Source of the DNA: a virus
IMG/VR virus record: IMGVR_UViG_3300030380_001149
Span: 1 to 58,965 of that record
Reading direction: 5' to 3' (one strand)
Length of the DNA stretch: 58,965 bases
Below, piece after piece: positions 1-58,965 of the stretch. The notes under the pieces were generated by a model. It did not search any database, had not been told where the DNA came from, and worked only from the letters and a program-made list of their open reading frames with translations. The translations under genes were made by a program, and so were the position numbers. The stretch's first letter is position 1; each line of letters begins with the position of its first letter.

Positions 1-129
1 AAGCGATGTCACTACAAATGTTAATATTGTAGAAACTAAAATTATGATTGACTTGACTGGTCTTAAAGATGGAGGCACTGCTGGTGATATTATCGGTAAA
101 GATGGAGCTGGTGTTGCTTTTATTGGGCA
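1..129. repeat. Left copy of the 129-bp terminal redundancy
   Basis: Bases 1-129 are repeated at 58837-58965 in the same orientation with one mismatch (C at 52, T at 58888, a synonymous change in an Asp codon). This is the signature of a circular or circularly permuted genome opened by assembly; the gene broken at the right end continues in frame here. A physical short terminal repeat cannot be excluded, but the repeat lies inside a coding region, which favours an assembly overlap. Confidence 0.93.
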
Positions 130-439
130 AGTAACAACTGCAAATCAAGGAACTGTTTTTGGGGTAACGATGGCTTGTCTTGAAACACCTGCTGGTGGTA
201 GCACAGATATTGATTTATTTTCGGCAACTGAAGGCACTGGTGTTAATGACACTGCAATCGGTGACCTTACTGAAACACAAATTATTAATGCTGGTGCAGC
301 ATCTGCTGGTACAGTAGTTGCTGGTGGTGATATAGTTGCTGACCAGTTTTTATATTTGGTAAGTCAAGGCACTGGCGATGCTACTTATACTGCTGGTAGA
401 TTTTTAATAACGATTACTGGTTTTGATGCAGCTAGTTAA
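1..439 (+). CDS. Capsid-associated structural protein, 3' part (wraps from 58655)
   Basis: This is the C-terminal part of a 206-residue protein whose start is the ATG at 58655. The frame is continuous across the terminal overlap: the internal ATG at 44 corresponds to 58880, exactly 75 codons after the start. The protein is rich in Gly, Thr and Ala and poor in Cys, typical of beta-rich virion proteins. Its N-terminus (MGTTTFSGPVRSENGF) is of a kind often seen in marine phages just downstream of capsid genes. A head decoration or second capsid protein is the likely role, but this is inferred from position and style. The stop is TAA at 437-439, followed by a good Shine-Dalgarno for the next gene. 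Confidence 0.8.
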   Translation, partial: SDVTTNVNIVETKIMIDLTGLKDGGTAGDIIGKDGAGVAFIGQVTTANQGTVFGVTMACLETPAGGSTDIDLFSATEGTGVNDTAIGDLTETQIINAGAASAGTVVAGGDIVADQFLYLVSQGTGDATYTAGRFLITITGFDAAS

Positions 440-451
440 TAGGAGAATATT

Positions 452-760
452 ATGAACTCAGATATAGGAGCAAAAACTTTAACTAGCACTGGAACTATTC
501 AGTCTGGTCGAACAAGATTGCTATCTATTTATTATGTGGGTCATGCGTCAGCAGGTAGTTTAACATTTAAAGATGGTGGTGGAAGTGGCACACAAAAACT
601 TGTCATAGCTACACCAGCTTCAAGTGCTGCTGACCAATATCAAGTGGATATGCCTTTAGATGGTATTCTGTTTAAAAGCGACATGCACTTGACTATTAGC
701 AATGTAACCTCTGTTACAGTTTTTGTAACACCGATTACTGCTGATACTGATAATGGATAG
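452..760 (+). CDS. Small beta-rich structural protein
   Basis: A 102-residue protein preceded by AGGAG (441-445) at proper spacing. It has a short alternating hydrophobic/Thr/Ser pattern with the segments GSLTFKDGGGSGT and NVTSVTVFV, resembling small virion proteins found next to head genes in marine podoviruses. It probably forms a compact beta-sandwich and sits in the head-completion or decoration layer; this role is inferred from context. Its 3' end overlaps the next gene by 8 bases, so the two are translationally coupled. Confidence 0.7.
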   Translation: MNSDIGAKTLTSTGTIQSGRTRLLSIYYVGHASAGSLTFKDGGGSGTQKLVIATPASSAADQYQVDMPLDGILFKSDMHLTISNVTSVTVFVTPITADTDNG

Positions 761-1061
761 TTATACAGAAGAATTACTTGGATTAAAGCGAGGTGGGATG
801 CCACCTCGCAAGAAGAAGTATTTTAGAAGCACAAAGTCTGGAGCTGGTATGACTAAAGCTGGTGTTGAAAAATACAGAAGAGATAATCCTGGTTCTAAAT
901 TAAAAACCGCAGTTACTAAAAAGAAAAACTTAACGAAAAAAGAGAAGTCTAGAAGAAAGTCATTTTGTGCTAGAAGTTTAGGACAGATGAAAAAATTTCC
1001 GAAAGCAGCTAAAAATCCTAATTCAAGATTACGACAAGCAAGAAGAAGATGGAGATGTTAA
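753..1061 (+). CDS. Small basic Cys-containing protein (SFCAR type)
   Basis: A 102-residue, strongly Lys/Arg-rich protein. The C-terminal half carries the recognisable pattern RRKSFCARSLG, then about 20 basic residues, then RRRWRC at the very end. Such small proteins recur in marine phage genomes beside structural genes; their function is unknown to me. The high positive charge suggests nucleic-acid binding, possibly a packaged DNA-associated protein. The start ATG (753) lies inside the preceding gene, and the next gene begins at the base after its stop. It is the first of five consecutive small basic proteins, apart from the intervening endolysin and a membrane peptide. Confidence 0.75.
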   Translation: MDSYTEELLGLKRGGMPPRKKKYFRSTKSGAGMTKAGVEKYRRDNPGSKLKTAVTKKKNLTKKEKSRRKSFCARSLGQMKKFPKAAKNPNSRLRQARRRWRC

Positions 1062-1520
1062 GTGAAACTATCCGAAAACTTTAGTTTGCATGAATTTACT
1101 AAATCACAAACTGCTATAAGAAATAACATAGACAACACACCAAATGAAAAACAAATATTTAATTTAAGAAATTTATGTGTGCATGTTTTACAACCAATTC
1201 GTAATAATTTTTTACAACCAGTAATAATAAGCTCTGGATTTAGGTGTGTAGAACTAAATCTTAAAATTGGAGGTAGTATTAAATCACAACATGTGCAAGG
1301 TCAAGCAGCAGATATTGAAGTAGTTGGAGTAGATAATTCTCATTTATCTAATTACATAAATGATAATTTAAAATTTGACCAATTAATTTTAGAATTTTAT
1401 GATGGAGTAGACCCACACTCTGGATGGGTGCATGTATCGTATAGTACAGAAAACAATAGATTAAAATACATGGAGGCTTACAAAAATGAAGAAGGCAAAA
1501 CAAAATATAGGATGAAGTAA
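1062..1520 (+). CDS. Endolysin, M15-type D,D/L,D-peptidase
   Basis: A 152-residue protein with the zinc-peptidase M15_3 (D-Ala-D-Ala carboxypeptidase/VanY-like) layout: SGFRC at residues 58-62, then zinc ligands His77 (SQHVQGQAADI), Asp84 and His124 (GWVHVSYS). It should cleave peptide crosslinks of the host cell wall at lysis. There is no signal peptide, so export needs a holin; the nearest small membrane protein follows immediately (1520-1648) and a 3-TM holin candidate lies at 52587. The start is GTG at 1062, directly after the previous stop; no ATG upstream fits. The length matches stand-alone phage M15 endolysins. Confidence 0.9.
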   Translation: MKLSENFSLHEFTKSQTAIRNNIDNTPNEKQIFNLRNLCVHVLQPIRNNFLQPVIISSGFRCVELNLKIGGSIKSQHVQGQAADIEVVGVDNSHLSNYINDNLKFDQLILEFYDGVDPHSGWVHVSYSTENNRLKYMEAYKNEEGKTKYRMK

Positions 1521-1648
1521 TGGAATCAGTAACACCAGAATTAATCGAAACATTGCACAATATATCTTGGTTTGATGGTATCTGTTATATCGTATTAGGT
1601 TTAGGAACATATGCAGTGTATAGATGGATAAAAAGTAAATGGCGATAG
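1520..1648 (+). CDS. 42-residue single-TM peptide next to endolysin
   Basis: The ATG overlaps the endolysin stop (TAATG), giving a 42-residue product. It has an acidic N-terminus, one hydrophobic segment (GICYIVLGLGTYAVY, about residues 20-34) and a basic tail (RWIKSKWR), so a one-pass membrane peptide with cytoplasmic C-terminus is likely. Position and topology fit an accessory holin or pinholin-like lysis peptide, but no family was recognised. Confidence 0.6.
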   Translation: MESVTPELIETLHNISWFDGICYIVLGLGTYAVYRWIKSKWR

Positions 1649-1797
1649 GTAGAAGTCAAATGAGACAACAAGTTTCTAAACCACCACAGAAAAAAAAGTG
1701 GTCGATGAAACGCAAGAAAAAAATTAATTGTGCTAAACCAAAAGGGTTTAGTGAGAGGGCTTATTGCCAAGGTAAAAAGAAGAGACAACGCAAGTAG
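1639..1797 (+). CDS. 52-residue basic Cys-containing protein
   Basis: Overlaps the end of the preceding gene by 10 bases and encodes 52 residues, about 40% Lys/Arg/Gln. The C-terminal half (INCAKPKGFSERAYCQGK) has two Cys about 14 residues apart and looks like a shortened relative of the neighbouring basic proteins. It could be DNA- or RNA-binding. No known function. Confidence 0.6.
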   Translation: MAIGRSQMRQQVSKPPQKKKWSMKRKKKINCAKPKGFSERAYCQGKKKRQRK

Positions 1798-1839
1798 ACA
1801 AGTAAGGTCTAGATTGGTATTATTAGGAAAGGATAAAAA

Positions 1840-2307
1840 ATGACAAAATTATGTGAAAGAGGAAAAAGAGCTGCTAAGAAAAAATTTAAGGTTTATCCGT
1901 CAGCTTATGCTAATGCATATGCCTCAAAAATATGTGCAGGAAAAATTAAAGACCCTAGTGGTGTTAAAAGAAAAGATTTTAAAGGACCAAAACCAGTCAA
2001 ATTAGGAGGCGAAATGAAAAAACCAGTAAAAAAAGCAGGATTAGGTTTACTAATGGCAGTAAATGAAATTAGAAAACAAGGAAAGAAGGAGGGCAGGAGA
2101 CAAGCTCAAGAAGGTCAAAGTCAAGACAAACAATACCAAGAGTATTTAGCTTCAAAGAATGTTTCTGAACCTAAAAACATGAATACTGGAGATTTAGCTG
2201 AACTTACAGATAAATTTGAAGGTCATGATGTAAATGGAGGTTCTATTAAAGGAGAATATGGAATTAACTCTAGTATGAGAAATTATTATAAAGATATACT
2301 TGGCTAA
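1840..2307 (+). CDS. Basic virion-region protein ending in YYKDILG
   Basis: A 155-residue protein beginning MTKLCERGKRAAKKKFKVYP, a highly recurrent N-terminal module in marine phages (Cys at 5, then a second Cys in SKICAGKIKDPSG). A flexible Lys/Gln-rich middle follows, then a C-terminus SSMRNYYKDILG. The end resembles that of the next gene (DYYKGIL). The preceding AGGAAAGGATAAAAA gives a good ribosome binding site. Function unknown; its place among structural genes and its charge suggest a virion or DNA-associated role. Confidence 0.7.
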   Translation: MTKLCERGKRAAKKKFKVYPSAYANAYASKICAGKIKDPSGVKRKDFKGPKPVKLGGEMKKPVKKAGLGLLMAVNEIRKQGKKEGRRQAQEGQSQDKQYQEYLASKNVSEPKNMNTGDLAELTDKFEGHDVNGGSIKGEYGINSSMRNYYKDILG

Positions 2308-2600
2308 TGGCTAAGAGTGGTTTAAAAAAATGGTTTGCCCAAAAGTGGGTAGACATAGGAAGTAAAAAAAAAGATGGTTCATTTGCACCTTGTGGAAGAA
2401 GCAAACAAAAAGCAGATGCGAAAAGAAAATATCCTAAATGTGTTCCTTTAGCAAAAGCTAGAAGAATGAGTGAAGGACAAAGAAAAAGTGCAGTAAGTAG
2501 AAAAAGAGCAAAAGCACAAGGAGTTGGTGGTAAACCAACAAATGTTAAAACTTTTGCAGTCGAAGGTGGACTAGCAGATTATTATAAAGGAATATTGTAA
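2307..2600 (+). CDS. Basic DUF5872-like protein ending in YYKGIL
   Basis: A 97-residue protein starting at an ATG that overlaps the previous stop. The N-terminal 50 residues (GLKKWFAQKWVDIGSKKKDG, then PCGRSK and KYPKCVP) match a small widespread family in marine and environmental phages that I associate with DUF5872; that name is from memory. The two Cys-Gly/Cys-Val knuckles about 20 residues apart could bind zinc. The C-terminus GGLADYYKGIL repeats the tail motif of the upstream protein. Function unknown. Confidence 0.7.
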   Translation: MAKSGLKKWFAQKWVDIGSKKKDGSFAPCGRSKQKADAKRKYPKCVPLAKARRMSEGQRKSAVSRKRAKAQGVGGKPTNVKTFAVEGGLADYYKGIL

Positions 2601-3082
2601 TGAGTGGCAAAACAAAAACTATGAAAACTAAAGATGGTAGAAATATACCTATAATTGAACCAGAAAATAAATTTATTAAAAGAAAACCAACAAAAAAAGA
2701 AATGCAAGAAGACAGAGCTAAAAATAGACCCTCTCGTAATATAACAGGCGACAGAGCTAAACAGAGAGAAAAGAAAAAATATGTTAGTGATGTGAAAAAA
2801 GCAGCTGAACTTGGTTTTGGTTTAGGTAGAAAGTTTGGAGTTAAAAATCAATTTATGCAACAACAAAAACCATTAGGAAAAGTAGGTAAAAAAACTGGTG
2901 ACATGATACTTTCTCCTAAAGCAGATTTAGATGGAGATGGTATGTTTAGTGAATACGAAAAGAAACGAGGTATGGCGGTTCAAAAAGCTATGGCAGAAAA
3001 TAATAAACCAGTAAAGGTTGCTCAAGCAAGTCAAGGTAGTGGTATAGCTATTCGTGGAACAAAATTTACAGGTGTATTTTAG
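2600..3082 (+). CDS. Small virion-region protein with EF-hand-like loop
   Basis: A 160-residue, Lys-rich protein. Residues 109-120 form a canonical 12-residue calcium-binding EF loop: Asp109, Asp111, Asp113, Gly114, Ser117 and Glu120 occupy positions 1, 3, 5, 6, 9 and 12. The C-terminus RGTKFTGVF is another short tail recurrent in marine phage proteins. Start and stop overlap with neighbours (stop of 2307 gene at 2598-2600). A calcium-stabilised structural or scaffold-like role is plausible but unproven; a single EF loop may also be dockerin-like. Confidence 0.7.
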   Translation: MSGKTKTMKTKDGRNIPIIEPENKFIKRKPTKKEMQEDRAKNRPSRNITGDRAKQREKKKYVSDVKKAAELGFGLGRKFGVKNQFMQQQKPLGKVGKKTGDMILSPKADLDGDGMFSEYEKKRGMAVQKAMAENNKPVKVAQASQGSGIAIRGTKFTGVF

Positions 3083-3090
3083 GATAAGAT

Positions 3091-3780
3091 ATGGCAACTT
3101 CTGGAACTACAGCATTTGATTTAGATATAGATGATATTATACAAGAGGCTTATGAAAGATGCGGAGTTAGAACTAATTCTGGATATGATTTAAAATCTGC
3201 TAGAAGAAGTTTAAATATATTATTTAGTGAGTGGGGTAATAGAGGAGTACATTTATGGAAAGTAGAATTAAAAACTCAAGAGCTTACTGCTGGAACAGCG
3301 ACATATGATGCACCTACAAATGCGAATGATATTTTAGAGGCTTATATATCAACGACTACCTCTCAAACTGCTACAACCAATGATGTATCACTAACTAAAA
3401 TAAGTAGAAGTGAATATGCCGCCTTACCAAATAAAGGTTCTCAAGGTCAACCTAGTCAGTATTATGTTGATAGACAAACTACACCTAAAATAACTTTGTA
3501 TCAAACACCAGATGCTTCTACATACAAATGTGTGAAATATTATTATTTAAAAAGAATTGAGGATGCTGGTTCATACTCTAATGAAGCAGACATAGTATTT
3601 AGGTTTATACCTTGTATGGTTGCAGGTCTTGCTTATTATTTATCACTAAAAAGAAATCCACAATTAGTCCAACAAAATAAATTATTATATGAAGATGAAT
3701 TACAAAGAGCTTTAACAGAGGATGGACAAAGAACTTCTGTGTATATTACACCACAGAGTTATTTTCCACAAGGTGCTTAG
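3091..3780 (+). CDS. Head-to-tail adaptor (gp4/SU10 adaptor-like)
   Basis: A 229-residue protein starting DIDDIIQEAYERCGVRT with a following helix (LKSARRSLNILFSEWGNRG), the arrangement of portal-bound adaptors in podoviruses (tail tubular A / P22 gp4 / SU10 adaptor families). A middle beta region and C-terminal helices (VFRFIPCMVAGLAYYLSLK) complete the fold pattern. It should form a ring below the portal and seat the tail. A second adaptor-like protein follows at 4158, so this phage has two paralogous or stacked rings. Family assignment rests on helix pattern rather than catalytic residues. Confidence 0.7.
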   Translation: MATSGTTAFDLDIDDIIQEAYERCGVRTNSGYDLKSARRSLNILFSEWGNRGVHLWKVELKTQELTAGTATYDAPTNANDILEAYISTTTSQTATTNDVSLTKISRSEYAALPNKGSQGQPSQYYVDRQTTPKITLYQTPDASTYKCVKYYYLKRIEDAGSYSNEADIVFRFIPCMVAGLAYYLSLKRNPQLVQQNKLLYEDELQRALTEDGQRTSVYITPQSYFPQGA

Positions 3781-4161
3781 ATGCCATATGCAAGAGGTAA
3801 ATATGCAAAAGCAATATCAGATAGGTCAGGCATGGCATTTCCTTATAATGAAATGGTAAAAGAATGGAATGGTTTACTGGTACATAAATCTGAATATGAA
3901 GAAAAACATCCACAAATTAGAAGAAAACATATCAAGGGAGATGCTATAGCTTTAGCAAACGCAAGACCTAGACCTAAAGATGATGATAAACAATTTGTGC
4001 TATATATTAGTAGTGGTTTTTTTGCAGAAAGCGGAGATAGTGGTATAAATAGTGGTGCAAGTATGACAGTAACAGATAGTAAGGATATATTAGGAACAAC
4101 TTTAACTTCTTTTGAATTAACAACATCTGTTGGAACAGATTTTACAGTGACAATAACATGA
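3781..4161 (+). CDS. Conserved head-tail connector-region protein
   Basis: A 126-residue protein beginning MPYARGKYAKAISDRSGMAF, followed by WNGLLVHKSEYEEKHPQ and ANARPRP. This N-terminal signature occurs in many marine phages next to connector genes; the C-terminal half is Ser/Thr-rich and beta-like. It starts directly after the previous stop and overlaps the next start by 4 bases, within a tightly coupled connector operon. Likely a head-closure or tail accessory protein; no biochemical role known. Confidence 0.7.
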   Translation: MPYARGKYAKAISDRSGMAFPYNEMVKEWNGLLVHKSEYEEKHPQIRRKHIKGDAIALANARPRPKDDDKQFVLYISSGFFAESGDSGINSGASMTVTDSKDILGTTLTSFELTTSVGTDFTVTIT

Positions 4162-4805
4162 GTATATCTCACACAAATTTTTTAACACAAGTAAGAAACT
4201 ACACTGAAGTAGATTCAAATGTTTTATCCGATACTTTGTTAGACCAATTTATAAGAAATACAGAAATAGACATTGCAAATAAAGTTGATTACGATGATAT
4301 AAGAGAATATGTTACTGCTGTAACAGGCACTTTAAAATATTTAAATGTACCTGATGATTGTTTAGTAATTCGTTCCGTACAAATTATAAGTAGCAATGTT
4401 AGAGATTTTTTGGAAAAAAGAGATACTTCTTTTATAGCAGAATTTAATCCAAATGATTCTACAGGGCAACCTAAATATTATGCTAATTGGGATGATAAAA
4501 ATATTTTATTTGCTCCAGTGCCAGACCAAGCATATGATATACAATTAAATTATATTAAAGACCCTGAGCATTTTAATTCTACGACAGATACTTTTTTATC
4601 TAAACATCAAGAGGCTTTATTGTTACATGGTGTATTGACTGAATGTTTTAGTTATTTAAAAGGTCCTGTTGATATGTACAACTTATACAAAACAAAGTAT
4701 AATGAAGAAATACAAGACTTTGCATTGCAACAAATGGGTCGAAGAAGAAGAGCCGAGTACGATGATGGTGTACCTAGATTAAAAGTAGCTTCTCCTTCAC
4801 CTTAA
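4158..4805 (+). CDS. Second adaptor/tail tube-like protein
   Basis: A 215-residue protein with an N-terminal helix pair (FLTQVRNYTEVDSNVLSDTLLDQFIRN), a central beta domain (PKYYANWDDKNILFAPVP) and C-terminal helices (HQEALLLHGVLTECFSYLK), a pattern shared with phage adaptor proteins. The tail is basic (MGRRRRAEYDDGVPRL). The start ATG overlaps the previous gene (ATGA). With the product of 3091 it probably forms the portal-proximal neck. Family call from pattern only. Confidence 0.65.
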   Translation: MSISHTNFLTQVRNYTEVDSNVLSDTLLDQFIRNTEIDIANKVDYDDIREYVTAVTGTLKYLNVPDDCLVIRSVQIISSNVRDFLEKRDTSFIAEFNPNDSTGQPKYYANWDDKNILFAPVPDQAYDIQLNYIKDPEHFNSTTDTFLSKHQEALLLHGVLTECFSYLKGPVDMYNLYKTKYNEEIQDFALQQMGRRRRAEYDDGVPRLKVASPSP

Positions 4806-4822
4806 CAATAAGGAGAAAAAAT

Positions 4823-5260
4823 ATGGCAATAACAACAAGTGCAGTATGTAATGTTTTTAAAACAGATGTTTTAAAAGGAGTGCATAATTTTACTAATCCT
4901 GGTGGTAATAGTTTTAAATTATCTATGTACACTAGTTCAGCAACTTTAGGAAAATCAACAACATCTTTTACTTCAGATGCTCAAGTATCATCACCTTCTG
5001 GTTATTCTAGTGGAGGTAAGGCTTTAGTAGCAGTTACACCTACTTTAAGTTCTGATACCGCTGTAGTAGATTTTGCTGATTTATCTTTTGTAGGTGTATC
5101 ACTTACCGCAAGAGGAGCTTTAATTTATAATGACACTGCTAGTGGTGACCCAGCAGTTGCAGTATTAGATTTTGGTGGAGATAAAACAGCTACTTCAGGA
5201 ACTTTTACAATACAATTTCCTACTGCAAATTCATCAAGTGCTATTATAAGAATAGCTTAA
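4823..5260 (+). CDS. Structural protein, probably tail/neck beta-sandwich
   Basis: A 145-residue protein after an AAGGAG ribosome binding site. It is rich in Ser, Thr, Val and Gly with alternating beta patterns (SFKLSMYTSSATLGKST, GGKALVAVTPTLSSDTAVVDFADLSF). Similar proteins sit between connector and fibre genes in marine phages. Virion location is likely from context; the specific role is unknown. Confidence 0.65.
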   Translation: MAITTSAVCNVFKTDVLKGVHNFTNPGGNSFKLSMYTSSATLGKSTTSFTSDAQVSSPSGYSSGGKALVAVTPTLSSDTAVVDFADLSFVGVSLTARGALIYNDTASGDPAVAVLDFGGDKTATSGTFTIQFPTANSSSAIIRIA

Positions 5261-5276
5261 ATAGGAGATTTGTTCA

Positions 5277-6416
5277 GTGACTACTAGAACATTAACTATT
5301 ACTGTTGTTGGTGGTAATCCTTCTAATCATCCATATCATAATGTTGGTTCTAGTAATAAATATGCAATAGATGGTTCTACTGCTACTGCAGATGTAACTT
5401 TATATCTTGCTGAAGGGGGAACTTATGTTTTTGACCAATCAGATAATACGAATAGTGGTCATCCTTTAAGATTTTCTACAACTGCTAATGGAACACATTC
5501 TGGAGGAAGTGAATATACTACAGGTGTTACAGTATCAGGTGTACCCGGTAATTCTGGTGCTAAAACCACCATAGTAGTAGCTGATTCTGCACCAACTCTT
5601 TATTATTATTGTACTAATCATTCCAACATGGGTTGGACTGCAAATACTGTAGATGCTACTTCTTGGGGTGTTTTATCTTGGGGAGAAGGTGCATGGGGTG
5701 ACCAAAACGACATATCCGTATCAGTTACTGGAGTTGCTTCTACTACTGCTATTGGTTCTGTTACCATTGATGCAGAAATAGGTGAAGGTTGGGGTCGAGG
5801 AACTTGGGGTAATAGAGTTTGGGATGGTGTATATTCCGTCATACCAACAGGTGTATCTGCCACATCTGCAATAGGAACAGCAACAGCAAGTATTTCATTT
5901 ACAGCATCTGTTACTGGTGTGGCTACCACTTCTGCTGTAGGTAGTGTAACTACAACACAAGGAGTAGAGATAACTCCGACTGGTCAGGAATTGACTGGTT
6001 CTGTAGGAACTGTTGATTTTGACGGAGATGCTTCAACTGGAGTAACAGGTGTTGCAATGACATCAGCGACTGGAGAGGCAATCGTTGCACCGATTACATT
6101 AGTTGATGTAACAGGCGTTGCTCTCACAAGTGCTATAGGTGATGTGGTATTAGAAATGACAGGAGCAGTAAATGTTACAGGTGTGGCAACAACAAGTGCA
6201 GTTGGTTCTATAACACCAGTATCAGGCTATGATGTTACTGGAGTAGCCATGACATCAGCGGTAGGCACAGTAGCGGAAGTTACAGGCACAGGCACAGTTG
6301 ATGATGTTACTGGTGTAGCATTGACTACAAGTGTTGGAAGTGTAATAATAATTGCATGGAATAGAATAGATACTGGTACTCCAGTAGTTTGGACAAAAAT
6401 AACAACAGCAGCATAA
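5277..6416 (+). CDS. Tail/appendage protein: cupredoxin-like domain plus nine TGVA repeats
   Basis: A 379-residue protein starting at GTG 5277 with TAGGAG upstream. Residues 1-125 look like a cupredoxin fold: GTYVFDQSDNTNSGHPLRFS, then YYYCTNHSNMGW, giving His62, Cys112, His115 and Met118, the residue types of a type-1 copper site. Residues about 130-180 carry WGEGAWGD and WGRGTWGN. From about 140 to the end there are nine copies of a 13-residue unit of the form VTGVAxTSAxGxV, likely beta strands of a fibrous stalk. It sits at the head of the fibre operon, so a tail fibre or appendage is likely. Copper binding is inference. Confidence 0.7.
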   Translation: MTTRTLTITVVGGNPSNHPYHNVGSSNKYAIDGSTATADVTLYLAEGGTYVFDQSDNTNSGHPLRFSTTANGTHSGGSEYTTGVTVSGVPGNSGAKTTIVVADSAPTLYYYCTNHSNMGWTANTVDATSWGVLSWGEGAWGDQNDISVSVTGVASTTAIGSVTIDAEIGEGWGRGTWGNRVWDGVYSVIPTGVSATSAIGTATASISFTASVTGVATTSAVGSVTTTQGVEITPTGQELTGSVGTVDFDGDASTGVTGVAMTSATGEAIVAPITLVDVTGVALTSAIGDVVLEMTGAVNVTGVATTSAVGSITPVSGYDVTGVAMTSAVGTVAEVTGTGTVDDVTGVALTTSVGSVIIIAWNRIDTGTPVVWTKITTAA

Positions 6417-6427
6417 AGGAATAAAAT

Positions 6428-7393
6428 ATGGCATCTACTTTCTCATCAGATTTAAAACTGGAACTCATGGCTACTGGTGAAAATGCTGGTACATGGGGAA
6501 CAAAAACAAATAATAATTTAAATTTAGTACAACAAGCAATAGGTGGTTTTGAGCAAGTAACAGTTGGTGACGGAGCAACAGTTGCATTAGCAATGACCGA
6601 TGGTACAGTATCAAACGCAAGAAATATGGTTGTAAAAGTGGCTACTGTAACCCTATCAGGAGCCACTGTTTTAACAGTTCCAGATAGCATTGAAAAAATG
6701 TACATCTTTGATGTAACTGGAGTAACTAATCCAACAAACTTAACTATTAAAACTGCAAGTGGTTCTGGTTTTTCTCCAGACCAACAAAAAATATATTTTG
6801 CATATGCAGATGGAACAAACATTGTTGAAGTATCACTTGATAGTTTAGGTGGTGCGGTAGGTACAGCGAGTTTACCAACAGTACCAGTTACAAAAGGTGG
6901 AACTGGTTTAACATCTGCTGGTTCCGCAAATCAAGCATTAAAAATGAATAGTGGTGGTAGTGCTTTAGAATTTGGAACATTAGCAATAGCTGGTGGAGGA
7001 ACTGGTGCAACAACTTTAGCTGGTGCTAATATTGTAGCATCTAATGCTAATACCACTTTTACAAAAGCATTACGAGGTAGTACACAAACTGCTGGTTCTC
7101 AAACTGGTAGTGTTACGTTAGATTTTGACACATATCAAAACTTTGTTCTTACAGCAACAGGTAATGTTACATTAGCTAACCCTTCTACTGAATCAGTAGG
7201 ACAATCTGGTATTATAGTATTTATTCAAGATGGTACTGGAAGTAGAACATTAAGTTTAGGAACAGACTACGAAACTGCTGGGGGTGCTGGTTTAACTATA
7301 AGCACTGCTGCTAACGCAGTTGATGTTATACCATATTTTGTTAAAGCTGCCTCAAGTATTCAACTAGGAGCACCTCAACTTGCGTTTGCATAG
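6428..7393 (+). CDS. Tail fibre/spike-associated protein
   Basis: A 321-residue protein that opens SSDLKLELMATGENAGTWGTKTNNNLNL, the entry of many marine phage fibre proteins that match tails to the virion. Central segments VPVTKGGTGLTSAGSANQAL and IAGGGTGATT are typical of trimeric fibre shafts, and the last third is a beta-rich tip domain. It lies between the repeat protein and the LamG/SPRY pair. Role as fibre component is well supported by style and position; the receptor is unknown. Confidence 0.7.
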   Translation: MASTFSSDLKLELMATGENAGTWGTKTNNNLNLVQQAIGGFEQVTVGDGATVALAMTDGTVSNARNMVVKVATVTLSGATVLTVPDSIEKMYIFDVTGVTNPTNLTIKTASGSGFSPDQQKIYFAYADGTNIVEVSLDSLGGAVGTASLPTVPVTKGGTGLTSAGSANQALKMNSGGSALEFGTLAIAGGGTGATTLAGANIVASNANTTFTKALRGSTQTAGSQTGSVTLDFDTYQNFVLTATGNVTLANPSTESVGQSGIIVFIQDGTGSRTLSLGTDYETAGGAGLTISTAANAVDVIPYFVKAASSIQLGAPQLAFA

Positions 7394-7405
7394 GAGACAT
7401 AAGTA

Positions 7406-8242
7406 ATGCCTTTACAAGGTGAATTTTTTCAAAAACCAGTAGGTGCTAGTGGGTTTTATGACTATCAGATAGAACAGTCAGTTAGATTAGACAGAAGCGT
7501 TACAAGTGATGGAGGTGCAAACGGAAATCATTTAAGAAGAGCATCTTCAGAAATACCTACTCCTTCAAATTCTTATAAATTTACTTTTAGTACATGGATA
7601 AAAAAACTTTCTGCAGGTTTAAGTTTTCATCAGACACTACTTTTTTCTATAGTTGGTGGTCAAGGTAAAAGTATTTATATAGATACCAGTTCACAAAATG
7701 ATAAAATTTATAGTGCAGAGTTTGGAAGTAGTGCATATGAATATGATGCAGTTTTAAGAGATACTACTGCTTGGTATCACCTGGTGTTTATATGGGATAC
7801 AACTCAAGGAACAGCTGCAAATAGACAAAAATTTTACATAAATGGAACACAACAAGATGTAGGAGATACTAGACACAACTGGAGTCAAAATTCAGCTATA
7901 TGGTGGAATACACCTACATCATCTACAACATATGCAACGGCAATAGGAGCCAATGCTTTTGGACACTCAGAAGGTAATAGTTATGGAATGTATGTTTATT
8001 TAGCAGAAACTATAGGTATAGATGGGCAAGATGTTTCTATTTCTGATTTAGGTGAAACAAAGAATGGTGTTTGGATTCCGAAAGACCCTAGTGGTTTAAC
8101 TTTTGGAAATAATGGCTACTATCTTAAATATGAAAATGCAAGTGACCTCGGGAATGACAGCTCGGGTAACAATAATGATTACACACCAGTAGGTATGGCT
8201 GCAGACAATCAAGTTCTTGATAGTCCAACATTTGGGAGTTAA
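7406..8242 (+). CDS. Tail fibre protein, LamG/concanavalin-like (N-terminal half of a split fibre)
   Basis: A 278-residue protein whose residues about 45-230 follow the LamG/concanavalin A-like jelly-roll: FTFSTWIKK, AWYHLVFIWDT, KFYINGTQ and a terminal AETIGIDGQDVSISDLGE strand. Such domains bind glycans. The C-terminus DSSGNNNDYTPVGMAADNQV, ending DSPTFGS, is the linker that in many marine phage fibres runs on into NFCTLNPL and a SPRY domain. Here a stop occurs exactly at that junction, and the downstream gene starts 5 bases later with ASSGNFCILNPL. Confidence 0.75.
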   Translation: MPLQGEFFQKPVGASGFYDYQIEQSVRLDRSVTSDGGANGNHLRRASSEIPTPSNSYKFTFSTWIKKLSAGLSFHQTLLFSIVGGQGKSIYIDTSSQNDKIYSAEFGSSAYEYDAVLRDTTAWYHLVFIWDTTQGTAANRQKFYINGTQQDVGDTRHNWSQNSAIWWNTPTSSTTYATAIGANAFGHSEGNSYGMYVYLAETIGIDGQDVSISDLGETKNGVWIPKDPSGLTFGNNGYYLKYENASDLGNDSSGNNNDYTPVGMAADNQVLDSPTFGS

Positions 8243-8246
8243 TTTT

Positions 8247-10028
8247 ATGGCGAGTAGTGGAAATTTTTGTATTTTAAATCCTTTAGCACAATTTGGTGGC
8301 TCAACTGATGCTTCTACTAGAAGAAATAGTATGAGTGATGGTAATTTAAAATATGTAAATTTAACTGGAAATACAGCAGTAGGAAATATTGGAGTAACTT
8401 CTGGTAAATGGTATTATGAAGTATATATAAGTAGTTTTAATGCTGATAATGGAATGGCTATTGGTTGGGCAAATGATGTATCTAATTTAGATGCAGAATT
8501 AGGATATAATACACCGTCTCAATCTAGTGGTGCACAAGCATTTGGTTTATATATGCAAAACCAAAAGTTAATATATGGTCCTGGTGATGGTGGTAGTTCT
8601 TATAATAAAACTTATGGTAGTGGTACTCCTACTGATGGAGATATAATTCGTATATGGTTAGATGCAGATAATGGTAGGTTTTGGGCAGGATTAAATGGAA
8701 CTATATGGGGTTCAGGCGACCCATCTGCTGGAAGTAACTGGGGTTTTGGTACTGGAGGTTCACCACACAATATAGCTATGACAACAAGAACATTATTTCC
8801 AGCAATAGGAAACTGGTCTGCTGCTGATGCAACTGTTATATTTAACTTTGGGCAAGATAGCACATTTCAAGGAGCTGTATCCGCAGGTGGTAATGCAGAT
8901 GGTAATGGATTTGGAGATTTTAAATATGACCCAGATGGATTTTTAGCTCTTTGTTCCGCTAATTTACCTTTATCATCTGACTTAGACCCAGCAGAAACTG
9001 ATGATGATTATGCTGGTACTAAACAATTTAATGCTATAAAATATGTTGGTAACGATGGCACTAACAATATTACTTATGGCTTCAAACCTGATTTAGTCTG
9101 GGGTAAAGATTTAGATGGTATAGGGGGTGGTTATTCACCACACGTTTGGGATACCACTAGAGGAGATGATTACTATATGTATTCAAATGGCACAGCTGCA
9201 AGTACAACAAGTGGTAGTGACTACTTAGAGTTTACTTCTACTGGTATTAAATTAGATAACAGCTGGGATGGTATTAATCATAGTGGTGCTAATTATATAA
9301 GTTTTGGATGGAGAGCAAATGGAGGAACAACATCAACTAATAATGAGGGTAATCATACAAGCACAGTACAAGCAAATACTGTAGGAGGTTTTAGTATAAT
9401 ATCTTATGCAAATTATACAAGTGCTAGTGGTGTAACTGTAGGTCATGGTCTTACTCAAGCTCCAAATTTGTATATACACAAATCAACCGCAAACACATCG
9501 AACTGGAATGTATATCATCATTCTTTGGGTGCAACAAAAGCATTAGTAATGAACTCATTAGCTGGAGAAGCAACCGCTGTTGGTTATTGGGCTAACACAG
9601 AACCTACCTCTACTGTATTAAGTTTAGGTAATGGATTTGCTGGAACTGGTGCTGGAATTGTATATGCGTGGCATGAGGTGCCGGGGCTATCTAAGTTCGG
9701 CAAGTACAATGGGTCAGGTACATCAGACGGCACATACATAGAGTTAGGCTTTCGCCCAAAAATGTTATGGATAAAGAGAAGTAGTTCATCTTCAATAACT
9801 TATGGATGGAATTGTTTTATAGATACGATTAATGATAATGTAAACAAAGCACAGTTTAAAGGTTGGTGGCTAGACCAGTATGTAGGAGCAAGTAGTAATT
9901 ATCCAGTAGATTTTCTTAGTACAGGCTTCAAGCACAGAAATAATAATGCTAATTTAGATAGCACTGGAGAAGCATTTGTATATATGGCTTGGGCAGATAC
10001 ACCAGCAAAGTATTCTGTAGCTTTTTGA
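8247..10028 (+). CDS. Tail fibre protein, SPRY-like plus repeated C-terminal domains
   Basis: A 593-residue protein. I choose the ATG at 8247, preceded by GGGAG at 8234-8238, rather than an in-frame ATG ten codons upstream inside the previous gene. After NFCILNPL, residues about 45-205 resemble a SPRY domain (GKWYYEVYISSF, MAIGWANDV, DIIRIWLDADNGRFW). Residues about 255-593 contain three repeats of a module with a GFKPDLVWGK-like strand, an ST-G-F/I segment and a terminal YxxWxxxx strand. Probably the receptor-binding tip. A patch near 9666-9757 is far richer in G+C than its surroundings. Confidence 0.75.
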   Translation: MASSGNFCILNPLAQFGGSTDASTRRNSMSDGNLKYVNLTGNTAVGNIGVTSGKWYYEVYISSFNADNGMAIGWANDVSNLDAELGYNTPSQSSGAQAFGLYMQNQKLIYGPGDGGSSYNKTYGSGTPTDGDIIRIWLDADNGRFWAGLNGTIWGSGDPSAGSNWGFGTGGSPHNIAMTTRTLFPAIGNWSAADATVIFNFGQDSTFQGAVSAGGNADGNGFGDFKYDPDGFLALCSANLPLSSDLDPAETDDDYAGTKQFNAIKYVGNDGTNNITYGFKPDLVWGKDLDGIGGGYSPHVWDTTRGDDYYMYSNGTAASTTSGSDYLEFTSTGIKLDNSWDGINHSGANYISFGWRANGGTTSTNNEGNHTSTVQANTVGGFSIISYANYTSASGVTVGHGLTQAPNLYIHKSTANTSNWNVYHHSLGATKALVMNSLAGEATAVGYWANTEPTSTVLSLGNGFAGTGAGIVYAWHEVPGLSKFGKYNGSGTSDGTYIELGFRPKMLWIKRSSSSSITYGWNCFIDTINDNVNKAQFKGWWLDQYVGASSNYPVDFLSTGFKHRNNNANLDSTGEAFVYMAWADTPAKYSVAF

Positions 10029-10050
10029 TAATTAAAAAGGAGAAATAAAA

Positions 10051-10689
10051 ATGTGGGCTTATATAAAGGATAACAAGATAGAGGAGATAATTGCTAGACC
10101 TAAAGATATGGTCATAGATGATGTAAGACATTCTCGAAGAATATTTAGTGCATGGACTTGGGATGAATTAAATGCCATAGGTATTTACACAGTAGAATCA
10201 GGAACACAAGGTGATGATAGGTTTGAAACAACAAGTCAACCTACATACACTTTTAGTAGTTCTGATAAAAAAGTTACTACAAAATATACCACAACTGATA
10301 AAGAACTTAATGATGTAAATGCTAAAAACGAAGATGGTAGTGATAGAAAAGACCCTGTAACAGGTGAGCAAATAGTCAATTATGGGTTAAAAACTATAGC
10401 TAAAAATTCAATTAAAAAACAAGCTAATGGATTAATAGTTAGATTTAACTGGTTAGTAGAAAGAAGTATTTATGATAGTAGTAAAGCAATTCCTGATGCA
10501 GTAAAAACATATGTTACGGCTATAAGAAAAGACTGTAATGATATTGAAACAGCAATAACAAATGCTAGTGATATGACTGCTTTTAAAGCATTGTATGCAG
10601 ATGAATTAAATAGTGATGGTTCAGTAAAAACAGTAGCAAGAATAAATAGGTGGACAACTGATTCAACTGTAACTGACTACATAAGATAA
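10051..10689 (+). CDS. Fibre-operon protein of unknown role, possibly fibre assembly
   Basis: A 212-residue protein with AAAAAGGAG upstream. It begins MWAYIKDNKIEEIIARPKDM, continues with RRIFSAWTWDELNAIGIYTV and ends in a helical region. This layout is common to proteins following tail fibres in marine phages and resembles tail fibre assembly or tip proteins, though I cannot name the family. Located between the SPRY fibre and the large tail protein. Confidence 0.65.
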   Translation: MWAYIKDNKIEEIIARPKDMVIDDVRHSRRIFSAWTWDELNAIGIYTVESGTQGDDRFETTSQPTYTFSSSDKKVTTKYTTTDKELNDVNAKNEDGSDRKDPVTGEQIVNYGLKTIAKNSIKKQANGLIVRFNWLVERSIYDSSKAIPDAVKTYVTAIRKDCNDIETAITNASDMTAFKALYADELNSDGSVKTVARINRWTTDSTVTDYIR

Positions 10690-10693
10690 TGAT

Positions 10694-12874
10694 ATGCTTA
10701 GTGAAATCCAGATTGTTGGAGGTATAAACAAACAAGTAACACCTACAGGTGCACAAGGTAAATGGGTTGATTGCGATAATGTAAGATTTCGTTATGGTTT
10801 TCCAGAAAAAATAGGTGGATGGGAGCAAACAACTTCAAGCACTTTAGTTGGTGTTGCTAGAGACATGCACATTTGGAGTGACCTTACTGGCAAAAGATAT
10901 ATAGCTTTAGGCACAAATAAAGGTTTGTTTATTTATCATGATGGTTTAATGTATGATGTATCTCCGTTAGACACTAATATAACATCTTGCACATTAACAA
11001 CCACAAATAATTCAGCTACTGTAACTGTCAACAAAACAGCTCATGGACTAGAGGTAGGGGATTTATTTTTATTTTCTAGTGTTACATTACCAGGTGGAGG
11101 CACTGGTTTTGTTGGTGCAGATTTTACACAAAATACCTTTGAAGTAATAACAAGAACTTCTGATACTTTTACTGTAACAGCAGGTAAAGTAGAATCAGGT
11201 GCTGGATTCACTGCTGGTGGTAGTGTAACTTTATCTCCCTATTTTAAAGTTGGAGATGCTGTTCAAGTTATTGGTTATGGTTTTGGAACAGGTTTATATG
11301 GAGGCACTAATCCTTCTATCACAAGCACAACTTTAAATGGTGCTTTACTCGATGATACAAACGGAACAGGTGGCTCTGGAACAACCATTACATTAACATC
11401 AGTATCAGGTTTTAGTGGTACTGGTGGCACACTAAAAGTGGGAGAAGAGTTAATTACCTACACTGGAGTAGTAGGTAGCACAGTTACTGGAATAGTTAGA
11501 GGAGCTTCTGGCTCTACTCGTTCTGCACATAGTGATGGAGCAGTTGTAGAAGAAGCATCTAGTTTTACAGGTTGGGGTAGTGCATCACCTACTGGAGAAG
11601 TAACATTAGAACCAGCTAATTGGTCATTAGATAATTTTGGAGAAATATTAGTTGCTACAGTAAGAAATAATAAAACATTTCAATGGAATCCAAGTAGCAG
11701 TTCTGCGTTATCTACAAGAGCTACAGTTATATCTAATGCACCTATACAAAGTGTTATGACAGTTATATCAGATAGAGATAGACATTTAATTCACTTAGGA
11801 ACAGAAACCACTGTTGGCACATCTAGTCAAGATAAGATGTTTATAAGGTTTTCAGACCAAGAAAATTTCTCAGATTATACACCAACTTCTACAAACACAA
11901 GTGGTACATTTAGATTAGATAGTGGTACAAAAATAGTAGGAGCAGTTAATGCTGGTAGTTACATATTAATATTGACTGATACCTCCGCTTATATCATGCA
12001 GTTTGTAGGACCTCCTTTTACTTTTAGTATAAGACAAGTTGGAGCTAATTGTGGTTTAATATCTCAACATGGATTGGTTGCGGTAAATGGAGTTGTGTAT
12101 TGGATGGGTCAAGCAGGAGGTTTTTATTTATATGATGGCACTGTAAAAAAAATAACATGTTCTGTTGAGGATTTTGTTTTTACTACTCAAGACACAGATG
12201 ACTTAGGTTTAAACTTTGATGCTTCTGATGTAGTGTATGCTGGATATAATTCTTTATTTAGTGAAATTAATTGGTTTTATCCAAAAGCTACATCAACACA
12301 AATTGATAGAGTAGTAAGCTATAACTATGTAGAAGGTTTGTGGACTATAGGCACATTACCAAGAACTACCTATTACGATAAAACAATTTTTGACAATCCT
12401 TATGCTACTGATTATAGTGCATCTGCCACACCAAACTTTCCTATTATACAAGGAGTAACTAATACGAATGGTGCTACTACTTTGTACGCACATGAAAAAG
12501 GTAATAATCAAGTTTTAGCAGATGGTACACAATCAGCGATTATAGGAAGTATTCAAAGCGGAGACTTTGAAGTAAGAGGTCAACAAAATAATATGAATGT
12601 TACTGGTGAGTTTTTTATGAAGATTAGTCGTTTCATACCAGACTTTAGAGCTTTAGTAGGGAATGCAAAAGTCACAATTAATTTAAAAGATTTTCCAAGT
12701 GATACTGAGGCTAGTAGTAGTTTAGGACCTTTTACTGTAAGTAATTCAACACAAAAGGTAGATACCAGAGCTAGGGCAAGAGCTTTAAATTTAAAAATCG
12801 AAAATGAAACAGTTAATGAAAACTGGAGGTACGGAACATTTAAAGCTGATGTTCAAGCGGATGGTAGAAGATAA
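10694..12874 (+). CDS. Large tail protein, P22 gp10-like packaged-DNA stabilisation/tail tube
   Basis: A 726-residue protein opening LSEIQIVGGINKQVTPTGAQGKW, VDCDNVRFRYGFPEKIGGWEQ, then RYIALGTNKGLFIYHDG. This is the beginning seen in phage stabilisation proteins of the P22 gp10 type, where beta-propeller-like repeats form the tail tube or knob below the adaptor. Residues 330-560 carry propeller-like strands (RDRHLIHLGTET, GSYILILTDTSAYIMQF, GVVYWMGQAGGFYLYDG). Residues about 90-290 are Thr/Gly-rich inserted repeats. Starts 5 bases after the previous stop without a clear Shine-Dalgarno. Confidence 0.7.
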   Translation: MLSEIQIVGGINKQVTPTGAQGKWVDCDNVRFRYGFPEKIGGWEQTTSSTLVGVARDMHIWSDLTGKRYIALGTNKGLFIYHDGLMYDVSPLDTNITSCTLTTTNNSATVTVNKTAHGLEVGDLFLFSSVTLPGGGTGFVGADFTQNTFEVITRTSDTFTVTAGKVESGAGFTAGGSVTLSPYFKVGDAVQVIGYGFGTGLYGGTNPSITSTTLNGALLDDTNGTGGSGTTITLTSVSGFSGTGGTLKVGEELITYTGVVGSTVTGIVRGASGSTRSAHSDGAVVEEASSFTGWGSASPTGEVTLEPANWSLDNFGEILVATVRNNKTFQWNPSSSSALSTRATVISNAPIQSVMTVISDRDRHLIHLGTETTVGTSSQDKMFIRFSDQENFSDYTPTSTNTSGTFRLDSGTKIVGAVNAGSYILILTDTSAYIMQFVGPPFTFSIRQVGANCGLISQHGLVAVNGVVYWMGQAGGFYLYDGTVKKITCSVEDFVFTTQDTDDLGLNFDASDVVYAGYNSLFSEINWFYPKATSTQIDRVVSYNYVEGLWTIGTLPRTTYYDKTIFDNPYATDYSASATPNFPIIQGVTNTNGATTLYAHEKGNNQVLADGTQSAIIGSIQSGDFEVRGQQNNMNVTGEFFMKISRFIPDFRALVGNAKVTINLKDFPSDTEASSSLGPFTVSNSTQKVDTRARARALNLKIENETVNENWRYGTFKADVQADGRR

Positions 12875-12877
12875 TGT

Positions 12878-13222
12878 ATGGATGTCAAAAAGGTAATAAG
12901 TTTTGACAAAGGAGTAGTATGGAAAAGTGACCATACTTCAAACCCTTATGCAATAGTTTTAAAAGCAAAAAAAATATGGAGATTTACAAAAACAGAAAAC
13001 CCTAAATCTTATGATTTTTTTGCAAAATTAATCGATGAAAATGCGACAATTTTTAAATGGGGTTTACAAAAACAAAAATCATTTAAAATTTTTAATCATA
13101 ATCAATATTGTTATTTTTACACACAAGATGAGATAGTTTATAGAGTTGTATTTCAAGAAGAAAAAGAAAAGAAAAAAACAAAAAAGATTAAAAAGACAAG
13201 TAAAGATAAATTAGTTTACTAA
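12878..13222 (+). CDS. Hypothetical protein with Lys-rich tail
   Basis: A 114-residue protein. The N-terminal 90 residues mix aromatic and basic residues (KIWRFTKTENPKSYDFFAKL, HNQYCYFYTQDEIVYRVV); the last 25 are almost all Lys/Glu/Thr. Family not recognised. It starts 4 bases after the tail gene stop and ends before an 83-base gap, so it may be the last gene of the tail operon. Confidence 0.55.
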   Translation: MDVKKVISFDKGVVWKSDHTSNPYAIVLKAKKIWRFTKTENPKSYDFFAKLIDENATIFKWGLQKQKSFKIFNHNQYCYFYTQDEIVYRVVFQEEKEKKKTKKIKKTSKDKLVY

Positions 13223-13305
13223 TTGTAGTATACAAGTGAATAGACCTATTAACAAATTTGTGATAATCTTTTTAAATATAAATTACTAAGTTAGTAGGAG
13301 TAATA

Positions 13306-13446
13306 ATGAACGAAAAAAAAATACAAGGTGTTATTAGTGGTTTAGAGAAAGCTACAAAATTACATGCTAAACAAGCAAAAATATTAAAAAAAATTATATC
13401 TGATGAAAAAAAAAGAACCACTAAAAGGAACAGGAAAAAAACCTAA
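13306..13446 (+). CDS. 46-residue Lys-rich peptide
   Basis: Starts at ATG 13306 after TAGGAG (spacing 5). The product, opening MNEKKIQGVISGLEKATKLH, is a basic amphipathic helix of 46 residues. It overlaps the next gene by 44 bases in another frame. The strong ribosome binding site supports expression; function unknown. Confidence 0.5.
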   Translation: MNEKKIQGVISGLEKATKLHAKQAKILKKIISDEKKRTTKRNRKKT

Positions 13447-13696
13447 AGGCAGTGGTAGGAGGTTATATACTGATGAAAACCCTAAAGATACAGTACGAAT
13501 AAAATTTAAAACACCTACCGATGCTAGAGAAACTGTTAAGAAAGTAAAAAAGTTAAATAAACCTTTTGCACGAAAAATACAAATATTAACAGTTATGGAA
13601 CAAAGAGCAAAAGTTATGGGTAAGACTAAAGTAGTAGAGATTGCAAAAAAAGGAAAAGAGTCAATCAGAAGAGCAAAAAAAAGGAGCACTGCGTAA
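13403..13696 (+). CDS. Small basic hypothetical protein
   Basis: A 97-residue protein with about 35% Lys/Arg, beginning MKKKEPLKGTGKKPKGSGRR and containing a helix pattern EQRAKVMGKTKVVEIAKKGK. The KGTGKKPKGSGRRLYTDENP start is recurrent in marine phage genomes; the role is not known. It overlaps 13306-13446 at its 5' end and 13696 at its stop. Confidence 0.6.
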   Translation: MKKKEPLKGTGKKPKGSGRRLYTDENPKDTVRIKFKTPTDARETVKKVKKLNKPFARKIQILTVMEQRAKVMGKTKVVEIAKKGKESIRRAKKRSTA

Positions 13697-13860
13697 TGTC
13701 TAAAATTATTACTTTTATACCAGAACCTAAAGAAGAGTATAATTTAGAAAATCAAAGACTAATAAATTTAGCATTGACACAAATTATAGATAAGTTAAAT
13801 ACTTCTTATCAACAAGAAATTAAAAACGAACAACAAGCATTTGAGTTTTTTTTATCATGA
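13696..13860 (+). CDS. 54-residue helical peptide
   Basis: The ATG overlaps the previous stop (TAATG) and the TGA overlaps the next start (ATGA), so the gene is locked into the coupled operon. The product is acidic then helical (LINLALTQIIDKLNTSY) and ends AFEFFLS. It may be a small coiled-coil partner of a tail protein. No family recognised. Confidence 0.6.
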   Translation: MSKIITFIPEPKEEYNLENQRLINLALTQIIDKLNTSYQQEIKNEQQAFEFFLS

Positions 13861-14198
13861 CAATACAATATAAAAATGCTGGTTTTAATTTAACCACTAC
13901 TGGTACAACTTCTGTTTTGACAGCTCCTACAAGTGGAAGATGTTTAATAAAACAAATACAAGCACACAATGGTTCAACTGGAAATGTAAGTTTAGTTACA
14001 CAAGTGACTGATACAAGTGCCACATCAACTTTTAGAATAGATAATGCATCTATTGCAGCTAATACTACGAGACAAATAATATCACAAACTTTAGTGTTAG
14101 AAGAAGGTGATGTTTTAAAAATGACCGCTGATACAGCAAACGAAATACAAGGTATTATATCGTATGCTTTATTGGATAGGTCGCAAGAAAATGGTTAG
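13857..14198 (+). CDS. Small beta-rich virion protein
   Basis: A 113-residue protein composed of short Thr/Ser/Val strands (TTTGTTSVLTAPTSGRCLIKQIQAHN, split here only by composition; STFRIDNASIAANTTRQIIS). It resembles small decoration or tail accessory proteins. Its start overlaps the previous stop (ATGA), and its stop overlaps the oxygenase start by 8 bases. Virion role inferred. Confidence 0.6.
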   Translation: MTIQYKNAGFNLTTTGTTSVLTAPTSGRCLIKQIQAHNGSTGNVSLVTQVTDTSATSTFRIDNASIAANTTRQIISQTLVLEEGDVLKMTADTANEIQGIISYALLDRSQENG

Positions 14199-14760
14199 TA
14201 AACTTTCAGATTCTATTTTTTTATTAAAAAGTTTTGTCACAAAAGATTGGGCAAACAATATAGTGAAGTATGCTGATTTAGTTTGCAAACAAAAAGCAAC
14301 AGTATTAGGAGAAAAAAAACATATTAAAGATACTAAGGTCAGAGATGTTTTAACATATGGGTTTAGCGAAAATGTTGAACAAGATATGATTTATTTAAAT
14401 TATTTAGTAGATGTTATATCTAAAGCATTAGAAGAATACATGAAGTTTTTTACTTATATAAACCCTCGTATGCGTATGGACAGTGCTAATCTTTTAAAAT
14501 ATGAAGTTGGTAATTATTATAAAACACACATAGATGTGCATAGCTCTGTAAATCGAATCGTTTCAGTTATTATTAATTTAAATCAAGATTACGAAGGTGG
14601 TGGTATAGTTTTTTATGAAAATAAAACTAGAGTTCCATATACGAAATGTGAGTTAAAAACTGGGGATTTGCTTATGTTTCCTAGCACTTTCTTATATCCA
14701 CACAGTGTGCAACCTATAACAAAAGGTAATCGATATTCTATAGTTGCATGGTTGAATTAA
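14191..14760 (+). CDS. 2-oxoglutarate/Fe(II)-dependent dioxygenase (prolyl 4-hydroxylase-like)
   Basis: A 189-residue protein starting at ATG 14191, nested in the previous stop region; an in-frame ATG at 14164 is less likely because it lies deeper in the upstream gene. It has the double-stranded beta-helix iron site: His113 and Asp115 (KTHIDVHSS), His171 (YPHSVQPI), and Arg181 for 2-oxoglutarate (GNRYSIVAW). The segment INLNQDYEGGGIVFYE is classic for P4H-like enzymes. It should hydroxylate a protein or small-molecule substrate. Such enzymes are common in marine phages, often near tail genes; the substrate is unknown. A terminator-flanked single-gene cassette follows. Confidence 0.88.
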   Translation: MVSKLSDSIFLLKSFVTKDWANNIVKYADLVCKQKATVLGEKKHIKDTKVRDVLTYGFSENVEQDMIYLNYLVDVISKALEEYMKFFTYINPRMRMDSANLLKYEVGNYYKTHIDVHSSVNRIVSVIINLNQDYEGGGIVFYENKTRVPYTKCELKTGDLLMFPSTFLYPHSVQPITKGNRYSIVAWLN

Positions 14761-14767
14761 TATTTTG

Positions 14768-14797
14768 TTGACATTATGTGATAAGATTTGATATAAT
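14768..14797 (+). promoter_or_regulatory. Sigma70-like promoter of the 14820 gene
   Basis: TTGACA at 14768-14773, 18-base spacer containing ATGTGATA, TATAAT at 14792-14797. The leader to the start codon is only about 15-20 bases and carries AACAAAGGA. The same layout recurs at 45382, 30038, 41126 and 58229. Confidence 0.8.
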
Positions 14798-14819
14798 AAG
14801 TTATAACAAAGGAAAAAAA

Positions 14820-15623
14820 ATGACAAACAATTATTATTACATTACAACTGGACAATTTCAAAGAGTTGAACTTTACGATATAGCTAATGCCAAATCGCAT
14901 TACTATTCAACTGGTGGCAATAAAATGTATGTTTTGAGACATTCATTTGAAGATTATAATGGTACAGTTAAAGATTGGTATGTTAAGACTTTATCTAAAA
15001 ATATAGATGTTGCAATCAAGAAAGCTAAAGAATGGGTCAAAGAAAATGGTGAAAAAAATCACGATTTAATAATTAATAGCGATTATCAAGAAGTAGACCC
15101 TAATGACACAATTCCTCAATGGGTTAAAGATATTAAAAAAAGCAATCAAATAGAAAAGGATAAAGCAAAAGAACGAGTAAAGAAATGGGAAGCTGAGAAA
15201 AAACAAAGAGAATTAGAGAAAGAGAAAAAACATAAAAAGATTTTATCAGAATTATCTAAATCTGAGTATGTGGGTCAACCTAAAGATAGATTGGAAAAAA
15301 AACTTACTGTTACATATTTTAAGTGTAAAGAAGTAGACCCTTATTGTTATGGAGCTCCTTCTTATGTGAACATTATCACATTGGTAGACGAAGAAAAAAA
15401 TATTTATTCTTATATTGGTACATCTGACTTAGGTTGTGATGAGGAGCTTGTTGGTAAAACTTTTAATATAAAATTTACAGTAAAAAAGCATTCTTTATAT
15501 ACTCCTAAATTTGCTAGACTTTTTGACGAACATTATGAAGATGAGTACACGATAAATGATTACGGAGTAGATTTTAAAGGTGCAAAGCAAACTATAATAC
15601 AAAGACCTAAAGTAATAAATTAG
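14820..15623 (+). CDS. Promoter-proximal early-type hypothetical protein
   Basis: A 267-residue protein. I place the start at ATG 14820, behind AAAGGA, not at an upstream in-frame ATG that would overlap the promoter. The N-terminal 100 residues are aromatic-rich (NNYYYITTGQFQRVELYD), then a charged coiled coil at about 105-155 (KAKERVKKWEAEKKQRELEK). A C-terminal domain (SEYVGQPKDRLEKKLTVT, GKTFNIKFTVKKHS, QTIIQRPKV) resembles a small OB-like domain seen in other phage early proteins. It has its own promoter and a terminator overlapping its stop, like a moron inserted in the structural region. Function unknown. Confidence 0.7.
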   Translation: MTNNYYYITTGQFQRVELYDIANAKSHYYSTGGNKMYVLRHSFEDYNGTVKDWYVKTLSKNIDVAIKKAKEWVKENGEKNHDLIINSDYQEVDPNDTIPQWVKDIKKSNQIEKDKAKERVKKWEAEKKQRELEKEKKHKKILSELSKSEYVGQPKDRLEKKLTVTYFKCKEVDPYCYGAPSYVNIITLVDEEKNIYSYIGTSDLGCDEELVGKTFNIKFTVKKHSLYTPKFARLFDEHYEDEYTINDYGVDFKGAKQTIIQRPKVIN

Positions 15624-15634
15624 GTCTTTTATTT
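15602..15634 (+). terminator. Rho-independent terminator overlapping a stop codon
   Basis: A 9-bp stem AAGACCTAA (15602-15610) / TTAGGTCTT (15620-15628) with a 9-base loop, followed by a T-rich tract. The TAG stop of the 14820 gene lies in the right arm. Confidence 0.85.
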
Positions 15635-15690
15635 TTTTATTTAGTGTGATACTTTATAATTAATTTTTATTCAAATCTATTCTCCAATTC

Positions 15691-15718
15691 AACCCTAACT
15701 ATTTAGTTAGGGTTTTTT
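15691..15718 (+). terminator. Second strong rho-independent terminator
   Basis: AACCCTAACT (15691-15700), loop ATTT, AGTTAGGGTT (15705-15714), then TTTT. It isolates the 14820 cassette from the downstream SET/glycosyltransferase operon. Confidence 0.88.
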
Positions 15719-15755
15719 ATTGATATATCCTTAAATTTATGCGATATTAAGTGCT

Positions 15756-15950
15756 ATGAAAATAATTCACTGTGCATCTGAAACAACTTATCGTAACAAG
15801 AAAACAAATACTGTATACAAAACTAAAGAAGATGCAGAGCATGATGTAAATAATCCTAATACAGATACAAAGCAAGAAGATATAGCAGTAGACACAAAAA
15901 TTATAGTACCACCAGAAGCATTACAACTAAAAAGCGACACAAAAGAATGA
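15756..15950 (+). CDS. Small acidic protein leading the SET/glycosyltransferase operon
   Basis: A 64-residue protein beginning MKIIHCASETTYRNKKTNTVYKTKEDA (first residues only suggest a short beta-hairpin) and ending in an acidic, disordered tail. The stop overlaps the SET gene start (ATGA). No clear Shine-Dalgarno precedes it. Family not recognised. Confidence 0.5.
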   Translation: MKIIHCASETTYRNKKTNTVYKTKEDAEHDVNNPNTDTKQEDIAVDTKIIVPPEALQLKSDTKE

Positions 15951-16264
15951 AAGTAAAATACGATAGGTTTTACTATAAACCATTGCCAGAGGAAGTGTAC
16001 ATAGATAAAAGTAAAATAGAAGGACATGGTATTTTTGCATCTTGTGAAATAAACGCAAAACATGATTTAGGAAGCACACACATTAAAGTACCTATGATAG
16101 TTGGATATATAAGAACACCTTTAGGTGGATTTATAAATCACTCTAACAAACCAAATTGTTATTTATGCGTCACGCAAGATTGGGATGATTATGTGGTATA
16201 CAATGTAATAACATCACGAAAAATAAAAAAAAATGAAGAAATAGTATTGGAGTATGGAAGATGA
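15947..16264 (+). CDS. SET-domain protein (putative protein lysine methyltransferase)
   Basis: A 105-residue minimal SET domain. The SAM-binding GxG appears as IEGHGIFAS (24-32), the catalytic/SAM motif as FINHSNKPNCYL (62-73), and the C-terminal NEEIVLEYG (96-104) provides the conserved Glu/Tyr. Residues between follow the family's beta spacing. SET enzymes transfer methyl groups from SAM to lysine side chains, so a phage or host protein is the expected substrate. It lacks the post-SET zinc part and is at the short end for the family. Starts and stops overlap neighbours, tying it to the glycosyltransferases downstream. Confidence 0.85.
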   Translation: MKVKYDRFYYKPLPEEVYIDKSKIEGHGIFASCEINAKHDLGSTHIKVPMIVGYIRTPLGGFINHSNKPNCYLCVTQDWDDYVVYNVITSRKIKKNEEIVLEYGR

Positions 16265-17190
16265 CACCACAAGGCGGAACAGAAATACAACATAGATTTT
16301 TAGAACATTATGTTGATGAGGATTTACTTAAACATTTTCAGATATGTACTTCTATACCAGATAAAATACCTACAGATAATAATAAAATAAATATACTGTG
16401 GCAAAAAAATAGTTATGACCAACCTAATATAGCACCTTGGTTTAAAGATAAAACTAACCACAGTAAGTACGATTGGTATATTTTTAATTCACATTGGAAC
16501 TATGAAAAGTTTCGATATATGTTTGATATACCTTTACATAAATGCCATGTCATAAAAAATGGTGTTAACAATTTTCCAGTACGAACAGAATTTAAAAAAG
16601 GCAACAGAGTGCGTATGTTGTTTCATGTTACACCTTGGAGAGGACTAAATGTGTTGTTAGGTGCAATGTCTTTACTAAAAGATTGTAATGTTGAAGTAGA
16701 TGTATTTAGTTCCTGTAAAATTTATGGAGAAGATTTTGCTAAACAAAATGAAAGTGCGTATGAGCCATTGTATGAACAAGCTAGAAAATTAGAGAATGTA
16801 AATTACATTGGTTACAAAGAACATTCTTTTATACAAAAATTTATGTATCGCTACCATATGTTTGCATATCCTAGTATCTGGGAGGAGACTAGTTGTAATT
16901 CAGCATTAGAAGCTATGGCGAGTGGTATGTATTGTATCGTTACAAACTATGGTGCACTATATGAAACTTGTTCTGAGTTTCCCATCTATGTTACATACGA
17001 TAATAATTTTAAAAACTTGTCTCTTGCATTTGCTCATGCGATACGAGAAGCAGTGGACATGATGCACGAACCAGAGATACATGAACACTTAATTATGCAA
17101 CAAGAATTTGTTAAACGATTTTACAGTTGGGAAAAGAAAAAGTTAGAATGGACTAGTTTTTTACAAGGAGTGTTGAGTGCAAAAAAATAG
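16261..17190 (+). CDS. Glycosyltransferase, GT-B fold (GT4-like)
   Basis: A 309-residue protein with an N-terminal PQGGTEIQ motif, a middle IFNSHWNYEKF and VIKNGVNNFPVR (the strand-loop of GT4 enzymes), and a donor-site region AYPSIWEETSCNSALEAMASGMYCIVTNYGAL with the conserved E-x7-E-like pattern. It should transfer a sugar from a nucleotide donor. The N-terminal lobe is short compared with bacterial GT4 enzymes, so it may act on a specialised acceptor. ATG overlaps the SET gene stop (ATGA). Confidence 0.82.
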   Translation: MTPQGGTEIQHRFLEHYVDEDLLKHFQICTSIPDKIPTDNNKINILWQKNSYDQPNIAPWFKDKTNHSKYDWYIFNSHWNYEKFRYMFDIPLHKCHVIKNGVNNFPVRTEFKKGNRVRMLFHVTPWRGLNVLLGAMSLLKDCNVEVDVFSSCKIYGEDFAKQNESAYEPLYEQARKLENVNYIGYKEHSFIQKFMYRYHMFAYPSIWEETSCNSALEAMASGMYCIVTNYGALYETCSEFPIYVTYDNNFKNLSLAFAHAIREAVDMMHEPEIHEHLIMQQEFVKRFYSWEKKKLEWTSFLQGVLSAKK

Positions 17191-17989
17191 CGAAATTATT
17201 GATTTAGAAAAAAAAGATATTCGTTTATTTGTTGCAACACCAGTACATAGCGATGTAACTATACACTACATGCAATCTGTAATTAAATTACAAACTATGT
17301 GCCATCAAAAAAATGTATCGTTTACTTTACAATTAATGAAATCAAGTTTAGTAACACAAGGTAGAAATTTATGTGTAGCACAATTTTTAGATAGTGATTT
17401 TACACATTTGCTTTTCATAGATAGTGACATTCTTTTTAGTGCTGATTCTATATTTAAGATGATAGAAAAAGATATGGATTTACTTAGTATACCTTATCCA
17501 ATGAAAATAGTGCAATGGGAAAAAATATTTAATAAACATAAAGATTATCCAGATAGAACTATATTAGAAGCTAGTACCAGTGGTAATATGTTTCCAGTAA
17601 GAATAAAAGACCAAGAACACGATATTAAAGTAGATAATGAAATGATTGAATTATCACATACACCTACTGGATGTTTAATGTTACAAAGAAGTGTATTAGA
17701 AAAAATGATTAAACACTATCCAGATTTGAATATCCGCCAAGAAACTGTGGTTGACGGAGAAAAGATATTAAAACCTAATCTCTATAATTTTTTTGATACT
17801 TACTACGATAAAGAAACTAAGCGATACTATGGTGAGGACTTTGCTTTTTCAAGGCTATGGAATAAAATTGGTGGTAAGTGTTATGCTCTAATAACAGAAT
17901 ATATTACTCATGTCGGTGAGTTCCAATACACTGGTAGACTTATTGACGAAATGATTCCCCAAAGTATTGATACTTCGTCTAAGAAATAG
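17177..17989 (+). CDS. Glycosyltransferase, GT-A fold
   Basis: A 270-residue protein starting at GTG 17177 with GGAG upstream. Residues 13-100 form a Rossmann-like nucleotide-sugar fold (IRLFVATPVHSDVTIHYMQS, SSLVTQGRNLCVAQFL) with the metal-binding DXD in LLFIDSDILFS. The C-terminal part has GEDFAFSRLWNKIGGKCYAL, an acceptor-loop pattern common in marine phage GT-A enzymes. Together with the upstream GT-B enzyme it could build a two-sugar modification. Target (virion protein, DNA or host glycan) unknown. Confidence 0.82.
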   Translation: MQKNSEIIDLEKKDIRLFVATPVHSDVTIHYMQSVIKLQTMCHQKNVSFTLQLMKSSLVTQGRNLCVAQFLDSDFTHLLFIDSDILFSADSIFKMIEKDMDLLSIPYPMKIVQWEKIFNKHKDYPDRTILEASTSGNMFPVRIKDQEHDIKVDNEMIELSHTPTGCLMLQRSVLEKMIKHYPDLNIRQETVVDGEKILKPNLYNFFDTYYDKETKRYYGEDFAFSRLWNKIGGKCYALITEYITHVGEFQYTGRLIDEMIPQSIDTSSKK

Positions 17990-18025
17990 TAGAATATACC
18001 TAACAAATATATATAGGAGAAATTT

Positions 18026-18823
18026 ATGGTTGCACCTTTAATACCCATAGCTGCTGGAGTAGGAAGTTTTCTGTTAGCAAAAGCAAGTGGAGCAAGTAAT
18101 AGAGATGCGTTAATAGCTGGTGGGATAGGTGCTTTATCTGGATATGGTTTAGCTGGTGGTACATTCGGAGGTACAGCTTTAGTTGGTAGTCAAACTGCTG
18201 CTGGTGGACTTTTAGGAGTAAAAGCAGCAGGTACAGGTACAGCAATAGCAGGAGGATTAGGAGCAGGAACTTTAGTAAGTGCTATGAATGCACCAACTCC
18301 ACAACAAGCAGATTTGTCTGGACAACAATTTAAAACTAGTTTTCAAGGAACTGACCCACAAGCATACGCACAAGCCACAGAAAATTTACAAGGCATTACA
18401 CAAACTGCATCTTACGCACCAGACCCCTCGCAACAAGGAACAGTGACACCTAGTGTATATGATTTTGATAATACACAAATGTACACAGCGAAAGAAGGTG
18501 GGTTAGCTGAGATAAAAAAATTTAAAGAAGGTGGAGTAAATTACCTACCTAGCAAACAAGAACACGATGAGGGCGATGTTAATAATTATGTAAGAGCTAC
18601 TGGATATGTAGAAGATGGTAGTGGAACTGGTGACAAAGATACAGATACCATGTTAGCACAATTAGCAGATGGTGAATTTGTCAGTAGAGCAGATGCGGTA
18701 TTAGGTGCTGGTATTATGGAAGGTGCAAACCCAGAAGATTTTAAAGAGATGAGAAAAATGGGAGCAAAGTTTTTTTATAAACAACAAGACCAGTTGAAGA
18801 GAATATACGATATTACTTCATGA
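18026..18823 (+). CDS. Internal/ejection protein with Gly-rich hydrophobic N-terminus
   Basis: A 265-residue protein after TAGGAG. Residues 1-90 are almost wholly Gly/Ala/Leu/Ile with repeated GxxxG (IPIAAGVGSFLLAKASG, IAGGLGAGTLVSAM), consistent with membrane insertion during DNA ejection. The C-terminus has DTMLAQLADGEFVSRADAV followed by LGAGIMEGAN, a motif recurrent in marine phage internal virion proteins. It opens the ejection module. Role inferred. Confidence 0.7.
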   Translation: MVAPLIPIAAGVGSFLLAKASGASNRDALIAGGIGALSGYGLAGGTFGGTALVGSQTAAGGLLGVKAAGTGTAIAGGLGAGTLVSAMNAPTPQQADLSGQQFKTSFQGTDPQAYAQATENLQGITQTASYAPDPSQQGTVTPSVYDFDNTQMYTAKEGGLAEIKKFKEGGVNYLPSKQEHDEGDVNNYVRATGYVEDGSGTGDKDTDTMLAQLADGEFVSRADAVLGAGIMEGANPEDFKEMRKMGAKFFYKQQDQLKRIYDITS

Positions 18824-19233
18824 TTGACATAAAAGCATTAGATGTTGATTCTTGTTGGAGTGATGCATCAGAAGTTTTAAAAGATGCAATAGACATGAGT
18901 AATGGTAGACACACGTTAGAGACGACCTACGAAGGATGTAAATTAGGTACAATGAGTTTGTACGGAGTTTTTTATGAAGAGGCAATTTTGAGTTATTTTG
19001 TAACATCGCAAGTAATATACCCAAACAAAAAAATATTAGGTATTATATTTTGTGGTGGTGATAGAGTAATAAAATTTATAAAAGAGATAGAACATTTTTT
19101 TAAGATAGAAGCCATCAAAGAAAACTGTAAAGGATTAGAAATTATAGGAAGAAAAGGTTGGGATAGAATAATTAAAAATACACCTAATCTTGAGTTCAAA
19201 GCTAAAGGAATATTTTATGAAATGGATGCTTAA
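18820..19233 (+). CDS. GNAT-like protein resembling T7 gp13 family
   Basis: A 137-residue protein with an acetyltransferase-like course: an N-terminal helix (DASEVLKDAIDMS), central strands, and EIIGRKGWDRII near residue 115, a pattern I associate with the T7 gp13-like internal protein family. Acetyl-CoA binding residues are not clear. It lies inside the ejection operon and is coupled to both neighbours, so a virion-assembly role is as likely as catalysis. Confidence 0.55.
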   Translation: MIDIKALDVDSCWSDASEVLKDAIDMSNGRHTLETTYEGCKLGTMSLYGVFYEEAILSYFVTSQVIYPNKKILGIIFCGGDRVIKFIKEIEHFFKIEAIKENCKGLEIIGRKGWDRIIKNTPNLEFKAKGIFYEMDA

Positions 19234-20302
19234 ACTTCTACCGAATAAGTTTAAAGTTTGGTTATACAAAAAACTATATTGTGATATTGCACAACAAGGA
19301 GAATATGAAGATACAGAACTAGCTCATGTTAATCCTTATGAAGTAAAGATATTAAAACAAATAGGTGGTAGTGGTGAGGTAAACACTAAGACTGGATTAC
19401 AAGGTTATTTTGGAGGTGGCGGTTCAGCTCCAGCACCAGCTCCATCAGGTGGCTCTGGTACGCAAGAAACTATCTCAAGAGAAGCTCCAGAAGTAGAAGC
19501 AAGAAAATTAGCATTATACGACCAAGCTATAGAATTAGCTAGAACACCTATGACTATACCAGAATATCAAGTGGCAGGTCCTTCACCACTAGAAAGACAA
19601 GCCTTTACACAATCTGGTCAAACTGGTATTGGAGCAGTGCCAGTACAAGCTGGTATTGGTAGCACAGTAGCTGCTGGTCAAACAGCAATGCAAGATATAA
19701 CACAACAAGGTGGTTTAATTGATTCTTTTATGAACCCTTATCAACGATATGTAGTTGATGAGATTAATAGACAAAGTGCTATTAAACAAAACCAACAAGC
19801 TGCTCAAGCAGTGGAGGCAGGTGCTTTTGGTGGTGGTAGAGAAGGTATACAAAGAGCAGAAGAAGAAAGATTACGATTAGGATTAATAGGTCAAGCACAA
19901 GCGGATGCGTTTAAAGATGCACGAGCCTCGGCTCAAGCTCAACAACAGTTTCAAACACAAACTCTGTTAAATCAAGCAAATGCGTTTTCTAATCTAGGAC
20001 AGACACAACAACAAATGGCTCAGAAAGATATAGCTCAACAGTTATCCGCTGGTCAGTTGCAAAGAGACATAGCACAAAAAGGTTTAGAAGCTCAAAGAGC
20101 TACAGAAGTTGCAAGACAAGCTGAACCATTTCAAAGAATTGAATTTGCAAAAGGTATTATGACTGCTTTACCAACTACAGCATCACAGATTACTGCAACA
20201 ACAGGACCAGGTGCTAATCCACTAGCACAAGCAGCAGGTGCTGGTATAGGTGCATATGCAGCTTACAATTTATTAAAACCAACTGGACAAACACCTCAAT
20301 AG
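19217..20302 (+). CDS. Internal virion protein
   Basis: A 361-residue protein; I prefer ATG 19217, inside the end of the previous gene, over an in-frame ATG nine codons earlier. It starts with an amphipathic basic helix (MKWMLKLLPNKFKVWLYKKL), continues through a Gly/Pro linker, then MNPYQRYVVDEINRQS and a long Gln/Ala-rich helical region (about 190-300). The C-terminus is small-residue-rich. Such Ala/Gln helical proteins are typical ejection proteins of podoviruses. Confidence 0.7.
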   Translation: MKWMLKLLPNKFKVWLYKKLYCDIAQQGEYEDTELAHVNPYEVKILKQIGGSGEVNTKTGLQGYFGGGGSAPAPAPSGGSGTQETISREAPEVEARKLALYDQAIELARTPMTIPEYQVAGPSPLERQAFTQSGQTGIGAVPVQAGIGSTVAAGQTAMQDITQQGGLIDSFMNPYQRYVVDEINRQSAIKQNQQAAQAVEAGAFGGGREGIQRAEEERLRLGLIGQAQADAFKDARASAQAQQQFQTQTLLNQANAFSNLGQTQQQMAQKDIAQQLSAGQLQRDIAQKGLEAQRATEVARQAEPFQRIEFAKGIMTALPTTASQITATTGPGANPLAQAAGAGIGAYAAYNLLKPTGQTPQ

Positions 20303-20308
20303 GTAGAT

Positions 20309-21730
20309 ATGGCAATAGATAACGAAACATCTTTATATACAGCAGGTAATGTTTTGGGCACTAAACCAAATGAAGAGCTACAAAACCAAAACAAAGATAC
20401 AACTACTGAAACTGTTACACAACCAACAGCTGTTACACCTACAACCACGACTAGTGCACCAGTGTTCAATAGAGACCAAAGAGTTGCATTGACTTTATTA
20501 CCTTTAGCGAGTGCATTATTACAAGGTAAAACACAAGGAGGTCAATCACAATTATCTGGTTTATTAGCATCCGCTGGTCAAGGACTTGCTGGTTCAGCAA
20601 ATGCTGCCTTGCAAATTGCACAACTAGAAGCACAAAGTGAAAAAACAAAAACGACTACTCCTAAACAATATGTACTACAAGAGGGTTTTGAAGGTAAAGT
20701 AGATGTGGGTGGTACACAATATAGTAAAGCAGATAACATAGTTTTTAATTTTACTCCAGAACAAATTAATGCTTACCCTCAAGGTACATTTGTTGAATAC
20801 ACTAAACCTAAAACAGACAAAGCAACTTCTAAAGAAATGTTTGTTGAGAAAGAATTTGAGATTGATGGAGTCAAATATGGAGTAGGTACTAGAGAGATAC
20901 CACAATCTGTTATAAACAAACAATTAGCTATAGAGCCTAATGTGTTTGGTAAAGCACCTACCGAAGATTCTGACAAAGCTACTTTTAGAAATTATGTATT
21001 TTTAAAAAAGAAAAAAACTTTTAAAAACAAAAAAGGAGAAACAGAAACAAAAATGGTTAATGACACATCTCAAGCATATGGAGTTTTTGATAGAGATGGT
21101 GAATTATTCGTAAGTGTTGGTGGTGAGTTGATTCCTCAATCAAAACTAATTGAAGAAGATAAATTAGGAACTATTTTTACAAAAAGTCAATTTACTGGAT
21201 TACAAGATAGACTTGATGTAAAAGCATTTCAAAAGTTACAAGAAAAAGCTAGAGACAATCAATTAAAACTTCAAGCATTTAATGATTTATACAGAGCATT
21301 ACAAGATACAGGAGAGGGGTTAACTGGTAGACTAAATCAAATAAGAGCAGGTATTAAATTAAAAACTGGTCAAGAATTAAATGATGCGGAAAGAGCTGCA
21401 TTAGAAAAAGAAGGAGCTTTAAGAAAATTAATTGGACAGTCAAGACTTGATTTGTTTGGTCCTGGTGTTTTAACAGAGTTTGAACAAGAATTAGCAAAAC
21501 AAGCATTAGTAGGAAACGATAAATTTATAAATCTTGATGTAGCTAAATCCTTACTGCTTAAAGCAGCTCGTAAAGGTATATCAGAATATGAAGCATCTTT
21601 GGCAGAGGTACATCAACAAAATGATATAAGAGGACAAGACTATCAATATTTAGACTTTGACTACAGAACTTTACCTTTGTTTGCTGATGATATTATTCAA
21701 CAAAAAAAAGATGATGGAGACAAATTCTAA
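20309..21730 (+). CDS. Internal virion/ejection protein
   Basis: A 473-residue protein. Residues 1-70 are Thr/Gln-rich, 50-110 include a hydrophobic-small stretch (VALTLLPLASALLQGKTQGG, ALQIAQLEAQSE), and 250-473 are mostly helical. Similar layouts are seen in internal proteins packed with DNA. Its stop overlaps the next start by one base. No enzymatic motif was seen. Confidence 0.65.
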   Translation: MAIDNETSLYTAGNVLGTKPNEELQNQNKDTTTETVTQPTAVTPTTTTSAPVFNRDQRVALTLLPLASALLQGKTQGGQSQLSGLLASAGQGLAGSANAALQIAQLEAQSEKTKTTTPKQYVLQEGFEGKVDVGGTQYSKADNIVFNFTPEQINAYPQGTFVEYTKPKTDKATSKEMFVEKEFEIDGVKYGVGTREIPQSVINKQLAIEPNVFGKAPTEDSDKATFRNYVFLKKKKTFKNKKGETETKMVNDTSQAYGVFDRDGELFVSVGGELIPQSKLIEEDKLGTIFTKSQFTGLQDRLDVKAFQKLQEKARDNQLKLQAFNDLYRALQDTGEGLTGRLNQIRAGIKLKTGQELNDAERAALEKEGALRKLIGQSRLDLFGPGVLTEFEQELAKQALVGNDKFINLDVAKSLLLKAARKGISEYEASLAEVHQQNDIRGQDYQYLDFDYRTLPLFADDIIQQKKDDGDKF

Positions 21731-24078
21731 TGACTTATTTGACTAATCAAAGAACGATAGTTCCAGAAGCTGGTACAGAGTTTAATGGTAAAAAAATTAA
21801 ATTAGATACAAGCTCTGGTGCTCCCACTCAAATAAGGATGTTGGTAGGTAATAGAAATGACCCAAAAGAAAGACTGGAGTTATTAAGAAAATATTATCCA
21901 GATGCTGTAAGTTTAAATGAAAACGATGCTCTCAAAGACATAGCAAAAAAAAGAGGTTTTGGAGAAGATAACTTTATCTACACTGTAACTGATAAGGATG
22001 GTAATGAAGTACAAACCTTATATAACAATCAAACTTTAGACATACAAGATGTTTCTTCTTATGGTAGAACTATAGCTGAAAATATTGGAGGTAGCCTAGG
22101 AGCAATAGTGGCAACTGTTGGTGGTCAACTAGGACCTCAAGCTGCTACTCCTGAAGAAATATTTACAGTTCCTATAGCCATAGGTCTTGGTTCTGAAATG
22201 GCAGGTCAAGCGTATGATAATGCTATGAATATATTAGTCAATCTATCAGGCAAAGAACTAGTAAGTAGAGGTAAATTATCTAAACAAATAGTAGATGCTT
22301 TTGCTAATATAGGAATTGAAGCAAGTGGTATTAGGTCAGTGGATGCTCTCACAAAAGCCTTAAAAAATGTAGGTCTAACTAAGTTTGTTCAACCTTTAGT
22401 TGGTATAGGAAAACAATCTAAAGAAAAAGCCAAAACTTTAGCAAAACAAGCAGCATCTTTAGGTTTAAAAATACCTACATTAGGATTACTTACTCAAAAC
22501 CCAACAGTACAATTTTTAGAGAAAGTAATGATACAGTCTCCAGTGGGAGTAAAACAATTTGTTAATAAAATAGAAGAGTTTAACACAGGTGTTGGTAATG
22601 CTGTAAAAACAATAAGTGGTAAATATGGAAAAGGTGTTACTGAAAAGGAACAAATAGGTAAAATAATATTTAAAGGTACAGAGGATTATAAACAAAGGTA
22701 CACCGATATTGCAAACAAATTGTATGGTGAGGTAGACCAATTATTTCCAAATAAAGTAAATATTAAAAATGTTAAAGAATTAGCAACTGAATTACAAACT
22801 AAGTTAGACGAGGGTAACATACCAGCAGCTATCAAACCAACATTAGATGAAACTTTGAGGTTGATAAAAGCATCAGAGACAAACCAAGGACTAAAAATAG
22901 GTGTCTTACACTCTAATAGAAGTGATATTTTAAAATTAGCTAGAGAGTATAAAGCATCTGGCTCTAAAGATACTTTAGCAGTAAACACGTTAAGAGATTT
23001 AGCTGGTGCTATTACTAAAGATATGGATGCAGGTGTAGAAGCATTTGGTGGAAAAGAGGCAGTAAAAAAATATAAAGAAGCAGCTAGGTTTGTAGCTAAC
23101 AAAAAAGAAGATTTTGTAAACTACTTAGATGATATTTTAGCAAAAGAAAAAGACGCAGATAAAATTTTTAACTTTGCTTTTGGTTCTGTTAAAGATGGAG
23201 GAACTAAAATCAACACTATTTTAAAAAATTTGACTGAGGATGAAAGAGGAGATATAGCCTCCTCTATGATACTTAGATTAGGTTTAAAAAACCCTAGTGG
23301 TGAAATATTAGATGAGAGTTTCAACCCTAGAACTTTTATAACGAATTGGTCTAAAATATCTCCAACAGCTAAAGATGCTATTTTTGGAAAAGGAGGCAAT
23401 AGAAAAAACTTAGATGATTTATCTAATGTTTTAAAAAGTTATTTAAAGGGTGAAAGATATACAAATTTTTCTAATACTGGAAATAGTGTTATGACTGCTG
23501 TTTTAATGACACCTATTTTGACTGGTAGTGTGATGGCTATGGGAGCAAAGGGAGTTGCTTCTGGTGCATTAATGACTGCTCCTTATTTAGCTAGTAAATT
23601 ATTTACTAGTGAAAGTTTTATGAAAGCTATAATTGAAGGAGCACCCAAAGTTTATACGAAACCTAGTTCACTAGGCACATGGGCAGGAAGATTACTAGAT
23701 GATGCAAGAAAAGAGGCAGAAAGAAAAAATGATACAACTATAGTGGATGCAGTAGAATTTTACTTACATGATTTGTTATCAAGTGACCCAGTAGAGGCAG
23801 AGGATGTATCTGAAGTTGACACAAATATACCAGTAGCTATGGCTCAAGCAGATGTACCAAAAGAAACACCACAACAAACAGTAGGCAACATACAACCTTC
23901 ACGACCCAACATTAATATTCAACCACCTACTAGAACAACGGAACAACCAGTACAGACTGCTTCCCTACCTACCACTCCTAATGCAAAAGGTATTGCGTCT
24001 CTTAATAAGGGGGAGCAGTTTGGGGGTTTATTTCCGCAAGATAATTTAGGTCAGTTAATCGCTAATAGGAAAAGCTAA
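21730..24078 (+). CDS. Large ejection protein with hydrophobic segments
   Basis: A 782-residue protein. After a 100-residue globular start it has a Gly-rich hydrophobic stretch at about 118-170 (IGGSLGAIVATVGGQLG), a long helical middle, a second hydrophobic region at about 590-640 (MTAVLMTPILTGSVMAM), a Pro/Gln-rich linker, and the terminal motif LFPQDNLGQLIANRKS. Motifs like this ending occur in other marine phage internal proteins. It is a candidate channel-forming ejection protein. No lytic transglycosylase motif found. Confidence 0.68.
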   Translation: MTYLTNQRTIVPEAGTEFNGKKIKLDTSSGAPTQIRMLVGNRNDPKERLELLRKYYPDAVSLNENDALKDIAKKRGFGEDNFIYTVTDKDGNEVQTLYNNQTLDIQDVSSYGRTIAENIGGSLGAIVATVGGQLGPQAATPEEIFTVPIAIGLGSEMAGQAYDNAMNILVNLSGKELVSRGKLSKQIVDAFANIGIEASGIRSVDALTKALKNVGLTKFVQPLVGIGKQSKEKAKTLAKQAASLGLKIPTLGLLTQNPTVQFLEKVMIQSPVGVKQFVNKIEEFNTGVGNAVKTISGKYGKGVTEKEQIGKIIFKGTEDYKQRYTDIANKLYGEVDQLFPNKVNIKNVKELATELQTKLDEGNIPAAIKPTLDETLRLIKASETNQGLKIGVLHSNRSDILKLAREYKASGSKDTLAVNTLRDLAGAITKDMDAGVEAFGGKEAVKKYKEAARFVANKKEDFVNYLDDILAKEKDADKIFNFAFGSVKDGGTKINTILKNLTEDERGDIASSMILRLGLKNPSGEILDESFNPRTFITNWSKISPTAKDAIFGKGGNRKNLDDLSNVLKSYLKGERYTNFSNTGNSVMTAVLMTPILTGSVMAMGAKGVASGALMTAPYLASKLFTSESFMKAIIEGAPKVYTKPSSLGTWAGRLLDDARKEAERKNDTTIVDAVEFYLHDLLSSDPVEAEDVSEVDTNIPVAMAQADVPKETPQQTVGNIQPSRPNINIQPPTRTTEQPVQTASLPTTPNAKGIASLNKGEQFGGLFPQDNLGQLIANRKS

Positions 24079-24311
24079 TGATGGATAACATGATGTTATG
24101 GAACATCTTGCTCACACTGTTAGCTACTGGATTTGGTTGGGCATTTAATAAAATGTTTCAAGAAGTAAAACGATTACAAATATTACTTAATAAAACTAGA
24201 GAAGAGTATCTACCTAAAAAAGATTTTAAATCTGATTTTAAGGAAGTATTAGATTATTTGCGTAGACTAGAAGATAAACTAGATAGACACATGGAGAACA
24301 AACGTGGATGA
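24078..24311 (+). CDS. Small TM plus coiled-coil protein
   Basis: A 77-residue protein with one N-terminal membrane helix (MLWNILLTLLATGFGWAF, about 5-22) and a long charged coiled coil (FQEVKRLQILLNKTREEY, VLDYLRRLEDKLDRHME). The topology suits a spanin-like or accessory holin protein, and similar short proteins are common in marine phages. It overlaps the next gene by 8 bases. Confidence 0.65.
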   Translation: MMDNMMLWNILLTLLATGFGWAFNKMFQEVKRLQILLNKTREEYLPKKDFKSDFKEVLDYLRRLEDKLDRHMENKRG

Positions 24312-27300
24312 AGAACAAGGTATCACTGCCCTAGGACCAGAGGATTTAGGTACTGTAGAGGTTACTCCAAATGTTGAAGAGACAGAACAAAAGCAATCTG
24401 CCTTTCCACAATTTACAGATGAAGCAAAAGCAACTAGAGGTATTGAAGATTTAAAAAAGTTTAAAAAAGGTATGAAACAAGCACTACCTTATGTAGGGCA
24501 GTTAGGTTTAGATTTAGTCTCAGGTTCTGGTATAGCTGAGTTTTTTGGACAACAAGCAGATATAGTCGAAGGAGAAAAAAGACCCTCTTACTTTGAAGCA
24601 TTTGATAGAACAGTAGACTACGCAAAAGAGGGTAAAACTAAAGAGGCTATAGTAAGTGGTGTTGACACAGCTCTGACTGCTATAGGAGGAGTTGGAGAGG
24701 GTGCTATGGCTGCAAGTGTTCTAACAGGAAAATTTGCTCCTATTATTGCTGGTCTAGGTTGGGGTGTATCTAAACTGTCAGATAAAGGAAAACTAGTTTT
24801 AAAGTCTACTAAAACTGGCAAAGAAGTTTTAGCTAATTTTAAAAGAGCAGATACTCCAGAAGGTGATGTAAAAGTTGACATTAAAAATGTAGAAATTCCA
24901 AAAGACGATACTTCGGATGAAATAAAGGCACTTGAAGATAATATTGATATTCCAACTTTTAGAACGGATGTTAAAGAACAAATTAAAGGTATCAAGGCTC
25001 TAGAACCAAGTGACATAGAAACAGACAATGTTGTTGATAAATTTTATCCTAATTTGAAAAATAAAGAAATTAAAGAAGAAGGTGGATTTGATTGGAAAAC
25101 TATTGATGACCCAATCAAACAATCAGATGTTCGTTTAAATAGGCATATTAAAAGATTAGAAGGTGTAAATAAAGGTGAGGATTATGTTGGTGGTCCAGTT
25201 AATAAAAGAACAGTTTTAAAATCAGATAATCCAGACAATCCTGATGTAGTTATAGGTAAACAAACTTTTGATGACTGGAAAAATACAAAAATAAAACAAT
25301 TTAAAAACAATAAAGAAGAAATATTTGAAGCATCGAAATGGTATGACAATTATGTTAAAGAAGTTAAAAGTATACCGAACATAACGAAAGAAGAAGCAGA
25401 CACTTTAATAGAAGCCTCTTTTTCTGCTAATATAAACCAAAGTCCAGAAGCAGCTTTAAAAACTGTTTTAGATGTAAAGGAACAATTACAAAAGGGTATA
25501 TCTTTAAATGATGTAAAAATTAAAGGTGTACCAATAATAAGAGAGTCTTTAAAAACAGTTGTCGGAAAACAAAAAGGTGGTAGAGGTTCTGGTATAGGTT
25601 CAAAAATATCTGCTTTTGTTGACAATGCTAAAGATAAAAATGTTCGTTCTGACATGGGTAACGACCCAAGAGGAGGAGAACCAGTTACTATTGATTTACA
25701 AACATTAAGAAGTAAAGGTGCTGTAGATAATATTTATAAAAACAAACTTAAAACATTAGGATATAAAAAAGAAGATGGTTCTGACATAGACGATATAAAA
25801 ATTGACTTTGAAAAATCTGGAACACAAGAAGCAAAGTATGATTATTTTGCTTTTGAAATGAATCAGTTAACTAATCATTTAAATGAAATAAATTGGTTAG
25901 GTAAAAATAATTGGAAAGCTAAAGAGGTACAAGCTATTGACTGGTTAGGGCAACAAAAAATATTTGGTAAAGCATTACCTGTTGAAGATATTTTTAATGT
26001 AAATATACAAAATATTACAATGGAGGCTGCTCCCTCTTCATCTTCACCTTTAGGTAAAAAAATGTTGAGTAGATATAAAGCCTTATCAACTACTGACCAA
26101 CAAAATATAAATGATGACATTACTAAAAAAGCAGTGGATATAGTTACAGAAAAAGAAGGAGAAGATTTAGGTAATGTAATTTTTGGAACTGGTGGTTGGA
26201 TGAGAGATGTAAACCCTACCACTGTAAAACAATCTTTGATGACACATGACAAAGCAAAAAAGGTGGCAACAAAATTAGGTGAGCTTTTACAACAAGACCA
26301 AGTATGGGTAAACACAACAAAAGGAGGATATACAAAAAATCCTGAGAACCATGAAATAGTGATTATAGAAGAAAACACTAATAACTTACAAAACAATGAA
26401 AAAATATTCGAACTTTTTGATAAGATTATAAAAAAAGAAGGTGGGGATATGATTCAAGGTTTTCACCCTATTACAACTAGAGATGGTAAAAGTGGTTTAA
26501 AAATATTAGTAGATAAAGAAGCTGTAAAAGATTATGCCACTGCGAACAAAATGAAAATGGCAGATGTTCATAAAATGATACAAGAATTTAAATTTGATGA
26601 CATTATTGAAGAATTAGATTATGATGTTAGAGTTGTTCAAAATGAAGCAACATTAAGTAAGATAAATACCTTATTTACAAAAGGAGATAAAGATGGGCAA
26701 AGTGTTAAGTCATATAGTGGTGATGGAAGGACAAGAGAGTCTGATACCGAAATACAGTCAAGGGCTTACTACAATCGTAACAGGGAGCAACTTGAGAAAG
26801 ACTTCGAAAACCAAGTCACAGAAGCAGAAAGAAGAACCAGAGACATTGACAGAACAAGAGAAGTTAGCGGTGTACAAGAACCGCTATTAAAAAAAGATTA
26901 TAGTGATGGGGTTGCTTTTTTTGATGATGTAATAGAAGGCAACCCAAAATACCAACCCTTAAAATCTTATGAAAATATTGTAGATACAAGCAACATAAAA
27001 AATGTTGAAAATATTTACGAACAAAAAACTAAAAATTTTTCAAACCATATAAATACAAGCATACCAACATTTAAAGAAACGCAAATAGCAACAGCAGATG
27101 CTGTTTCTAAAACTTTGCCTTCAAATGCAAAAATTATTGATATAGGTTCTACAGAAGGTGGTTTTATAAATACAATAGGTGCTTTAAGAAAAGATATTAA
27201 TGCTTTAGGTATAGACCCTAATAAAAAAGCCACAGAAGTATTTAACACTTTAAAAGAAGATAATACCGAAATTATACACAGAGCTTTTACTGATAATAAA

Positions 27301-27975
27301 AATGAATATAATAAAAAAGCATTTCCAGATGAAGATACTGGAGAAGATGTTTTATATTTCAACAATGATTCAATTCCTGATAAATCTATTGACATGATTA
27401 GTGAAAAAATGACTTTTCAATTTATTGATAAAGGAAGAGAAGATAAAGTAAAAATTATTAAAAGTAAATTAAAACCTGATGGTTTTGCTTTGTTTGAAGA
27501 AAAGTTTTTTACAGGTGAAAATGATATTAAATGGATTTCTAATGAAAATAAAAAAGATAAATTTAAAGAACAATATTATTCAAAAGAAGAAATATCAGAC
27601 AAAGCAAAAAAAGTTTTACGAAAAATGAATAAGAGACAAGTAACTCCTAATGAATTTGAAAAAGTTTTAAAAAATAATTTTAAAAATGTAGTGCAATATT
27701 GGGATGCAGGAAACTTTAAAGGATACATTGCATCTGATAGTGAAGATACTATTTCAAAATTTACAAATAATTTAATTAACTTAGACAGTAACTTTTCAAC
27801 TTCTGACCCTAAAAGAATAGTACAAGGAATGAAAGAAACAACTTCTATTGAAGTAAAAGTACCAAGCAATAAACCAAAGGAGGTAAAGAAAAAAAAGATA
27901 GCACCTCCTGTAAAAAAATCTATTGGAGGTTTTATAGAACGAAACACCTACGACTGGGTGTATCTCGATGGTTGA
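24304..27975 (+). CDS. Giant ejection protein with C-terminal SAM-methyltransferase domain
   Basis: A 1223-residue protein starting at GTG 24304. Residues about 120-165 form a Gly-rich hydrophobic region (DTALTAIGGVGEGAMAASVL). The middle is charged and mostly helical. Residues about 930-1075 look like a class I SAM methyltransferase: motif I AKIIDIGSTEGGF (about 940-953), an acidic post-I turn GIDPN (about 970), then SIDMISEKMTFQF and a motif-VI-like strand LKPDGFALFEE. The tail is Lys/Pro-rich. Position and size match the largest internal virion protein of podoviruses, so a methyltransferase may be delivered with the DNA. The substrate is unknown, and the domain could be degenerate. Confidence 0.65.
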   Translation: MDEEQGITALGPEDLGTVEVTPNVEETEQKQSAFPQFTDEAKATRGIEDLKKFKKGMKQALPYVGQLGLDLVSGSGIAEFFGQQADIVEGEKRPSYFEAFDRTVDYAKEGKTKEAIVSGVDTALTAIGGVGEGAMAASVLTGKFAPIIAGLGWGVSKLSDKGKLVLKSTKTGKEVLANFKRADTPEGDVKVDIKNVEIPKDDTSDEIKALEDNIDIPTFRTDVKEQIKGIKALEPSDIETDNVVDKFYPNLKNKEIKEEGGFDWKTIDDPIKQSDVRLNRHIKRLEGVNKGEDYVGGPVNKRTVLKSDNPDNPDVVIGKQTFDDWKNTKIKQFKNNKEEIFEASKWYDNYVKEVKSIPNITKEEADTLIEASFSANINQSPEAALKTVLDVKEQLQKGISLNDVKIKGVPIIRESLKTVVGKQKGGRGSGIGSKISAFVDNAKDKNVRSDMGNDPRGGEPVTIDLQTLRSKGAVDNIYKNKLKTLGYKKEDGSDIDDIKIDFEKSGTQEAKYDYFAFEMNQLTNHLNEINWLGKNNWKAKEVQAIDWLGQQKIFGKALPVEDIFNVNIQNITMEAAPSSSSPLGKKMLSRYKALSTTDQQNINDDITKKAVDIVTEKEGEDLGNVIFGTGGWMRDVNPTTVKQSLMTHDKAKKVATKLGELLQQDQVWVNTTKGGYTKNPENHEIVIIEENTNNLQNNEKIFELFDKIIKKEGGDMIQGFHPITTRDGKSGLKILVDKEAVKDYATANKMKMADVHKMIQEFKFDDIIEELDYDVRVVQNEATLSKINTLFTKGDKDGQSVKSYSGDGRTRESDTEIQSRAYYNRNREQLEKDFENQVTEAERRTRDIDRTREVSGVQEPLLKKDYSDGVAFFDDVIEGNPKYQPLKSYENIVDTSNIKNVENIYEQKTKNFSNHINTSIPTFKETQIATADAVSKTLPSNAKIIDIGSTEGGFINTIGALRKDINALGIDPNKKATEVFNTLKEDNTEIIHRAFTDNKNEYNKKAFPDEDTGEDVLYFNNDSIPDKSIDMISEKMTFQFIDKGREDKVKIIKSKLKPDGFALFEEKFFTGENDIKWISNENKKDKFKEQYYSKEEISDKAKKVLRKMNKRQVTPNEFEKVLKNNFKNVVQYWDAGNFKGYIASDSEDTISKFTNNLINLDSNFSTSDPKRIVQGMKETTSIEVKVPSNKPKEVKKKKIAPPVKKSIGGFIERNTYDWVYLDG

Positions 27976-28603
27976 ACCAATAACAACGGTACTCAGCGGA
28001 ATAGCATTAGTTAAATCTGCAACCTCATTTATTAAGGAAAATCTCAACACAGTAAACGATATTTCTGGTATTGCTAAACAGATAGACCAGATGTTTGAAG
28101 GTCAACAACAAATTAATAAAGAAAGGTCTAAACAAGCTAATAGCACAGCGAATGAGTTAGGCTTATCTAATGTAGCTGATTCTATAATTTCAGCTCGTTT
28201 AGCAGCTGAGCAAATGCAGGAAGTAAAAAATATGATAAATTTACGCTTTGGTCCAACCACCTGGGATAGCATACTTATGGAAAGAAAGAGAAGAATAGAT
28301 GCAAGAAAACAAGCTATACAAAAAGCTAAAGCAGATAAATTAAGAAAACAAAGAGAAATGTATGAATTAATAAGAATAGTTTCAATAGGAATAGTAGTAA
28401 TGTTATTCGTAATTGTAGTAGTCGGTGTGATGATTAAATTTGTATTTGCACACACGATACTCGACCAAAATGACCAATCATGCAAAATTTTCGAACCACG
28501 ATATTTTTTAATATGTCTTAGTGAAGGAAAAGAAGCAGCCACAATAGAGTTTGAATTAGACCAGAAAAAAAATAAAGGGAACTGGATTGTCGATGACGAT
28601 TAA
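27968..28603 (+). CDS. Membrane-associated ejection-module protein
   Basis: A 211-residue protein: N-terminal hydrophobic-helical part (VLSGIALVKSATSFIKENL), a basic coiled coil (DARKQAIQKAKADKLRKQ), one strong membrane helix at about 136-162 (IVSIGIVVMLFVIVVVGVMI) and an acidic C-terminus with two Cys. It overlaps the giant protein gene by 8 bases and closes the ejection operon. Proteins of this layout are common in marine podoviruses; function unknown. Confidence 0.65.
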   Translation: MVEPITTVLSGIALVKSATSFIKENLNTVNDISGIAKQIDQMFEGQQQINKERSKQANSTANELGLSNVADSIISARLAAEQMQEVKNMINLRFGPTTWDSILMERKRRIDARKQAIQKAKADKLRKQREMYELIRIVSIGIVVMLFVIVVVGVMIKFVFAHTILDQNDQSCKIFEPRYFLICLSEGKEAATIEFELDQKKNKGNWIVDDD

Positions 28604-28639
28604 TAATAGTATACTATAATTTTAACCAAGGAGAAACAC

Positions 28640-28927
28640 ATGAGAAAAAGTAAAGGTATGAGAAGAATGGCTAAAGGTGGCATGAAGATGATGAGAGCTT
28701 CCAAAGGTGGTACAAAGATGATGAAAGCTAGAGGTGGTAGAATGGCATCAAAAGGCGGTACAAAAATGATGGGTGCAATGAAGGGTAGAATGGCTTCCAA
28801 AGGTTATGCAAAAGGCGGTGTAAAGATGATGAAAGCTAACAAAGGTAAAATAGCTACAATGTCTTTAGCACAAGCAAAAAAAGTTTTAAGAGCAAACAAT
28901 ATGAAAGCAGTGAAAATTAAAAATTAA
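28640..28927 (+). CDS. Lys/Gly/Met repeat protein
   Basis: A 95-residue, extremely basic protein with four copies of KGGxKMMxA and interspersed GGRMASKGG. There are almost no acidic residues. It starts after AAGGAG and lies between the ejection operon and the last rightward gene. Composition suggests a nucleic-acid- or polyanion-binding, histone-like or packaged protein. No known family. Confidence 0.7.
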   Translation: MRKSKGMRRMAKGGMKMMRASKGGTKMMKARGGRMASKGGTKMMGAMKGRMASKGYAKGGVKMMKANKGKIATMSLAQAKKVLRANNMKAVKIKN

Positions 28928-28963
28928 AAGTTGATTTCTTATTAAATTACATTATCATGAGGT

Positions 28964-29656
28964 ATGGCATATTTGACTGCAAACATACCTTACTTTAAAT
29001 GTTGGGTAAGAAAAGAATTTACACACAATCATAGACAGTATCATGGCGAGTTCGTACACGCACTTGCCATTGCGGTTACTTGTATACCAGATAGGTCTTT
29101 ATCTTTTCAAGTTGTGTTTACTGGTTGTGAAGATGAAGATACAAGAACAGAGAGTCCACATGGTGGAGCTATGTGGGCAAGGATGCCAATACAAAGTTTG
29201 GTAGCTGATGAAATGCTAGATGACTTTCCTCCACGAATCCAGAATCATTGGGTGCAACCTTGGGATTGCTCAAGTAGAGATTTCAGTATTATAAAATATG
29301 ATAGAGCAAGTAGTTCTCCTTGGATTACAAAAATAGATGGTGAGTTTTACAATGCTAAATATTATTTTACTATAGATTACACAAACGGAGATGACCTGAA
29401 CGCATTAGGTGATGATGTAGCACAACACAAACAATCTCATGTACTAGCAATAACTAGTGGTGAGTTTAAAGGTCAGATAGTAGCACAACCAAATAACAGA
29501 GTAAGAGCAACCAACCCAGCATTATGGGTAACTGGTTCTGGTGCTCCAGATTTTATTCCTAGTCAATATGAGTTTAGTGCTGAAGATGATGAGTCTTACT
29601 TAGACCCAGAATATACTTTTGATAATTTATACGCAAAAAAAAAGGAGACTAAGTAG
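28964..29656 (+). CDS. Conserved virion-region hypothetical protein
   Basis: A 230-residue protein with an ordered, aromatic-rich sequence (FKCWVRKEFTHNHRQYHGEF, LSFQVVFTGCEDEDTRTESP, GGAMWARMPIQSL) and ending in a flexible acidic tail. I recognise this as a protein repeatedly found near the end of the structural region of marine phages, but know no function. The preceding GAGGT is a weak ribosome binding site. Its stop lies inside a hairpin shared with the convergent gene. Confidence 0.65.
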   Translation: MAYLTANIPYFKCWVRKEFTHNHRQYHGEFVHALAIAVTCIPDRSLSFQVVFTGCEDEDTRTESPHGGAMWARMPIQSLVADEMLDDFPPRIQNHWVQPWDCSSRDFSIIKYDRASSSPWITKIDGEFYNAKYYFTIDYTNGDDLNALGDDVAQHKQSHVLAITSGEFKGQIVAQPNNRVRATNPALWVTGSGAPDFIPSQYEFSAEDDESYLDPEYTFDNLYAKKKETK

Positions 29657-29663
29657 TCTCCTT
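29642..29663. terminator. Bidirectional hairpin formed over two stop codons
   Basis: AAGGAGACT (29642-29650), loop AAGT, AGTCTCCTT (29655-29663). The stops of the rightward gene (TAG, 29654-29656) and the leftward gene (29649-29651) both sit in the hairpin. The U tract is short on both sides, so termination strength is uncertain. Confidence 0.65.
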
Positions 29664-30008
29664 GTTAATTAATGCGTTCATAGACATTGCTAATTCTTCA
29701 AAATCCATAATCAAATCTTGTTTATCAATTTCTATTTTAGTATCATTATATTTTCCCTTATTTTTATAATAAAACATCATTAGTTCTGCTATGACTGAAA
29801 TGTCGTGGTCTTTACTTAAAAAGAAATCTATATCTTTTAAAGTGTATGCAAAAAATGCTTGTTGGTTATATCTATTAATAAACCAACCTCTGCCATGAGC
29901 TTTTCTTAAAGTAAAGCCAAGATGATACATAGCTTTGTTTTTAAACTGTATATCTCTACGATTTCTTCCGTATCTGTCTTTGTAAGTTTTAATTATTAGT
30001 TTTGTCAT
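29649..30008 (-). CDS. Small early-type hypothetical protein
   Basis: A 119-residue protein; I place the start at 30008 (MTKLIIKTYKDRYGRNRRDI), behind AAAGGA and the promoter at 30038-30066, rather than an in-frame upstream ATG in the promoter. It is rich in Tyr, Lys and Asn; KAHGRGWFINRYNQQAFFAY suggests a compact beta fold. It ends in the shared hairpin at 29642. Its regulation matches the 58283 and 14820 genes, suggesting co-expression. Confidence 0.65.
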   Translation of the reverse strand: MTKLIIKTYKDRYGRNRRDIQFKNKAMYHLGFTLRKAHGRGWFINRYNQQAFFAYTLKDIDFFLSKDHDISVIAELMMFYYKNKGKYNDTKIEIDKQDLIMDFEELAMSMNALINKETT

Positions 30009-30037
30009 TTTATTTTTTTCCTTTGTTTTATATAATA

Positions 30038-30066
30038 AATATAGCACATTAAGATGTGATAAGCAA
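30038..30066 (-). promoter_or_regulatory. Leftward early promoter with ATCACAT element
   Basis: On the minus strand: TTGCTT (-35, 30061-30066), 17-base spacer ATCACATCTTAATGTGC with near-palindromic CACAT-N4-ATGTG, TATATT (-10, 30038-30043), then TATTATATAAAACAAAGGA. The upstream block TTTTCTGC..TTATAGGT..ATTTGC is shared with the promoter at 58229. Confidence 0.7.
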
Positions 30067-30083
30067 ATGCACACCTATAACAC

Positions 30084-30101
30084 GCAGAAAACTAGGCTTT
30101 T
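30084..30101. repeat. 18-bp repeat, copy A
   Basis: GCAGAAAACTAGGCTTTT here occurs as its exact reverse complement at 58086-58103. Both copies lie just upstream of a promoter of the ATCACAT class, in the same orientation relative to those promoters. Confidence 0.8.
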
Positions 30102-30137
30102 GTAAAAGCTACATGATGCACGAATGACCAATCGATT

Positions 30138-31553
30138 CTATTCTAAGAAAGCTAATACTTCTTCATTCAAAGTTTGAGCAGATATTTGTATTTTGTTCTT
30201 TAATGCTTTCAGTATAAATTCGTCAATAGTTTTAATTGCTACTAAATCTATATAAGTAACTTTATCTGCAGTTTGACCTTTGCGATGGTTTCTAGCTTCT
30301 GCTTGTAGTCTCTCTTCTAAGTTGTAAGAGTTGTTAAAAAATATTTGTATGCTACTAGCATTTAAAGTCAATCCATATCCGCCTACACTAGGATTGCTAA
30401 CTAAGTATTTACAGTCTTTATCTTCATTAAATTTTTTTACTACACTGGGTCTGTCTTTTGTATCTCCATACAATGTTACAACAATATCTTTCTTATTTTT
30501 TTTATCATATTTCTTAGCTATCTCTTTTGCTATCAGTTCTATAGAGTATCGAAAAGTAGACCATATAATAACTTTACCATCTATCTCATCTAAGATATTT
30601 AGTAGCTCTCTTAACTTAGCATTGTCTAGTTCAACCAACTTGCCATCGTCACTATACACGAACCCAGAACAAACTTGTTGTAGCTTAGATATTTCTGTTA
30701 ACTTGTTTGTAATCGATGCTTGTTTATCTTGTATTATTACTCTTGCTTGTTCTTTTAAAATTTCATATGTGTTTCGTTGTTGGTTAGATAAAAATATATT
30801 TCTTCTCTGCCATACTTGTGGTGGTAAATCTAAACAATCTTTTTTTAAACATCGATAGGTAAAAGATTGCATCTTTTGTTCTAGGTCATCTAAGTTTATA
30901 AAATACAATGGGTATTCTATTTTTCTATTTCCAGATACTGGTTTACTATGCATAACACAGTACCGAGCTCGAAAAGAATAATACGATTTAAAACCTAATA
31001 TTTCTTCATCTAAAAATCCTATCTGACTCCATAAATCCAAAGGTGATTTAGTTATTGGTGTTCCTGTAAGTATTCTTTTGTATCTACATCCTTTAGAAAG
31101 TTTCGATAAGTTTTTACTTCTCTTTGCGGTTCTATTTTTTATAGTAGTGCTTTCATCAACTACTATCATAGTTTTCAATCCGTAAAACTTTATTAATTCG
31201 TATGCAGTCTCATATCCAGACTTATGACTAAATGCCTCTACATTCATTAAATACCATGTTAGACAGTCTGGTCTAGGTGCAAAAGTTTTATGTATCTTAT
31301 GCATGAAAATATAATTTTTAGAACTAGCATGTTTATCTATCTCTTCTTCCCAATTTGTATAAACACTATTAGGAGCAATCACAAACACAGTATCAATATT
31401 GTTGGTGTCATATAAGTATACTGCATTGTCGATAATAACTTTCGTCTTGCCAGTTCCTTGCTCCATGAACAAACCAAAAACTCGTTGTGTTGCTCCTTTT
31501 TTCAAAGCATCTCTTTGATGCTCCATAGGTTGTGTTTTATAATTATGCGACAT
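30138..31553 (-). CDS. SNF2/SF2-family DNA helicase
   Basis: A 471-residue protein with SF2 helicase motifs: Walker A EQGTGKT (31-37), Ia FVIAPNSVYTNWEEE, Walker B IVVDESTTIKN (DEST rather than DEAH), III ILTGTPITKSPLDLW, and the C-terminal lobe VIIWSTFRYSIELIA, NPSVGGYGLTLNAS and ARNHRKGQ with its arginine finger. SNF2-like ATPases remodel protein-DNA contacts; in phages they act in replication or recombination. It is the most distal gene of the leftward operon with ArdC. Confidence 0.9.
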   Translation of the reverse strand: MSHNYKTQPMEHQRDALKKGATQRVFGLFMEQGTGKTKVIIDNAVYLYDTNNIDTVFVIAPNSVYTNWEEEIDKHASSKNYIFMHKIHKTFAPRPDCLTWYLMNVEAFSHKSGYETAYELIKFYGLKTMIVVDESTTIKNRTAKRSKNLSKLSKGCRYKRILTGTPITKSPLDLWSQIGFLDEEILGFKSYYSFRARYCVMHSKPVSGNRKIEYPLYFINLDDLEQKMQSFTYRCLKKDCLDLPPQVWQRRNIFLSNQQRNTYEILKEQARVIIQDKQASITNKLTEISKLQQVCSGFVYSDDGKLVELDNAKLRELLNILDEIDGKVIIWSTFRYSIELIAKEIAKKYDKKNKKDIVVTLYGDTKDRPSVVKKFNEDKDCKYLVSNPSVGGYGLTLNASSIQIFFNNSYNLEERLQAEARNHRKGQTADKVTYIDLVAIKTIDEFILKALKNKIQISAQTLNEEVLAFLE

Positions 31554-32526
31554 AATCTTTTTCTATCACTCCTAATTCTTTTGTACCTCTGGTATGATTT
31601 TTAATCCATACTTTTTTACCAGACTTGTAATGTCTATAAAAACCTCTAACATCGTGAAACCTATTTTTGTTTACACTTCTGTTGTAAATAAAATTATTGT
31701 CATTACTAGATTTATTAATATCTAATATTTTGTATTGATAAGCAGTAGGTTTTTTATTTCGTAAATTAGCTAATCTTTCCTCTGGTTCTATTTCAACACA
31801 TTCTTGTCTCTTAGTTAAATTATTTAAAGTGTGTATAAAATATACTGTTTTAGCTGCACTACTTATCTCTTCTCTATATTTAAAATCTATTTCTCTAACT
31901 TGAGGATTATCAATAGGATTTTTTAATGACCAATGTTGAAATGGTTTTGTATAAGCCAAGTAGAAATCAATAAAATCTTTATCTCCTTGAAACCATTCAT
32001 GTAATAAATTTATATTATTTCCATGAGTTGAGCTACTATTTTCCCAATGGCTTTTCCATAAATTTTTAGTTTTAGATATTCCCCAATCTGCAACATAATT
32101 TACTAATCCGTTACCTTCGATTGTCGTGCCATTGTGACTAAATTTTTCACCATTTTTTAAATACATAAATGACGATATAACATAGTGTGTTTTTTTATCT
32201 CTAATCCAATACCCTATATAATTAGTAGTTGTTTCTTCTGCATACTCTATTATTATTATTTGGTTATCATAGTAAGGCAAGAAATCTTCTAAAAGTGTTT
32301 TTCTATCGATTGCTGTTTCCATAAATTTATCTGAAACATTTTTAGTTACAAAAATCTTTTTAGAATTAATAAAATCCATATGTAGGTCGTTGACTACTTG
32401 TTTATAGGGATGTTTATTTTTATTTAAAAATGCCACCTTGCCAAACTGTCTTTGTATGAATTTTGTTTGTCTAGGATTACGAATAATATATCCGTAATTT
32501 TTTATTATTGTTTCCATGTCTATCAT
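31543..32526 (-). CDS. Phage hypothetical protein with RGFYR..H.RG tail
   Basis: A 327-residue protein with an optimal ribosome binding site (GGAGG seven bases before ATG 32526). The bulk has no motif I recognise. The C-terminal HDVRGFYRHYKSGKKVWI and NHTRGTKELG resembles a short conserved ending of phage replication-region proteins. It overlaps the helicase gene by 11 bases, so it is coupled to it. Function unknown. Confidence 0.6.
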   Translation of the reverse strand: MIDMETIIKNYGYIIRNPRQTKFIQRQFGKVAFLNKNKHPYKQVVNDLHMDFINSKKIFVTKNVSDKFMETAIDRKTLLEDFLPYYDNQIIIIEYAEETTTNYIGYWIRDKKTHYVISSFMYLKNGEKFSHNGTTIEGNGLVNYVADWGISKTKNLWKSHWENSSSTHGNNINLLHEWFQGDKDFIDFYLAYTKPFQHWSLKNPIDNPQVREIDFKYREEISSAAKTVYFIHTLNNLTKRQECVEIEPEERLANLRNKKPTAYQYKILDINKSSNDNNFIYNRSVNKNRFHDVRGFYRHYKSGKKVWIKNHTRGTKELGVIEKDYVA

Positions 32527-32550
32527 AATATCACCTCCAAGAAAGTGGCA

Positions 32551-33483
32551 TTAAGCCACCTTCTTTTTTTCTCCCTTCTTTTGTAATCCATCCAAGAAGT
32601 CGATTGCTTGAGTAGACTTTGTGATTGCTTTTAAAACTTGCTCTGGTTTATTTTCAAGTTGTTCAATCCAACCATTAATATATTGAGCATGGTCACTTCT
32701 TACTGTTGGTGATATACCAAGTAATGCACTTAATATTGCTGAACCAGATTCTGCTACTAGCTCTTCAATAGCATAAGCATTATCTCCAAACCTACCAGAG
32801 AAATCTCTTTTTAATCTTTTGTCACTACCTGTCCAATGAATTAATTCATGAAGTAAAGTACCATAGTAAGATTCTGTGTCATGAAAATCTTCAACCTTTG
32901 GAAGTTTAATGAAATCACCTTTTGGAGAATAAAAAGCTCTACCACCACCAAAAGTTATTTTTGCTTTTGTGTTTGCAACATACTTCTCAACATCTTTAAG
33001 TATATCTACTTTAGATACTTTTACTTCTTCAGTCTTTTTCTCAATCACATAGTCTTGTATTTGACTAGCATTAAAAACTGGATATGGTTTGAAGTACCAA
33101 ATTTTTTTCTTAACATCTTTTAACTCTCCACTATCAGTGATGATGCCAAAATCTCTATCTTCTACTTCTATTTGTGCATTAAAAAAAACGTGATGTGCTG
33201 TTTCACCTTTTTTAATATAGTAACCTTTATCTTTCCATGCTTTAGAAGTACCCCACAGATTACTTTCGTAACCATTCTCTTGAGCCTCTATTGCTAAATT
33301 AATAATATTAAAACCATGATAAGTTTTGCCATCAGATATTTTTACTGGTAGTTGTAGTTTAGCTATTGTAGATGACCAACCTTTTTTCCAATTCTTGCCT
33401 TCAGTTTTTAATAGTTGCTTTAATCTGTCAGCAGCTTTGTTAATGATTTCTTTTCTTGTTTGTTTTGCCTTATATTTCTTCAT
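32551..33483 (-). CDS. ardC: ArdC-like antirestriction protein with metallopeptidase domain
   Basis: A 310-residue protein starting at 33483 (MKKYKAKQTRKEI), after AAAGGA; an in-frame upstream ATG lies in the leader hairpin. Residues 1-135 match the ArdC N-terminal ssDNA-binding domain (WKKGWSSTIAKLQLPVKISD, YHGFNIINLAIE, GYYIKKGETAHHVFF). Residues 165-290 form a zincin peptidase with HELIH at 212-216 and the downstream glutamate segment AIEELVAESGSA. ArdC proteins protect incoming DNA against restriction. In a polyvalent protein it may also be ejected or act early. It is the first gene of the leftward operon, from its own strong promoter. Confidence 0.92.
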   Translation of the reverse strand: MKKYKAKQTRKEIINKAADRLKQLLKTEGKNWKKGWSSTIAKLQLPVKISDGKTYHGFNIINLAIEAQENGYESNLWGTSKAWKDKGYYIKKGETAHHVFFNAQIEVEDRDFGIITDSGELKDVKKKIWYFKPYPVFNASQIQDYVIEKKTEEVKVSKVDILKDVEKYVANTKAKITFGGGRAFYSPKGDFIKLPKVEDFHDTESYYGTLLHELIHWTGSDKRLKRDFSGRFGDNAYAIEELVAESGSAILSALLGISPTVRSDHAQYINGWIEQLENKPEQVLKAITKSTQAIDFLDGLQKKGEKKKVA

Positions 33484-33504
33484 CGTTTTTTCCTTTGTTT
33501 TATT

Positions 33505-33522
33505 GTGAGGAAAATGCCTCAC
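33505..33522 (-). promoter_or_regulatory. Hairpin at the 5' end of the ardC transcript
   Basis: Read leftward, GTGAGG-CATTTT-CCTCAC forms a 6-bp perfect stem beginning about seven bases after the predicted -10. It could stabilise the early mRNA or act as an operator palindrome. Confidence 0.6.
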
Positions 33523-33528
33523 GAATCA

Positions 33529-33557
33529 TTTATATAATATTTTATTATGTATGTCAA
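33529..33557 (-). promoter_or_regulatory. Strong sigma70 promoter for the ardC operon
   Basis: On the minus strand TTGACA (33552-33557), 17-base spacer, TATAAA (33529-33534). Probably an early promoter read by host RNA polymerase; no phage polymerase gene is visible. Confidence 0.82.
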
Positions 33558-33637
33558 ATACTATCACAATATATTTATTATATCCTATTATCATAAGTCA
33601 TATTTTCTTTAGGTATTTCACCTATTTATTTTTTTAT

Positions 33638-33666
33638 TTGACTTAACCTGTTTTATTTTGTAAAAC
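33638..33666 (+). promoter_or_regulatory. Divergent promoter for the replication operon
   Basis: TTGACT (33638-33643), 17-base spacer, TAAAAC (33661-33666). The -10 is weak and sits in the palindrome TTTGTAAAACAAA, which might be an operator. It faces the ardC promoter across about 80 bases. Confidence 0.5.
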
Positions 33667-33691
33667 AAAAAAATACTGAAAGGAGTTATTT

Positions 33692-34240
33692 ATGAATTTA
33701 GAAGAAGAAGCAAAGAAGATTTCAGAGCTCAGTACAGACAGTATCTCGGACATTGCTACTCAGTGTGATTCATTAATATTACTTCAAGATAAAATTAAAA
33801 AGACTGAAGAATCATTAAAAGATTTGAAAGAACAAGAACGAAAATTATCTGAGGAAGTGATACCTAATTTATTACATGAAAGTGGAGTGACTGAGATTAA
33901 GACCACTGATGGTACTACAGTTCAAGTGAAACCTTTTATCAAAGCATCTATTACAAAAGCGAATCAAGAAAAGGCTTTTGCATGGTTACGAGATAATGGG
34001 TTTGAAGATATTATCAAAAATCAATTATCTGTAAACTTTAGTCGTAGTGAGGACAACCAAGCTAACGATATTTTTGAAGATTTAAAATCTAAAGGACTTG
34101 CAGTTAGTCGAGACGAAAAGGTAAATACAAACACTTTAACTGCCATGATGAAAGATATAATCTTAGTTAAAAACGAAGCAGTTCCTATGGATGTATTTTC
34201 AATTTATCAATCAAACAAAACTAAAATAATAAGGAGTTAA
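33692..34240 (+). CDS. Replication-operon coiled-coil protein
   Basis: A 182-residue protein after AAAGGAG. An N-terminal coiled coil (residues 25-60) precedes a mixed domain (EIKTTDGTTVQVKPFIKASI, NQEKAFAWLRDNGFEDIIK). Phage proteins of this layout commonly precede SSB-like genes; function unknown. It is the first gene of the rightward replication operon and probably transcribed early. Confidence 0.65.
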   Translation: MNLEEEAKKISELSTDSISDIATQCDSLILLQDKIKKTEESLKDLKEQERKLSEEVIPNLLHESGVTEIKTTDGTTVQVKPFIKASITKANQEKAFAWLRDNGFEDIIKNQLSVNFSRSEDNQANDIFEDLKSKGLAVSRDEKVNTNTLTAMMKDIILVKNEAVPMDVFSIYQSNKTKIIRS

Positions 34241-34241
34241 C

Positions 34242-35081
34242 ATGCAAAAAGAAATAGCAACCAAGAAACAAAATTTACCAACCAAAATAAATTTAGAGGA
34301 GTTTGCCGACCAAGGCACAGAGGACATTACTGCCAAAGACCAAAAACTTCCTATATTAAAAATACTTTATGCTAATAGTCCAGTGTTGGATGAAAGCGAT
34401 GGTAAGTTTATTGAGAAAGCAAGACAAGGTGATATATATAATGAGGTCACTGGTTCATTGTACAAAGGTAAAGATGGAATTTATGTTGTACCTTGTTACT
34501 ACAAAAATTCTTACAATGAATGGGCAGACAGAGGAGACTCACCTGGTAGACCCATAGCCATCCATACAGACCCAAATGTAATGAACAGAACACAAAGAGG
34601 AGATGATGGTAAAGACAGAATTATGGAAGGTGAAGGTCAAGGTAATTACATTGAAGATTCTGGTAATCACTTTGCATATATTTTAAATGATAAATTTGAA
34701 CCAATAGAATCTGTTCTTATTGTCATGAAATCTACACAGAAGAAAAAATCTAAAGTGTGGAATAGCATGATGAAATCAAGAATGGGTAGTGGGTCAAAAG
34801 GAAGATTTGTTATGCCAAGTTGGGCGACTGTTTATAAACTATCCACGACCAAAGAGTCTAATTCACAGAACTCTTGGTATGGATGGGTTATTGAATATGT
34901 AGAAACTTTGGATGTAACAAAAAACAATGATACATTACAAGCTACTAAAGAATTTTATGAAGCAGCTAGACAATCTGATATATTTGGAAAGGTGGATTTT
35001 GAGTCTGAAAATGTTGAAAAGACAGTAGAAGAAAAACCTACTAAAAAACAACAAACTAATTCAGACGATACTCCTTTCTAA
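34242..35081 (+). CDS. Putative single-stranded DNA-binding protein
   Basis: A 279-residue protein. Residues 30-220 hold a beta-rich domain (LPILKILYANSPVLDESDG, GIYVVPCYYKNSYNEWADR, YGWVIEYVETLDV) and the C-terminus is an acidic, disordered tail ending SDDTPF. The tail closely resembles the partner-binding tip of bacterial SSB (DDDIPF). It sits directly upstream of the primase and helicase, as expected for a replication SSB. The fold itself is not a clear classical OB match by eye, so the call rests on tail and context. Confidence 0.65.
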   Translation: MQKEIATKKQNLPTKINLEEFADQGTEDITAKDQKLPILKILYANSPVLDESDGKFIEKARQGDIYNEVTGSLYKGKDGIYVVPCYYKNSYNEWADRGDSPGRPIAIHTDPNVMNRTQRGDDGKDRIMEGEGQGNYIEDSGNHFAYILNDKFEPIESVLIVMKSTQKKKSKVWNSMMKSRMGSGSKGRFVMPSWATVYKLSTTKESNSQNSWYGWVIEYVETLDVTKNNDTLQATKEFYEAARQSDIFGKVDFESENVEKTVEEKPTKKQQTNSDDTPF

Positions 35082-36649
35082 TGTATGAGGAATTGTCGGA
35101 GTTATTTAAAGGTAGCTCTGACTCTTTTATCAAGTCTACCACAGATGGTAGGCTTGATGAGAGAGGTAAGAAAGTAACAACTTACACTACTATAAATAAG
35201 TCCATAACCAAAAGAGATTGGAAGGCTCACTTAGACGGAAAAGTTCGTATAGGTGTCCGACCAGAAAGAGATGGTAAGTGTCGATGGGGATGTATAGATA
35301 TAGACCCTAGCTCTTATAAAAATTATTCACAAAAAAAATATGTGGATATCATAAGAGACTTTAAATTACCGCTAGTGCCAGTGAAATCTAAATCTGGTGG
35401 TCTGCACATTTTTGTTTTTTTAAATGAATGGGTAGAATCAAATAAAGTAGCGGATAAGTTATCAGTTATAAATAATAAATATTTTTTAGCTCAAGAAATA
35501 TTTCCATGTAATAAAGCATTAAATATGCCTTATCAAAATATGGATAGTAGTATGGAGTTTGCATACAATGATAATAACAATCCAGTGTTAGTGCAAAAGT
35601 TTATACAGATAGCAAAAGAAAAAACATTATCACCAGAGGAGTTTTTTAAATTACAGATAAAAGAATATGAACCAGAAAAGTCTTGGAAACATTTTCCACC
35701 ATGTGTGCAAAAATTAATACAAGAGCAATGGACAGGTAACAATCGAAACAATTATTTATTTAATGTGTTGGTATTAGAAATGAAAAAAAATAATGCTAAC
35801 ACCATGCAAACTTTAGAAGAGATTGCACAAAGTAGAAACACACAAATATTTCATAATCCATTACCACGAAACGAAGTGACACAACTAACAAAGAGTGTAC
35901 ACAAAAGTAGTTACGATTATCAGTGTCCGCCAAAGCATCCAGAGTATGCACCGATATGTAATAAAGAATTATGTAAACAAAGAAGGTTAGGGATTGGTGA
36001 AGCTACACCAGAGGTAATAGAAGATTTTTCTGACATAACTTTTATACGAGATACAAAAACTATTTACTATGAGTTCAGTTATCAAGGACAACGAGTCACG
36101 ATACAACCAGAGGATATGAAAGATGAAAAAACTTTTCGCACTAGATTATTACGATACAGAATTTTTTGGATGACATTACCCAAAAGTAAAAAAGGTCCTT
36201 CACCATTTGAATTATTAATGAAAGGTATTGTCGAAAGGTCAGTAGAAGATTCACAACATAAATTTGAAGATACAGTAGAAGAAGAAAAATATAATACATT
36301 AAAAAAGTTTTTTGAAAGTCACATTGAACAAGATAATTATGAAAGATTAAAAGATGGCTATGTCGTGTTAGATACAAACACTAACACTTGTTATTTTAAA
36401 AAAATAACTTTGGATAAATTTATCAAGAAAAATGCTGCACGAATATTTAACACTACTACAGATGCTTTGCGTTTGTTAGGATGTAGAAGAAAAGATTATC
36501 ATGAAGGAGAAAAAAATATCTGGCATGTAACATTACCAGAATTTATTAGTCACGAAATTATTAAACAAAAACCAAAAGAGAAAGTAACAGAATTAGACGA
36601 AGAGTATCATGACAAGTTTAGGACTACAGAAACAAAAAGAGATACATAA
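35081..36649 (+). CDS. AEP-type primase (TOTE conflict-system primase-like)
   Basis: A 522-residue protein. The N-terminal 150 residues carry the archaeo-eukaryotic primase active site: WGCIDIDP (Asp73 and Asp75) and VKSKSGGLHIFVFL (about 101-114). A central Cys/His cluster, CPPKHPEYAPICNKELC, may bind an Fe-S cluster or zinc, as in primase large domains. The C-terminal third (about 350-500) probably contains a DNA-binding or helicase-partner region. It should make primers for the PolA-type polymerase at 39248. No DnaG/T7-type primase-helicase is present. Stop overlaps the downstream helicase by 41 bases. Confidence 0.85.
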   Translation: MYEELSELFKGSSDSFIKSTTDGRLDERGKKVTTYTTINKSITKRDWKAHLDGKVRIGVRPERDGKCRWGCIDIDPSSYKNYSQKKYVDIIRDFKLPLVPVKSKSGGLHIFVFLNEWVESNKVADKLSVINNKYFLAQEIFPCNKALNMPYQNMDSSMEFAYNDNNNPVLVQKFIQIAKEKTLSPEEFFKLQIKEYEPEKSWKHFPPCVQKLIQEQWTGNNRNNYLFNVLVLEMKKNNANTMQTLEEIAQSRNTQIFHNPLPRNEVTQLTKSVHKSSYDYQCPPKHPEYAPICNKELCKQRRLGIGEATPEVIEDFSDITFIRDTKTIYYEFSYQGQRVTIQPEDMKDEKTFRTRLLRYRIFWMTLPKSKKGPSPFELLMKGIVERSVEDSQHKFEDTVEEEKYNTLKKFFESHIEQDNYERLKDGYVVLDTNTNTCYFKKITLDKFIKKNAARIFNTTTDALRLLGCRRKDYHEGEKNIWHVTLPEFISHEIIKQKPKEKVTELDEEYHDKFRTTETKRDT

Positions 36650-38219
36650 AAAAACTATAAAGATTTTTGGACCACCAGGTACTGGAAAGACTTATACTTT
36701 AATTGAACGCATCCTAAAAAGATATTTAGCAAAGGGTGTGCATCCTAATGATATTGCTTACATAAGTTTTACAAACAAAGCGGTCAATGAAGCAGTGGAT
36801 AGAGCTATCAATACTTTTCCTAATTTTAGTATTAAAGATTTTGAAAGATTTAAAACACTACATAAATATTGTCGTAGATATTTTGAAGAAGAAATATTTG
36901 ACCCAAAAAACTGTATGATAGATTTTGCATTACAAAGTAAAATTATTAAAACATCAGATAATCGTTTAGCTGACGATGGCTTTATATATAAAGATTGGTC
37001 ACTAGGGGTGTATGACAAAGCACGAAACACGATGCAAGACCCAGTGTTAACTTATAAAAAAGAAACATATAAAAAAGATTCCTTAGAAATATATTTAAGA
37101 AAAATATCAACCTATCAACACTACAAAAAAGATAGTTTCATAGATTTTACTGACATGATAGAACGAGCTATCGATGAGGTAGATTTTCCTAAATTAAAAT
37201 TATTAATATTAGATGAAGCTCAAGACTTCACTCCACTACAATGGTCATTGATTTATAAAATGGTAGATAATATAGACCGCATTTACATAGCTGGTGATGA
37301 TGACCAATCTATTTATTCTTGGAGTGGAGCAGACTCAAAATATTTTACACACTATTTTTCTGGTAGAAAAGTTGTGCTACGACAAACAAAAAGATTTGGA
37401 CAAGCTATCTATGACTTCTCACAAATTATTCGTAGAGGTATTATCGACAGCTTAGACAAAGAATATTATCCATCTGACAAAGATAGTTATGTAAAACGAT
37501 ATTTAAATTTTAGAGAGATACCATTACATTTAGAAGGAACTTGGTACATCTTAGGTAGAGTTAATTCTACAGTAAATGAATTACGGATGATGGCTAAAGA
37601 TGCTGGTTTATATTTTGCGGACAATCGAGGTAATAAATCTTTTGACCAAAAGCAATGGGATGCGATTAAGAGTTGGACTAAAATTGCTAATGGTAAAAGC
37701 ATCACGAAACACGAAGCAGAAAACATGATGAAATATATTCGTGAAATAAAAGACAGTTCTTTTCGTTCTGTAAAATTTTGGATTAGTTTATCAGATACTC
37801 AAGAGTATGACTTTGATGGATTGATTGATTGGTGTGGCTTAAATTTAAATGACGATAGTGCTACTAAACCTTGGTACGAAATATTGAAAAGAAATTTTCA
37901 TCCACCACAAGTTACATACTTTGTAAGATTGTTACAACGATATGGTCAGAAAACTTTAGATAACGAACCACAGATAATTATTGATACTATTCATTCTGTC
38001 AAAGGTGGACAAAGTGAAAATGTATTAGTATATAGTCGCACTAATTGGATAGCCTCTTTTCAAAACAAAACACCTTTTGAAAAAAGTGAAGAACGAAAAG
38101 TTTTTTATGTTGCAGTAACTAGAGCTAAAAAAAGATTGCACATATTAAGCACTGACCATAAATATAATTATCCAATCGGAGAAAACTATCTTACCTATTT
38201 AAGGGAGAAAAAAAAATGA
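36609..38219 (+). CDS. UvrD/Rep-like superfamily 1 helicase
   Basis: A 536-residue protein with the SF1 motif series: Walker A FGPPGTGKTYTL (20-31), Ia AYISFTNKAVNEA, II LLILDEAQDFTPLQW, III IAGDDDQSIYSWSGAD, IV LRQTKRFG, V DTIHSVKGGQSENVLVYS and VI VFYVAVTRAKKRLHIL. The order and spacing match 3'-5' Rep/PcrA/UvrD helicases, shorter than the ~700-residue bacterial enzymes because subdomains 1B/2B are reduced. It likely unwinds the fork with the adjacent AEP primase. Starts inside the primase gene. Confidence 0.92.
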   Translation: MTSLGLQKQKEIHKKTIKIFGPPGTGKTYTLIERILKRYLAKGVHPNDIAYISFTNKAVNEAVDRAINTFPNFSIKDFERFKTLHKYCRRYFEEEIFDPKNCMIDFALQSKIIKTSDNRLADDGFIYKDWSLGVYDKARNTMQDPVLTYKKETYKKDSLEIYLRKISTYQHYKKDSFIDFTDMIERAIDEVDFPKLKLLILDEAQDFTPLQWSLIYKMVDNIDRIYIAGDDDQSIYSWSGADSKYFTHYFSGRKVVLRQTKRFGQAIYDFSQIIRRGIIDSLDKEYYPSDKDSYVKRYLNFREIPLHLEGTWYILGRVNSTVNELRMMAKDAGLYFADNRGNKSFDQKQWDAIKSWTKIANGKSITKHEAENMMKYIREIKDSSFRSVKFWISLSDTQEYDFDGLIDWCGLNLNDDSATKPWYEILKRNFHPPQVTYFVRLLQRYGQKTLDNEPQIIIDTIHSVKGGQSENVLVYSRTNWIASFQNKTPFEKSEERKVFYVAVTRAKKRLHILSTDHKYNYPIGENYLTYLREKKK

Positions 38220-38374
38220 AATGTTACAACTGTGAAACAAAATTAATATGGGGTGGAGACCATGATTGCGAAGATGATGAGGAACATGAGATAGTGACAA
38301 ATTTATCTTGTCCAAGTTGTGGTGCTTTTCATTTAGTGTATTGGGGTAAAAAAGAAGATGACAAGAAAGAATAA
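38216..38374 (+). CDS. 52-residue zinc-ribbon protein
   Basis: ATG overlaps the helicase stop (ATGA). Two Cys-x2-Cys knuckles, CYNC near the start and CPSC near residues 32-35, plus acidic linkers, make a zinc ribbon likely. Such micro-proteins may modulate host transcription or bind nucleic acid. Function unknown. Confidence 0.6.
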   Translation: MKCYNCETKLIWGGDHDCEDDEEHEIVTNLSCPSCGAFHLVYWGKKEDDKKE

Positions 38375-38537
38375 AAAGTATGCAGTGTATGCAAAAAAAA
38401 TTATTTATTACAAAAGACAAGCAATGGGAAGAAGTGAAGAAGAAGTAAAAAGTAAAATGGAAAGATTAAAAACAAAAGATACTTATGATATAATAGATAC
38501 AGAGTTTTTTATAAGTGAAATTTTACAGGAGGAGTAA
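38358..38537 (+). CDS. 59-residue hypothetical protein
   Basis: Starts in the last codons of the zinc-ribbon gene. The product has a Lys/Tyr-rich helix (KKIIYYKRQAMGRSEEEV) and an acidic end. It terminates just before the ATG of the next micro-gene, within a chain of overlapping small genes. Confidence 0.5.
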   Translation: MTRKNKKYAVYAKKIIYYKRQAMGRSEEEVKSKMERLKTKDTYDIIDTEFFISEILQEE

Positions 38538-38606
38538 ATGACATATATAATAGCTTACACGATTATTAGTACCATAATTGGTTTACATAATGCAGGAGTA
38601 ATATAA
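38538..38606 (+). CDS. 22-residue hydrophobic peptide
   Basis: ATG at 38538 follows CAGGAGGAG (strong Shine-Dalgarno) and the stop overlaps the next start (TAATG). The product is a single hydrophobic segment (IIAYTIISTIIGL). The tight coupling on both sides argues for translation, though a translational linker is an alternative. Confidence 0.4.
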   Translation: MTYIIAYTIISTIIGLHNAGVI

Positions 38607-38794
38607 TGGGTAAATATCAAATTAATTATAAAATGGAATTTAAAACCAGACCAAGTAAGTTTGAAGTAGAATGTAAATTATTTGATTTGCTTAAAAATGG
38701 TTTTACTTTAAAATCAGTAGAAGAGACAAATACTATCGTAAGAAAAAAACATATACAGGAGAAAAAAAATGAGTGTCTGGGAAAAGGGCAGTGA
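38606..38794 (+). CDS. 62-residue hypothetical protein
   Basis: Starts MGKYQINYKMEFKTRP with a small alpha/beta pattern; ends in a Lys/Glu helix overlapping the next gene by 26 bases. Coupled to the upstream 22-residue peptide. Family not recognised. Confidence 0.5.
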   Translation: MGKYQINYKMEFKTRPSKFEVECKLFDLLKNGFTLKSVEETNTIVRKKHIQEKKNECLGKGQ

Positions 38795-38969
38795 ACACTA
38801 TAAAGAATTTAAGATACAACCTTCACAGTTTATTAATAAAAACGAATTAGGTTTTGCTGAAGGCAATGTCATTAAATACATTTGTAGACACAAAAGCAAA
38901 GGCAAAAAATCTGACATACTAAAAGCAATTCATTATTGTGAAATGATAATAGAGAGAGATTATGAATAA
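38769..38969 (+). CDS. DUF3310 (SaV-like) protein
   Basis: A 66-residue protein matching the DUF3310 pattern: HYKEFKIQPSQF, then GFAEGNVIKYICRHKSKGKK and DILKAIHYCEMII. It is preceded by an AGGAG. These small phage proteins sit in nucleotide-metabolism or replication clusters and have been annotated nucleotide kinase-like, but the catalytic basis is weak. Confidence 0.8.
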   Translation: MSVWEKGSEHYKEFKIQPSQFINKNELGFAEGNVIKYICRHKSKGKKSDILKAIHYCEMIIERDYE

Positions 38970-39255
38970 AGATGACAACAAATTAGTTTTTTTATTTGAT
39001 AATAAAAAAAATGAAGAGAATAAAAAAGAATTAGATGAGATGCTTATTGTTAGAAAAGCAATAATTAAAGCTATGAAGAACATAGAGTTAGAAGTATCAC
39101 CACATAACATAATAAAAGTTTTAGGGTTTTATCTTTGTGAGATAACTTTTAAACATTGTCCAGACCCTTTTGTAGCTACTAATTTATTATTACAAATAGT
39201 GGTAAACAAAACAGAAGCAGAGTCTTTGAAAATAATAAAGAGAAAACATGAGTAG
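38962..39255 (+). CDS. Hypothetical protein upstream of DNA polymerase
   Basis: A 97-residue, mostly helical protein (ELDEMLIVRKAIIKAMKNI, IIKVLGFYLCEITFKHCPDP). It overlaps DUF3310 and the polymerase gene by 8 bases each, so it is translated with them. Could be a polymerase accessory factor by position only. Confidence 0.55.
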   Translation: MNKDDNKLVFLFDNKKNEENKKELDEMLIVRKAIIKAMKNIELEVSPHNIIKVLGFYLCEITFKHCPDPFVATNLLLQIVVNKTEAESLKIIKRKHE

Positions 39256-41119
39256 CGGTTTACAATTAGTTTTTCCATTACAACAAACCAACATGTGGTC
39301 ACCACCTACAGAGTATGTGGATTTATCAGATTGTGATGAGGTAGCAATAGATTTAGAAACAAGAGATGAGGGTATTAACAATGGGTTAGGAGCTGGTTGG
39401 GCATTAGGTAAAGGTGAGATTATTGGTTTTGCAGTGACCTCGAAACATGGTAGCTTCTACTATCCGTTTGGGCATTTAGGTGGTGGTAATCTTATCAAGG
39501 AACAAGTCCTACGATACATGAAAGATGTTTGTGCTTTACCTTGTCGTAAAATCTTTCACAACGCATCTTATGATGTTGGATGGTTACAATCGTATGGAAT
39601 AAAAGTAGAAGGTGAGATTGTAGATACAATGGTTGCTGGTTGTTTAATCGATGAAAATAGATACTCTTATTCTTTAAACGCATTAGCAAAAGAATATCTT
39701 GGTGAGATAAAAGCGGAACAAGGATTACGAGAGTCTGCTCAACTGTATGGTGTTGACCCAAAGAATGAAATGTGGAAACTACCCTCTGAGCATGTTGGAC
39801 ATTATGCTGAACAAGATAGCAAACTTACTTATAACTTATGGCAACGATTTAAACATGAAATAGTAAAACAAAACTTAACAACTATCTGGGAACTGGAACG
39901 AGACTTATTGCCACACTTAATTGAAATGAGAAGTCGAGGTATACGAGTAGATACAGATGGTGCAGAAAAATTAAAAATAGATTTTAAACAAAGAGAAAAA
40001 ACTACATTACAAAATATAAAAAAGTTAGTTGGTAAAGATGTAGATATATGGGCAGCAAGAAGTATCGCTACAGCTTACGATACATTAGGTATTGAATATC
40101 CTAAAACAGTAAAGACCAAAGAACCAAGTTTCACACAACAATGGTTAAACGATGATGCTAACGATATTTCTAAATTAATTGTACAAGCAAGAGAGCTTAA
40201 TAAATTTCATAATACTTTCATTAATAGTATTTTAAAATACACACACAAGGGTCGAATACATGCAGAGATAAACCAACTACGAGGAAACAATGGTGGCACA
40301 GTAAGTGGTCGATTATCTATGAGCAATCCAAACTTACAACAACTACCAGCTCGTAATAAAGACTTCGGTAATTTAATACGAGGATTGTTTTTACCAGAAG
40401 AAGGTGAGAAGTGGGTCGCCTTAGACTACTCGCAACAAGAACCAAGGGTCGCTGTTCATTATAGTTTAGCTTTAGACTTCGATGGTGCAAAAGAAATAGC
40501 TAAAGCATATGAAAGCGGTGATGGAGACTTTCATCAATCAGTTGCTGACTTATGTGGTATTGATAGAAAGAGTGCTAAAAGTATTTCATTAGGTTTAATG
40601 TATGGTATGGGCAAAAATAAATTAGCTAACATGCTAGGTTTAACTTTTGATGAAGCAAGTTCTCTGATAGATAAGTATAATCGCAAAGCACCATTTTTAA
40701 AAATGCTATCCGATAAGTGTATGGATAAAGCACAAAACGAAGGAGTGATACGAACTAAGTTAGGAAGAAAATGTCGTTTTGATTTATTCGAACCAAAAGA
40801 TTTTGGAATACATCAAGCAGAAAAATTTGAAAATGCTAGTGCAAAGTATGGTGCTAAAAACATTAAACGAGCTTACACATACAAAAGTCTTAATCGATTG
40901 ATACAAGGAACAAGTGCCGACTCTACAAAGAAAGCAATGTTGAATTGTGCAACCTTGGGTCACTTGCCACTATTACAGGTTCACGATGAATTGTGTTTTA
41001 GTATTAAAGATAAAAAAGATATTGAGATTATAAAAGAAACTATGGAGAACTGTGTAGAGTTTTTAGTACCTATGAAAGTAGATGTAGCAATAGGTGATAA
41101 TTTTGGTGAAACAATATAA
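39248..41119 (+). CDS. polA: DNA polymerase I-type (family A) with 3'-5' exonuclease
   Basis: A 623-residue family A polymerase without a 5' nuclease. Exonuclease motifs: AIDLETRD (Asp35, Glu37), IFHNASYDVGW, and HYAEQDSKLTYN. Polymerase motifs: A WVALDYSQQEPRVAVH, B RKSAKSISLGLMYGMGKN (about 437-455), C LLQVHDELCFS. In motif B the residue equivalent to E. coli Phe762 is Leu. Length and architecture resemble T7 gp5, but no thioredoxin-loop equivalent is obvious by eye. It should replicate the genome with the SSB, AEP primase and SF1 helicase upstream. Confidence 0.95.
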   Translation: MSSGLQLVFPLQQTNMWSPPTEYVDLSDCDEVAIDLETRDEGINNGLGAGWALGKGEIIGFAVTSKHGSFYYPFGHLGGGNLIKEQVLRYMKDVCALPCRKIFHNASYDVGWLQSYGIKVEGEIVDTMVAGCLIDENRYSYSLNALAKEYLGEIKAEQGLRESAQLYGVDPKNEMWKLPSEHVGHYAEQDSKLTYNLWQRFKHEIVKQNLTTIWELERDLLPHLIEMRSRGIRVDTDGAEKLKIDFKQREKTTLQNIKKLVGKDVDIWAARSIATAYDTLGIEYPKTVKTKEPSFTQQWLNDDANDISKLIVQARELNKFHNTFINSILKYTHKGRIHAEINQLRGNNGGTVSGRLSMSNPNLQQLPARNKDFGNLIRGLFLPEEGEKWVALDYSQQEPRVAVHYSLALDFDGAKEIAKAYESGDGDFHQSVADLCGIDRKSAKSISLGLMYGMGKNKLANMLGLTFDEASSLIDKYNRKAPFLKMLSDKCMDKAQNEGVIRTKLGRKCRFDLFEPKDFGIHQAEKFENASAKYGAKNIKRAYTYKSLNRLIQGTSADSTKKAMLNCATLGHLPLLQVHDELCFSIKDKKDIEIIKETMENCVEFLVPMKVDVAIGDNFGETI

Positions 41120-41125
41120 TATAAC

Positions 41126-41154
41126 TTGACTTATTTTGTAATATCACATATTTA
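41126..41154 (+). promoter_or_regulatory. Promoter downstream of polA
   Basis: TTGACT (41126-41131), 17-base spacer ending in ATCACA, TATTTA (41149-41154). It lies right after the polymerase stop and could drive the small genes, dcm and thyX. The spacer carries the ATCACAT element shared with other promoters. Confidence 0.6.
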
Positions 41155-41161
41155 ATAAGAC

Positions 41162-41239
41162 ATGGCAAAAATACTTTTAATAACTATTTTTGGAGCTAAT
41201 ACAATCGTTTGGTTGTATTTATTTTTATTAACTTTATAG
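41162..41239 (+). CDS. 25-residue membrane peptide
   Basis: ATG 41162 encodes 25 residues, nearly all hydrophobic (ILLITIFGANTIVWLYLF). It lies just after the promoter, with little room for a Shine-Dalgarno, so translation is uncertain; it may be a leader peptide for the downstream gene. Confidence 0.3.
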   Translation: MAKILLITIFGANTIVWLYLFLLTL

Positions 41240-41248
41240 GAGATTATT

Positions 41249-41446
41249 ATGGACACGACTAAATGGAGAACAGTGGCAATACGAGTTGAAGATTTTAAAT
41301 TACTAAAAGGATTGTGTGAAAAAAAATACCGCAACCCAGCAGCTATGATTGGTAAATTAGTAAATGATTACATTACTTACTTATCTAAAAAAGAACAAAT
41401 TAAAATAGAGAAGTTAAAGAAGCAGTTGATGAATGGACAGAAATGA
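41249..41446 (+). CDS. Small ribbon-helix-helix-like protein
   Basis: A 65-residue protein after TAGGAG. The strand TKWRTVAIRVEDFKLLKGL and helix AAMIGKLVNDYI are in the order of a ribbon-helix-helix DNA-binding fold, followed by a Lys-rich helix. It is a candidate transcription regulator, one of very few in this genome. Confidence 0.6.
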   Translation: MDTTKWRTVAIRVEDFKLLKGLCEKKYRNPAAMIGKLVNDYITYLSKKEQIKIEKLKKQLMNGQK

Positions 41447-41607
41447 GTATTACTAAATCTTATTGTCATAGTTATTATTATTTACAAATAGCTAAAAAAT
41501 TATCTAACTGTAATAATAAAGAATGGGATAAATTATCTAAAGTAGATAGAGATAATTTTGAAAAATTAGCAAGAAGTAAAGAGTATGAATTACTTATCAA
41601 TATGTAG
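41443..41607 (+). CDS. 54-residue hypothetical protein overlapping dcm start
   Basis: ATG overlaps the previous stop (ATGA) and the gene runs 23 bases into the methyltransferase. Two Cys and a Tyr-rich helix (YCHSYYYLQIAKKL). No function known. Confidence 0.5.
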   Translation: MSITKSYCHSYYYLQIAKKLSNCNNKEWDKLSKVDRDNFEKLARSKEYELLINM

Positions 41608-42703
41608 TGGAATAGAATCTTGTAGTGTAGCTTGGCATCCATTAGGTTGGAAGCCTATTGGTTTTTCTGAGATTGAAGAGTTTCGTTCTGCTGTGTTACA
41701 ATATCATTATCCAAAGGTAAAAAATTATGGCGACTTCACGAAAATCAAGAAAGAAACAATCGGAACAAGACCAGATGTCCTTGTGGGAGGAACCCCATGT
41801 GCAACCTTTAGCATTGCTGGACTTAGAAAAGGGTTTGCAGAAGATAGAGGAAACCTCGCACTTGAGTTTATTAGGCTTATTGATAGAATTAGACCCACTT
41901 GGGTCATCTGGGAAAATGTGCCCGGTATCTTGTCATCTAACGAAGGAAAAGACCTTGGAACCTTTCTCGGAGCATTGGCAGAACTCAGGTATGGGTTCGC
42001 CTATAGGGTTCTTGACACTCAATATGTCAGAACAAGTCGCTTTCCAAGAGCCATCCCACAAAGAAGAAGGCGTATCTTCGTTGTCGGACATATTAGAGAC
42101 TGGAAATGTCCAGCAAAGGTATTATTTGACCAAGAACCAATGCAAGAAAATCCTTATCCGAGCAGAACAAAGAGACAAAGAGTTGCCAAAGAATTTACAA
42201 ATCGCATTAGAAGAAGAGGTGACTACATAGAGGATGATGTATCATCGACTATCTGTGCTAGAGATTATAAGTCTGCTACTGACTTAGTGGTAATTAGAGA
42301 TAACCATACTAAAAGTAATGGTAAACCTTGGAGTGAAGAAGATGTATCTTTTACCTTAACTACTGGAGATATACCAGCAGTTACTGTATTAGAAACCTCG
42401 ACTCCAGATAAAACTGCTAGAGTATATAAAGATGAGGTGTCACCAACTTTGACTGCTATGACTGGTGGTAATAGACAACCAATAGTTTTTGGTAATCGAG
42501 TGAAGAAAATTAGAAGGTTGACTCCTATTGAATGTGAAAGGTTACAAGGTTTTCCAGATAATTATACACAAGTGCCCTATCGAGGTAAGGCAAAAGAAGA
42601 AGCTCCAGTATCTAAAAGATACGAGGCTTGTGGTAGAGCTATGTCTATAAATGTTATGGAGTGGTTAGGAACTAGAATACAAAAGGTACATGAAAATGAT
42701 TGA
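41585..42703 (+). CDS. dcm: DNA (cytosine-5-) methyltransferase
   Basis: A 372-residue C5 methyltransferase. Motif I NYLSICSGIESCSVAW (2-17), motif IV GGTPCATFS with nucleophile Cys72, motif VI WENVPG (Glu110), motif VIII QRRRRIFVVG, a target-recognition region at about 200-320, motif IX RLTPIECERLQGFP and motif X YEACGRAMSINVMEWLG. It likely methylates phage DNA to evade host restriction; the target sequence cannot be read from the protein. The segment 41740-42230 uses G+C-richer codons than either end and contains a long alternate-frame ORF (41727-42230). Start ATG overlaps the upstream small gene; the next gene (thyX) starts inside its end. Confidence 0.95.
   Translation: MNYLSICSGIESCSVAWHPLGWKPIGFSEIEEFRSAVLQYHYPKVKNYGDFTKIKKETIGTRPDVLVGGTPCATFSIAGLRKGFAEDRGNLALEFIRLIDRIRPTWVIWENVPGILSSNEGKDLGTFLGALAELRYGFAYRVLDTQYVRTSRFPRAIPQRRRRIFVVGHIRDWKCPAKVLFDQEPMQENPYPSRTKRQRVAKEFTNRIRRRGDYIEDDVSSTICARDYKSATDLVVIRDNHTKSNGKPWSEEDVSFTLTTGDIPAVTVLETSTPDKTARVYKDEVSPTLTAMTGGNRQPIVFGNRVKKIRRLTPIECERLQGFPDNYTQVPYRGKAKEEAPVSKRYEACGRAMSINVMEWLGTRIQKVHEND
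41727..42230 (+). CDS. Candidate overlapping gene in the +1 frame of dcm
   Basis: A 167-residue ORF wholly inside dcm. ATG 41727 is preceded by CCAAAGGTAAAAAATT, a plausible ribosome binding site. The product includes SLSDILETGNVQQRYYLTKN and then CKKILIRAEQRDKELP. I recall the equivalent pattern (YxLSxKACxGILRRAExRGKxLP) from proteins annotated near phage cytosine methyltransferases. Conservation could be a by-product of the methyltransferase frame, since both derive from the same DNA. The raised G+C here is expected where two frames are constrained. Treat as a candidate. Confidence 0.45.
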   Translation: MATSRKSRKKQSEQDQMSLWEEPHVQPLALLDLEKGLQKIEETSHLSLLGLLIELDPLGSSGKMCPVSCHLTKEKTLEPFSEHWQNSGMGSPIGFLTLNMSEQVAFQEPSHKEEGVSSLSDILETGNVQQRYYLTKNQCKKILIRAEQRDKELPKNLQIALEEEVTT

Positions 42704-43319
42704 AGTACAATTAATTGATAAAATGGGGTCAGACTTATCTGTCGTTAATTCAGCTAGAGTATCGTTTTCTAAAATGCATACAGAAATACAAAATAACGAT
42801 GAAAAGTTAATTAAATATTTAGCTGTTCATAATCATTGGTCACCATTTGGTCATGCTTCATTACAGTTTAGAATTAAAGCACCAATATTTGTGGCTAGAC
42901 AATTAGTAAAACATCAAGTGGGTTTAGTTTGGAATGAAGTTAGTCGTAGATATGTTGATAATGAGCCAGAGTTTTATGTGCCAAAAATGTGGAGGGAAAG
43001 ACATAAAGATAAGAAACAAGGGTCTACAAATACTGAAGTAGAATATAATATTGATGCTATTATGGAAGTGATAAAAAAAACATATGAAGATATGTTAAAA
43101 AAAAATATAGCTCCAGAATTAGCTAGGATGATTTTACCACAAAACATGATTACAGAATGGATTTGGTCTGGAACATTGTTTGCCTTTTCAAGAGTATGTA
43201 ATTTAAGAAATAAAAGTGATGCACAAAAAGAAACCACTATAGTAACCAATAGTATTTCAAAAGCCCTGTGCAAAACTTTTCCACTAAGTAGCAAATATTT
43301 ATTGGAAGATTATGTTTGA
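42690..43319 (+). CDS. thyX: FAD-dependent thymidylate synthase ThyX
   Basis: A 209-residue ThyX. Key features: ARVSFSKMH, NHWSPFGHASLQFRIKAP, and the signature VARQLVKHQVGLVWNEVSRR, a KHQ-x7-S variant of the canonical RHR-x7-S; then ARMILPQNMITEWIWSGTLF, with Arg and dUMP-site residues. It converts dUMP to dTMP with methylene-tetrahydrofolate and FAD/NADPH, supplying dTMP for this A+T-rich genome. Starts inside the end of dcm. Confidence 0.95.
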   Translation: MKMIEVQLIDKMGSDLSVVNSARVSFSKMHTEIQNNDEKLIKYLAVHNHWSPFGHASLQFRIKAPIFVARQLVKHQVGLVWNEVSRRYVDNEPEFYVPKMWRERHKDKKQGSTNTEVEYNIDAIMEVIKKTYEDMLKKNIAPELARMILPQNMITEWIWSGTLFAFSRVCNLRNKSDAQKETTIVTNSISKALCKTFPLSSKYLLEDYV

Positions 43320-43357
43320 TTTTTTAAAGGTAGATAATTTTATGGGATTTGTAATAA

Positions 43358-43534
43358 ATGGGTATGATGGATGATGCTTGGAAAGAAGCTACCGCTTCTG
43401 TAGGAAAAAAAACTCTCGACAAAAAACAACAAGGCGAATATGTTATCTGTAGTGTTTGTAAAGGGGAAGGTGTTGTATTAGTCGATGACAAAGAAAACTT
43501 CAAAGACAATTCTGTTTTCAGAGATAAGTTATGA
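43358..43534 (+). CDS. Small CxxC protein
   Basis: A 58-residue frame from ATG 43358 (further in-frame ATGs at 43364 and 43367). It contains YVICSVCKGEG, half a zinc ribbon or DnaJ-like CxxCxGxG knuckle, and a charged C-terminal helix. It overlaps the next gene by 50 bases. No strong ribosome binding site, so the start is uncertain. Confidence 0.5.
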   Translation: MGMMDDAWKEATASVGKKTLDKKQQGEYVICSVCKGEGVVLVDDKENFKDNSVFRDKL

Positions 43535-43742
43535 GGATTTTGAAGAGTTCCTAAAACTGCATCTCGATAATATTAAAGATTTAATGCAGACCCTCGACCC
43601 ACGAACCTTAGAACCAGATGATAGACATTTATATATAGACACTGTTTACGCACAATATATATTACATAGAGACAAAGGAAGTCCGTTAACAAAAACTTAT
43701 AAGGATTTTTTAGTTGATGCTATTAAGTTATACGGACATTAA
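43485..43742 (+). CDS. Small acidic hypothetical protein
   Basis: An 85-residue helical protein (ISYEDFEEFLKLHLDNIKDL, RHLYIDTVYAQYILHRDKG). It ends at the start of the next gene (TAATG). Function unknown. Confidence 0.55.
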   Translation: MTKKTSKTILFSEISYEDFEEFLKLHLDNIKDLMQTLDPRTLEPDDRHLYIDTVYAQYILHRDKGSPLTKTYKDFLVDAIKLYGH

Positions 43743-44206
43743 TGTATTTACCACAACCAAATGTATTAGCAGTTTTAGGATATTATAATAGTAAACAAGT
43801 CTTGTTCACAGAACGCAATCCAGAAGAACAATTATTTTGTTATGTTGTTTTGAATTGTATTGAAGATGTTCTCGTGCCACATAATGATAGAAAATCCGCA
43901 TTACTAAAATGTGAAGCTCATAATTGGTTAGTTGGTAATAATAGAGATTTTAATTTAGTATGTGATTGGGCATTATTAGAACCAGAACATATTAGTCAAT
44001 CGTACATCAAAGCATTAAAAAAAGGTCTTGTTAAATTTACCACGAGACAAGTAAAGTGGCAGAAGTATTATAACAATTACTTAGAATTAAAATCTATCAA
44101 CATTCGTGAGAAACGGAGAAGAAAAGGTGAACTCAAACGATTACGAGAAGAGGTACATCAATCAACGACCACTTTTACTTCTACTATTTATATGAGTGTT
44201 ATTTAA
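43742..44206 (+). CDS. Hypothetical protein with basic C-terminus
   Basis: A 154-residue protein: globular N-terminal part (EEQLFCYVVLNCIEDVLVPH, SALLKCEAHNWLV) and a basic helical C-terminus (REKRRRKGELKRLREEVH). It closes the replication operon and overlaps the convergent GNAT gene by 8 bases. A nucleic-acid-binding role is possible. Confidence 0.6.
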   Translation: MYLPQPNVLAVLGYYNSKQVLFTERNPEEQLFCYVVLNCIEDVLVPHNDRKSALLKCEAHNWLVGNNRDFNLVCDWALLEPEHISQSYIKALKKGLVKFTTRQVKWQKYYNNYLELKSINIREKRRRKGELKRLREEVHQSTTTFTSTIYMSVI

Positions 44207-44624
44207 AATATTCAAAATTATAACTGGTCTTATTGTTAGATAACAATTTTGCTCCGTTTCTTAAATGAAACTTTTTAGCCATTTCTGTTTTTGGCGACAA
44301 TGTTACAAATCTTTCAGTTTGTAATATTTGTAATAATTCGTTTAATATAGTTCTGCCATATCCTTTTTCGTATGACCACACTGTATAAAATATAGTAAAT
44401 TCTTTTGCATTTTCTTGTGAGTACATTTCTAATTCTTGCATAGTAATTGGCAACTCAAATGTATTAGCAATACACACAACTGCTTTGTCTTGTATTGTAT
44501 AGATATTTCTACCTTGTGTTGTTCTAAATGTATAACTAACATCTCGCACTGGGTCGTCTTTGATTTTTACTTGTGCTTTGTTCGTTACTTTACTTAGTTT
44601 CGATTTTGTCTGGTGTAACATCAA
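44199..44624 (-). CDS. GNAT-like acetyltransferase
   Basis: A 141-residue protein with a GNAT-like course: strand NIYTIQDKAVVCIANTFELP, strand EFTIFYTVWSYEKGYGRTIL (turn before the acetyl-CoA helix), helix LNELLQILQTERFVTL, and MAKKFHLRNGAKLL near the end. The pyrophosphate loop Q/RxxGxG/A appears only as EKGYGR, so activity is plausible but not assured. It overlaps the small terminase gene by 35 bases. Confidence 0.6.
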   Translation of the reverse strand: MMLHQTKSKLSKVTNKAQVKIKDDPVRDVSYTFRTTQGRNIYTIQDKAVVCIANTFELPITMQELEMYSQENAKEFTIFYTVWSYEKGYGRTILNELLQILQTERFVTLSPKTEMAKKFHLRNGAKLLSNNKTSYNFEYFK

Positions 44625-45102
44625 TTATGTTTTTTGCTTCGCCAATTTTAGACTCTAATTCCTCTAGTCTTTTTTCTAATTGGTCTCTACTCATTCCTTC
44701 CAAAGTTGAATGGGTTATCTGTTTGTGGTCTACATATAATCCTGCTAATTGACCAGAACGATATTCCGCATTAATTGATGCAGTAAATTGTCCTTTAGCA
44801 GAAGATTGGTCTCGTAAATCATCTAGTATTTTGTATCTTCTTAATTTATCTTTCTCATACTTTTCTTTTTCTTCTAACAACTTCTTTTCCATGTATCGGC
44901 AAACATGAGGGTTTGTATCTGGGTTCGTTAACTTCGATGCAAGGACAAAGGCACTTTCTCTTGTCTTAGGAGTGTAACCAGCTTCTAACAATGCATCGGT
45001 CTTTGTTATCTTACCCCACTTCATAACAAGTATATCAATGAACCTTTTTTGTTTGTCTGTAAGGTCTTTAGTTGTACGAACCAATTTACTTCTTTGAGGC
45101 AT
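44590..45102 (-). CDS. Small terminase subunit
   Basis: A 170-residue protein; ATG 45102, or GTG one codon upstream. The N-terminal helix-turn-helix region LTDKQKRFIDILVMKWGKIT, ALLEAGYTP, RESAFVLASKLTNP is the pattern of Terminase_2 / small-terminase DNA-binding domains; a long coiled coil (KKLLEEKEKYEKDKLRRYKI) and a C-terminal helix follow. It should recognise the packaging site and recruit the large subunit at 47407. Unusually it is on the opposite strand, 2.3 kb away, next to the dyad element at 45121. Confidence 0.82.
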   Translation of the reverse strand: MPQRSKLVRTTKDLTDKQKRFIDILVMKWGKITKTDALLEAGYTPKTRESAFVLASKLTNPDTNPHVCRYMEKKLLEEKEKYEKDKLRRYKILDDLRDQSSAKGQFTASINAEYRSGQLAGLYVDHKQITHSTLEGMSRDQLEKRLEELESKIGEAKNIIDVTPDKIETK

Positions 45103-45120
45103 CACGAATCACTTTCTATT

Positions 45121-45380
45121 TCTAAAAATACTATATAGCACTTCCTTAGAAAATAAAAATAAAAAAAAAATTTGCACGAAAAACAATCCTAGAAACAGTA
45201 TTTTTCCCAAAATCTAGGAATTTTTCCCAAAATTTTCCCAAAACTTTTTCTCTGTAATGGTATATTTTCTGGGTTTTTTTCCATTTTCCCAGAAATATGG
45301 TCTCCTTAGAACTTTTTTTTATTTTTTTTTTTCTAAGCAACGACTATATAGGGAAATTGGGAATCTAGGAAATCTAATTG
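45121..45380. other. Dyad/iteron intergenic element, candidate origin or packaging site
   Basis: The 45103-45435 gap has no convincing gene. Outer arms, 45131-45168 and 45314-45351, form an imperfect inverted repeat of about 38 bases (CTATATAG..TT.CTTAGAAAA.AAAAAT with A/T tracts). Between them are three TTTTCCCAAAA copies (45202, 45222, 45233), a fourth TTTTCCCA at 45284, CTAGGAA-type blocks, and a hairpin TTCTGGG (45267-45273) / CCCAGAA (45288-45294). A GGGAA..CTAGGAA copy follows at 45351-45372. It separates leftward terS from rightward genes. Confidence 0.7.
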
Positions 45381-45381
45381 T

Positions 45382-45409
45382 TTGACTATGTGATACGATT
45401 TGATATACT
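45382..45409 (+). promoter_or_regulatory. Early-type promoter of the 45436 gene
   Basis: TTGACT (45382-45387), 16-base spacer beginning ATGTGATA, TATACT (45404-45409), then TATTATATAACAAAGGAG. Shares TATGTGATA-GATTTGATATA with the 14768 promoter. Confidence 0.75.
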
Positions 45410-45435
45410 TATTATATAACAAAGGAGAAAAGAAA

Positions 45436-46032
45436 ATGACAAAATTTAAATTCGAAAAAATAGATACAACTTTCAAAAGTAAAAATTATACTGGAGATGA
45501 ATTTGTTGATAAAGGAGCAATGGTTTATGAATATGAATTTCTTAAAGACCATATTGAAAAAGGTAAAATATATCTTACTGAGCAAGAAAAAGAAATATGG
45601 TCATATATAAAAGATATAGTAGTTGACCTTAAAGTTAGAAGGTTAAAAGATAGTCATATTGCTGGTAAGTTCAAGGATTATGTATGGAAAACCATAGAGC
45701 ATAGAAAGTCACCTACTAACTATGGTTATGCTAATGAAGGTGGTTATACTGATGTTTACCCATATGAAATAGTTAAAGTAGTTAGCGAACAAACTATAGA
45801 GGTAAGAAGATTAGATGCAGAAAAAGATAGTTCAGTAGAACTTAAATGGGTATCTGGTGGTTTTGCTGGACATTGTGTAAATCAAAATGAACAGAAATGG
45901 ATTTATAAGTCTAATGAAAATAATCCTTCTCAAAGAATTAGAAGAAGAAAAGATGGTTATTTTTATTCAGGTCATAATACTAGATTTTATCTTGAGTTTG
46001 CACCAAGAAAATTTCACGACTACAACTTTTAA
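45436..46032 (+). CDS. Early-type hypothetical protein
   Basis: A 198-residue protein; start at ATG 45436 behind AAAGGAG, not the upstream in-frame ATG that lies in the promoter. The middle domain (YPYEIVKVVSEQTIEVRRLD) and SGGFAGHCVNQNEQKWIYKS resembles a conserved phage early protein of unknown function; the C-terminus RKDGYFYSGHNTRFYLEFAP is typical of it. First gene of a small-gene cassette next to the putative origin. Confidence 0.65.
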   Translation: MTKFKFEKIDTTFKSKNYTGDEFVDKGAMVYEYEFLKDHIEKGKIYLTEQEKEIWSYIKDIVVDLKVRRLKDSHIAGKFKDYVWKTIEHRKSPTNYGYANEGGYTDVYPYEIVKVVSEQTIEVRRLDAEKDSSVELKWVSGGFAGHCVNQNEQKWIYKSNENNPSQRIRRRKDGYFYSGHNTRFYLEFAPRKFHDYNF

Positions 46033-46036
46033 ACTA

Positions 46037-46058
46037 GGGGGTGTTTAATTACACCCTC
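46037..46058 (+). terminator. Hairpin after the 45436 gene
   Basis: GGGTGT (46039-46044), loop TTAATT, ACACCC (46051-46056), extended by G-T and G-C pairs. The following tract TCTTATT is short, so partial termination or mRNA stabilisation are alternatives. A ribosome binding site GAGGAG follows. Confidence 0.55.
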
Positions 46059-46079
46059 TTATTAATGAGGAGAAAATAA

Positions 46080-46253
46080 ATGAATAGATACGAAGATTAT
46101 GTAAGACAACAATTTAAAAAATTAGATAATACGATTTATGGTTTTGGTATAGTAATTTCAGATGGCAATGGAAACAGAACTAATAGAATGGAACTAACAC
46201 CACAAAAAGCAAAATTGATAATTAAAATTTTAAAAGAAATTAAGGAGAAATAA
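46080..46253 (+). CDS. 57-residue hypothetical protein
   Basis: ATG 46080 after GAGGAG. The product has a Tyr/Gln helix, a turn IVISDGNGNRTN and a Lys-rich helix. It ends immediately before the next gene (TAAATG arrangement). Function unknown. Confidence 0.55.
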   Translation: MNRYEDYVRQQFKKLDNTIYGFGIVISDGNGNRTNRMELTPQKAKLIIKILKEIKEK

Positions 46254-46457
46254 ATGACTACAGATTATGACTTTATAATTAATGACAGTGGAAGTGTTGT
46301 AGAGTTTATTCCGCAATCTACTGAGGCAGAATATTTTTGGGAAAATAAAGTTGATGCAGAGTTAGGTTTTTTTGCTGAGAAAAATTATGCCAATGATATT
46401 TTATGTGGTATTCTTACAGAAGGATTAAGTTATAAATTAAATACTTTATGGAGATAG
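46254..46457 (+). CDS. 67-residue acidic hypothetical protein
   Basis: Product begins TTDYDFIINDSGSVVEFIPQ; contains AEYFWENKVDAELGFFAEKN. Preceded by AAGGAG and coupled to the next gene by a 10-base overlap. Function unknown. Confidence 0.55.
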   Translation: MTTDYDFIINDSGSVVEFIPQSTEAEYFWENKVDAELGFFAEKNYANDILCGILTEGLSYKLNTLWR

Positions 46458-46669
46458 TCATGAGCAAATATAAAAGTTTGTTGATGGATAGAGAACAAGA
46501 ATTAGATTGTAGGATTTATCTATTCACAAAACGAAAAGATAAAGTAGCAAAACTATTTAAAACTTTACCGCCATCAGTTTGGTCACACAATTTTTGGATG
46601 GAAGTAGGTATTAAATTGGAAAAAGAAATTAAGCTAATGAAGTTGGAGAAAACTAATATTAGTTATTGA
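46448..46669 (+). CDS. 73-residue hypothetical protein
   Basis: Starts MEIVMSKYKSLLMDREQELD; a second in-frame ATG at 46460 (MSKYKS) lacks a better ribosome binding site. Basic/helical with one Cys. Last gene before a stem-loop-rich gap. Function unknown. Confidence 0.5.
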   Translation: MEIVMSKYKSLLMDREQELDCRIYLFTKRKDKVAKLFKTLPPSVWSHNFWMEVGIKLEKEIKLMKLEKTNISY

Positions 46670-46673
46670 TATT

Positions 46674-46758
46674 CCTTACTAGTCATAGTAAGGTTTCTAT
46701 GGTCGTTTTTTTTAACGATTCCTTTGTTGCACTGACCAGTTTTGTCGCTGGTCGGTGC
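46674..46758 (+). other. Three successive stem-loops
   Basis: Stem 1: CCTTACT (46674-46680) / AGTAAGG (46687-46693). Stem 2: TCGTT (46703-46707) / AACGA (46714-46718) across a T tract. Stem 3: 11 bp, GCACTGACCAG (46729-46739) / CTGGTCGGTGC (46748-46758) with one G-T pair and loop TTTTGTCG. Stem 3 is G+C-rich for this genome and lies 16 bases before the nuclease start, so a structured 5' leader or terminator series is possible. Confidence 0.6.
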
Positions 46759-46774
46759 GTTTAGTTAGGAAGTC

Positions 46775-47185
46775 ATGGAAAAGAATTTATGGTATCAACT
46801 TAACTTACTTCAAAAACAAGATAAGGCATGGCATATGACAAGGATAGAAAGCTCTACAATAAACGGAATACCAGATGTTCATGCATGTGTGAATGGCAGT
46901 TCATTCTGGTTAGAGTTAAAGTCAAATGAAGATAAGAATTTTGGTTTATCTAAATATCAAATCATTTGGCAAATAGATTACATCAATGCAGGTGGTTTAG
47001 TTTACAACTTAGTTTTCGCACCCTCGCAGAGGCTGCTCAAACTTATGAGAATTTTGCCCTCGATGTTCACTTTTTGTTCTGGAAAAGAGGACAAGGTCGA
47101 GAGGTTCGAGGTGCTTGACACAGTAAAATACAACAGCGAAAACTTATACAAAATAATTAAGTCGATTCCGATTCGAAACAGCTAG
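46775..47185 (+). CDS. VRR-NUC-type nuclease
   Basis: A 136-residue PD-(D/E)XK protein: helix WYQLNLLQKQDKAWHMTRIE, then NGIPDVHACV (Asp34) and SSFWLELKS (Glu47, Lys49), then QIIWQIDYINAGG. This is the VRR-NUC pattern of small phage nucleases that cut branched or flap DNA. Located just before the large terminase, it could trim packaging intermediates or resolve recombination joints. Shigella-Dalgarno-like TTAGGAAG precedes the ATG. Confidence 0.82.
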   Translation: MEKNLWYQLNLLQKQDKAWHMTRIESSTINGIPDVHACVNGSSFWLELKSNEDKNFGLSKYQIIWQIDYINAGGLVYNLVFAPSQRLLKLMRILPSMFTFCSGKEDKVERFEVLDTVKYNSENLYKIIKSIPIRNS

Positions 47186-47406
47186 TTCGCATAACATACA
47201 TTATGTTAAAAAAAGCCATATGTTCTTGGTTTGTTCTCCATGCATCGGTAAAGAAGGCTCATGGTAATTTTGCAACTGGTCAAGCATTTTTTTTATTTTT
47301 TTTAGGGTCGCAAAAATTTATGTTACTGCATATGCGTGTATAGGTTAAGTAAGATACATATATATAAGAACTAAACATCTAAATTTTTTTATGATATAAA
47401 TATTGC
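47186..47406 (+). promoter_or_regulatory. Leader region upstream of the large terminase
   Basis: A 221-base non-coding gap. It has a small inverted repeat AACATACATTATGTT near 47200, T tracts at 47287-47302, and A+T-rich sequence (ATGATATAAATATTG) just before the start. A late promoter is likely somewhere here, but no clear -35/-10 pair can be defended. Confidence 0.35.
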
Positions 47407-48882
47407 ATGAGTGAAACAGAACATCTAACTACTGATAGATTAAGATTACAAGTTGAAAAATTACATATTGAACATATAAAACTTTGCCAAGATAATTTTT
47501 TATATTTTGTTCAAGAGATGTGGCAAGATTTTATTTGCAGAAAAGAAAAAGAAAAAAGCAAATGGGGTCATCATCAAATCATAGCAAATGAATTTACAAA
47601 AATAGCTTCTGAAAGAAAAGGAAGGCTCATAATAAATATGCCACCTAGACATACTAAATCAGAATTTGCATCTGTGTATTTTCCAGCATGGATAATAGGG
47701 AAGTTTCCAAAATTAAAAATTATGCAAGTATCACATAATACAGAACTTGCTGTACGATTTGGAAGTAAGGTTCGAAACATAATTGATTCTTCTGAGTACA
47801 AACAAATTTTTGGAGATGTAAAACTTCGTGAGGACTCCAAAGCAAAAGGAAGATGGGAAACTAATCAAGGTGGAGAATATTATGCTGCTGGTGTTGGAGC
47901 ATCGATAACAGGTCGTGGTGCGGATTTATTAATTATTGATGACCCACATACGGAACAAGATTCTATGTCCGACTTAGCTATGGAACGAGCATATGATTGG
48001 TATACATCAGGACCTAGACAGAGATTACAACCAGGTGGTTCAATTTTATTAGTTATGACACGATGGGCAGAGGATGATTTGACTGGTAGATTATTGAAGG
48101 CTCAAAAAGAACCCAAAGCTGATTCATGGCAAACAATTTCTTTTCCAGCTATCTTACCAGATGGTAAACCAGTGTGGTCAGAATATTGGGAACTATCTGA
48201 ATTAGAAAAAATAAAAGCATCTTTACCAGTTCGTAATTGGTCAGCTCAATACATGCAAGAACCAACATCCGAGGAAGGTGCGATTATAAAAAGAGAATGG
48301 TGGCAACCTTGGAAGGAAGAACACATACCTAATTTAATTCATGTCATACAAAGTTATGATACTGCGTTTAGTAAAAAAGAAACTGCGGACTATTCAGCGA
48401 TTACAACTTGGGGAGTTTTTTATCCAGACGAAGTAACACCGAATATAATTTTGTTAGATGCGATACGAGGTAAATATGATTTTCCAGAATTAAAAGTTGT
48501 CGCTATGGATGCGTATAAATATTGGGAGGCAGAAAGTGTAATTATAGAACAGAAAGCAAGTGGTGAACCTTTAACACAAGAATTTAGAAGAATGGGTATA
48601 CCAGTGATACCTTTTGTACCAAGTAAGGGTAACGATAAGTTTGCGAGAGTAAATGCAGTAGCACCATTATTTGAAAGTGGTGCAGTGTGGTTTCCTTACG
48701 GAGAAAGTTTTGCAGATGCAGTGATAGAAGAATGTGCAAGTTTTCCTCATGGTGCGAATGACGACTTTGTAGATAGCATGACACAAGCAATGCTTCGGTA
48801 TAGACAAGGCAACTTTGTTGAACTATACTCGGACTATGTAGACAATGAGGATTTACCTCCAAAGGAGTATAGTTACTACTAA
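47407..48882 (+). CDS. Large terminase subunit
   Basis: A 491-residue terminase. ATPase: Walker A-like IINMPPRHTKSE (75-86), Walker B DLLIIDDPH (173-181), and LLVMTRWAEDDLTGRL. Nuclease: SYDTAFSKKE, IIEQKASGEPL and GANDDFVDSMTQAM supply the metal-binding acidic residues of the RNaseH-like domain. Translocates DNA into the prohead and cuts it. Gene order continues with portal, scaffold and capsid. Assembly as a circularly permuted contig is compatible with headful packaging, but the mechanism is not proven. Confidence 0.95.
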   Translation: MSETEHLTTDRLRLQVEKLHIEHIKLCQDNFLYFVQEMWQDFICRKEKEKSKWGHHQIIANEFTKIASERKGRLIINMPPRHTKSEFASVYFPAWIIGKFPKLKIMQVSHNTELAVRFGSKVRNIIDSSEYKQIFGDVKLREDSKAKGRWETNQGGEYYAAGVGASITGRGADLLIIDDPHTEQDSMSDLAMERAYDWYTSGPRQRLQPGGSILLVMTRWAEDDLTGRLLKAQKEPKADSWQTISFPAILPDGKPVWSEYWELSELEKIKASLPVRNWSAQYMQEPTSEEGAIIKREWWQPWKEEHIPNLIHVIQSYDTAFSKKETADYSAITTWGVFYPDEVTPNIILLDAIRGKYDFPELKVVAMDAYKYWEAESVIIEQKASGEPLTQEFRRMGIPVIPFVPSKGNDKFARVNAVAPLFESGAVWFPYGESFADAVIEECASFPHGANDDFVDSMTQAMLRYRQGNFVELYSDYVDNEDLPPKEYSYY

Positions 48883-48995
48883 TGATTACCAAAATAAAAA
48901 ATATATTTAAAAAAATTAAAAGAAGGCTCTTTGGAAAATTGTGCGAGTGTATGCCAAAGAAGAAAAGTAAAAGAGGGAGACCTAAAAAAAAATGA
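48882..48995 (+). CDS. 37-residue basic peptide with AT-hook-like end
   Basis: ATG overlaps the terminase stop (TAATG) and its TGA overlaps the next ATG. The product is Lys/Arg-rich with KRGRPKKK at the end, an AT-hook-like RGRP core. DNA binding is plausible for such a peptide in an A+T-rich genome. Confidence 0.5.
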   Translation: MITKIKNIFKKIKRRLFGKLCECMPKKKSKRGRPKKK

Positions 48996-49462
48996 CTGTT
49001 TATCCAAAAGGCTCAAGAGCAAGAGATTTAGTAGAACAAGATAATCCTACTGGTTATCCAATAGGCTCTGAAGCAGATAAAATTGTAAGAGCTGAAAGAA
49101 GATTAAAAAGAAAAAATAAAAAAAAAATTACTACTAGAGACAGTTACCAACCAAAAAGTAAAGTAACAAAACCTAAAAAAGATAATGGTGCAAGTTTTTC
49201 AGAAAAGTTAGGAGCATTTACAAAAGTCACTGGCATAGACCCAATACAAAATTTATTAGAAGGACCTAGTCGACCAGACATAGATGCACCAGATTTAACA
49301 AATGAAATAAGAGCTAGAGTAGAACAACAAAAAGCAAGAATAGCTTCTGCACCAAAAATGTTTCCTATGTATTATGAAAGAGCTAATAAGGGTAAATTTT
49401 TTAACAAGTCCGTAAAAGCAAAATGCAAATTAGGTAGAAATAAAAAAACAAAGATATACTAA
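48992..49462 (+). CDS. Hypothetical protein between terminase and portal
   Basis: A 156-residue basic protein. It has YPKGSRARDLV and YPIGSEADKIVRAERRLKRK repeats at the start and a C-terminal KCKLGRNKKTKIY. Start overlaps the preceding peptide (ATGA) and its stop overlaps the portal ATG. Similar small proteins occur between terminase and portal genes in marine phages; role unknown. Confidence 0.6.
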   Translation: MTVYPKGSRARDLVEQDNPTGYPIGSEADKIVRAERRLKRKNKKKITTRDSYQPKSKVTKPKKDNGASFSEKLGAFTKVTGIDPIQNLLEGPSRPDIDAPDLTNEIRARVEQQKARIASAPKMFPMYYERANKGKFFNKSVKAKCKLGRNKKTKIY

Positions 49463-51834
49463 TGGATGAAGAAAACACACAAATTAATGAGGAGGTGACT
49501 GATGAAGAAGTTACTGAAGAAACTCCAGTCGTTGACGAAGAAGTTGATGTTGAAGTTAAAGAACCTTCTGAAGAAAACGAAGAGAGCCAAGAAGAAAAAA
49601 TAAAAGAGTTAGTTGATGAAGTAAAAATATTTTATTCTAACTTAGCCGAGGATATGGATGAAAGAGTTCTTGGAAGAATTTCAAGTGAACTAATATCAGA
49701 TTACAAAAAAGATAAAGAGAGTCGAAGTGACTGGGAAAAGTCTTATACCTCTGGGTTAGACTTATTGGGGTTTAAGTACGACAATGAGAGTAGACCATTT
49801 CAAGGTGCGAGTTCCGTTACACATCCACTACTTGCAGAATCTGTAACACAGTTTCAAGCTCAAGCCTATAAAGAATTGTTACCTTCTGATGGTCCTGTTC
49901 GTACTCAAGTGGTAGGGGAGCAAACCAGAGAAAGAGAAGACCAAGCTCAACGAGTCAAAGAGTTTATGAATTATATGATAATGGAACAGATGGAAGAGTA
50001 TACTCCAGACTTTGACCAATTATTATTTTATTTACCATTAGCTGGTTCTGCGTTTAAAAAAATATATTATGATGAAGTGATGCAAAGGGCGATTGCTAAA
50101 TTTATACCAGCAGAAGATTTAATAGTTCCCTACTATGCAACCGACTTAAAAGATTGTGAACGAATTACTCATGTTGTGAAGATGAGTGAAAATGACATAT
50201 TAAAAAAACAACGCACAGGTTTTTATAGAGATGTTGAAATTTTACCTAGTCGCATGGATGACGATGCGGTGCAAGAAAAATATGATTCTATAGAAGGAGT
50301 GAGTGCGAGTGCAGATAAAGAATACCAGTTTAATATTTTGGAGATGCATGTTGATTTAGATTTAGAAGAGTATGAATCAGAAGTCTCAGAAAAAAATATT
50401 AAAGTACCTTACATCGTAACGATTGATGAAGGTTCACAAGAAGTGTTAGCTATCTATCGTAACTACGATATGAACGATGCGTTAATGAAAAGAAAAGAAT
50501 ATTTTGTACATTACAAGTTTTTACCCGGTCTTGGGTTCTATGGCTTTGGTTTAATACACATGATTGGTGGATTATCAAAAACTGCAACTGCTGCATTGAG
50601 ACAATTATTAGATGCTGGTACTTTGAGTAATTTACCTGCTGGTTTTAAGTCAAGAGGTATGCGAATTAGGGATGATGACCAACCTTTTCAACCAGGTGAG
50701 TTTAGAGATGTTGATGCACCAGGTGGTAATATCAAAGACCAATTTCAAATTTTACCATTTAAAGAGCCAAGTTCTGTTTTATTTTCATTGTTAGGGTTTG
50801 TTGTACAAGCTGGACAAAGATTTGCAGCTATAACAGACAATGCGATAGGCAACGATGCACAAAATAGAGCAGTTGGAACGACTATTGCCCTCTTGGAACG
50901 AGGCTCAAGGGTCATGAGTGCTATTCACAAACGATGTTACTATGCAATGAGACAAGAATTTCGTCTTTTAGCTAGTATTTTTGGTACATATTTACCACCA
51001 ATCTATCCATATGCTGTGTATGGCGGTAATCGACTGATAAAAGTAGCAGATTTTTCACCAGAAGTGGATGTAATACCAGTTGCTGACCCAAATATCTTCT
51101 CAATGGCTCAAAGAGTCACACTTGCACAGACACAATTACAGATTGCACAGTCAAATCCACAATTACACAATGTTCGAGAAGCATATAGAAGGGTATACGA
51201 AGCATTAGGCACGAAACAAATTGATAGTTTGTTAAAACCAGAAAGAATAGAACAACCTTTAGACCCAGCTATTGAAAATGCAATGGCATTACGCATGGAA
51301 ATACCAAAAGCATATCCTGAACAGAACCACGATGCACATATAATTTCACATACTGCATTTATTAAGAGTAGAATGGTACAAATTAATCCCATGGTGTATG
51401 CGTTATTACAAGCACATATTATGGAGCATGTATCGTTTAAAGCTAGAGCTTTAATATTACAAGAATTACAAGCCAAACCAGAAACATTAAAGTTACAACA
51501 AGATAATCCAGAAGCATTTTTGGTGATAACGGAATCTTTGGTTGCTGATAAGATTGCACAATTAGTTTCTGAGTTACAATTATTAGAGGGAGCTGATGAA
51601 AAGAAAGACCCACTAGTTCAACTTAAACAACAAGAGATGGATTTACGAGCTTTAGATATGCAAAGAAAAATTCAAGAGCATGTAGACATTGAAGAAAGAA
51701 AGATGGGAGAGTTTGAACAGAAACTTGATTTAGAAAAAATGAAACGAGAAGATAGTGAAGAACAAGGTGAAGAAAGAATACGAATAGCAGAAGAAAAATT
51801 AAAAGTAGCAAAGGAAAAAAATGAGAAGAAATAA
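49462..51834 (+). CDS. Portal protein
   Basis: A 790-residue portal. An acidic, disordered N-terminus (about 1-55) precedes the conserved core: SDWEKSYTSGLDLLGFKYDN, HPLLAESVTQFQAQAYKELL, YLPLAGSAFKKIYYDEVM, FIPAEDLIVPYYATDLKDCE and FYGFGLIHMIGGLSKTATA. The C-terminal 150 residues form a long charged helix (VDIEERKMGEFEQKLDLEKM), like the barrel of P22-type portals. It forms the dodecameric DNA gate and the base for the adaptors encoded at 3091/4158. Length suits this class of podovirus portal. Confidence 0.93.
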   Translation: MDEENTQINEEVTDEEVTEETPVVDEEVDVEVKEPSEENEESQEEKIKELVDEVKIFYSNLAEDMDERVLGRISSELISDYKKDKESRSDWEKSYTSGLDLLGFKYDNESRPFQGASSVTHPLLAESVTQFQAQAYKELLPSDGPVRTQVVGEQTREREDQAQRVKEFMNYMIMEQMEEYTPDFDQLLFYLPLAGSAFKKIYYDEVMQRAIAKFIPAEDLIVPYYATDLKDCERITHVVKMSENDILKKQRTGFYRDVEILPSRMDDDAVQEKYDSIEGVSASADKEYQFNILEMHVDLDLEEYESEVSEKNIKVPYIVTIDEGSQEVLAIYRNYDMNDALMKRKEYFVHYKFLPGLGFYGFGLIHMIGGLSKTATAALRQLLDAGTLSNLPAGFKSRGMRIRDDDQPFQPGEFRDVDAPGGNIKDQFQILPFKEPSSVLFSLLGFVVQAGQRFAAITDNAIGNDAQNRAVGTTIALLERGSRVMSAIHKRCYYAMRQEFRLLASIFGTYLPPIYPYAVYGGNRLIKVADFSPEVDVIPVADPNIFSMAQRVTLAQTQLQIAQSNPQLHNVREAYRRVYEALGTKQIDSLLKPERIEQPLDPAIENAMALRMEIPKAYPEQNHDAHIISHTAFIKSRMVQINPMVYALLQAHIMEHVSFKARALILQELQAKPETLKLQQDNPEAFLVITESLVADKIAQLVSELQLLEGADEKKDPLVQLKQQEMDLRALDMQRKIQEHVDIEERKMGEFEQKLDLEKMKREDSEEQGEERIRIAEEKLKVAKEKNEKK

Positions 51835-51994
51835 AGCACTACCACCGAAACGAGGTCCTAACCCTCAAGGTCTTAAAAAAGGTGACTTACTAAATATTGG
51901 TTGTCCTCATCGTGAAAATGGTGTACAAGGAAGTGATATTAAGGGAGTGAAACCAATACAAGTGAAAGGTAAAAAGTTTATCGGTGTTTTGTGA
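51821..51994 (+). CDS. 57-residue basic protein
   Basis: Begins in the last codons of the portal gene and encodes MRRNKALPPKRGPNPQGLKK then GCPHRENGVQGSD. The PPKRGPNPQGL stretch recurs in marine phages next to portals; function unknown. Its TGA overlaps the GTG start of the next gene. Confidence 0.6.
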   Translation: MRRNKALPPKRGPNPQGLKKGDLLNIGCPHRENGVQGSDIKGVKPIQVKGKKFIGVL

Positions 51995-52587
51995 TAGATG
52001 GTGATTCATCAGAATACAATTTTATAACCGAAGAAATACAAAAATTAAAACTCGACCCAGTAGTGTTAACTTGTGAAATAGGTTTGCGTAGGGGGTTGGG
52101 TTCTAAAACTATTATGGATGCGGTTATTAGTCAAGGTGTTGAGCATTATCGACATGTTGCCATAGACCCTTATGGCGATTTAAAATATAAACATTACGAT
52201 GACAAAGACCCTTATGTTTGTGATTACAATGACCAAATGCGAATAGAAACTGTGAGAGAATTATACAAATATAAACAGTTTGCTTACTTTGAATTTTTAG
52301 ATGAGTATTACTTTGAAACTATGAAGAAAGGTTACCCTATAACAATCAATGGTAATGTGTATCTCAAAGAAACATATAATGTTGTACACTTGGATGGACC
52401 TCATACTTCTGAAGCAGTGCATAACGAGATAAATTTTTTTGCTTCACGAATGACTGATAATAGTTTATTAATAATAGATGACCATGATACCATGAACTTA
52501 CAATCGGTACGATGGTTTTTAAAAAAGATTGCATTTGAAGAAGTACGAAAAGGAGAAAGAAAATTAATTTTTAAAAGGAGTACATAA
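51991..52587 (+). CDS. Class I SAM-dependent methyltransferase
   Basis: A 198-residue protein starting GTG 51991. VVLTCEIGLRRGLGSKTIMD is a SAM-binding strand-loop with Glu and Gly residues, HVAIDPYGD supplies the acidic end of strand 2, YNVVHLDGPHTSEAV is the strand-4/catalytic region, and NSLLIIDDHDT the next strand; this is the arrangement of Methyltransf_24-type enzymes. It probably acts on a small metabolite or sugar. The gene separates the portal from the holin. Confidence 0.75.
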   Translation: MIDGDSSEYNFITEEIQKLKLDPVVLTCEIGLRRGLGSKTIMDAVISQGVEHYRHVAIDPYGDLKYKHYDDKDPYVCDYNDQMRIETVRELYKYKQFAYFEFLDEYYFETMKKGYPITINGNVYLKETYNVVHLDGPHTSEAVHNEINFFASRMTDNSLLIIDDHDTMNLQSVRWFLKKIAFEEVRKGERKLIFKRST

Positions 52588-52976
52588 TGGCACTAACAGC
52601 ACTCATAGGTCCAGCTACAAAACTAATAGGAAAATTTGTAAGAGACAAAGATAAAGCAGCACAATTAAGTCATGAAATTTCTACTATGGCAGAAAAACAT
52701 GCACAAGAATTAGCTCTTGCTCAAATAAAGTTAAACACAGAGGAAGCAAAAGGTAATTGGTTTCAATCATCGTGGAGACCCTTGTGCGGATGGATTTGTG
52801 CGTTATCGCTAGGTATAAATTTCATGGTGGCTCCGATTTGTGCTGGATTTGGTATTACTGTTCCTCAAGCGGACATGTCAATCATGATGCCGCTTTTGCT
52901 CGGAATGTTAGGAATCGGAGGATTACGCAGCCTAGACAAAATAAAAAAAGTAGATACTAAAGTTATAAAAAAATGA
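52587..52976 (+). CDS. Holin, 3-TM type
   Basis: A 129-residue protein with a charged N-terminal helix (KLIGKFVRDKDKAAQLSHEI), WFQSSWRPLCGWICALSLG, and two further hydrophobic segments (NFMVAPICAGFGI, MMPLLLGMLGIGGLRSL). The WRPxxGW motif and three predicted membrane segments match the phage/GTA 3-TM holin family. It should form the pore that releases the M15 endolysin at 1062. Start overlaps the previous stop. Confidence 0.85.
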   Translation: MALTALIGPATKLIGKFVRDKDKAAQLSHEISTMAEKHAQELALAQIKLNTEEAKGNWFQSSWRPLCGWICALSLGINFMVAPICAGFGITVPQADMSIMMPLLLGMLGIGGLRSLDKIKKVDTKVIKK

Positions 52977-52979
52977 AAA

Positions 52980-53102
52980 ATGGCAAAAAAAACAAAACAC
53001 TTTGTTAAGTTAGAAACAAAAAAAATTAGAAGAAGATTTAAAGATAAACGATTGAGGCATAGAAAAAAACTAGGACCTAAAAGTCATTTAAGAATAGCAT
53101 GA
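52980..53102 (+). CDS. 40-residue basic peptide
   Basis: ATG 52980, 3 bases after the holin stop; its TGA overlaps the next ATG (ATGA). Lys/Arg-rich (KKIRRRFKDKRLRHRKKLG). Possibly nucleic-acid-binding. Function unknown. Confidence 0.5.
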   Translation: MAKKTKHFVKLETKKIRRRFKDKRLRHRKKLGPKSHLRIA

Positions 53103-53683
53103 TACCTTTTCCAAACAAAAAATATAATATCATATATGCTGACCCACCTTGGAGCTTTAATACATATTCAGATAAAGGCAAAGATAAAAGTGCAGACAAT
53201 CATTATGAATGTCAGGATTTAGAATGGATAAAAAATTTACCTGTAACAAAAATAACACAAGATAATTGTTTGTTATTTATGTGGGTTACCTTTCCAACAT
53301 TACCAAAAAGTTTTGAAGTTATATCTAGTTGGGGTTTTCAATATTCTACTTGCGGTTTTGTGTGGGTGAAAGCAAATAAAAATTATAATAAAAAACAATT
53401 AACTTTTGTAAAAGAAGAAAAGTTTGATGCTTTTTGGGGATTAGGATATTGGACAAGAGCCAATGCAGAATTATGTTTAATAGCAAAAAAAGGTTCTATA
53501 GAAAGACAATCACGAGGAGTGCATCAAATAGTATATGAGCCAATACAAGAACATAGTAGAAAACCAGATTGTGTAAAAGATAAAATAATACAACTTTGTG
53601 GAGACTTACCTAGAATAGAATTGTTTGCTAGAAGAGAAACACAAGGTTGGGATGTATGGGGGAATGAGGTATGTACGACATAG
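53099..53683 (+). CDS. MT-A70-type DNA N6-adenine methyltransferase
   Basis: A 194-residue protein with the MT-A70 layout: KYNIIYADPPWSFNTY with DPPW at residues 15-18, DNCLLFMWVTFPTLPKSFEV, the segment FGFVWVKANK-like CGFVWVKA, and ELCLIAKKGSIERQSRGVHQ followed by HSRKPD. This family methylates the N6 of adenine in DNA or RNA. In phages it is used to modify DNA and escape restriction. With dcm, this genome encodes both base methyltransferase types. Confidence 0.92.
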   Translation: MIPFPNKKYNIIYADPPWSFNTYSDKGKDKSADNHYECQDLEWIKNLPVTKITQDNCLLFMWVTFPTLPKSFEVISSWGFQYSTCGFVWVKANKNYNKKQLTFVKEEKFDAFWGLGYWTRANAELCLIAKKGSIERQSRGVHQIVYEPIQEHSRKPDCVKDKIIQLCGDLPRIELFARRETQGWDVWGNEVCTT

Positions 53684-53853
53684 ATACTTTATTAGGAATA
53701 AAAAAAATGATACAAAAAGAAATACAAGTAGCAAAAGATAATATTATTTACAGTGTAGACACAGTAGAAAATTTACAGTATGCTAGAGGCAAACTCAATG
53801 CATTAGAAGCATTGCAACAGGATATTATGAACCTGCAAAAAAATGAGGAATGA
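53671..53853 (+). CDS. 60-residue helical protein
   Basis: Overlaps the methyltransferase by 13 bases. Single amphipathic helix pattern (IQKEIQVAKDNIIYSV, YARGKLNALEALQQDIMN). Could be a small coiled-coil partner in head assembly. Function unknown. Confidence 0.6.
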   Translation: MYDIDTLLGIKKMIQKEIQVAKDNIIYSVDTVENLQYARGKLNALEALQQDIMNLQKNEE

Positions 53854-54272
53854 TGACACTAATAACACCTAGAATTTATAAAAAAAATTCAAAAGACATT
53901 TTAGTTCCAAAAGGCACAAAACAAACAGAAGAATACTTACAAGTTATACCTAATCCAGTTGGGTATAGAATATTAGTAAGACCCTATAAAGCAAAAGAAA
54001 AAACAGAAGGTGGTGTAATACTTTCTGATAAGACAGTTGAAACAATGGAGATGACAACTGTAGTAGGTTTAGTTATTAAGATGGGGGATTTGTGTTACAA
54101 GGATAAAGAAAGGTTTCCAAATGGTCCTTGGTGTAAAGAAGGACAGTTTGTAATTTATGGTAGATATTCTGGAGCAAGGTTTAAAACTAAGTATGGCGAA
54201 CATAGAATATTAAATGATGACGAAATCATAGGCACTATAAAAAAACCAGAGGACATCCTCGCATTATTTTAA
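53850..54272 (+). CDS. groES: GroES-like co-chaperonin
   Basis: A 140-residue protein. NPVGYRILVRPYKAKEKTEG, GGVILSDKTVETMEMTT (mobile-loop region), VGLVIKMGDLCY, and the roof/strand GQFVIYGRYSGARFK then IIGTI are in the order of GroES. An N-terminal extension of about 35 residues and a PNGPWCKEG insertion make it longer than bacterial GroES (about 97). It lies just upstream of the scaffold and capsid genes, so it probably helps host GroEL fold the capsid protein. No GroEL gene is present. Confidence 0.9.
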   Translation: MMTLITPRIYKKNSKDILVPKGTKQTEEYLQVIPNPVGYRILVRPYKAKEKTEGGVILSDKTVETMEMTTVVGLVIKMGDLCYKDKERFPNGPWCKEGQFVIYGRYSGARFKTKYGEHRILNDDEIIGTIKKPEDILALF

Positions 54273-54281
54273 GGAGATAAA

Positions 54282-55226
54282 ATGGCACAACAAAAATTAG
54301 AATTAAATAGAGAAGATGAAAAAGTTTCCGTAGGAGAAGATGCACACGAGGAACAATCACTAGATGTAAAACAAGAAAAAGATACAACACAACCTGAATT
54401 AGAAGAAGTTGATTTAGGATATACTGACCCTAACAAAAAAGATACAGACTCTAAAATTGTAGAAAAAAAAGAAGAACCAGAAAAAGCAACTGATTTAAAT
54501 GAAATCTCTGGCACAGTACAAAAAAGAATTGACCAACTAACGAGAAGATATAGAGAAGCCGAAAGAAGAGAAAAAGCTGCTTTAGATTATGCAAAGGGGT
54601 TACAAGATAAATATAGTAAGGCAGAAAAAACATTAAATGTTGTTGACGACAATTATATAAAAGAATTTGATGCAAGAATAGATGCACAAAGGGAGCAAGT
54701 GAAAAGTAATTTAAAAGCAGCTATTGAAAATAATGATAGTGAAAAAATTATGGAAGCAAATGATTTGTTAACTAAGTTAGCTGTAGAAAAAGAAAAATCT
54801 AGAATACTCGTAGAACAAAAAAAAGAACAAGCAACAAAACAAACGCAAGAAAAAGAAGCACCACAACCAGTGGAGCAACCATCACAACCAGTAAAACAAC
54901 CTTCACCTAGAGCCAAAGAGTGGGCAGATGAAAATTCGTGGTTTGGGCAAGATAAAGTAATGACAAGTGCTGCTTATGGAATACATGAAGATTTAATCGC
55001 CCAAGGGTTTGACCCAGAGAGTGAAGATTACTATACTGAAATTAATTCAAAGATGAGGAACTACTTTCCTCAAAAGTTTGAAAAAGAACAACGACCTCCT
55101 CAAACTGTCGCATCGGCAGGTAGAAAACAAGAAGGTCGCAGAACTGTGAAGCTCACTCGTTCACAGGTAGCAATAGCTAAAAAACTTGGAGTGCCGTTGG
55201 AAGAATACGCAAAATTTGTAAAATAG
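54282..55226 (+). CDS. Scaffolding protein
   Basis: A 314-residue, acidic, low-complexity protein: Glu/Lys-rich N-terminus, a long coiled coil (about 75-190), Pro/Gln linker, and a C-terminal helical tip LTRSQVAIAKKLGVPLEEYA. This composition and its place directly before decoration and major capsid genes fit capsid scaffolding proteins. No protease motif seen. Confidence 0.82.
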   Translation: MAQQKLELNREDEKVSVGEDAHEEQSLDVKQEKDTTQPELEEVDLGYTDPNKKDTDSKIVEKKEEPEKATDLNEISGTVQKRIDQLTRRYREAERREKAALDYAKGLQDKYSKAEKTLNVVDDNYIKEFDARIDAQREQVKSNLKAAIENNDSEKIMEANDLLTKLAVEKEKSRILVEQKKEQATKQTQEKEAPQPVEQPSQPVKQPSPRAKEWADENSWFGQDKVMTSAAYGIHEDLIAQGFDPESEDYYTEINSKMRNYFPQKFEKEQRPPQTVASAGRKQEGRRTVKLTRSQVAIAKKLGVPLEEYAKFVK

Positions 55227-55235
55227 GAGTTCTTT

Positions 55236-55700
55236 ATGGACAAAACAAACAGAAACTCACGAACATCTACAGTGAGAGAAACACGAAAAAAACAGTGGAT
55301 GCCACCATCTAGTTTAGATGCACCTCCTGCACCCAATGGTTATAAACATCGTTGGATTAGAACTGAGACTATGGGTCAAGATGATACAGCTAATGTGTCA
55401 AAAAGACAAAGAGAAGGATGGGAGTTTGTTAGAGCCGAGGAGATTAAAAATCAAATTGGTGAACATGACTATCCAGTAATTAGTGAAGGAAAATATCAGG
55501 GTCTAATTGGAGTTGGTGGACTCGTTTTGGCGAGAATACCTGAAGAGATTGTTGAACAACGCAAAAATTATTTTAAAGAAAGAACTTCAGACCAAATGAA
55601 GGCAGTTGACAATGATATTCTAAGGGAGCAACGACCTGAGATGCCTATTAATGTTGATAGACAATCTCGTGTCACTTTTGGTGGTGGTCGTAAAACCTAA
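55236..55700 (+). CDS. Conserved head protein between scaffold and capsid
   Basis: A 154-residue protein after TAGGAG. It contains APNGYKHRWIRTETMGQDD, REGWEFVRAEEIKNQIG, GLIGVGGLVLARIPEEIVEQ and a basic C-terminus. I recognise this type from marine podovirus head operons, position conserved, function unknown; a minor head protein or assembly factor is likely. Confidence 0.68.
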   Translation: MDKTNRNSRTSTVRETRKKQWMPPSSLDAPPAPNGYKHRWIRTETMGQDDTANVSKRQREGWEFVRAEEIKNQIGEHDYPVISEGKYQGLIGVGGLVLARIPEEIVEQRKNYFKERTSDQMKAVDNDILREQRPEMPINVDRQSRVTFGGGRKT

Positions 55701-55752
55701 ATTTTACAATCACCGTATTTGTTAATTATATTGCACATAAGAGGAGAAAATT

Positions 55753-56346
55753 ATGGCGAATGTAGTAGAAAAATTTGGTCTTAGACCTTATAAGAATCTA
55801 AATGGTGCGTCATGGAATAATGCTCAAAATAGGTACACAATAGCTAACAACTACGGAACTGCGATTTTTCAAGGGGATATGGTTATTCCTGTTACTGCTG
55901 GTAATATCGAAAGACATACCGCAGGAAACGCAACTCCAATAGTTGGTGTATTTAATGGGTGTTTTTACACAGACCCAACAACTAAGAAACCAACATTTAG
56001 CAATCACTATCCCGGTAGTATAGCTGCCGATGATATTGTTGCTAATGTTATAGACGACCCAAGCACATTATTTTTAATTGATGCTGACGAAAGATTTGAA
56101 AGAAGCGATTTATTTACAAACTATAGTGTAACTAATGTTACTGGTAATACAGACACTGGTATCTCTAAAGTTCAGTTAGATGTATCTGCAACTAGCACAT
56201 CTTTTACTTTTGCATTAATGGCAGTAGACATCAGTCAAGACCCTAACAATTCAGATGTTAGTGCTGGTACTACTAATAATAATGTGATTGTTCGTATTCA
56301 AAATCATTTTTATCAGCGAAACAATGTCGCTGACACAGGAGTATAA
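55753..56346 (+). CDS. Head decoration-like protein
   Basis: A 197-residue protein after AGGAG. It is beta-rich (GTAIFQGDMVIPVTAGNIER, IVGVFNGCFYTDPTTKKPT, STLFLIDADERFERSD) and immediately precedes the capsid gene. Such proteins in marine podoviruses are probably head decoration or stabilisation proteins. The role is inferred. Confidence 0.7.
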   Translation: MANVVEKFGLRPYKNLNGASWNNAQNRYTIANNYGTAIFQGDMVIPVTAGNIERHTAGNATPIVGVFNGCFYTDPTTKKPTFSNHYPGSIAADDIVANVIDDPSTLFLIDADERFERSDLFTNYSVTNVTGNTDTGISKVQLDVSATSTSFTFALMAVDISQDPNNSDVSAGTTNNNVIVRIQNHFYQRNNVADTGV

Positions 56347-56349
56347 ATC

Positions 56350-57261
56350 ATGGCAATATCTAGAAGTCAATTAGTTAAAGAGTTAGAGCCAGGTTTAAAT
56401 GCCTTGTTCGGACTCGAATATAATCGTTATGAAAATGAACATGCTGAAATCTTTACTACAGAAACATCTGACAGAGCTTTTGAAGAAGAAGTAATGTTAA
56501 GTGGTTTTGGTTCTGCACCTGTAAAATCAGAAGGTGCGAATGTGGTATTTGACCAAGCTAATGAGGCTTTCACAGCGAGATACACACACGAAACTATCGC
56601 ATTAGCATTTGCAATTACTGAAGAAGCTATTGAAGATAACTTGTATGACAGACTAGCTGGTCGATATACAAGAGCACTAGCTAGAAGTATGGCAAACACC
56701 AAGCAAGTAAAAGCTGCTAATGTATTAAACAATGCTTTTGACAGTAACTTCAAAGGCGGTGATGGAAAAGAGTTGTGTTCTTTATTACATCCATTAGCTA
56801 ATGGTGGTGTAATAGAAAACACCCTTAACACCGCAGCAGATTTAAGTGAAACATCTTTAGAGCAATCTTTAATTGATATTTCAGCTTTCGTAGATGAAAG
56901 AGGATTAAAGATAGCAATGCAAGGTGTTAAGCTAATAGTTCCAAAAGAACTACAGTTTACTGCTGAAAGAATTTTAAAGTCACCACAAAGAGTCGGTACT
57001 GCTGATAATGACATTAATGCTATGGCAAACATGGGTATGATACCTCAAGGCTATAGAGTTAATCATTATCTAACAGACACTGATGCTTTCTTCATTATGA
57101 CAGATGCACCTAACGGACTAAAACAATTTGTTAGAAGTCCTATTAAGACTGCAATCGAAGGAGACTTTGATTCTGGTAATGTAAGATTTAAAGCAAGAGA
57201 AAGATATTCTTTTGGGTTCTCAGACTTCAGAGGAATTTTTGGCTCACCTGGTGCAGCTTAA
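56350..57261 (+). CDS. Major capsid protein (HK97-fold)
   Basis: A 303-residue protein: N-arm/E-loop region (FGLEYNRYENEHAEIFTTET, FDQANEAFTARYTHETIALA), axial/peripheral domains (ARSMANTKQVKAANVLNNAF, GVKLIVPKELQFTAERILKS), and the C-terminal KTAIEGDFDSGNVRFKARER ending SDFRGIFGSPGAA. These are features of HK97-fold capsid proteins of the Mu gpT/marine podovirus type. It follows the decoration gene by 3 bases and ends before a strong terminator. Expected to be the most abundant virion protein. Confidence 0.88.
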   Translation: MAISRSQLVKELEPGLNALFGLEYNRYENEHAEIFTTETSDRAFEEEVMLSGFGSAPVKSEGANVVFDQANEAFTARYTHETIALAFAITEEAIEDNLYDRLAGRYTRALARSMANTKQVKAANVLNNAFDSNFKGGDGKELCSLLHPLANGGVIENTLNTAADLSETSLEQSLIDISAFVDERGLKIAMQGVKLIVPKELQFTAERILKSPQRVGTADNDINAMANMGMIPQGYRVNHYLTDTDAFFIMTDAPNGLKQFVRSPIKTAIEGDFDSGNVRFKARERYSFGFSDFRGIFGSPGAA

Positions 57262-57286
57262 TCTCTTTATATAATCGGTTGAAAAG

Positions 57287-57313
57287 AAGGGGTCTTAATG
57301 ACCCCTTTTTTTA
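57287..57313. terminator. Strong bidirectional terminator after the capsid gene
   Basis: AAGGGGTC (57287-57294), loop TTAAT, GACCCCTT (57300-57307), then a T tract rightward and an A/T-rich tail leftward. It separates capsid transcription from the convergent small genes. Confidence 0.9.
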
Positions 57314-57451
57314 TTTGTTCTCTTCTTTTTTTTCTCTAGCATTATCGTATTCAATAATCATATTACGAATGAAACTAGAATATTTATTAACCATATCTTC
57401 GTTATAAGTTTTTTCCCACATATCAATTATTTCTTTTAAAGTAAATTTCAT
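57311..57451 (-). CDS. 46-residue hypothetical protein
   Basis: Starts at 57451 behind TAGGAG and encodes MKFTLKEIIDMWEKTYNEDM and a charged helix (SSFIRNMIIEYDNA). Its TAA overlaps the T tract of the terminator. Last gene of the leftward cassette; function unknown. Confidence 0.6.
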   Translation of the reverse strand: MKFTLKEIIDMWEKTYNEDMVNKYSSFIRNMIIEYDNAREKKEENK

Positions 57452-57460
57452 TTTAATCTC

Positions 57461-57754
57461 CTAAAGTTTTACGACTTGATAAATTTTCTTGGTCTTAGGT
57501 TTAACTATTAAATAGTTTTCAATAGCCATTCTTGCTCTAACACCTTTACCTATAAAAATAGCTCTTGGTAAATAATTCTTAGAAGCATATTTCAAACCAG
57601 CTTTCAATTCCCTATCTTCATATTGTGGTAATACTTTTTTCAACTTATAAAATGTATTGTTACCTTTTTCTATATATGGTTTTATATCTAAAGCTACTCT
57701 TTCTTTAAATGCTTTAGTTAACTTCATGGTTCTTTGTTTGTCGTTTATAAACAT
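57461..57754 (-). CDS. Small basic early-type protein
   Basis: A 97-residue protein starting at 57754, behind GGAGG located in the last codons of the upstream gene; an in-frame GTG at 57766 is less likely. The sequence (LTKAFKERVALDIKPYIEKG, YKLKKVLPQYEDRELKAGLK) ends VKPKTKKIYQVVKL. Helical then beta; function unknown. Confidence 0.6.
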   Translation of the reverse strand: MFINDKQRTMKLTKAFKERVALDIKPYIEKGNNTFYKLKKVLPQYEDRELKAGLKYASKNYLPRAIFIGKGVRARMAIENYLIVKPKTKKIYQVVKL

Positions 57755-57756
57755 GT

Positions 57757-58032
57757 TTACCTCCACTTATTTATAAATTTTTCTAACTGTCTTTTTTCTC
57801 TCATGATGGTTTTGTATTCTACATCCCCTTCTTCATAACCAAAAATATCTTCTAAATTTTCATTAGCCATATCCAATCTGTTCTTGGCTTCAGCTATAAT
57901 AATATTTTTAGTGTAGTAACCTAACATACCTTCAAATGAACCATCATGAAATCCACATTCATGGTCAACTTCTTGTAGTTGATTTACTAACTCATCTACT
58001 TTCATTGCGTCTTTTAATACTTCTTTTAACAT
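57757..58032 (-). CDS. Small acidic early-type protein
   Basis: A 91-residue protein: LKEVLKDAMKVDELVNQLQE then ECGFHDGSFEGMLGYYTKN and a helical C-terminus. It starts at 58032 with AAAGGAG and a strong promoter (58059-58086). First gene of the leftward cassette. Function unknown. Confidence 0.62.
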   Translation of the reverse strand: MLKEVLKDAMKVDELVNQLQEVDHECGFHDGSFEGMLGYYTKNIIIAEAKNRLDMANENLEDIFGYEEGDVEYKTIMREKRQLEKFINKWR

Positions 58033-58058
58033 ATTTAACTCCTTTGTTGTTATATAGT

Positions 58059-58086
58059 ATTATAGCATACTGACCATCAAAGTCAA
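58059..58086 (-). promoter_or_regulatory. Leftward promoter of the cassette between capsid and next head gene
   Basis: On the minus strand TTGACT (58081-58086), 16-base spacer, TATAAT (58059-58064), then ACTATATAACAACAAAGGAG. The 18-bp repeat shared with 30084 begins at its -35. Confidence 0.8.
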
Positions 58087-58103
58087 AAAGCCTAGTTTTC
58101 TGC
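58086..58103. repeat. 18-bp repeat, copy B
   Basis: AAAAGCCTAGTTTTCTGC, exact reverse complement of 30084-30101. A shorter relative, GGTTTTCTGC, lies at 58203-58212. The palindrome CGAATCGATTCG is at about 58154-58165. Confidence 0.8.
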
Positions 58104-58228
58104 ATATTTAAAAACTAAAAAAAAGTAAAAAGATGTGATATTTGATACCTAAACCGAATCGATTCGTATTTTTTTTAATTTAACAAAATTGTGAAAATGT
58201 AGGTTTTCTGCACCTTATATAGGTATAT

Positions 58229-58257
58229 TTGCAAATCACATTATATTACATTATGAT
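58229..58257 (+). promoter_or_regulatory. Rightward promoter with ATCACAT element
   Basis: TTGCAA (58229-58234), 17-base spacer beginning ATCACATT, TATGAT (58252-58257), then AATATTATAAACAAAGGA. Closely resembles the 30038 promoter over more than 60 bases. The 58033-58282 gap otherwise has no gene. Confidence 0.7.
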
Positions 58258-58282
58258 AATATTATAAACAAAGGATAAACAT

Positions 58283-58513
58283 ATGACAAAAAAAAATTAT
58301 AAAAATATTATATTTACTAAAAGTAAAAGAGGTGGTTATGAAGCTAATATTAGTGATGAACTTTTTAACAAAGGCTATTACATTTATAAAGAATTAAAAT
58401 ATACTGGTAGTAGACAACTATGGGTCTTGATGAAAGGTCATACTAATGAATTAAAAGTTAGTTCTACTTTAAGTAATCTTGACTGGTGGATAAGTAAAAA
58501 CCTGACTAGCTAA
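58283..58513 (+). CDS. Small early-type hypothetical protein
   Basis: A 76-residue protein after AAAGGA. KNYKNIIFTKSKRGGYEANI and RQLWVLMKGHTNELKVSSTL form a small alpha/beta pattern. It shares promoter type with the gene at 29649 but little sequence. Ends before a strong terminator. Function unknown. Confidence 0.62.
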   Translation: MTKKNYKNIIFTKSKRGGYEANISDELFNKGYYIYKELKYTGSRQLWVLMKGHTNELKVSSTLSNLDWWISKNLTS

Positions 58514-58533
58514 CTGTAAAAATAAACTAAATC

Positions 58534-58566
58534 AAAAGAGGACTTACATAGTCCTCTTTTTTTTTG
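58534..58566 (+). terminator. Strong rho-independent terminator
   Basis: AAAAGAGGACT (58534-58544), loop TACAT, AGTCCTCTTTT (58550-58560), T tract to 58565. It insulates the small-gene cassette from the next structural gene. Confidence 0.92.
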
Positions 58567-58589
58567 TATACTGTTATTACCAAGAATTA

Positions 58590-58650
58590 ATAACGGATAT
58601 AGACTGGCTTGGCAGACAACCCTAGAGGACTATATCTACAACTAGGAGAA
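58590..58650 (+). promoter_or_regulatory. Structured leader of the next structural gene
   Basis: GATATAG (58596-58602) pairs with CTATATC (58630-58636), enclosing ACTGGCTTGGCAGACAACCC and TAGAGGA, G+C-richer than its surroundings. The ribosome binding site TAGGAG follows at 58643-58648. Likely a structured 5' UTR between the terminator and the gene at 58655. I cannot assign it to a named RNA family. Confidence 0.5.
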
Positions 58651-58654
58651 AATT

Positions 58655-58965
58655 ATGGGAACTACAACTTTTTCAGGTCCAGTCCGTTCTGAAAACGGAT
58701 TTCAAACTATAACAAAAAACGCAACCACTGGTGCAATCACTGTAACTAGTGGAGATAAGATGACAGTGGAAGCTACTGGTGGTGCAGGTATTGAGGGCAC
58801 AGCAGCAGTTTATGTTACACAAGTAAATAGATTAAAAAGCGATGTCACTACAAATGTTAATATTGTAGAAACTAAAATTATGATTGATTTGACTGGTCTT
58901 AAAGATGGAGGCACTGCTGGTGATATTATCGGTAAAGATGGAGCTGGTGTTGCTTTTATTGGGCA
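58655..58965 (+). CDS. Capsid-associated structural protein, 5' part (continues at 1)
   Basis: ATG 58655 behind TAGGAG. The frame runs off the right end and continues in the terminal overlap to the stop at 437-439, giving a 206-residue protein. This part shows MGTTTFSGPVRSENGF and TGAITVTSGDKMTVEATGG, beta-rich and compatible with a decoration or second capsid protein. See the entry at the left end. Confidence 0.8.
   Translation, partial: MGTTTFSGPVRSENGFQTITKNATTGAITVTSGDKMTVEATGGAGIEGTAAVYVTQVNRLKSDVTTNVNIVETKIMIDLTGLKDGGTAGDIIGKDGAGVAFIG
58837..58965. repeat. Right copy of the 129-bp terminal redundancy
   Basis: Same sequence as 1-129 with a T at 58888 against C at 52. It indicates a circular assembly; the coding frame is intact through the joint. 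Confidence 0.93.

Follow-up and report, generated by a model that had tools for sequence, protein, structure and literature searches.

A conserved overprinted gene in the +1 frame of phage C5-cytosine methyltransferase genes, probably encoding a partner of the enzyme

Here, we describe a 167-codon open reading frame that lies wholly within the +1 frame of the dcm gene of a marine virus and that evolution treats as a gene. The frame is open in 44 of 44 distinct Dcm genes of its family, silent Dcm changes that would interrupt it are about 90-fold depleted, and the same hidden ORF is found inside the methyltransferase genes of very different phages, including dmt of phage P1. We consider it almost certain that this is a genuine, old overprinted gene, although there are no expression data. 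Its product is most likely an accessory subunit of the methyltransferase in whose gene it lies, but this role is an inference and is considerably less certain than the coding status.

The window, i.e. the whole stretch of DNA that was analysed, is a 58,965-base virus record. The features discussed below are as follows:

41585..42703 (+): dcm, a C5-cytosine DNA methyltransferase of 372 aa, with its motifs, as usually named, intact in its own frame (I 41606-41620, IV 41786-41812, VI 41912-41926, VIII 42059-42088, IX 42512-42559, X 42620-42664)
41713..41717 (+): Shine-Dalgarno-like AAAGG, 9 nt before the ATG (AGAGG or GAGG in most relatives)
41718..41720 (+): TAA in the +1 frame, two codons before the ATG
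41727..42230 (+): overprinted gene in the +1 frame of dcm, 167 aa
41727..42077 (+): N-terminal part of the product (residues 1-117), predicted mostly disordered, over Dcm motifs IV-VIII
42078..42227 (+): predicted helical C-terminal domain of the product (residues 118-167), over the end of Dcm motif VIII and the start of the variable/TRD region

The host gene matches PF00145 (1.4e-50) and TIGR00675 (1.2e-48). It is followed by a 209-aa ORF at 42690-43319 that overlaps its end and that, by eye, looks like a flavin-dependent thymidylate synthase (ThyX).

Evidence that the +1 frame is coding

The initial annotation proposed that the ORF might be a real overprinted gene, for instance a partner of the methyltransferase, and our analysis supports this interpretation. 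It had also noted that the segment is G+C-richer than either end of dcm, which we confirm (0.431, against 0.331 in the 5' part of dcm, 0.364 in the 3' part and 0.328 in the window). Length alone is not remarkable. The window contains 21 stop-free stretches of 100 or more codons nested in longer ORFs, three of them longer than this one (176-205 codons) and one equal, although those lie antisense to their host ORFs and this is the only same-strand one of the 21. Other long stop-free stretches (169-205 codons) antisense to longer ORFs are at 56430-57044 (-), 25878-26453 (-), 30328-30855 (+) and 51111-51617 (-). However, when the codons of the window dcm were shuffled among synonyms, keeping the same protein and the same codons, the +1 length was reached in 0 of 1000 shuffles and the +2 length in 132 of 1000.

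Two scans of viral contigs, one with the ORF product and one with Dcm, gave, together with the window's own gene, 62 Dcm genes with a start, of which 44 are distinct over the first 225 codons and 40-100% identical to ours. In all 44 the +1 frame is open for 164-213 codons, and in 36 the first ATG stands two codons after an in-frame stop. In synonymous shuffles, 26 of the 44 genes never reach the observed length in 1000 attempts and 43 of 44 reach it in at most 27; the exception is the very G+C-rich locus L020, which reaches it in 291. The +2 frame is at or under 50 of 1000 in 6 of 44, with lengths of 62-81 codons.

Substitution patterns point in the same direction. Synonymous codon identity is 0.738 within the ORF against 0.602 upstream and 0.538 downstream. 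Silent Dcm changes that would put a stop into the +1 frame occur in 63 of 23,695 opportunities inside the ORF, but in 1352 of 4680 and 2184 of 9518 outside it, with the caveat that pairs of sequences are not independent. Dcm-changing first-position transitions that are silent in the +1 frame are frequent inside the ORF (8.2%), and those that are not silent are rarer (2.8%), whereas downstream the two are alike (3.9% and 3.4%). For first-position transversions the contrast is weak (3.3% against 2.1% inside, 3.8% against 1.6% upstream and 1.3% against 2.4% downstream). Since every Dcm third-position change alters the +1 residue in this frame, a non/syn ratio carries no information here, and a comparison of conservative with radical +1 changes showed no difference inside the segment (0.143 against 0.143). 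Among close relatives, the third Dcm position, normally the freest, changes at 0.089 in the 3' half and 0.158 in the 5' half of the ORF against 0.299 downstream; in the 3' half it lies below the first position (0.121). Both frames are under purifying selection, and in the 3' half the Dcm third positions, which are second positions of the +1 frame, are held more tightly than the first.

An independent set of 16 distinct P1-like sequences shows the same reversal. In the 3' half of the ORF, changes at Dmt positions 1/2/3 are 0.102/0.074/0.058, whereas the last 200 codons of dmt show 0.012/0.014/0.082; the pattern in the 5' half is ordinary (0.029/0.013/0.044). In the 3' half of the ORF the +1 protein is therefore the better-guarded one. 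One divergent plasmid, left out of this set, has two stops at codons 4-5 of the P1-numbered frame, before a second ATG, so the P1 start may be its sixth codon.

Distribution and predicted structure of the product

A tblastn search with the product finds 95 phage records. The same +1 ORF is present in dmt of phage P1 (1793-2278 of our locus L072), in CobraSix, Cronobacter phage JK004 and a gut Heliusvirales phage, in Streptococcus phage 5093 and in Mycobacterium phage Dove, whose Dcm is split into two ORFs while the +1 ORF is whole. The ORF is unannotated in the P1 reference record. Additionally, 530 plasmid records match the P1 product, 521 of them over at least 80% of its length and 493 at 60% identity or more. 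Some P1-like phage-plasmids carry an in-frame insertion of about 1 kb at codon 78 of dmt, just upstream of the hidden ORF (L405:411-1430, with an insertion at the same codon in loci L406, L409, L410, L412, L076, L153 and L164). The translation of the L405 copy, the only one scanned, matches LAGLIDADG_3 and, below cut-off, Hint_2 and Intein_splicing, so it looks like an intein.

To avoid selecting genes by the ORF itself, we sampled Dcm genes with two Dcm profiles whose search patterns lie outside the overlap, taking the 80 best loci for each. The query alignments consist of ORF-bearing genes, so the sample leans towards their relatives. Of the 160 loci, 155 could be assessed and 5 were dropped because the Dcm N-terminus was missing. 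Among 129 full-length Dcm genes, 111 have a +1 stretch of 100 codons or more, 17 have one under 75 and one lies between; in the 87 with G+C below 50% the figures are 70, 16 and 1, while the +2 stretch is under 100 codons in 85 of 87. Of 69 distinct A+T-rich ORF-bearing genes, 58 are significant against synonymous shuffles at p<=0.01, whereas none of the 17 without the ORF is. The C-terminal domain scores above 10 bits in 104 of the 129. Presence or absence, defined by length alone, needs 2 changes on a tree of 159 Dcm proteins, about 30 of which were added because they bear the ORF (shuffled mean 17.3), and 3 changes on a poorly resolved tree of 109 proteins from the sample chosen outside the overlap, built without the overlapped columns (shuffled mean 16.1). 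One origin is therefore possible, but it is not shown.

The AlphaFold2 model of the full product has a mean pLDDT of 60. The N-terminal part is predicted to be mostly disordered (block means 41-64) apart from weak helices at residues 28-43 and 48-54, and part of the similarity in this half follows from Dcm motifs IV-VIII. The C-terminal 50 residues form a predicted helical domain (helices 119-125, 136-149 and 155-166), with block means of 90-94 over residues 131-167; modelled alone, the domain has a pLDDT of 79. Its consensus is LSDILE..xxPQRYYLSxKACxGILRRAExRGKxLPxxLxxAL, represented in our domain profile by 90 rows, and the domain is also found in phages of Streptococcus, Mycobacterium, enterobacteria (P1 dmt) and gut Clostridia. 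The initial annotation had placed proteins with YxLSxKACxGILRRAExRGKxLP near phage cytosine methyltransferases; the motif is right, but it sits over the methyltransferase genes, not beside them. Over this domain the +1 protein is more conserved than Dcm, at 0.523 against 0.452 in the 44 window-family genes and 0.670 against 0.449 in 158 others. Most of these others were chosen by a motif of the domain, and the columns were aligned on the +1 protein; without the nine motif columns the values are 0.605 against 0.412.

No solved fold was matched. Searches of the PDB gave a best E of 9.8 for the full model, with no VIA hit, and a best E of 5.1 for the domain alone, with an uninformative Z of 2.4, and a PDB sequence search gave only chance-level matches (DNMT1, E 0.41). 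Pfam and NCBIfam gave no family for the window product, and NCBIfam gave none above cut-off for three relatives. The best BFVD hit is Mycobacterium phage Thibault gp104 (E 0.052), itself a piece of the +1 frame. In this phage (JN201525; L521:344-2145) the methylase annotation is interrupted by an HNH endonuclease gene (gp103), and gp104, annotated as a hypothetical protein, holds the C-terminal domain of the +1 ORF, so one piece of the hidden gene is already annotated there.

Initiation and probable role

We infer that ribosomes start internally on the dcm mRNA and make the 167-aa protein together with Dcm. In 16 cluster representatives of the window family, the mean duplex energy of the Shine-Dalgarno (SD) site is -6.64 against -2.72 in synonymous shuffles, and the SD-stop-ATG cassette is present in 33 of 44 genes. 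The site is also strong in our A4 group (-6.62 against -3.60, 54 representatives) but weak in two other groups, CT-scan and A3 (-3.37 against -2.16, 80; -3.46 against -2.45, 40), and over all 194 only 15 reach p<0.05. Internal initiation is thus well supported in the window family.

The linkage to the methyltransferase is tight. All 160 best profile hits lie over a Dcm gene. A profile search of 383 prokaryote genomes gave 25 places in 20 genomes; of the 10 places examined, eight carry Dcm, and two (L499 and L501; E 1.5e-4 and 4e-4) have no Dcm and do not show the motif convincingly. In three of these bacterial loci (L496-L498) only profile positions 4-35 are kept and a different tail follows, with Dcm still overlapping, and in L503 the Dcm lacks its N-terminal part. 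No convincing copy outside a Dcm gene was found among those examined. That no stand-alone homologue was found among those examined fits an obligate partner of the enzyme and does not undo the coding evidence, which is independent of it.

Rare variants provide further support. In 386 loci with the domain over a Dcm gene, duplicate contigs not removed, motif IX by profile is in the Dcm ORF in 342, in another downstream ORF in 24, off the contig in 8, not found in 7 and in the +1 ORF itself in 5. A stricter pattern count found it in the Dcm ORF of 256, in the +1 ORF of 2 and in neither for 128. In loci L500 and L506 the +1 ORF ends with motif IX while motif X is back in the Dcm frame, and in L169, L205 and L231 it continues into TRD, IX and X. 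Such a +1 product has to bind the other chain for an active enzyme. A sequencing frameshift can mimic this arrangement, so we regard it as a lead and no proof, although in L500 and L506 the open +1 length is itself reached in only 0 and 1 of 1000 shuffles. The model we favour, with reasonable but not high confidence, is that the disordered N half tethers the small helical domain, which docks on the Dcm made from the same message and acts as an accessory (beta-like) subunit, helping or controlling folding, DNA binding or activity. The window Dcm has all motifs in its own frame, however, and does not need the ORF for motif IX.

A real overprinted gene whose product works apart from the methyltransferase, for example as an anti-restriction factor or a regulator, and merely travels with it, is the strongest alternative, though we think it unlikely. 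All of the coding evidence holds equally for it, the window Dcm is complete without the ORF, and small phage proteins encoded with methyltransferases could plausibly be anti-defence factors. On the other hand, an independent protein should sometimes have moved, yet no convincing copy outside a Dcm gene was found across very divergent phages among those examined, and the +1 ORF carries methyltransferase motifs in five loci. It is much less likely that the product is made mainly as a Dcm hybrid by +1 ribosomal frameshifting. Some homologues (L027, L028 and L020) have +1 frames that open well upstream of the first ATG, and L506 has Dcm motif I in the +1 frame, but the stop two codons before the ATG in 36 of 44 window-family genes leaves about three codons for a shift, and in 33 of 44 an SD stands at the right distance. 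Finally, that the frame is open and similar only because the Dcm protein, or an RNA/DNA element in its gene, is conserved is in our view already refuted by the shuffles in A+T-rich genes, the avoidance of stops, the existence of Dcm genes that lack the ORF and look like the shuffles, and the reversed position pattern, even though in G+C-rich genes, from loci chosen by the motif of the domain, the openness is mostly not significant (p<0.05 in 20% of 60 genes at 55-60% G+C and 8% of 53 above 60%).

As far as we know, long same-strand overprinted genes shared by phages of several bacterial phyla are rare. Our searches of the open-access literature, which did not extend to subscription journals, gave no description of this ORF (papers consulted included PMC3404938, PMC3439449, PMC6456624, PMC12707154 and, for M.BatI, PMC8936443). 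If the product is a subunit, many phage methyltransferases have been cloned, assayed and annotated without recognising half of the system, and phenotypes of dcm/dmt mutants may belong to the hidden gene. More speculatively, one ancient overprinting event in phage C5 methyltransferases may have created a family of +1-frame subunits now carried by a large share of such genes, P1 dmt among them, forming a hidden second half of the enzymes, and the EcoHK31I-like split enzymes may have arisen when the hidden frame took over motif IX. This remains a tentative possibility. The overprinted gene also offers a route from a one-chain to a two-chain enzyme through the other reading frame.

Comparison with known systems

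The closest arrangement is the M.EcoHK31I-type two-polypeptide C5 methyltransferase, matched here by the PHROG pair phrog_363 / phrog_1008. M.EcoHK31I is described as naturally split (PMC3439449), with only motif IX in the small polypeptide (PMC3404938). The beta gene of that enzyme probably also lies in an alternate frame of the large one, and we infer the link between the enzyme and the PHROG pair from the same split of motifs. phrog_1008 led us to three loci with extensive overlaps (L401:1245-2156, L402:1347-2528 and L403:1230-2489), and a scan for further examples confirmed 591, of which the 80 best (L416-L495) were kept. In 80 of 80 of these viral loci a beta-like ORF, often with LNPxxSRWLMG, overlaps an alpha-like ORF in the +1 frame; alpha lacks the canonical motif-IX pattern in 80 of 80, and beta has a IX-like pattern in 50 of 80. 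The window ORF shares the position in the +1 frame of a C5 methyltransferase gene, but the window Dcm keeps motif IX (residues 310-325), and the ORF ends before it and has a different C-terminal domain. Profile comparison of the two small-protein families finds no detectable homology (hhalign probability 0.6%), although weak phrog_1008 matches over the N half exist (E 0.0036 over residues 4-114, and 6.4e-5 in a one-genome search). The window ORF is probably not a member of the beta family, although it may work like one.

phrog_16143 (139 aa), labelled DNA methyltransferase, is the overprinted family seen from the streptococcal side. The Streptococcus phage 5093 +1 ORF scores 198.5 bits against it and the window ORF 30 bits (E 6e-7, profile positions 4-136 of 139), whereas the P1 product matches no PHROG. 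The label describes a methyltransferase, and nothing in the library entry says that the protein comes from another frame.

In the M.AquI-type split C5 methyltransferase (PMC3404938), the enzyme is divided between two ORFs. L169, L205 and L231 similarly have motifs I-VIII in one ORF and TRD-IX-X in the next frame, but in these three the second ORF begins with the window-type domain, and the window Dcm is not split. With overprinted genes of viruses in general (PMC8227390), the window ORF shares a protein from a second frame inside an older gene, with a predicted disordered part; it differs in being present in phages of several bacterial phyla rather than being a young orphan.

Follow-up and report, generated by a model that had tools for sequence, protein, structure and literature searches.

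Genes and features of the terS gap

The stretch analysed here, hereafter the window, is a virus record of 58,965 nt; the overlap of its two ends spans 129 nt and includes a single mismatch. The closest matches of its small and large terminase genes, terS and terL, are those of the SAR11 phages HTVC023P and HTVC027P and their relatives, which marks the window, as judged from this kinship, as an HTVC023P-type pelagiphage; nucleotide BLAST against cultured phages returned no match. SAR11 is the commonest bacterium of the ocean. As a preliminary description had noted, terS is directly abutted by a gap, 333 nt in length (45103–45435), and within it lies a large dyad enclosing an array of short repeats, or iterons, which we refer to together as the element (Table 1). 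The gap had been described as the only one above 300 bases. Under an ORF cut-off of 60 aa two further stretches exceed 300 nt, 1521–1839 and 38220–38605; since the former contains ORFs of 42 and 52 aa and the latter reads as two short ORFs, the terS gap is effectively the largest non-coding one.

Table 1. Coordinates of genes and sequence features around the element in the window
Feature	Position	Strand	Remark
polA	39248–41119	+	
terS, small terminase subunit, predicted SF6/SPP1-type DNA-binding domain	44590–45102	-	ATG at 45102
Outer dyad arm 1, terS side: CTATATAG..CTTAGAAA, then A-rich tract	45131–45172	.	Most relatives have an equivalent arm
Segment whose 10.4-bp phased A-tract signal is the strongest in the window	45151–45330	.	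Predicted intrinsic curvature
Iteron TTTTCCCAAAA (terS-sense TTTTGGGAAAA)	45202–45212	-	GGAA core conserved in alignment
CTAGGAA, half site resembling an iteron, oppositely oriented within core array	45214–45220	+	terS-sense TTCC conserved
Iteron TTTTCCCAAAA	45222–45232	-	20 bp from first
Iteron TTTTCCCAAAA	45233–45243	-	Further 11 bp on
Spacer containing TCTCTGTAATGGTAT	45246–45271	.	Conserved in many relatives, not all
Second iteron cluster: degenerate TTTTCCA and TTTTCCCAGAA	45277–45294	-	51 bp from first cluster, spacing conserved
Outer dyad arm 2: arm 1 inverted, with T-rich tract	45310–45351	.	
Sigma70-like promoter TTGACT-16-TATACT	45382–45409	+	Just outside arm 2, directed away from terS
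Short protein, VRR-NUC-like nuclease motif (by eye)	46775–47185	+	
terL, large terminase subunit	47407–48882	+	

The arms of the dyad extend over 42 nt each and are 81% complementary. The imperfect inverted repeat of 38-nt arms originally proposed is borne out, with seven mismatches rather than five or six. The dyad scores 26, against 11.7±1.6 (maximum 18.5) in dinucleotide shuffles of 45120–45380, none of 300 of which reaches this value. The three copies of TTTTCCCAAAA claimed for the core are present, as is a fourth repeat, TTTTCCCAGAA, at 45284, and TTTTCCCA occurs four times in the element against an expectation of 0.05. Both members of the TTCTGGG/CCCAGAA pair were likewise found (45267–45273 and 45288–45294), and the "several" CTAGGAA blocks come down to two copies, at 45214 and 45365.

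The short protein encoded before terL carries the PHROGs label of a DNA helicase, and its motif GIPDV...WLELKS is typical of VRR-NUC nucleases; short proteins resembling it adjoin terS in HTVC027P and psg01. At the other side, a minus-strand ORF (44199–44624) overlaps the 3' end of terS and appears by eye to be GNAT acetyltransferase-like, with no match in Pfam or PHROG. The promoter beyond arm 2 and its leader (45382–45440, TTGATATA..AACAAAGGAGA) recur with 82% identity at 14768–14824, before another gene. A second sizeable non-coding gap between divergent genes, 58033–58282, is A+T-rich, contains a 29-nt imperfect dyad and is a possible origin or regulatory site.

Conservation and architecture among relatives

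Profile searches place the element in 72 of the 80 terS-anchored IMG/VR loci (two of the 72 truncated or weak) and in the cultured phage HTVC023P, at 11,626–11,839 of MN698239; the profile was built from relatives, and its build set overlaps the searched set. In records outside its build set, the R1 model also revealed the element where it had not been suspected. Absence of the dyad from close relatives had been named as a refuting observation, and the opposite is seen: the element is conserved among them, with 90 distinct versions collected. Each element-bearing genome has a single copy, additional profile matches being either marginal or the dyad read on the opposite strand. An apparent second array in L041 and L044 is an unrelated CCCACTTCCCA repeat (checked in L041).

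An independent scan of 2.9 million viral contigs for the core pattern confines the element to this phage lineage and a single MAG contig, L512, where it adjoins terS and the nuclease gene. Every locus returned has the element amid the same genes, except one MAG match (L513) that is not the element, and no satellites or unrelated phages were found to bear it. The element is absent from HTVC027P, psg01, DSL-LC04 and 15 loci with an HTVC027P-type terS. HTVC027P (L086 5050–5101) and psg01 (L088 8373–8432) have in common another dyad, GATCCCAG-TC...GA-C-GGGATC, situated in the gap between terS and terL and possibly a functional counterpart of the element.

In most genomes the element directly adjoins the terS start, and its orientation follows the terS strand in all 49 TerL-anchored loci and all 95 loci found by pattern, two sets that overlap and have few independent events behind them. 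It lies 1.6–8.7 kb upstream of terL in every TerL-anchored locus that contains it, and it stays put where terS has moved. In the G005-type clade terS is 3–4 kb distant, and the element, abutting a gene homologous to the nuclease-like gene of the window, remains 2.3–3 kb before terL; in L244 terS is found 9.6 kb beyond terL, with the element still 4.3 kb before it. The element is therefore not simply a promoter or leader of terS. The genes flanking it are oriented (+,+) in 49 cases and (-,+) in 27. The divergence of transcription invoked initially is thus true of the window and peculiar to its clade, in which terS and the element are inverted relative to the majority; it does not hold for most relatives.

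The window (45436–46032) and L005–L009 share near-identical terS and element sequences, yet have different genes directly beyond arm 2, joined at the common promoter and leader as at a cassette-swap point. On the opposite border, a small gene, SET-domain-like by eye, is inserted in L029 between the element (955–1179) and terS (1547), and insertions of similar size occupy this place in L058, L059 and L064.

Read in the sense of terS, the element consists of an arm, an A/T tract, an iteron pair and a spacer, followed by three GGAA iterons with one inverted TTCC, a TGCA-like motif, an A/T tract and the inverted arm. Across the 90 distinct versions the iterons mostly occupy positions 0, 8, 51, 62 and 82 bp, with a drift of a base or two and a period of 10.3 bp. 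Much of this constancy is explained by shared ancestry. Gains and losses of iterons, on the other hand, alter the array by about 11 or 20–22 bp (L056, the L028 group, L077 and L070), close to whole helical turns, which argues for selection acting on the spacing. Of 21 genomes compared, about a third have their highest phased A-tract signal in the element, and in 20 of the 21 it reaches at least the 98th percentile; the predicted curvature is weak in a few relatives.

The two arms match each other at 0.74 within a lineage or genome against 0.51 between, in a comparison that ignores kinship and in which the alignment of a few arms was chosen to give the best match. Joint drift of this kind, in a dyad of this size, might be expected of a structured RNA leader or a non-coding RNA transcribed from it. 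RNAalifold, however, predicted no shared pair in an alignment of 34 sequences, no Rfam family matched the element, and arm mismatches compatible with G-U pairing show no strand bias (27 against 31); conserved, covarying pairs on one strand were thus not found, and insertions and deletions follow helical turns. An RNA function consequently seems hardly credible. Because neither a shared pair nor a strand preference of wobble mismatches is seen, the arms resemble a pair of protein-binding sites in inverted orientation, and the element is read as a candidate DNA nucleoprotein site rather than an RNA. Conservation, rigid helical phasing, single copy and the lack of RNA structure together point to a putative cis-acting site. 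The initial proposal of an origin or a terminase recognition site retains its cis-acting part, while its argument from divergent transcription is clade-specific and the adjacency to terS, although strong, is not universal.

Packaging, replication and regulation as candidate functions

The best candidate for the protein that binds the element is TerS. In searches of its profile against the PDB only SF6 small terminase structures match (E 0.008–0.02). The N-terminal part of its AF2 model has a pLDDT of about 87, against 69 for the whole, and the modelled DNA-binding domain aligns with 4zc3 and 2cmp at TM 0.84 and 0.80 on target; Foldseek returned the SF6 DNA-binding domain with E 0.15 and a probability of 1.00. 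In its predicted structure TerS has the DNA-binding fold of the SF6/SPP1 type, the comparison with the SF6/G1P fold covering the DNA-binding domain.

We favour, at about even chances, the reading of the element as the headful packaging-initiation (pac) site of HTVC023P-type pelagiphages, and prefer it to a replication origin, the main though less likely alternative. TerS, as a putative ring with helix-turn-helix domains like those of SF6/SPP1, would bind a segment of predicted intrinsic curvature from one face, through its helically phased GGAA iterons. It would wrap this segment and contact both inverted outer arms, giving a roughly symmetric complex. TerL, recruited by the complex, would make the initial cut in the concatemer within the element or next to it, and headful packaging would follow.

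The pac site of SPP1 and SF6 is found at the start of terS, on bent DNA thought to be wrapped by TerS (PMC4737164, PMC6316719, PMC4856287). In SPP1 it comprises direct repeats and overlaps promoters, the ribosome-binding site and the start of terS (PMC4737164, PMC6316719), and pacL is intrinsically bent (PMC4856287). The pelagiphage element resembles this pacL-pacC-pacR arrangement in its location (adjoining terS in most relatives, the exceptions staying upstream of terL), its direct repeats, its A-tracts with predicted curvature and the TerS fold. It differs in the strict conservation and helical phasing of its iterons, and in lying outside the terS coding sequence, between inverted arms and sometimes kilobases from terS. 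SF6 TerS recognises its own pac with little sequence specificity (PMC4737164), unlike what the strictly conserved iterons would imply, and this counts against the packaging reading, as does the clade in which the element stays while terS is 3–4 kb off. The SF6 DNA-binding domain weakly prefers TTAGGTT (PMC4737164), and many of the element iterons read TTAGGAA, a resemblance that serves as a lead only.

Relative to the element, the ends of near-complete contigs show no preferred position (KS p 0.60); some contigs are closed on themselves, and end overlaps of about 100–135 nt occur in several. A fixed cos end is therefore unlikely and terminal redundancy likely, although direct terminal repeats would give the same picture of uniform ends and circular contigs as headful permutation. 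A tally by eye of contig ends showed no clear spike at the element, strain variation beside it being a confounding factor. Cohesive ends fixed at the element, as at a cos site, would suit the terminase neighbourhood, and lambda cosB (R1-R3) resembles the element in its repeated TerS-binding sequences, putative here, and the bends between them (PMC4856287). The pelagiphage element, in contrast, has more repeats, a flanking dyad and no sign of the fixed unit-length ends of a lambda-type site. Terminal overlaps also allowed 81 related genomes to be circularised (PMC9599517), and with the spread of contig ends this makes a cos site very improbable.

A replication origin fits the anatomy of the element almost as well as a pac site. 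A phage initiator would bind the phased iterons, the A+T-rich arms would open, and the primase, helicase and PolA machinery would load. Phased iterons beside A+T-rich, putatively unwinding DNA at a single site per genome are common to the element and iteron origins such as those of lambda O, SPP1 oriL/oriR and iteron plasmids; the SPP1 origins consist of direct repeats and an A+T-rich unwinding region (PMC6316719), so that such a description fits origins as well as packaging sites. The element is placed, moreover, at the border of the replication genes, polA among them, and the late genes. It departs from iteron origins in its shorter unit (10–11 bp), its packaging-gene neighbourhood and the lack of a known initiator encoded nearby: no initiator or DnaA-like protein was recognised in PHROGs, Pfam and NCBIfam scans of the replication genes searched. 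The usual position against terS and the permanence before terL when terS moves also speak against an origin, GC skew tracks the strand of the genes and does not switch at 45.2 kb, and the other A+T-rich gap with a dyad (58033–58282) could itself be an origin.

Divergence of the element correlates, in a Mantel-type test, with that of TerL, helicase, primase, portal and TerS alike, the partial correlations being 0.26 for helicase, 0.20 for primase and 0.19 for TerS. Phages without the element differ in TerS and in replication proteins, their primase and helicase being about 30% identical, and no mosaic genome with swapped terS or replication modules discriminates between the two functions. Our preference for packaging goes no further than even chances, with the origin as a lesser possibility, because TerL, helicase, primase and TerS are matched to a similar degree by the divergence of the element and the relatives lacking it differ in both modules.

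The element might alternatively be an operator array whose iterons are bound by a phage regulator, TerS or another, that controls the operon of terS together with the strong promoter opposite. It lies 5' of terS, and in many loci a sigma70-like promoter just outside arm 2 is directed away from terS. SPP1 TerS represses its own synthesis, according to a reference title cited in PMC6316719, a role that a pac site might combine with packaging. No conserved promoter within the element is directed towards terS, however, neither in the G005-type clade nor in L244 does the element precede terS, the orientation of the flanking genes varies, and a rigid array of 220 bp is long for an operator. Such an operator array appears quite unlikely.

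Possible implications for packaging in pelagiphages

How small terminases find their own site has been called unclear and controversial (PMC9611059), and the literature searched contained no description of a packaging signal or origin of these phages. The element may represent a new design of packaging site, in which sequence-specific phased iterons and co-evolving inverted arms would define a symmetric TerS complex, the site being capable of inverting or of parting from terS, or else one site for the start of both replication and packaging; we regard such novelty as doubtful. The profile of the element also serves as a marker of this phage lineage. The natural occurrence of a strictly spaced site in 90 distinct versions, and its presence in a phage available in culture, make recognition by TerS directly testable.
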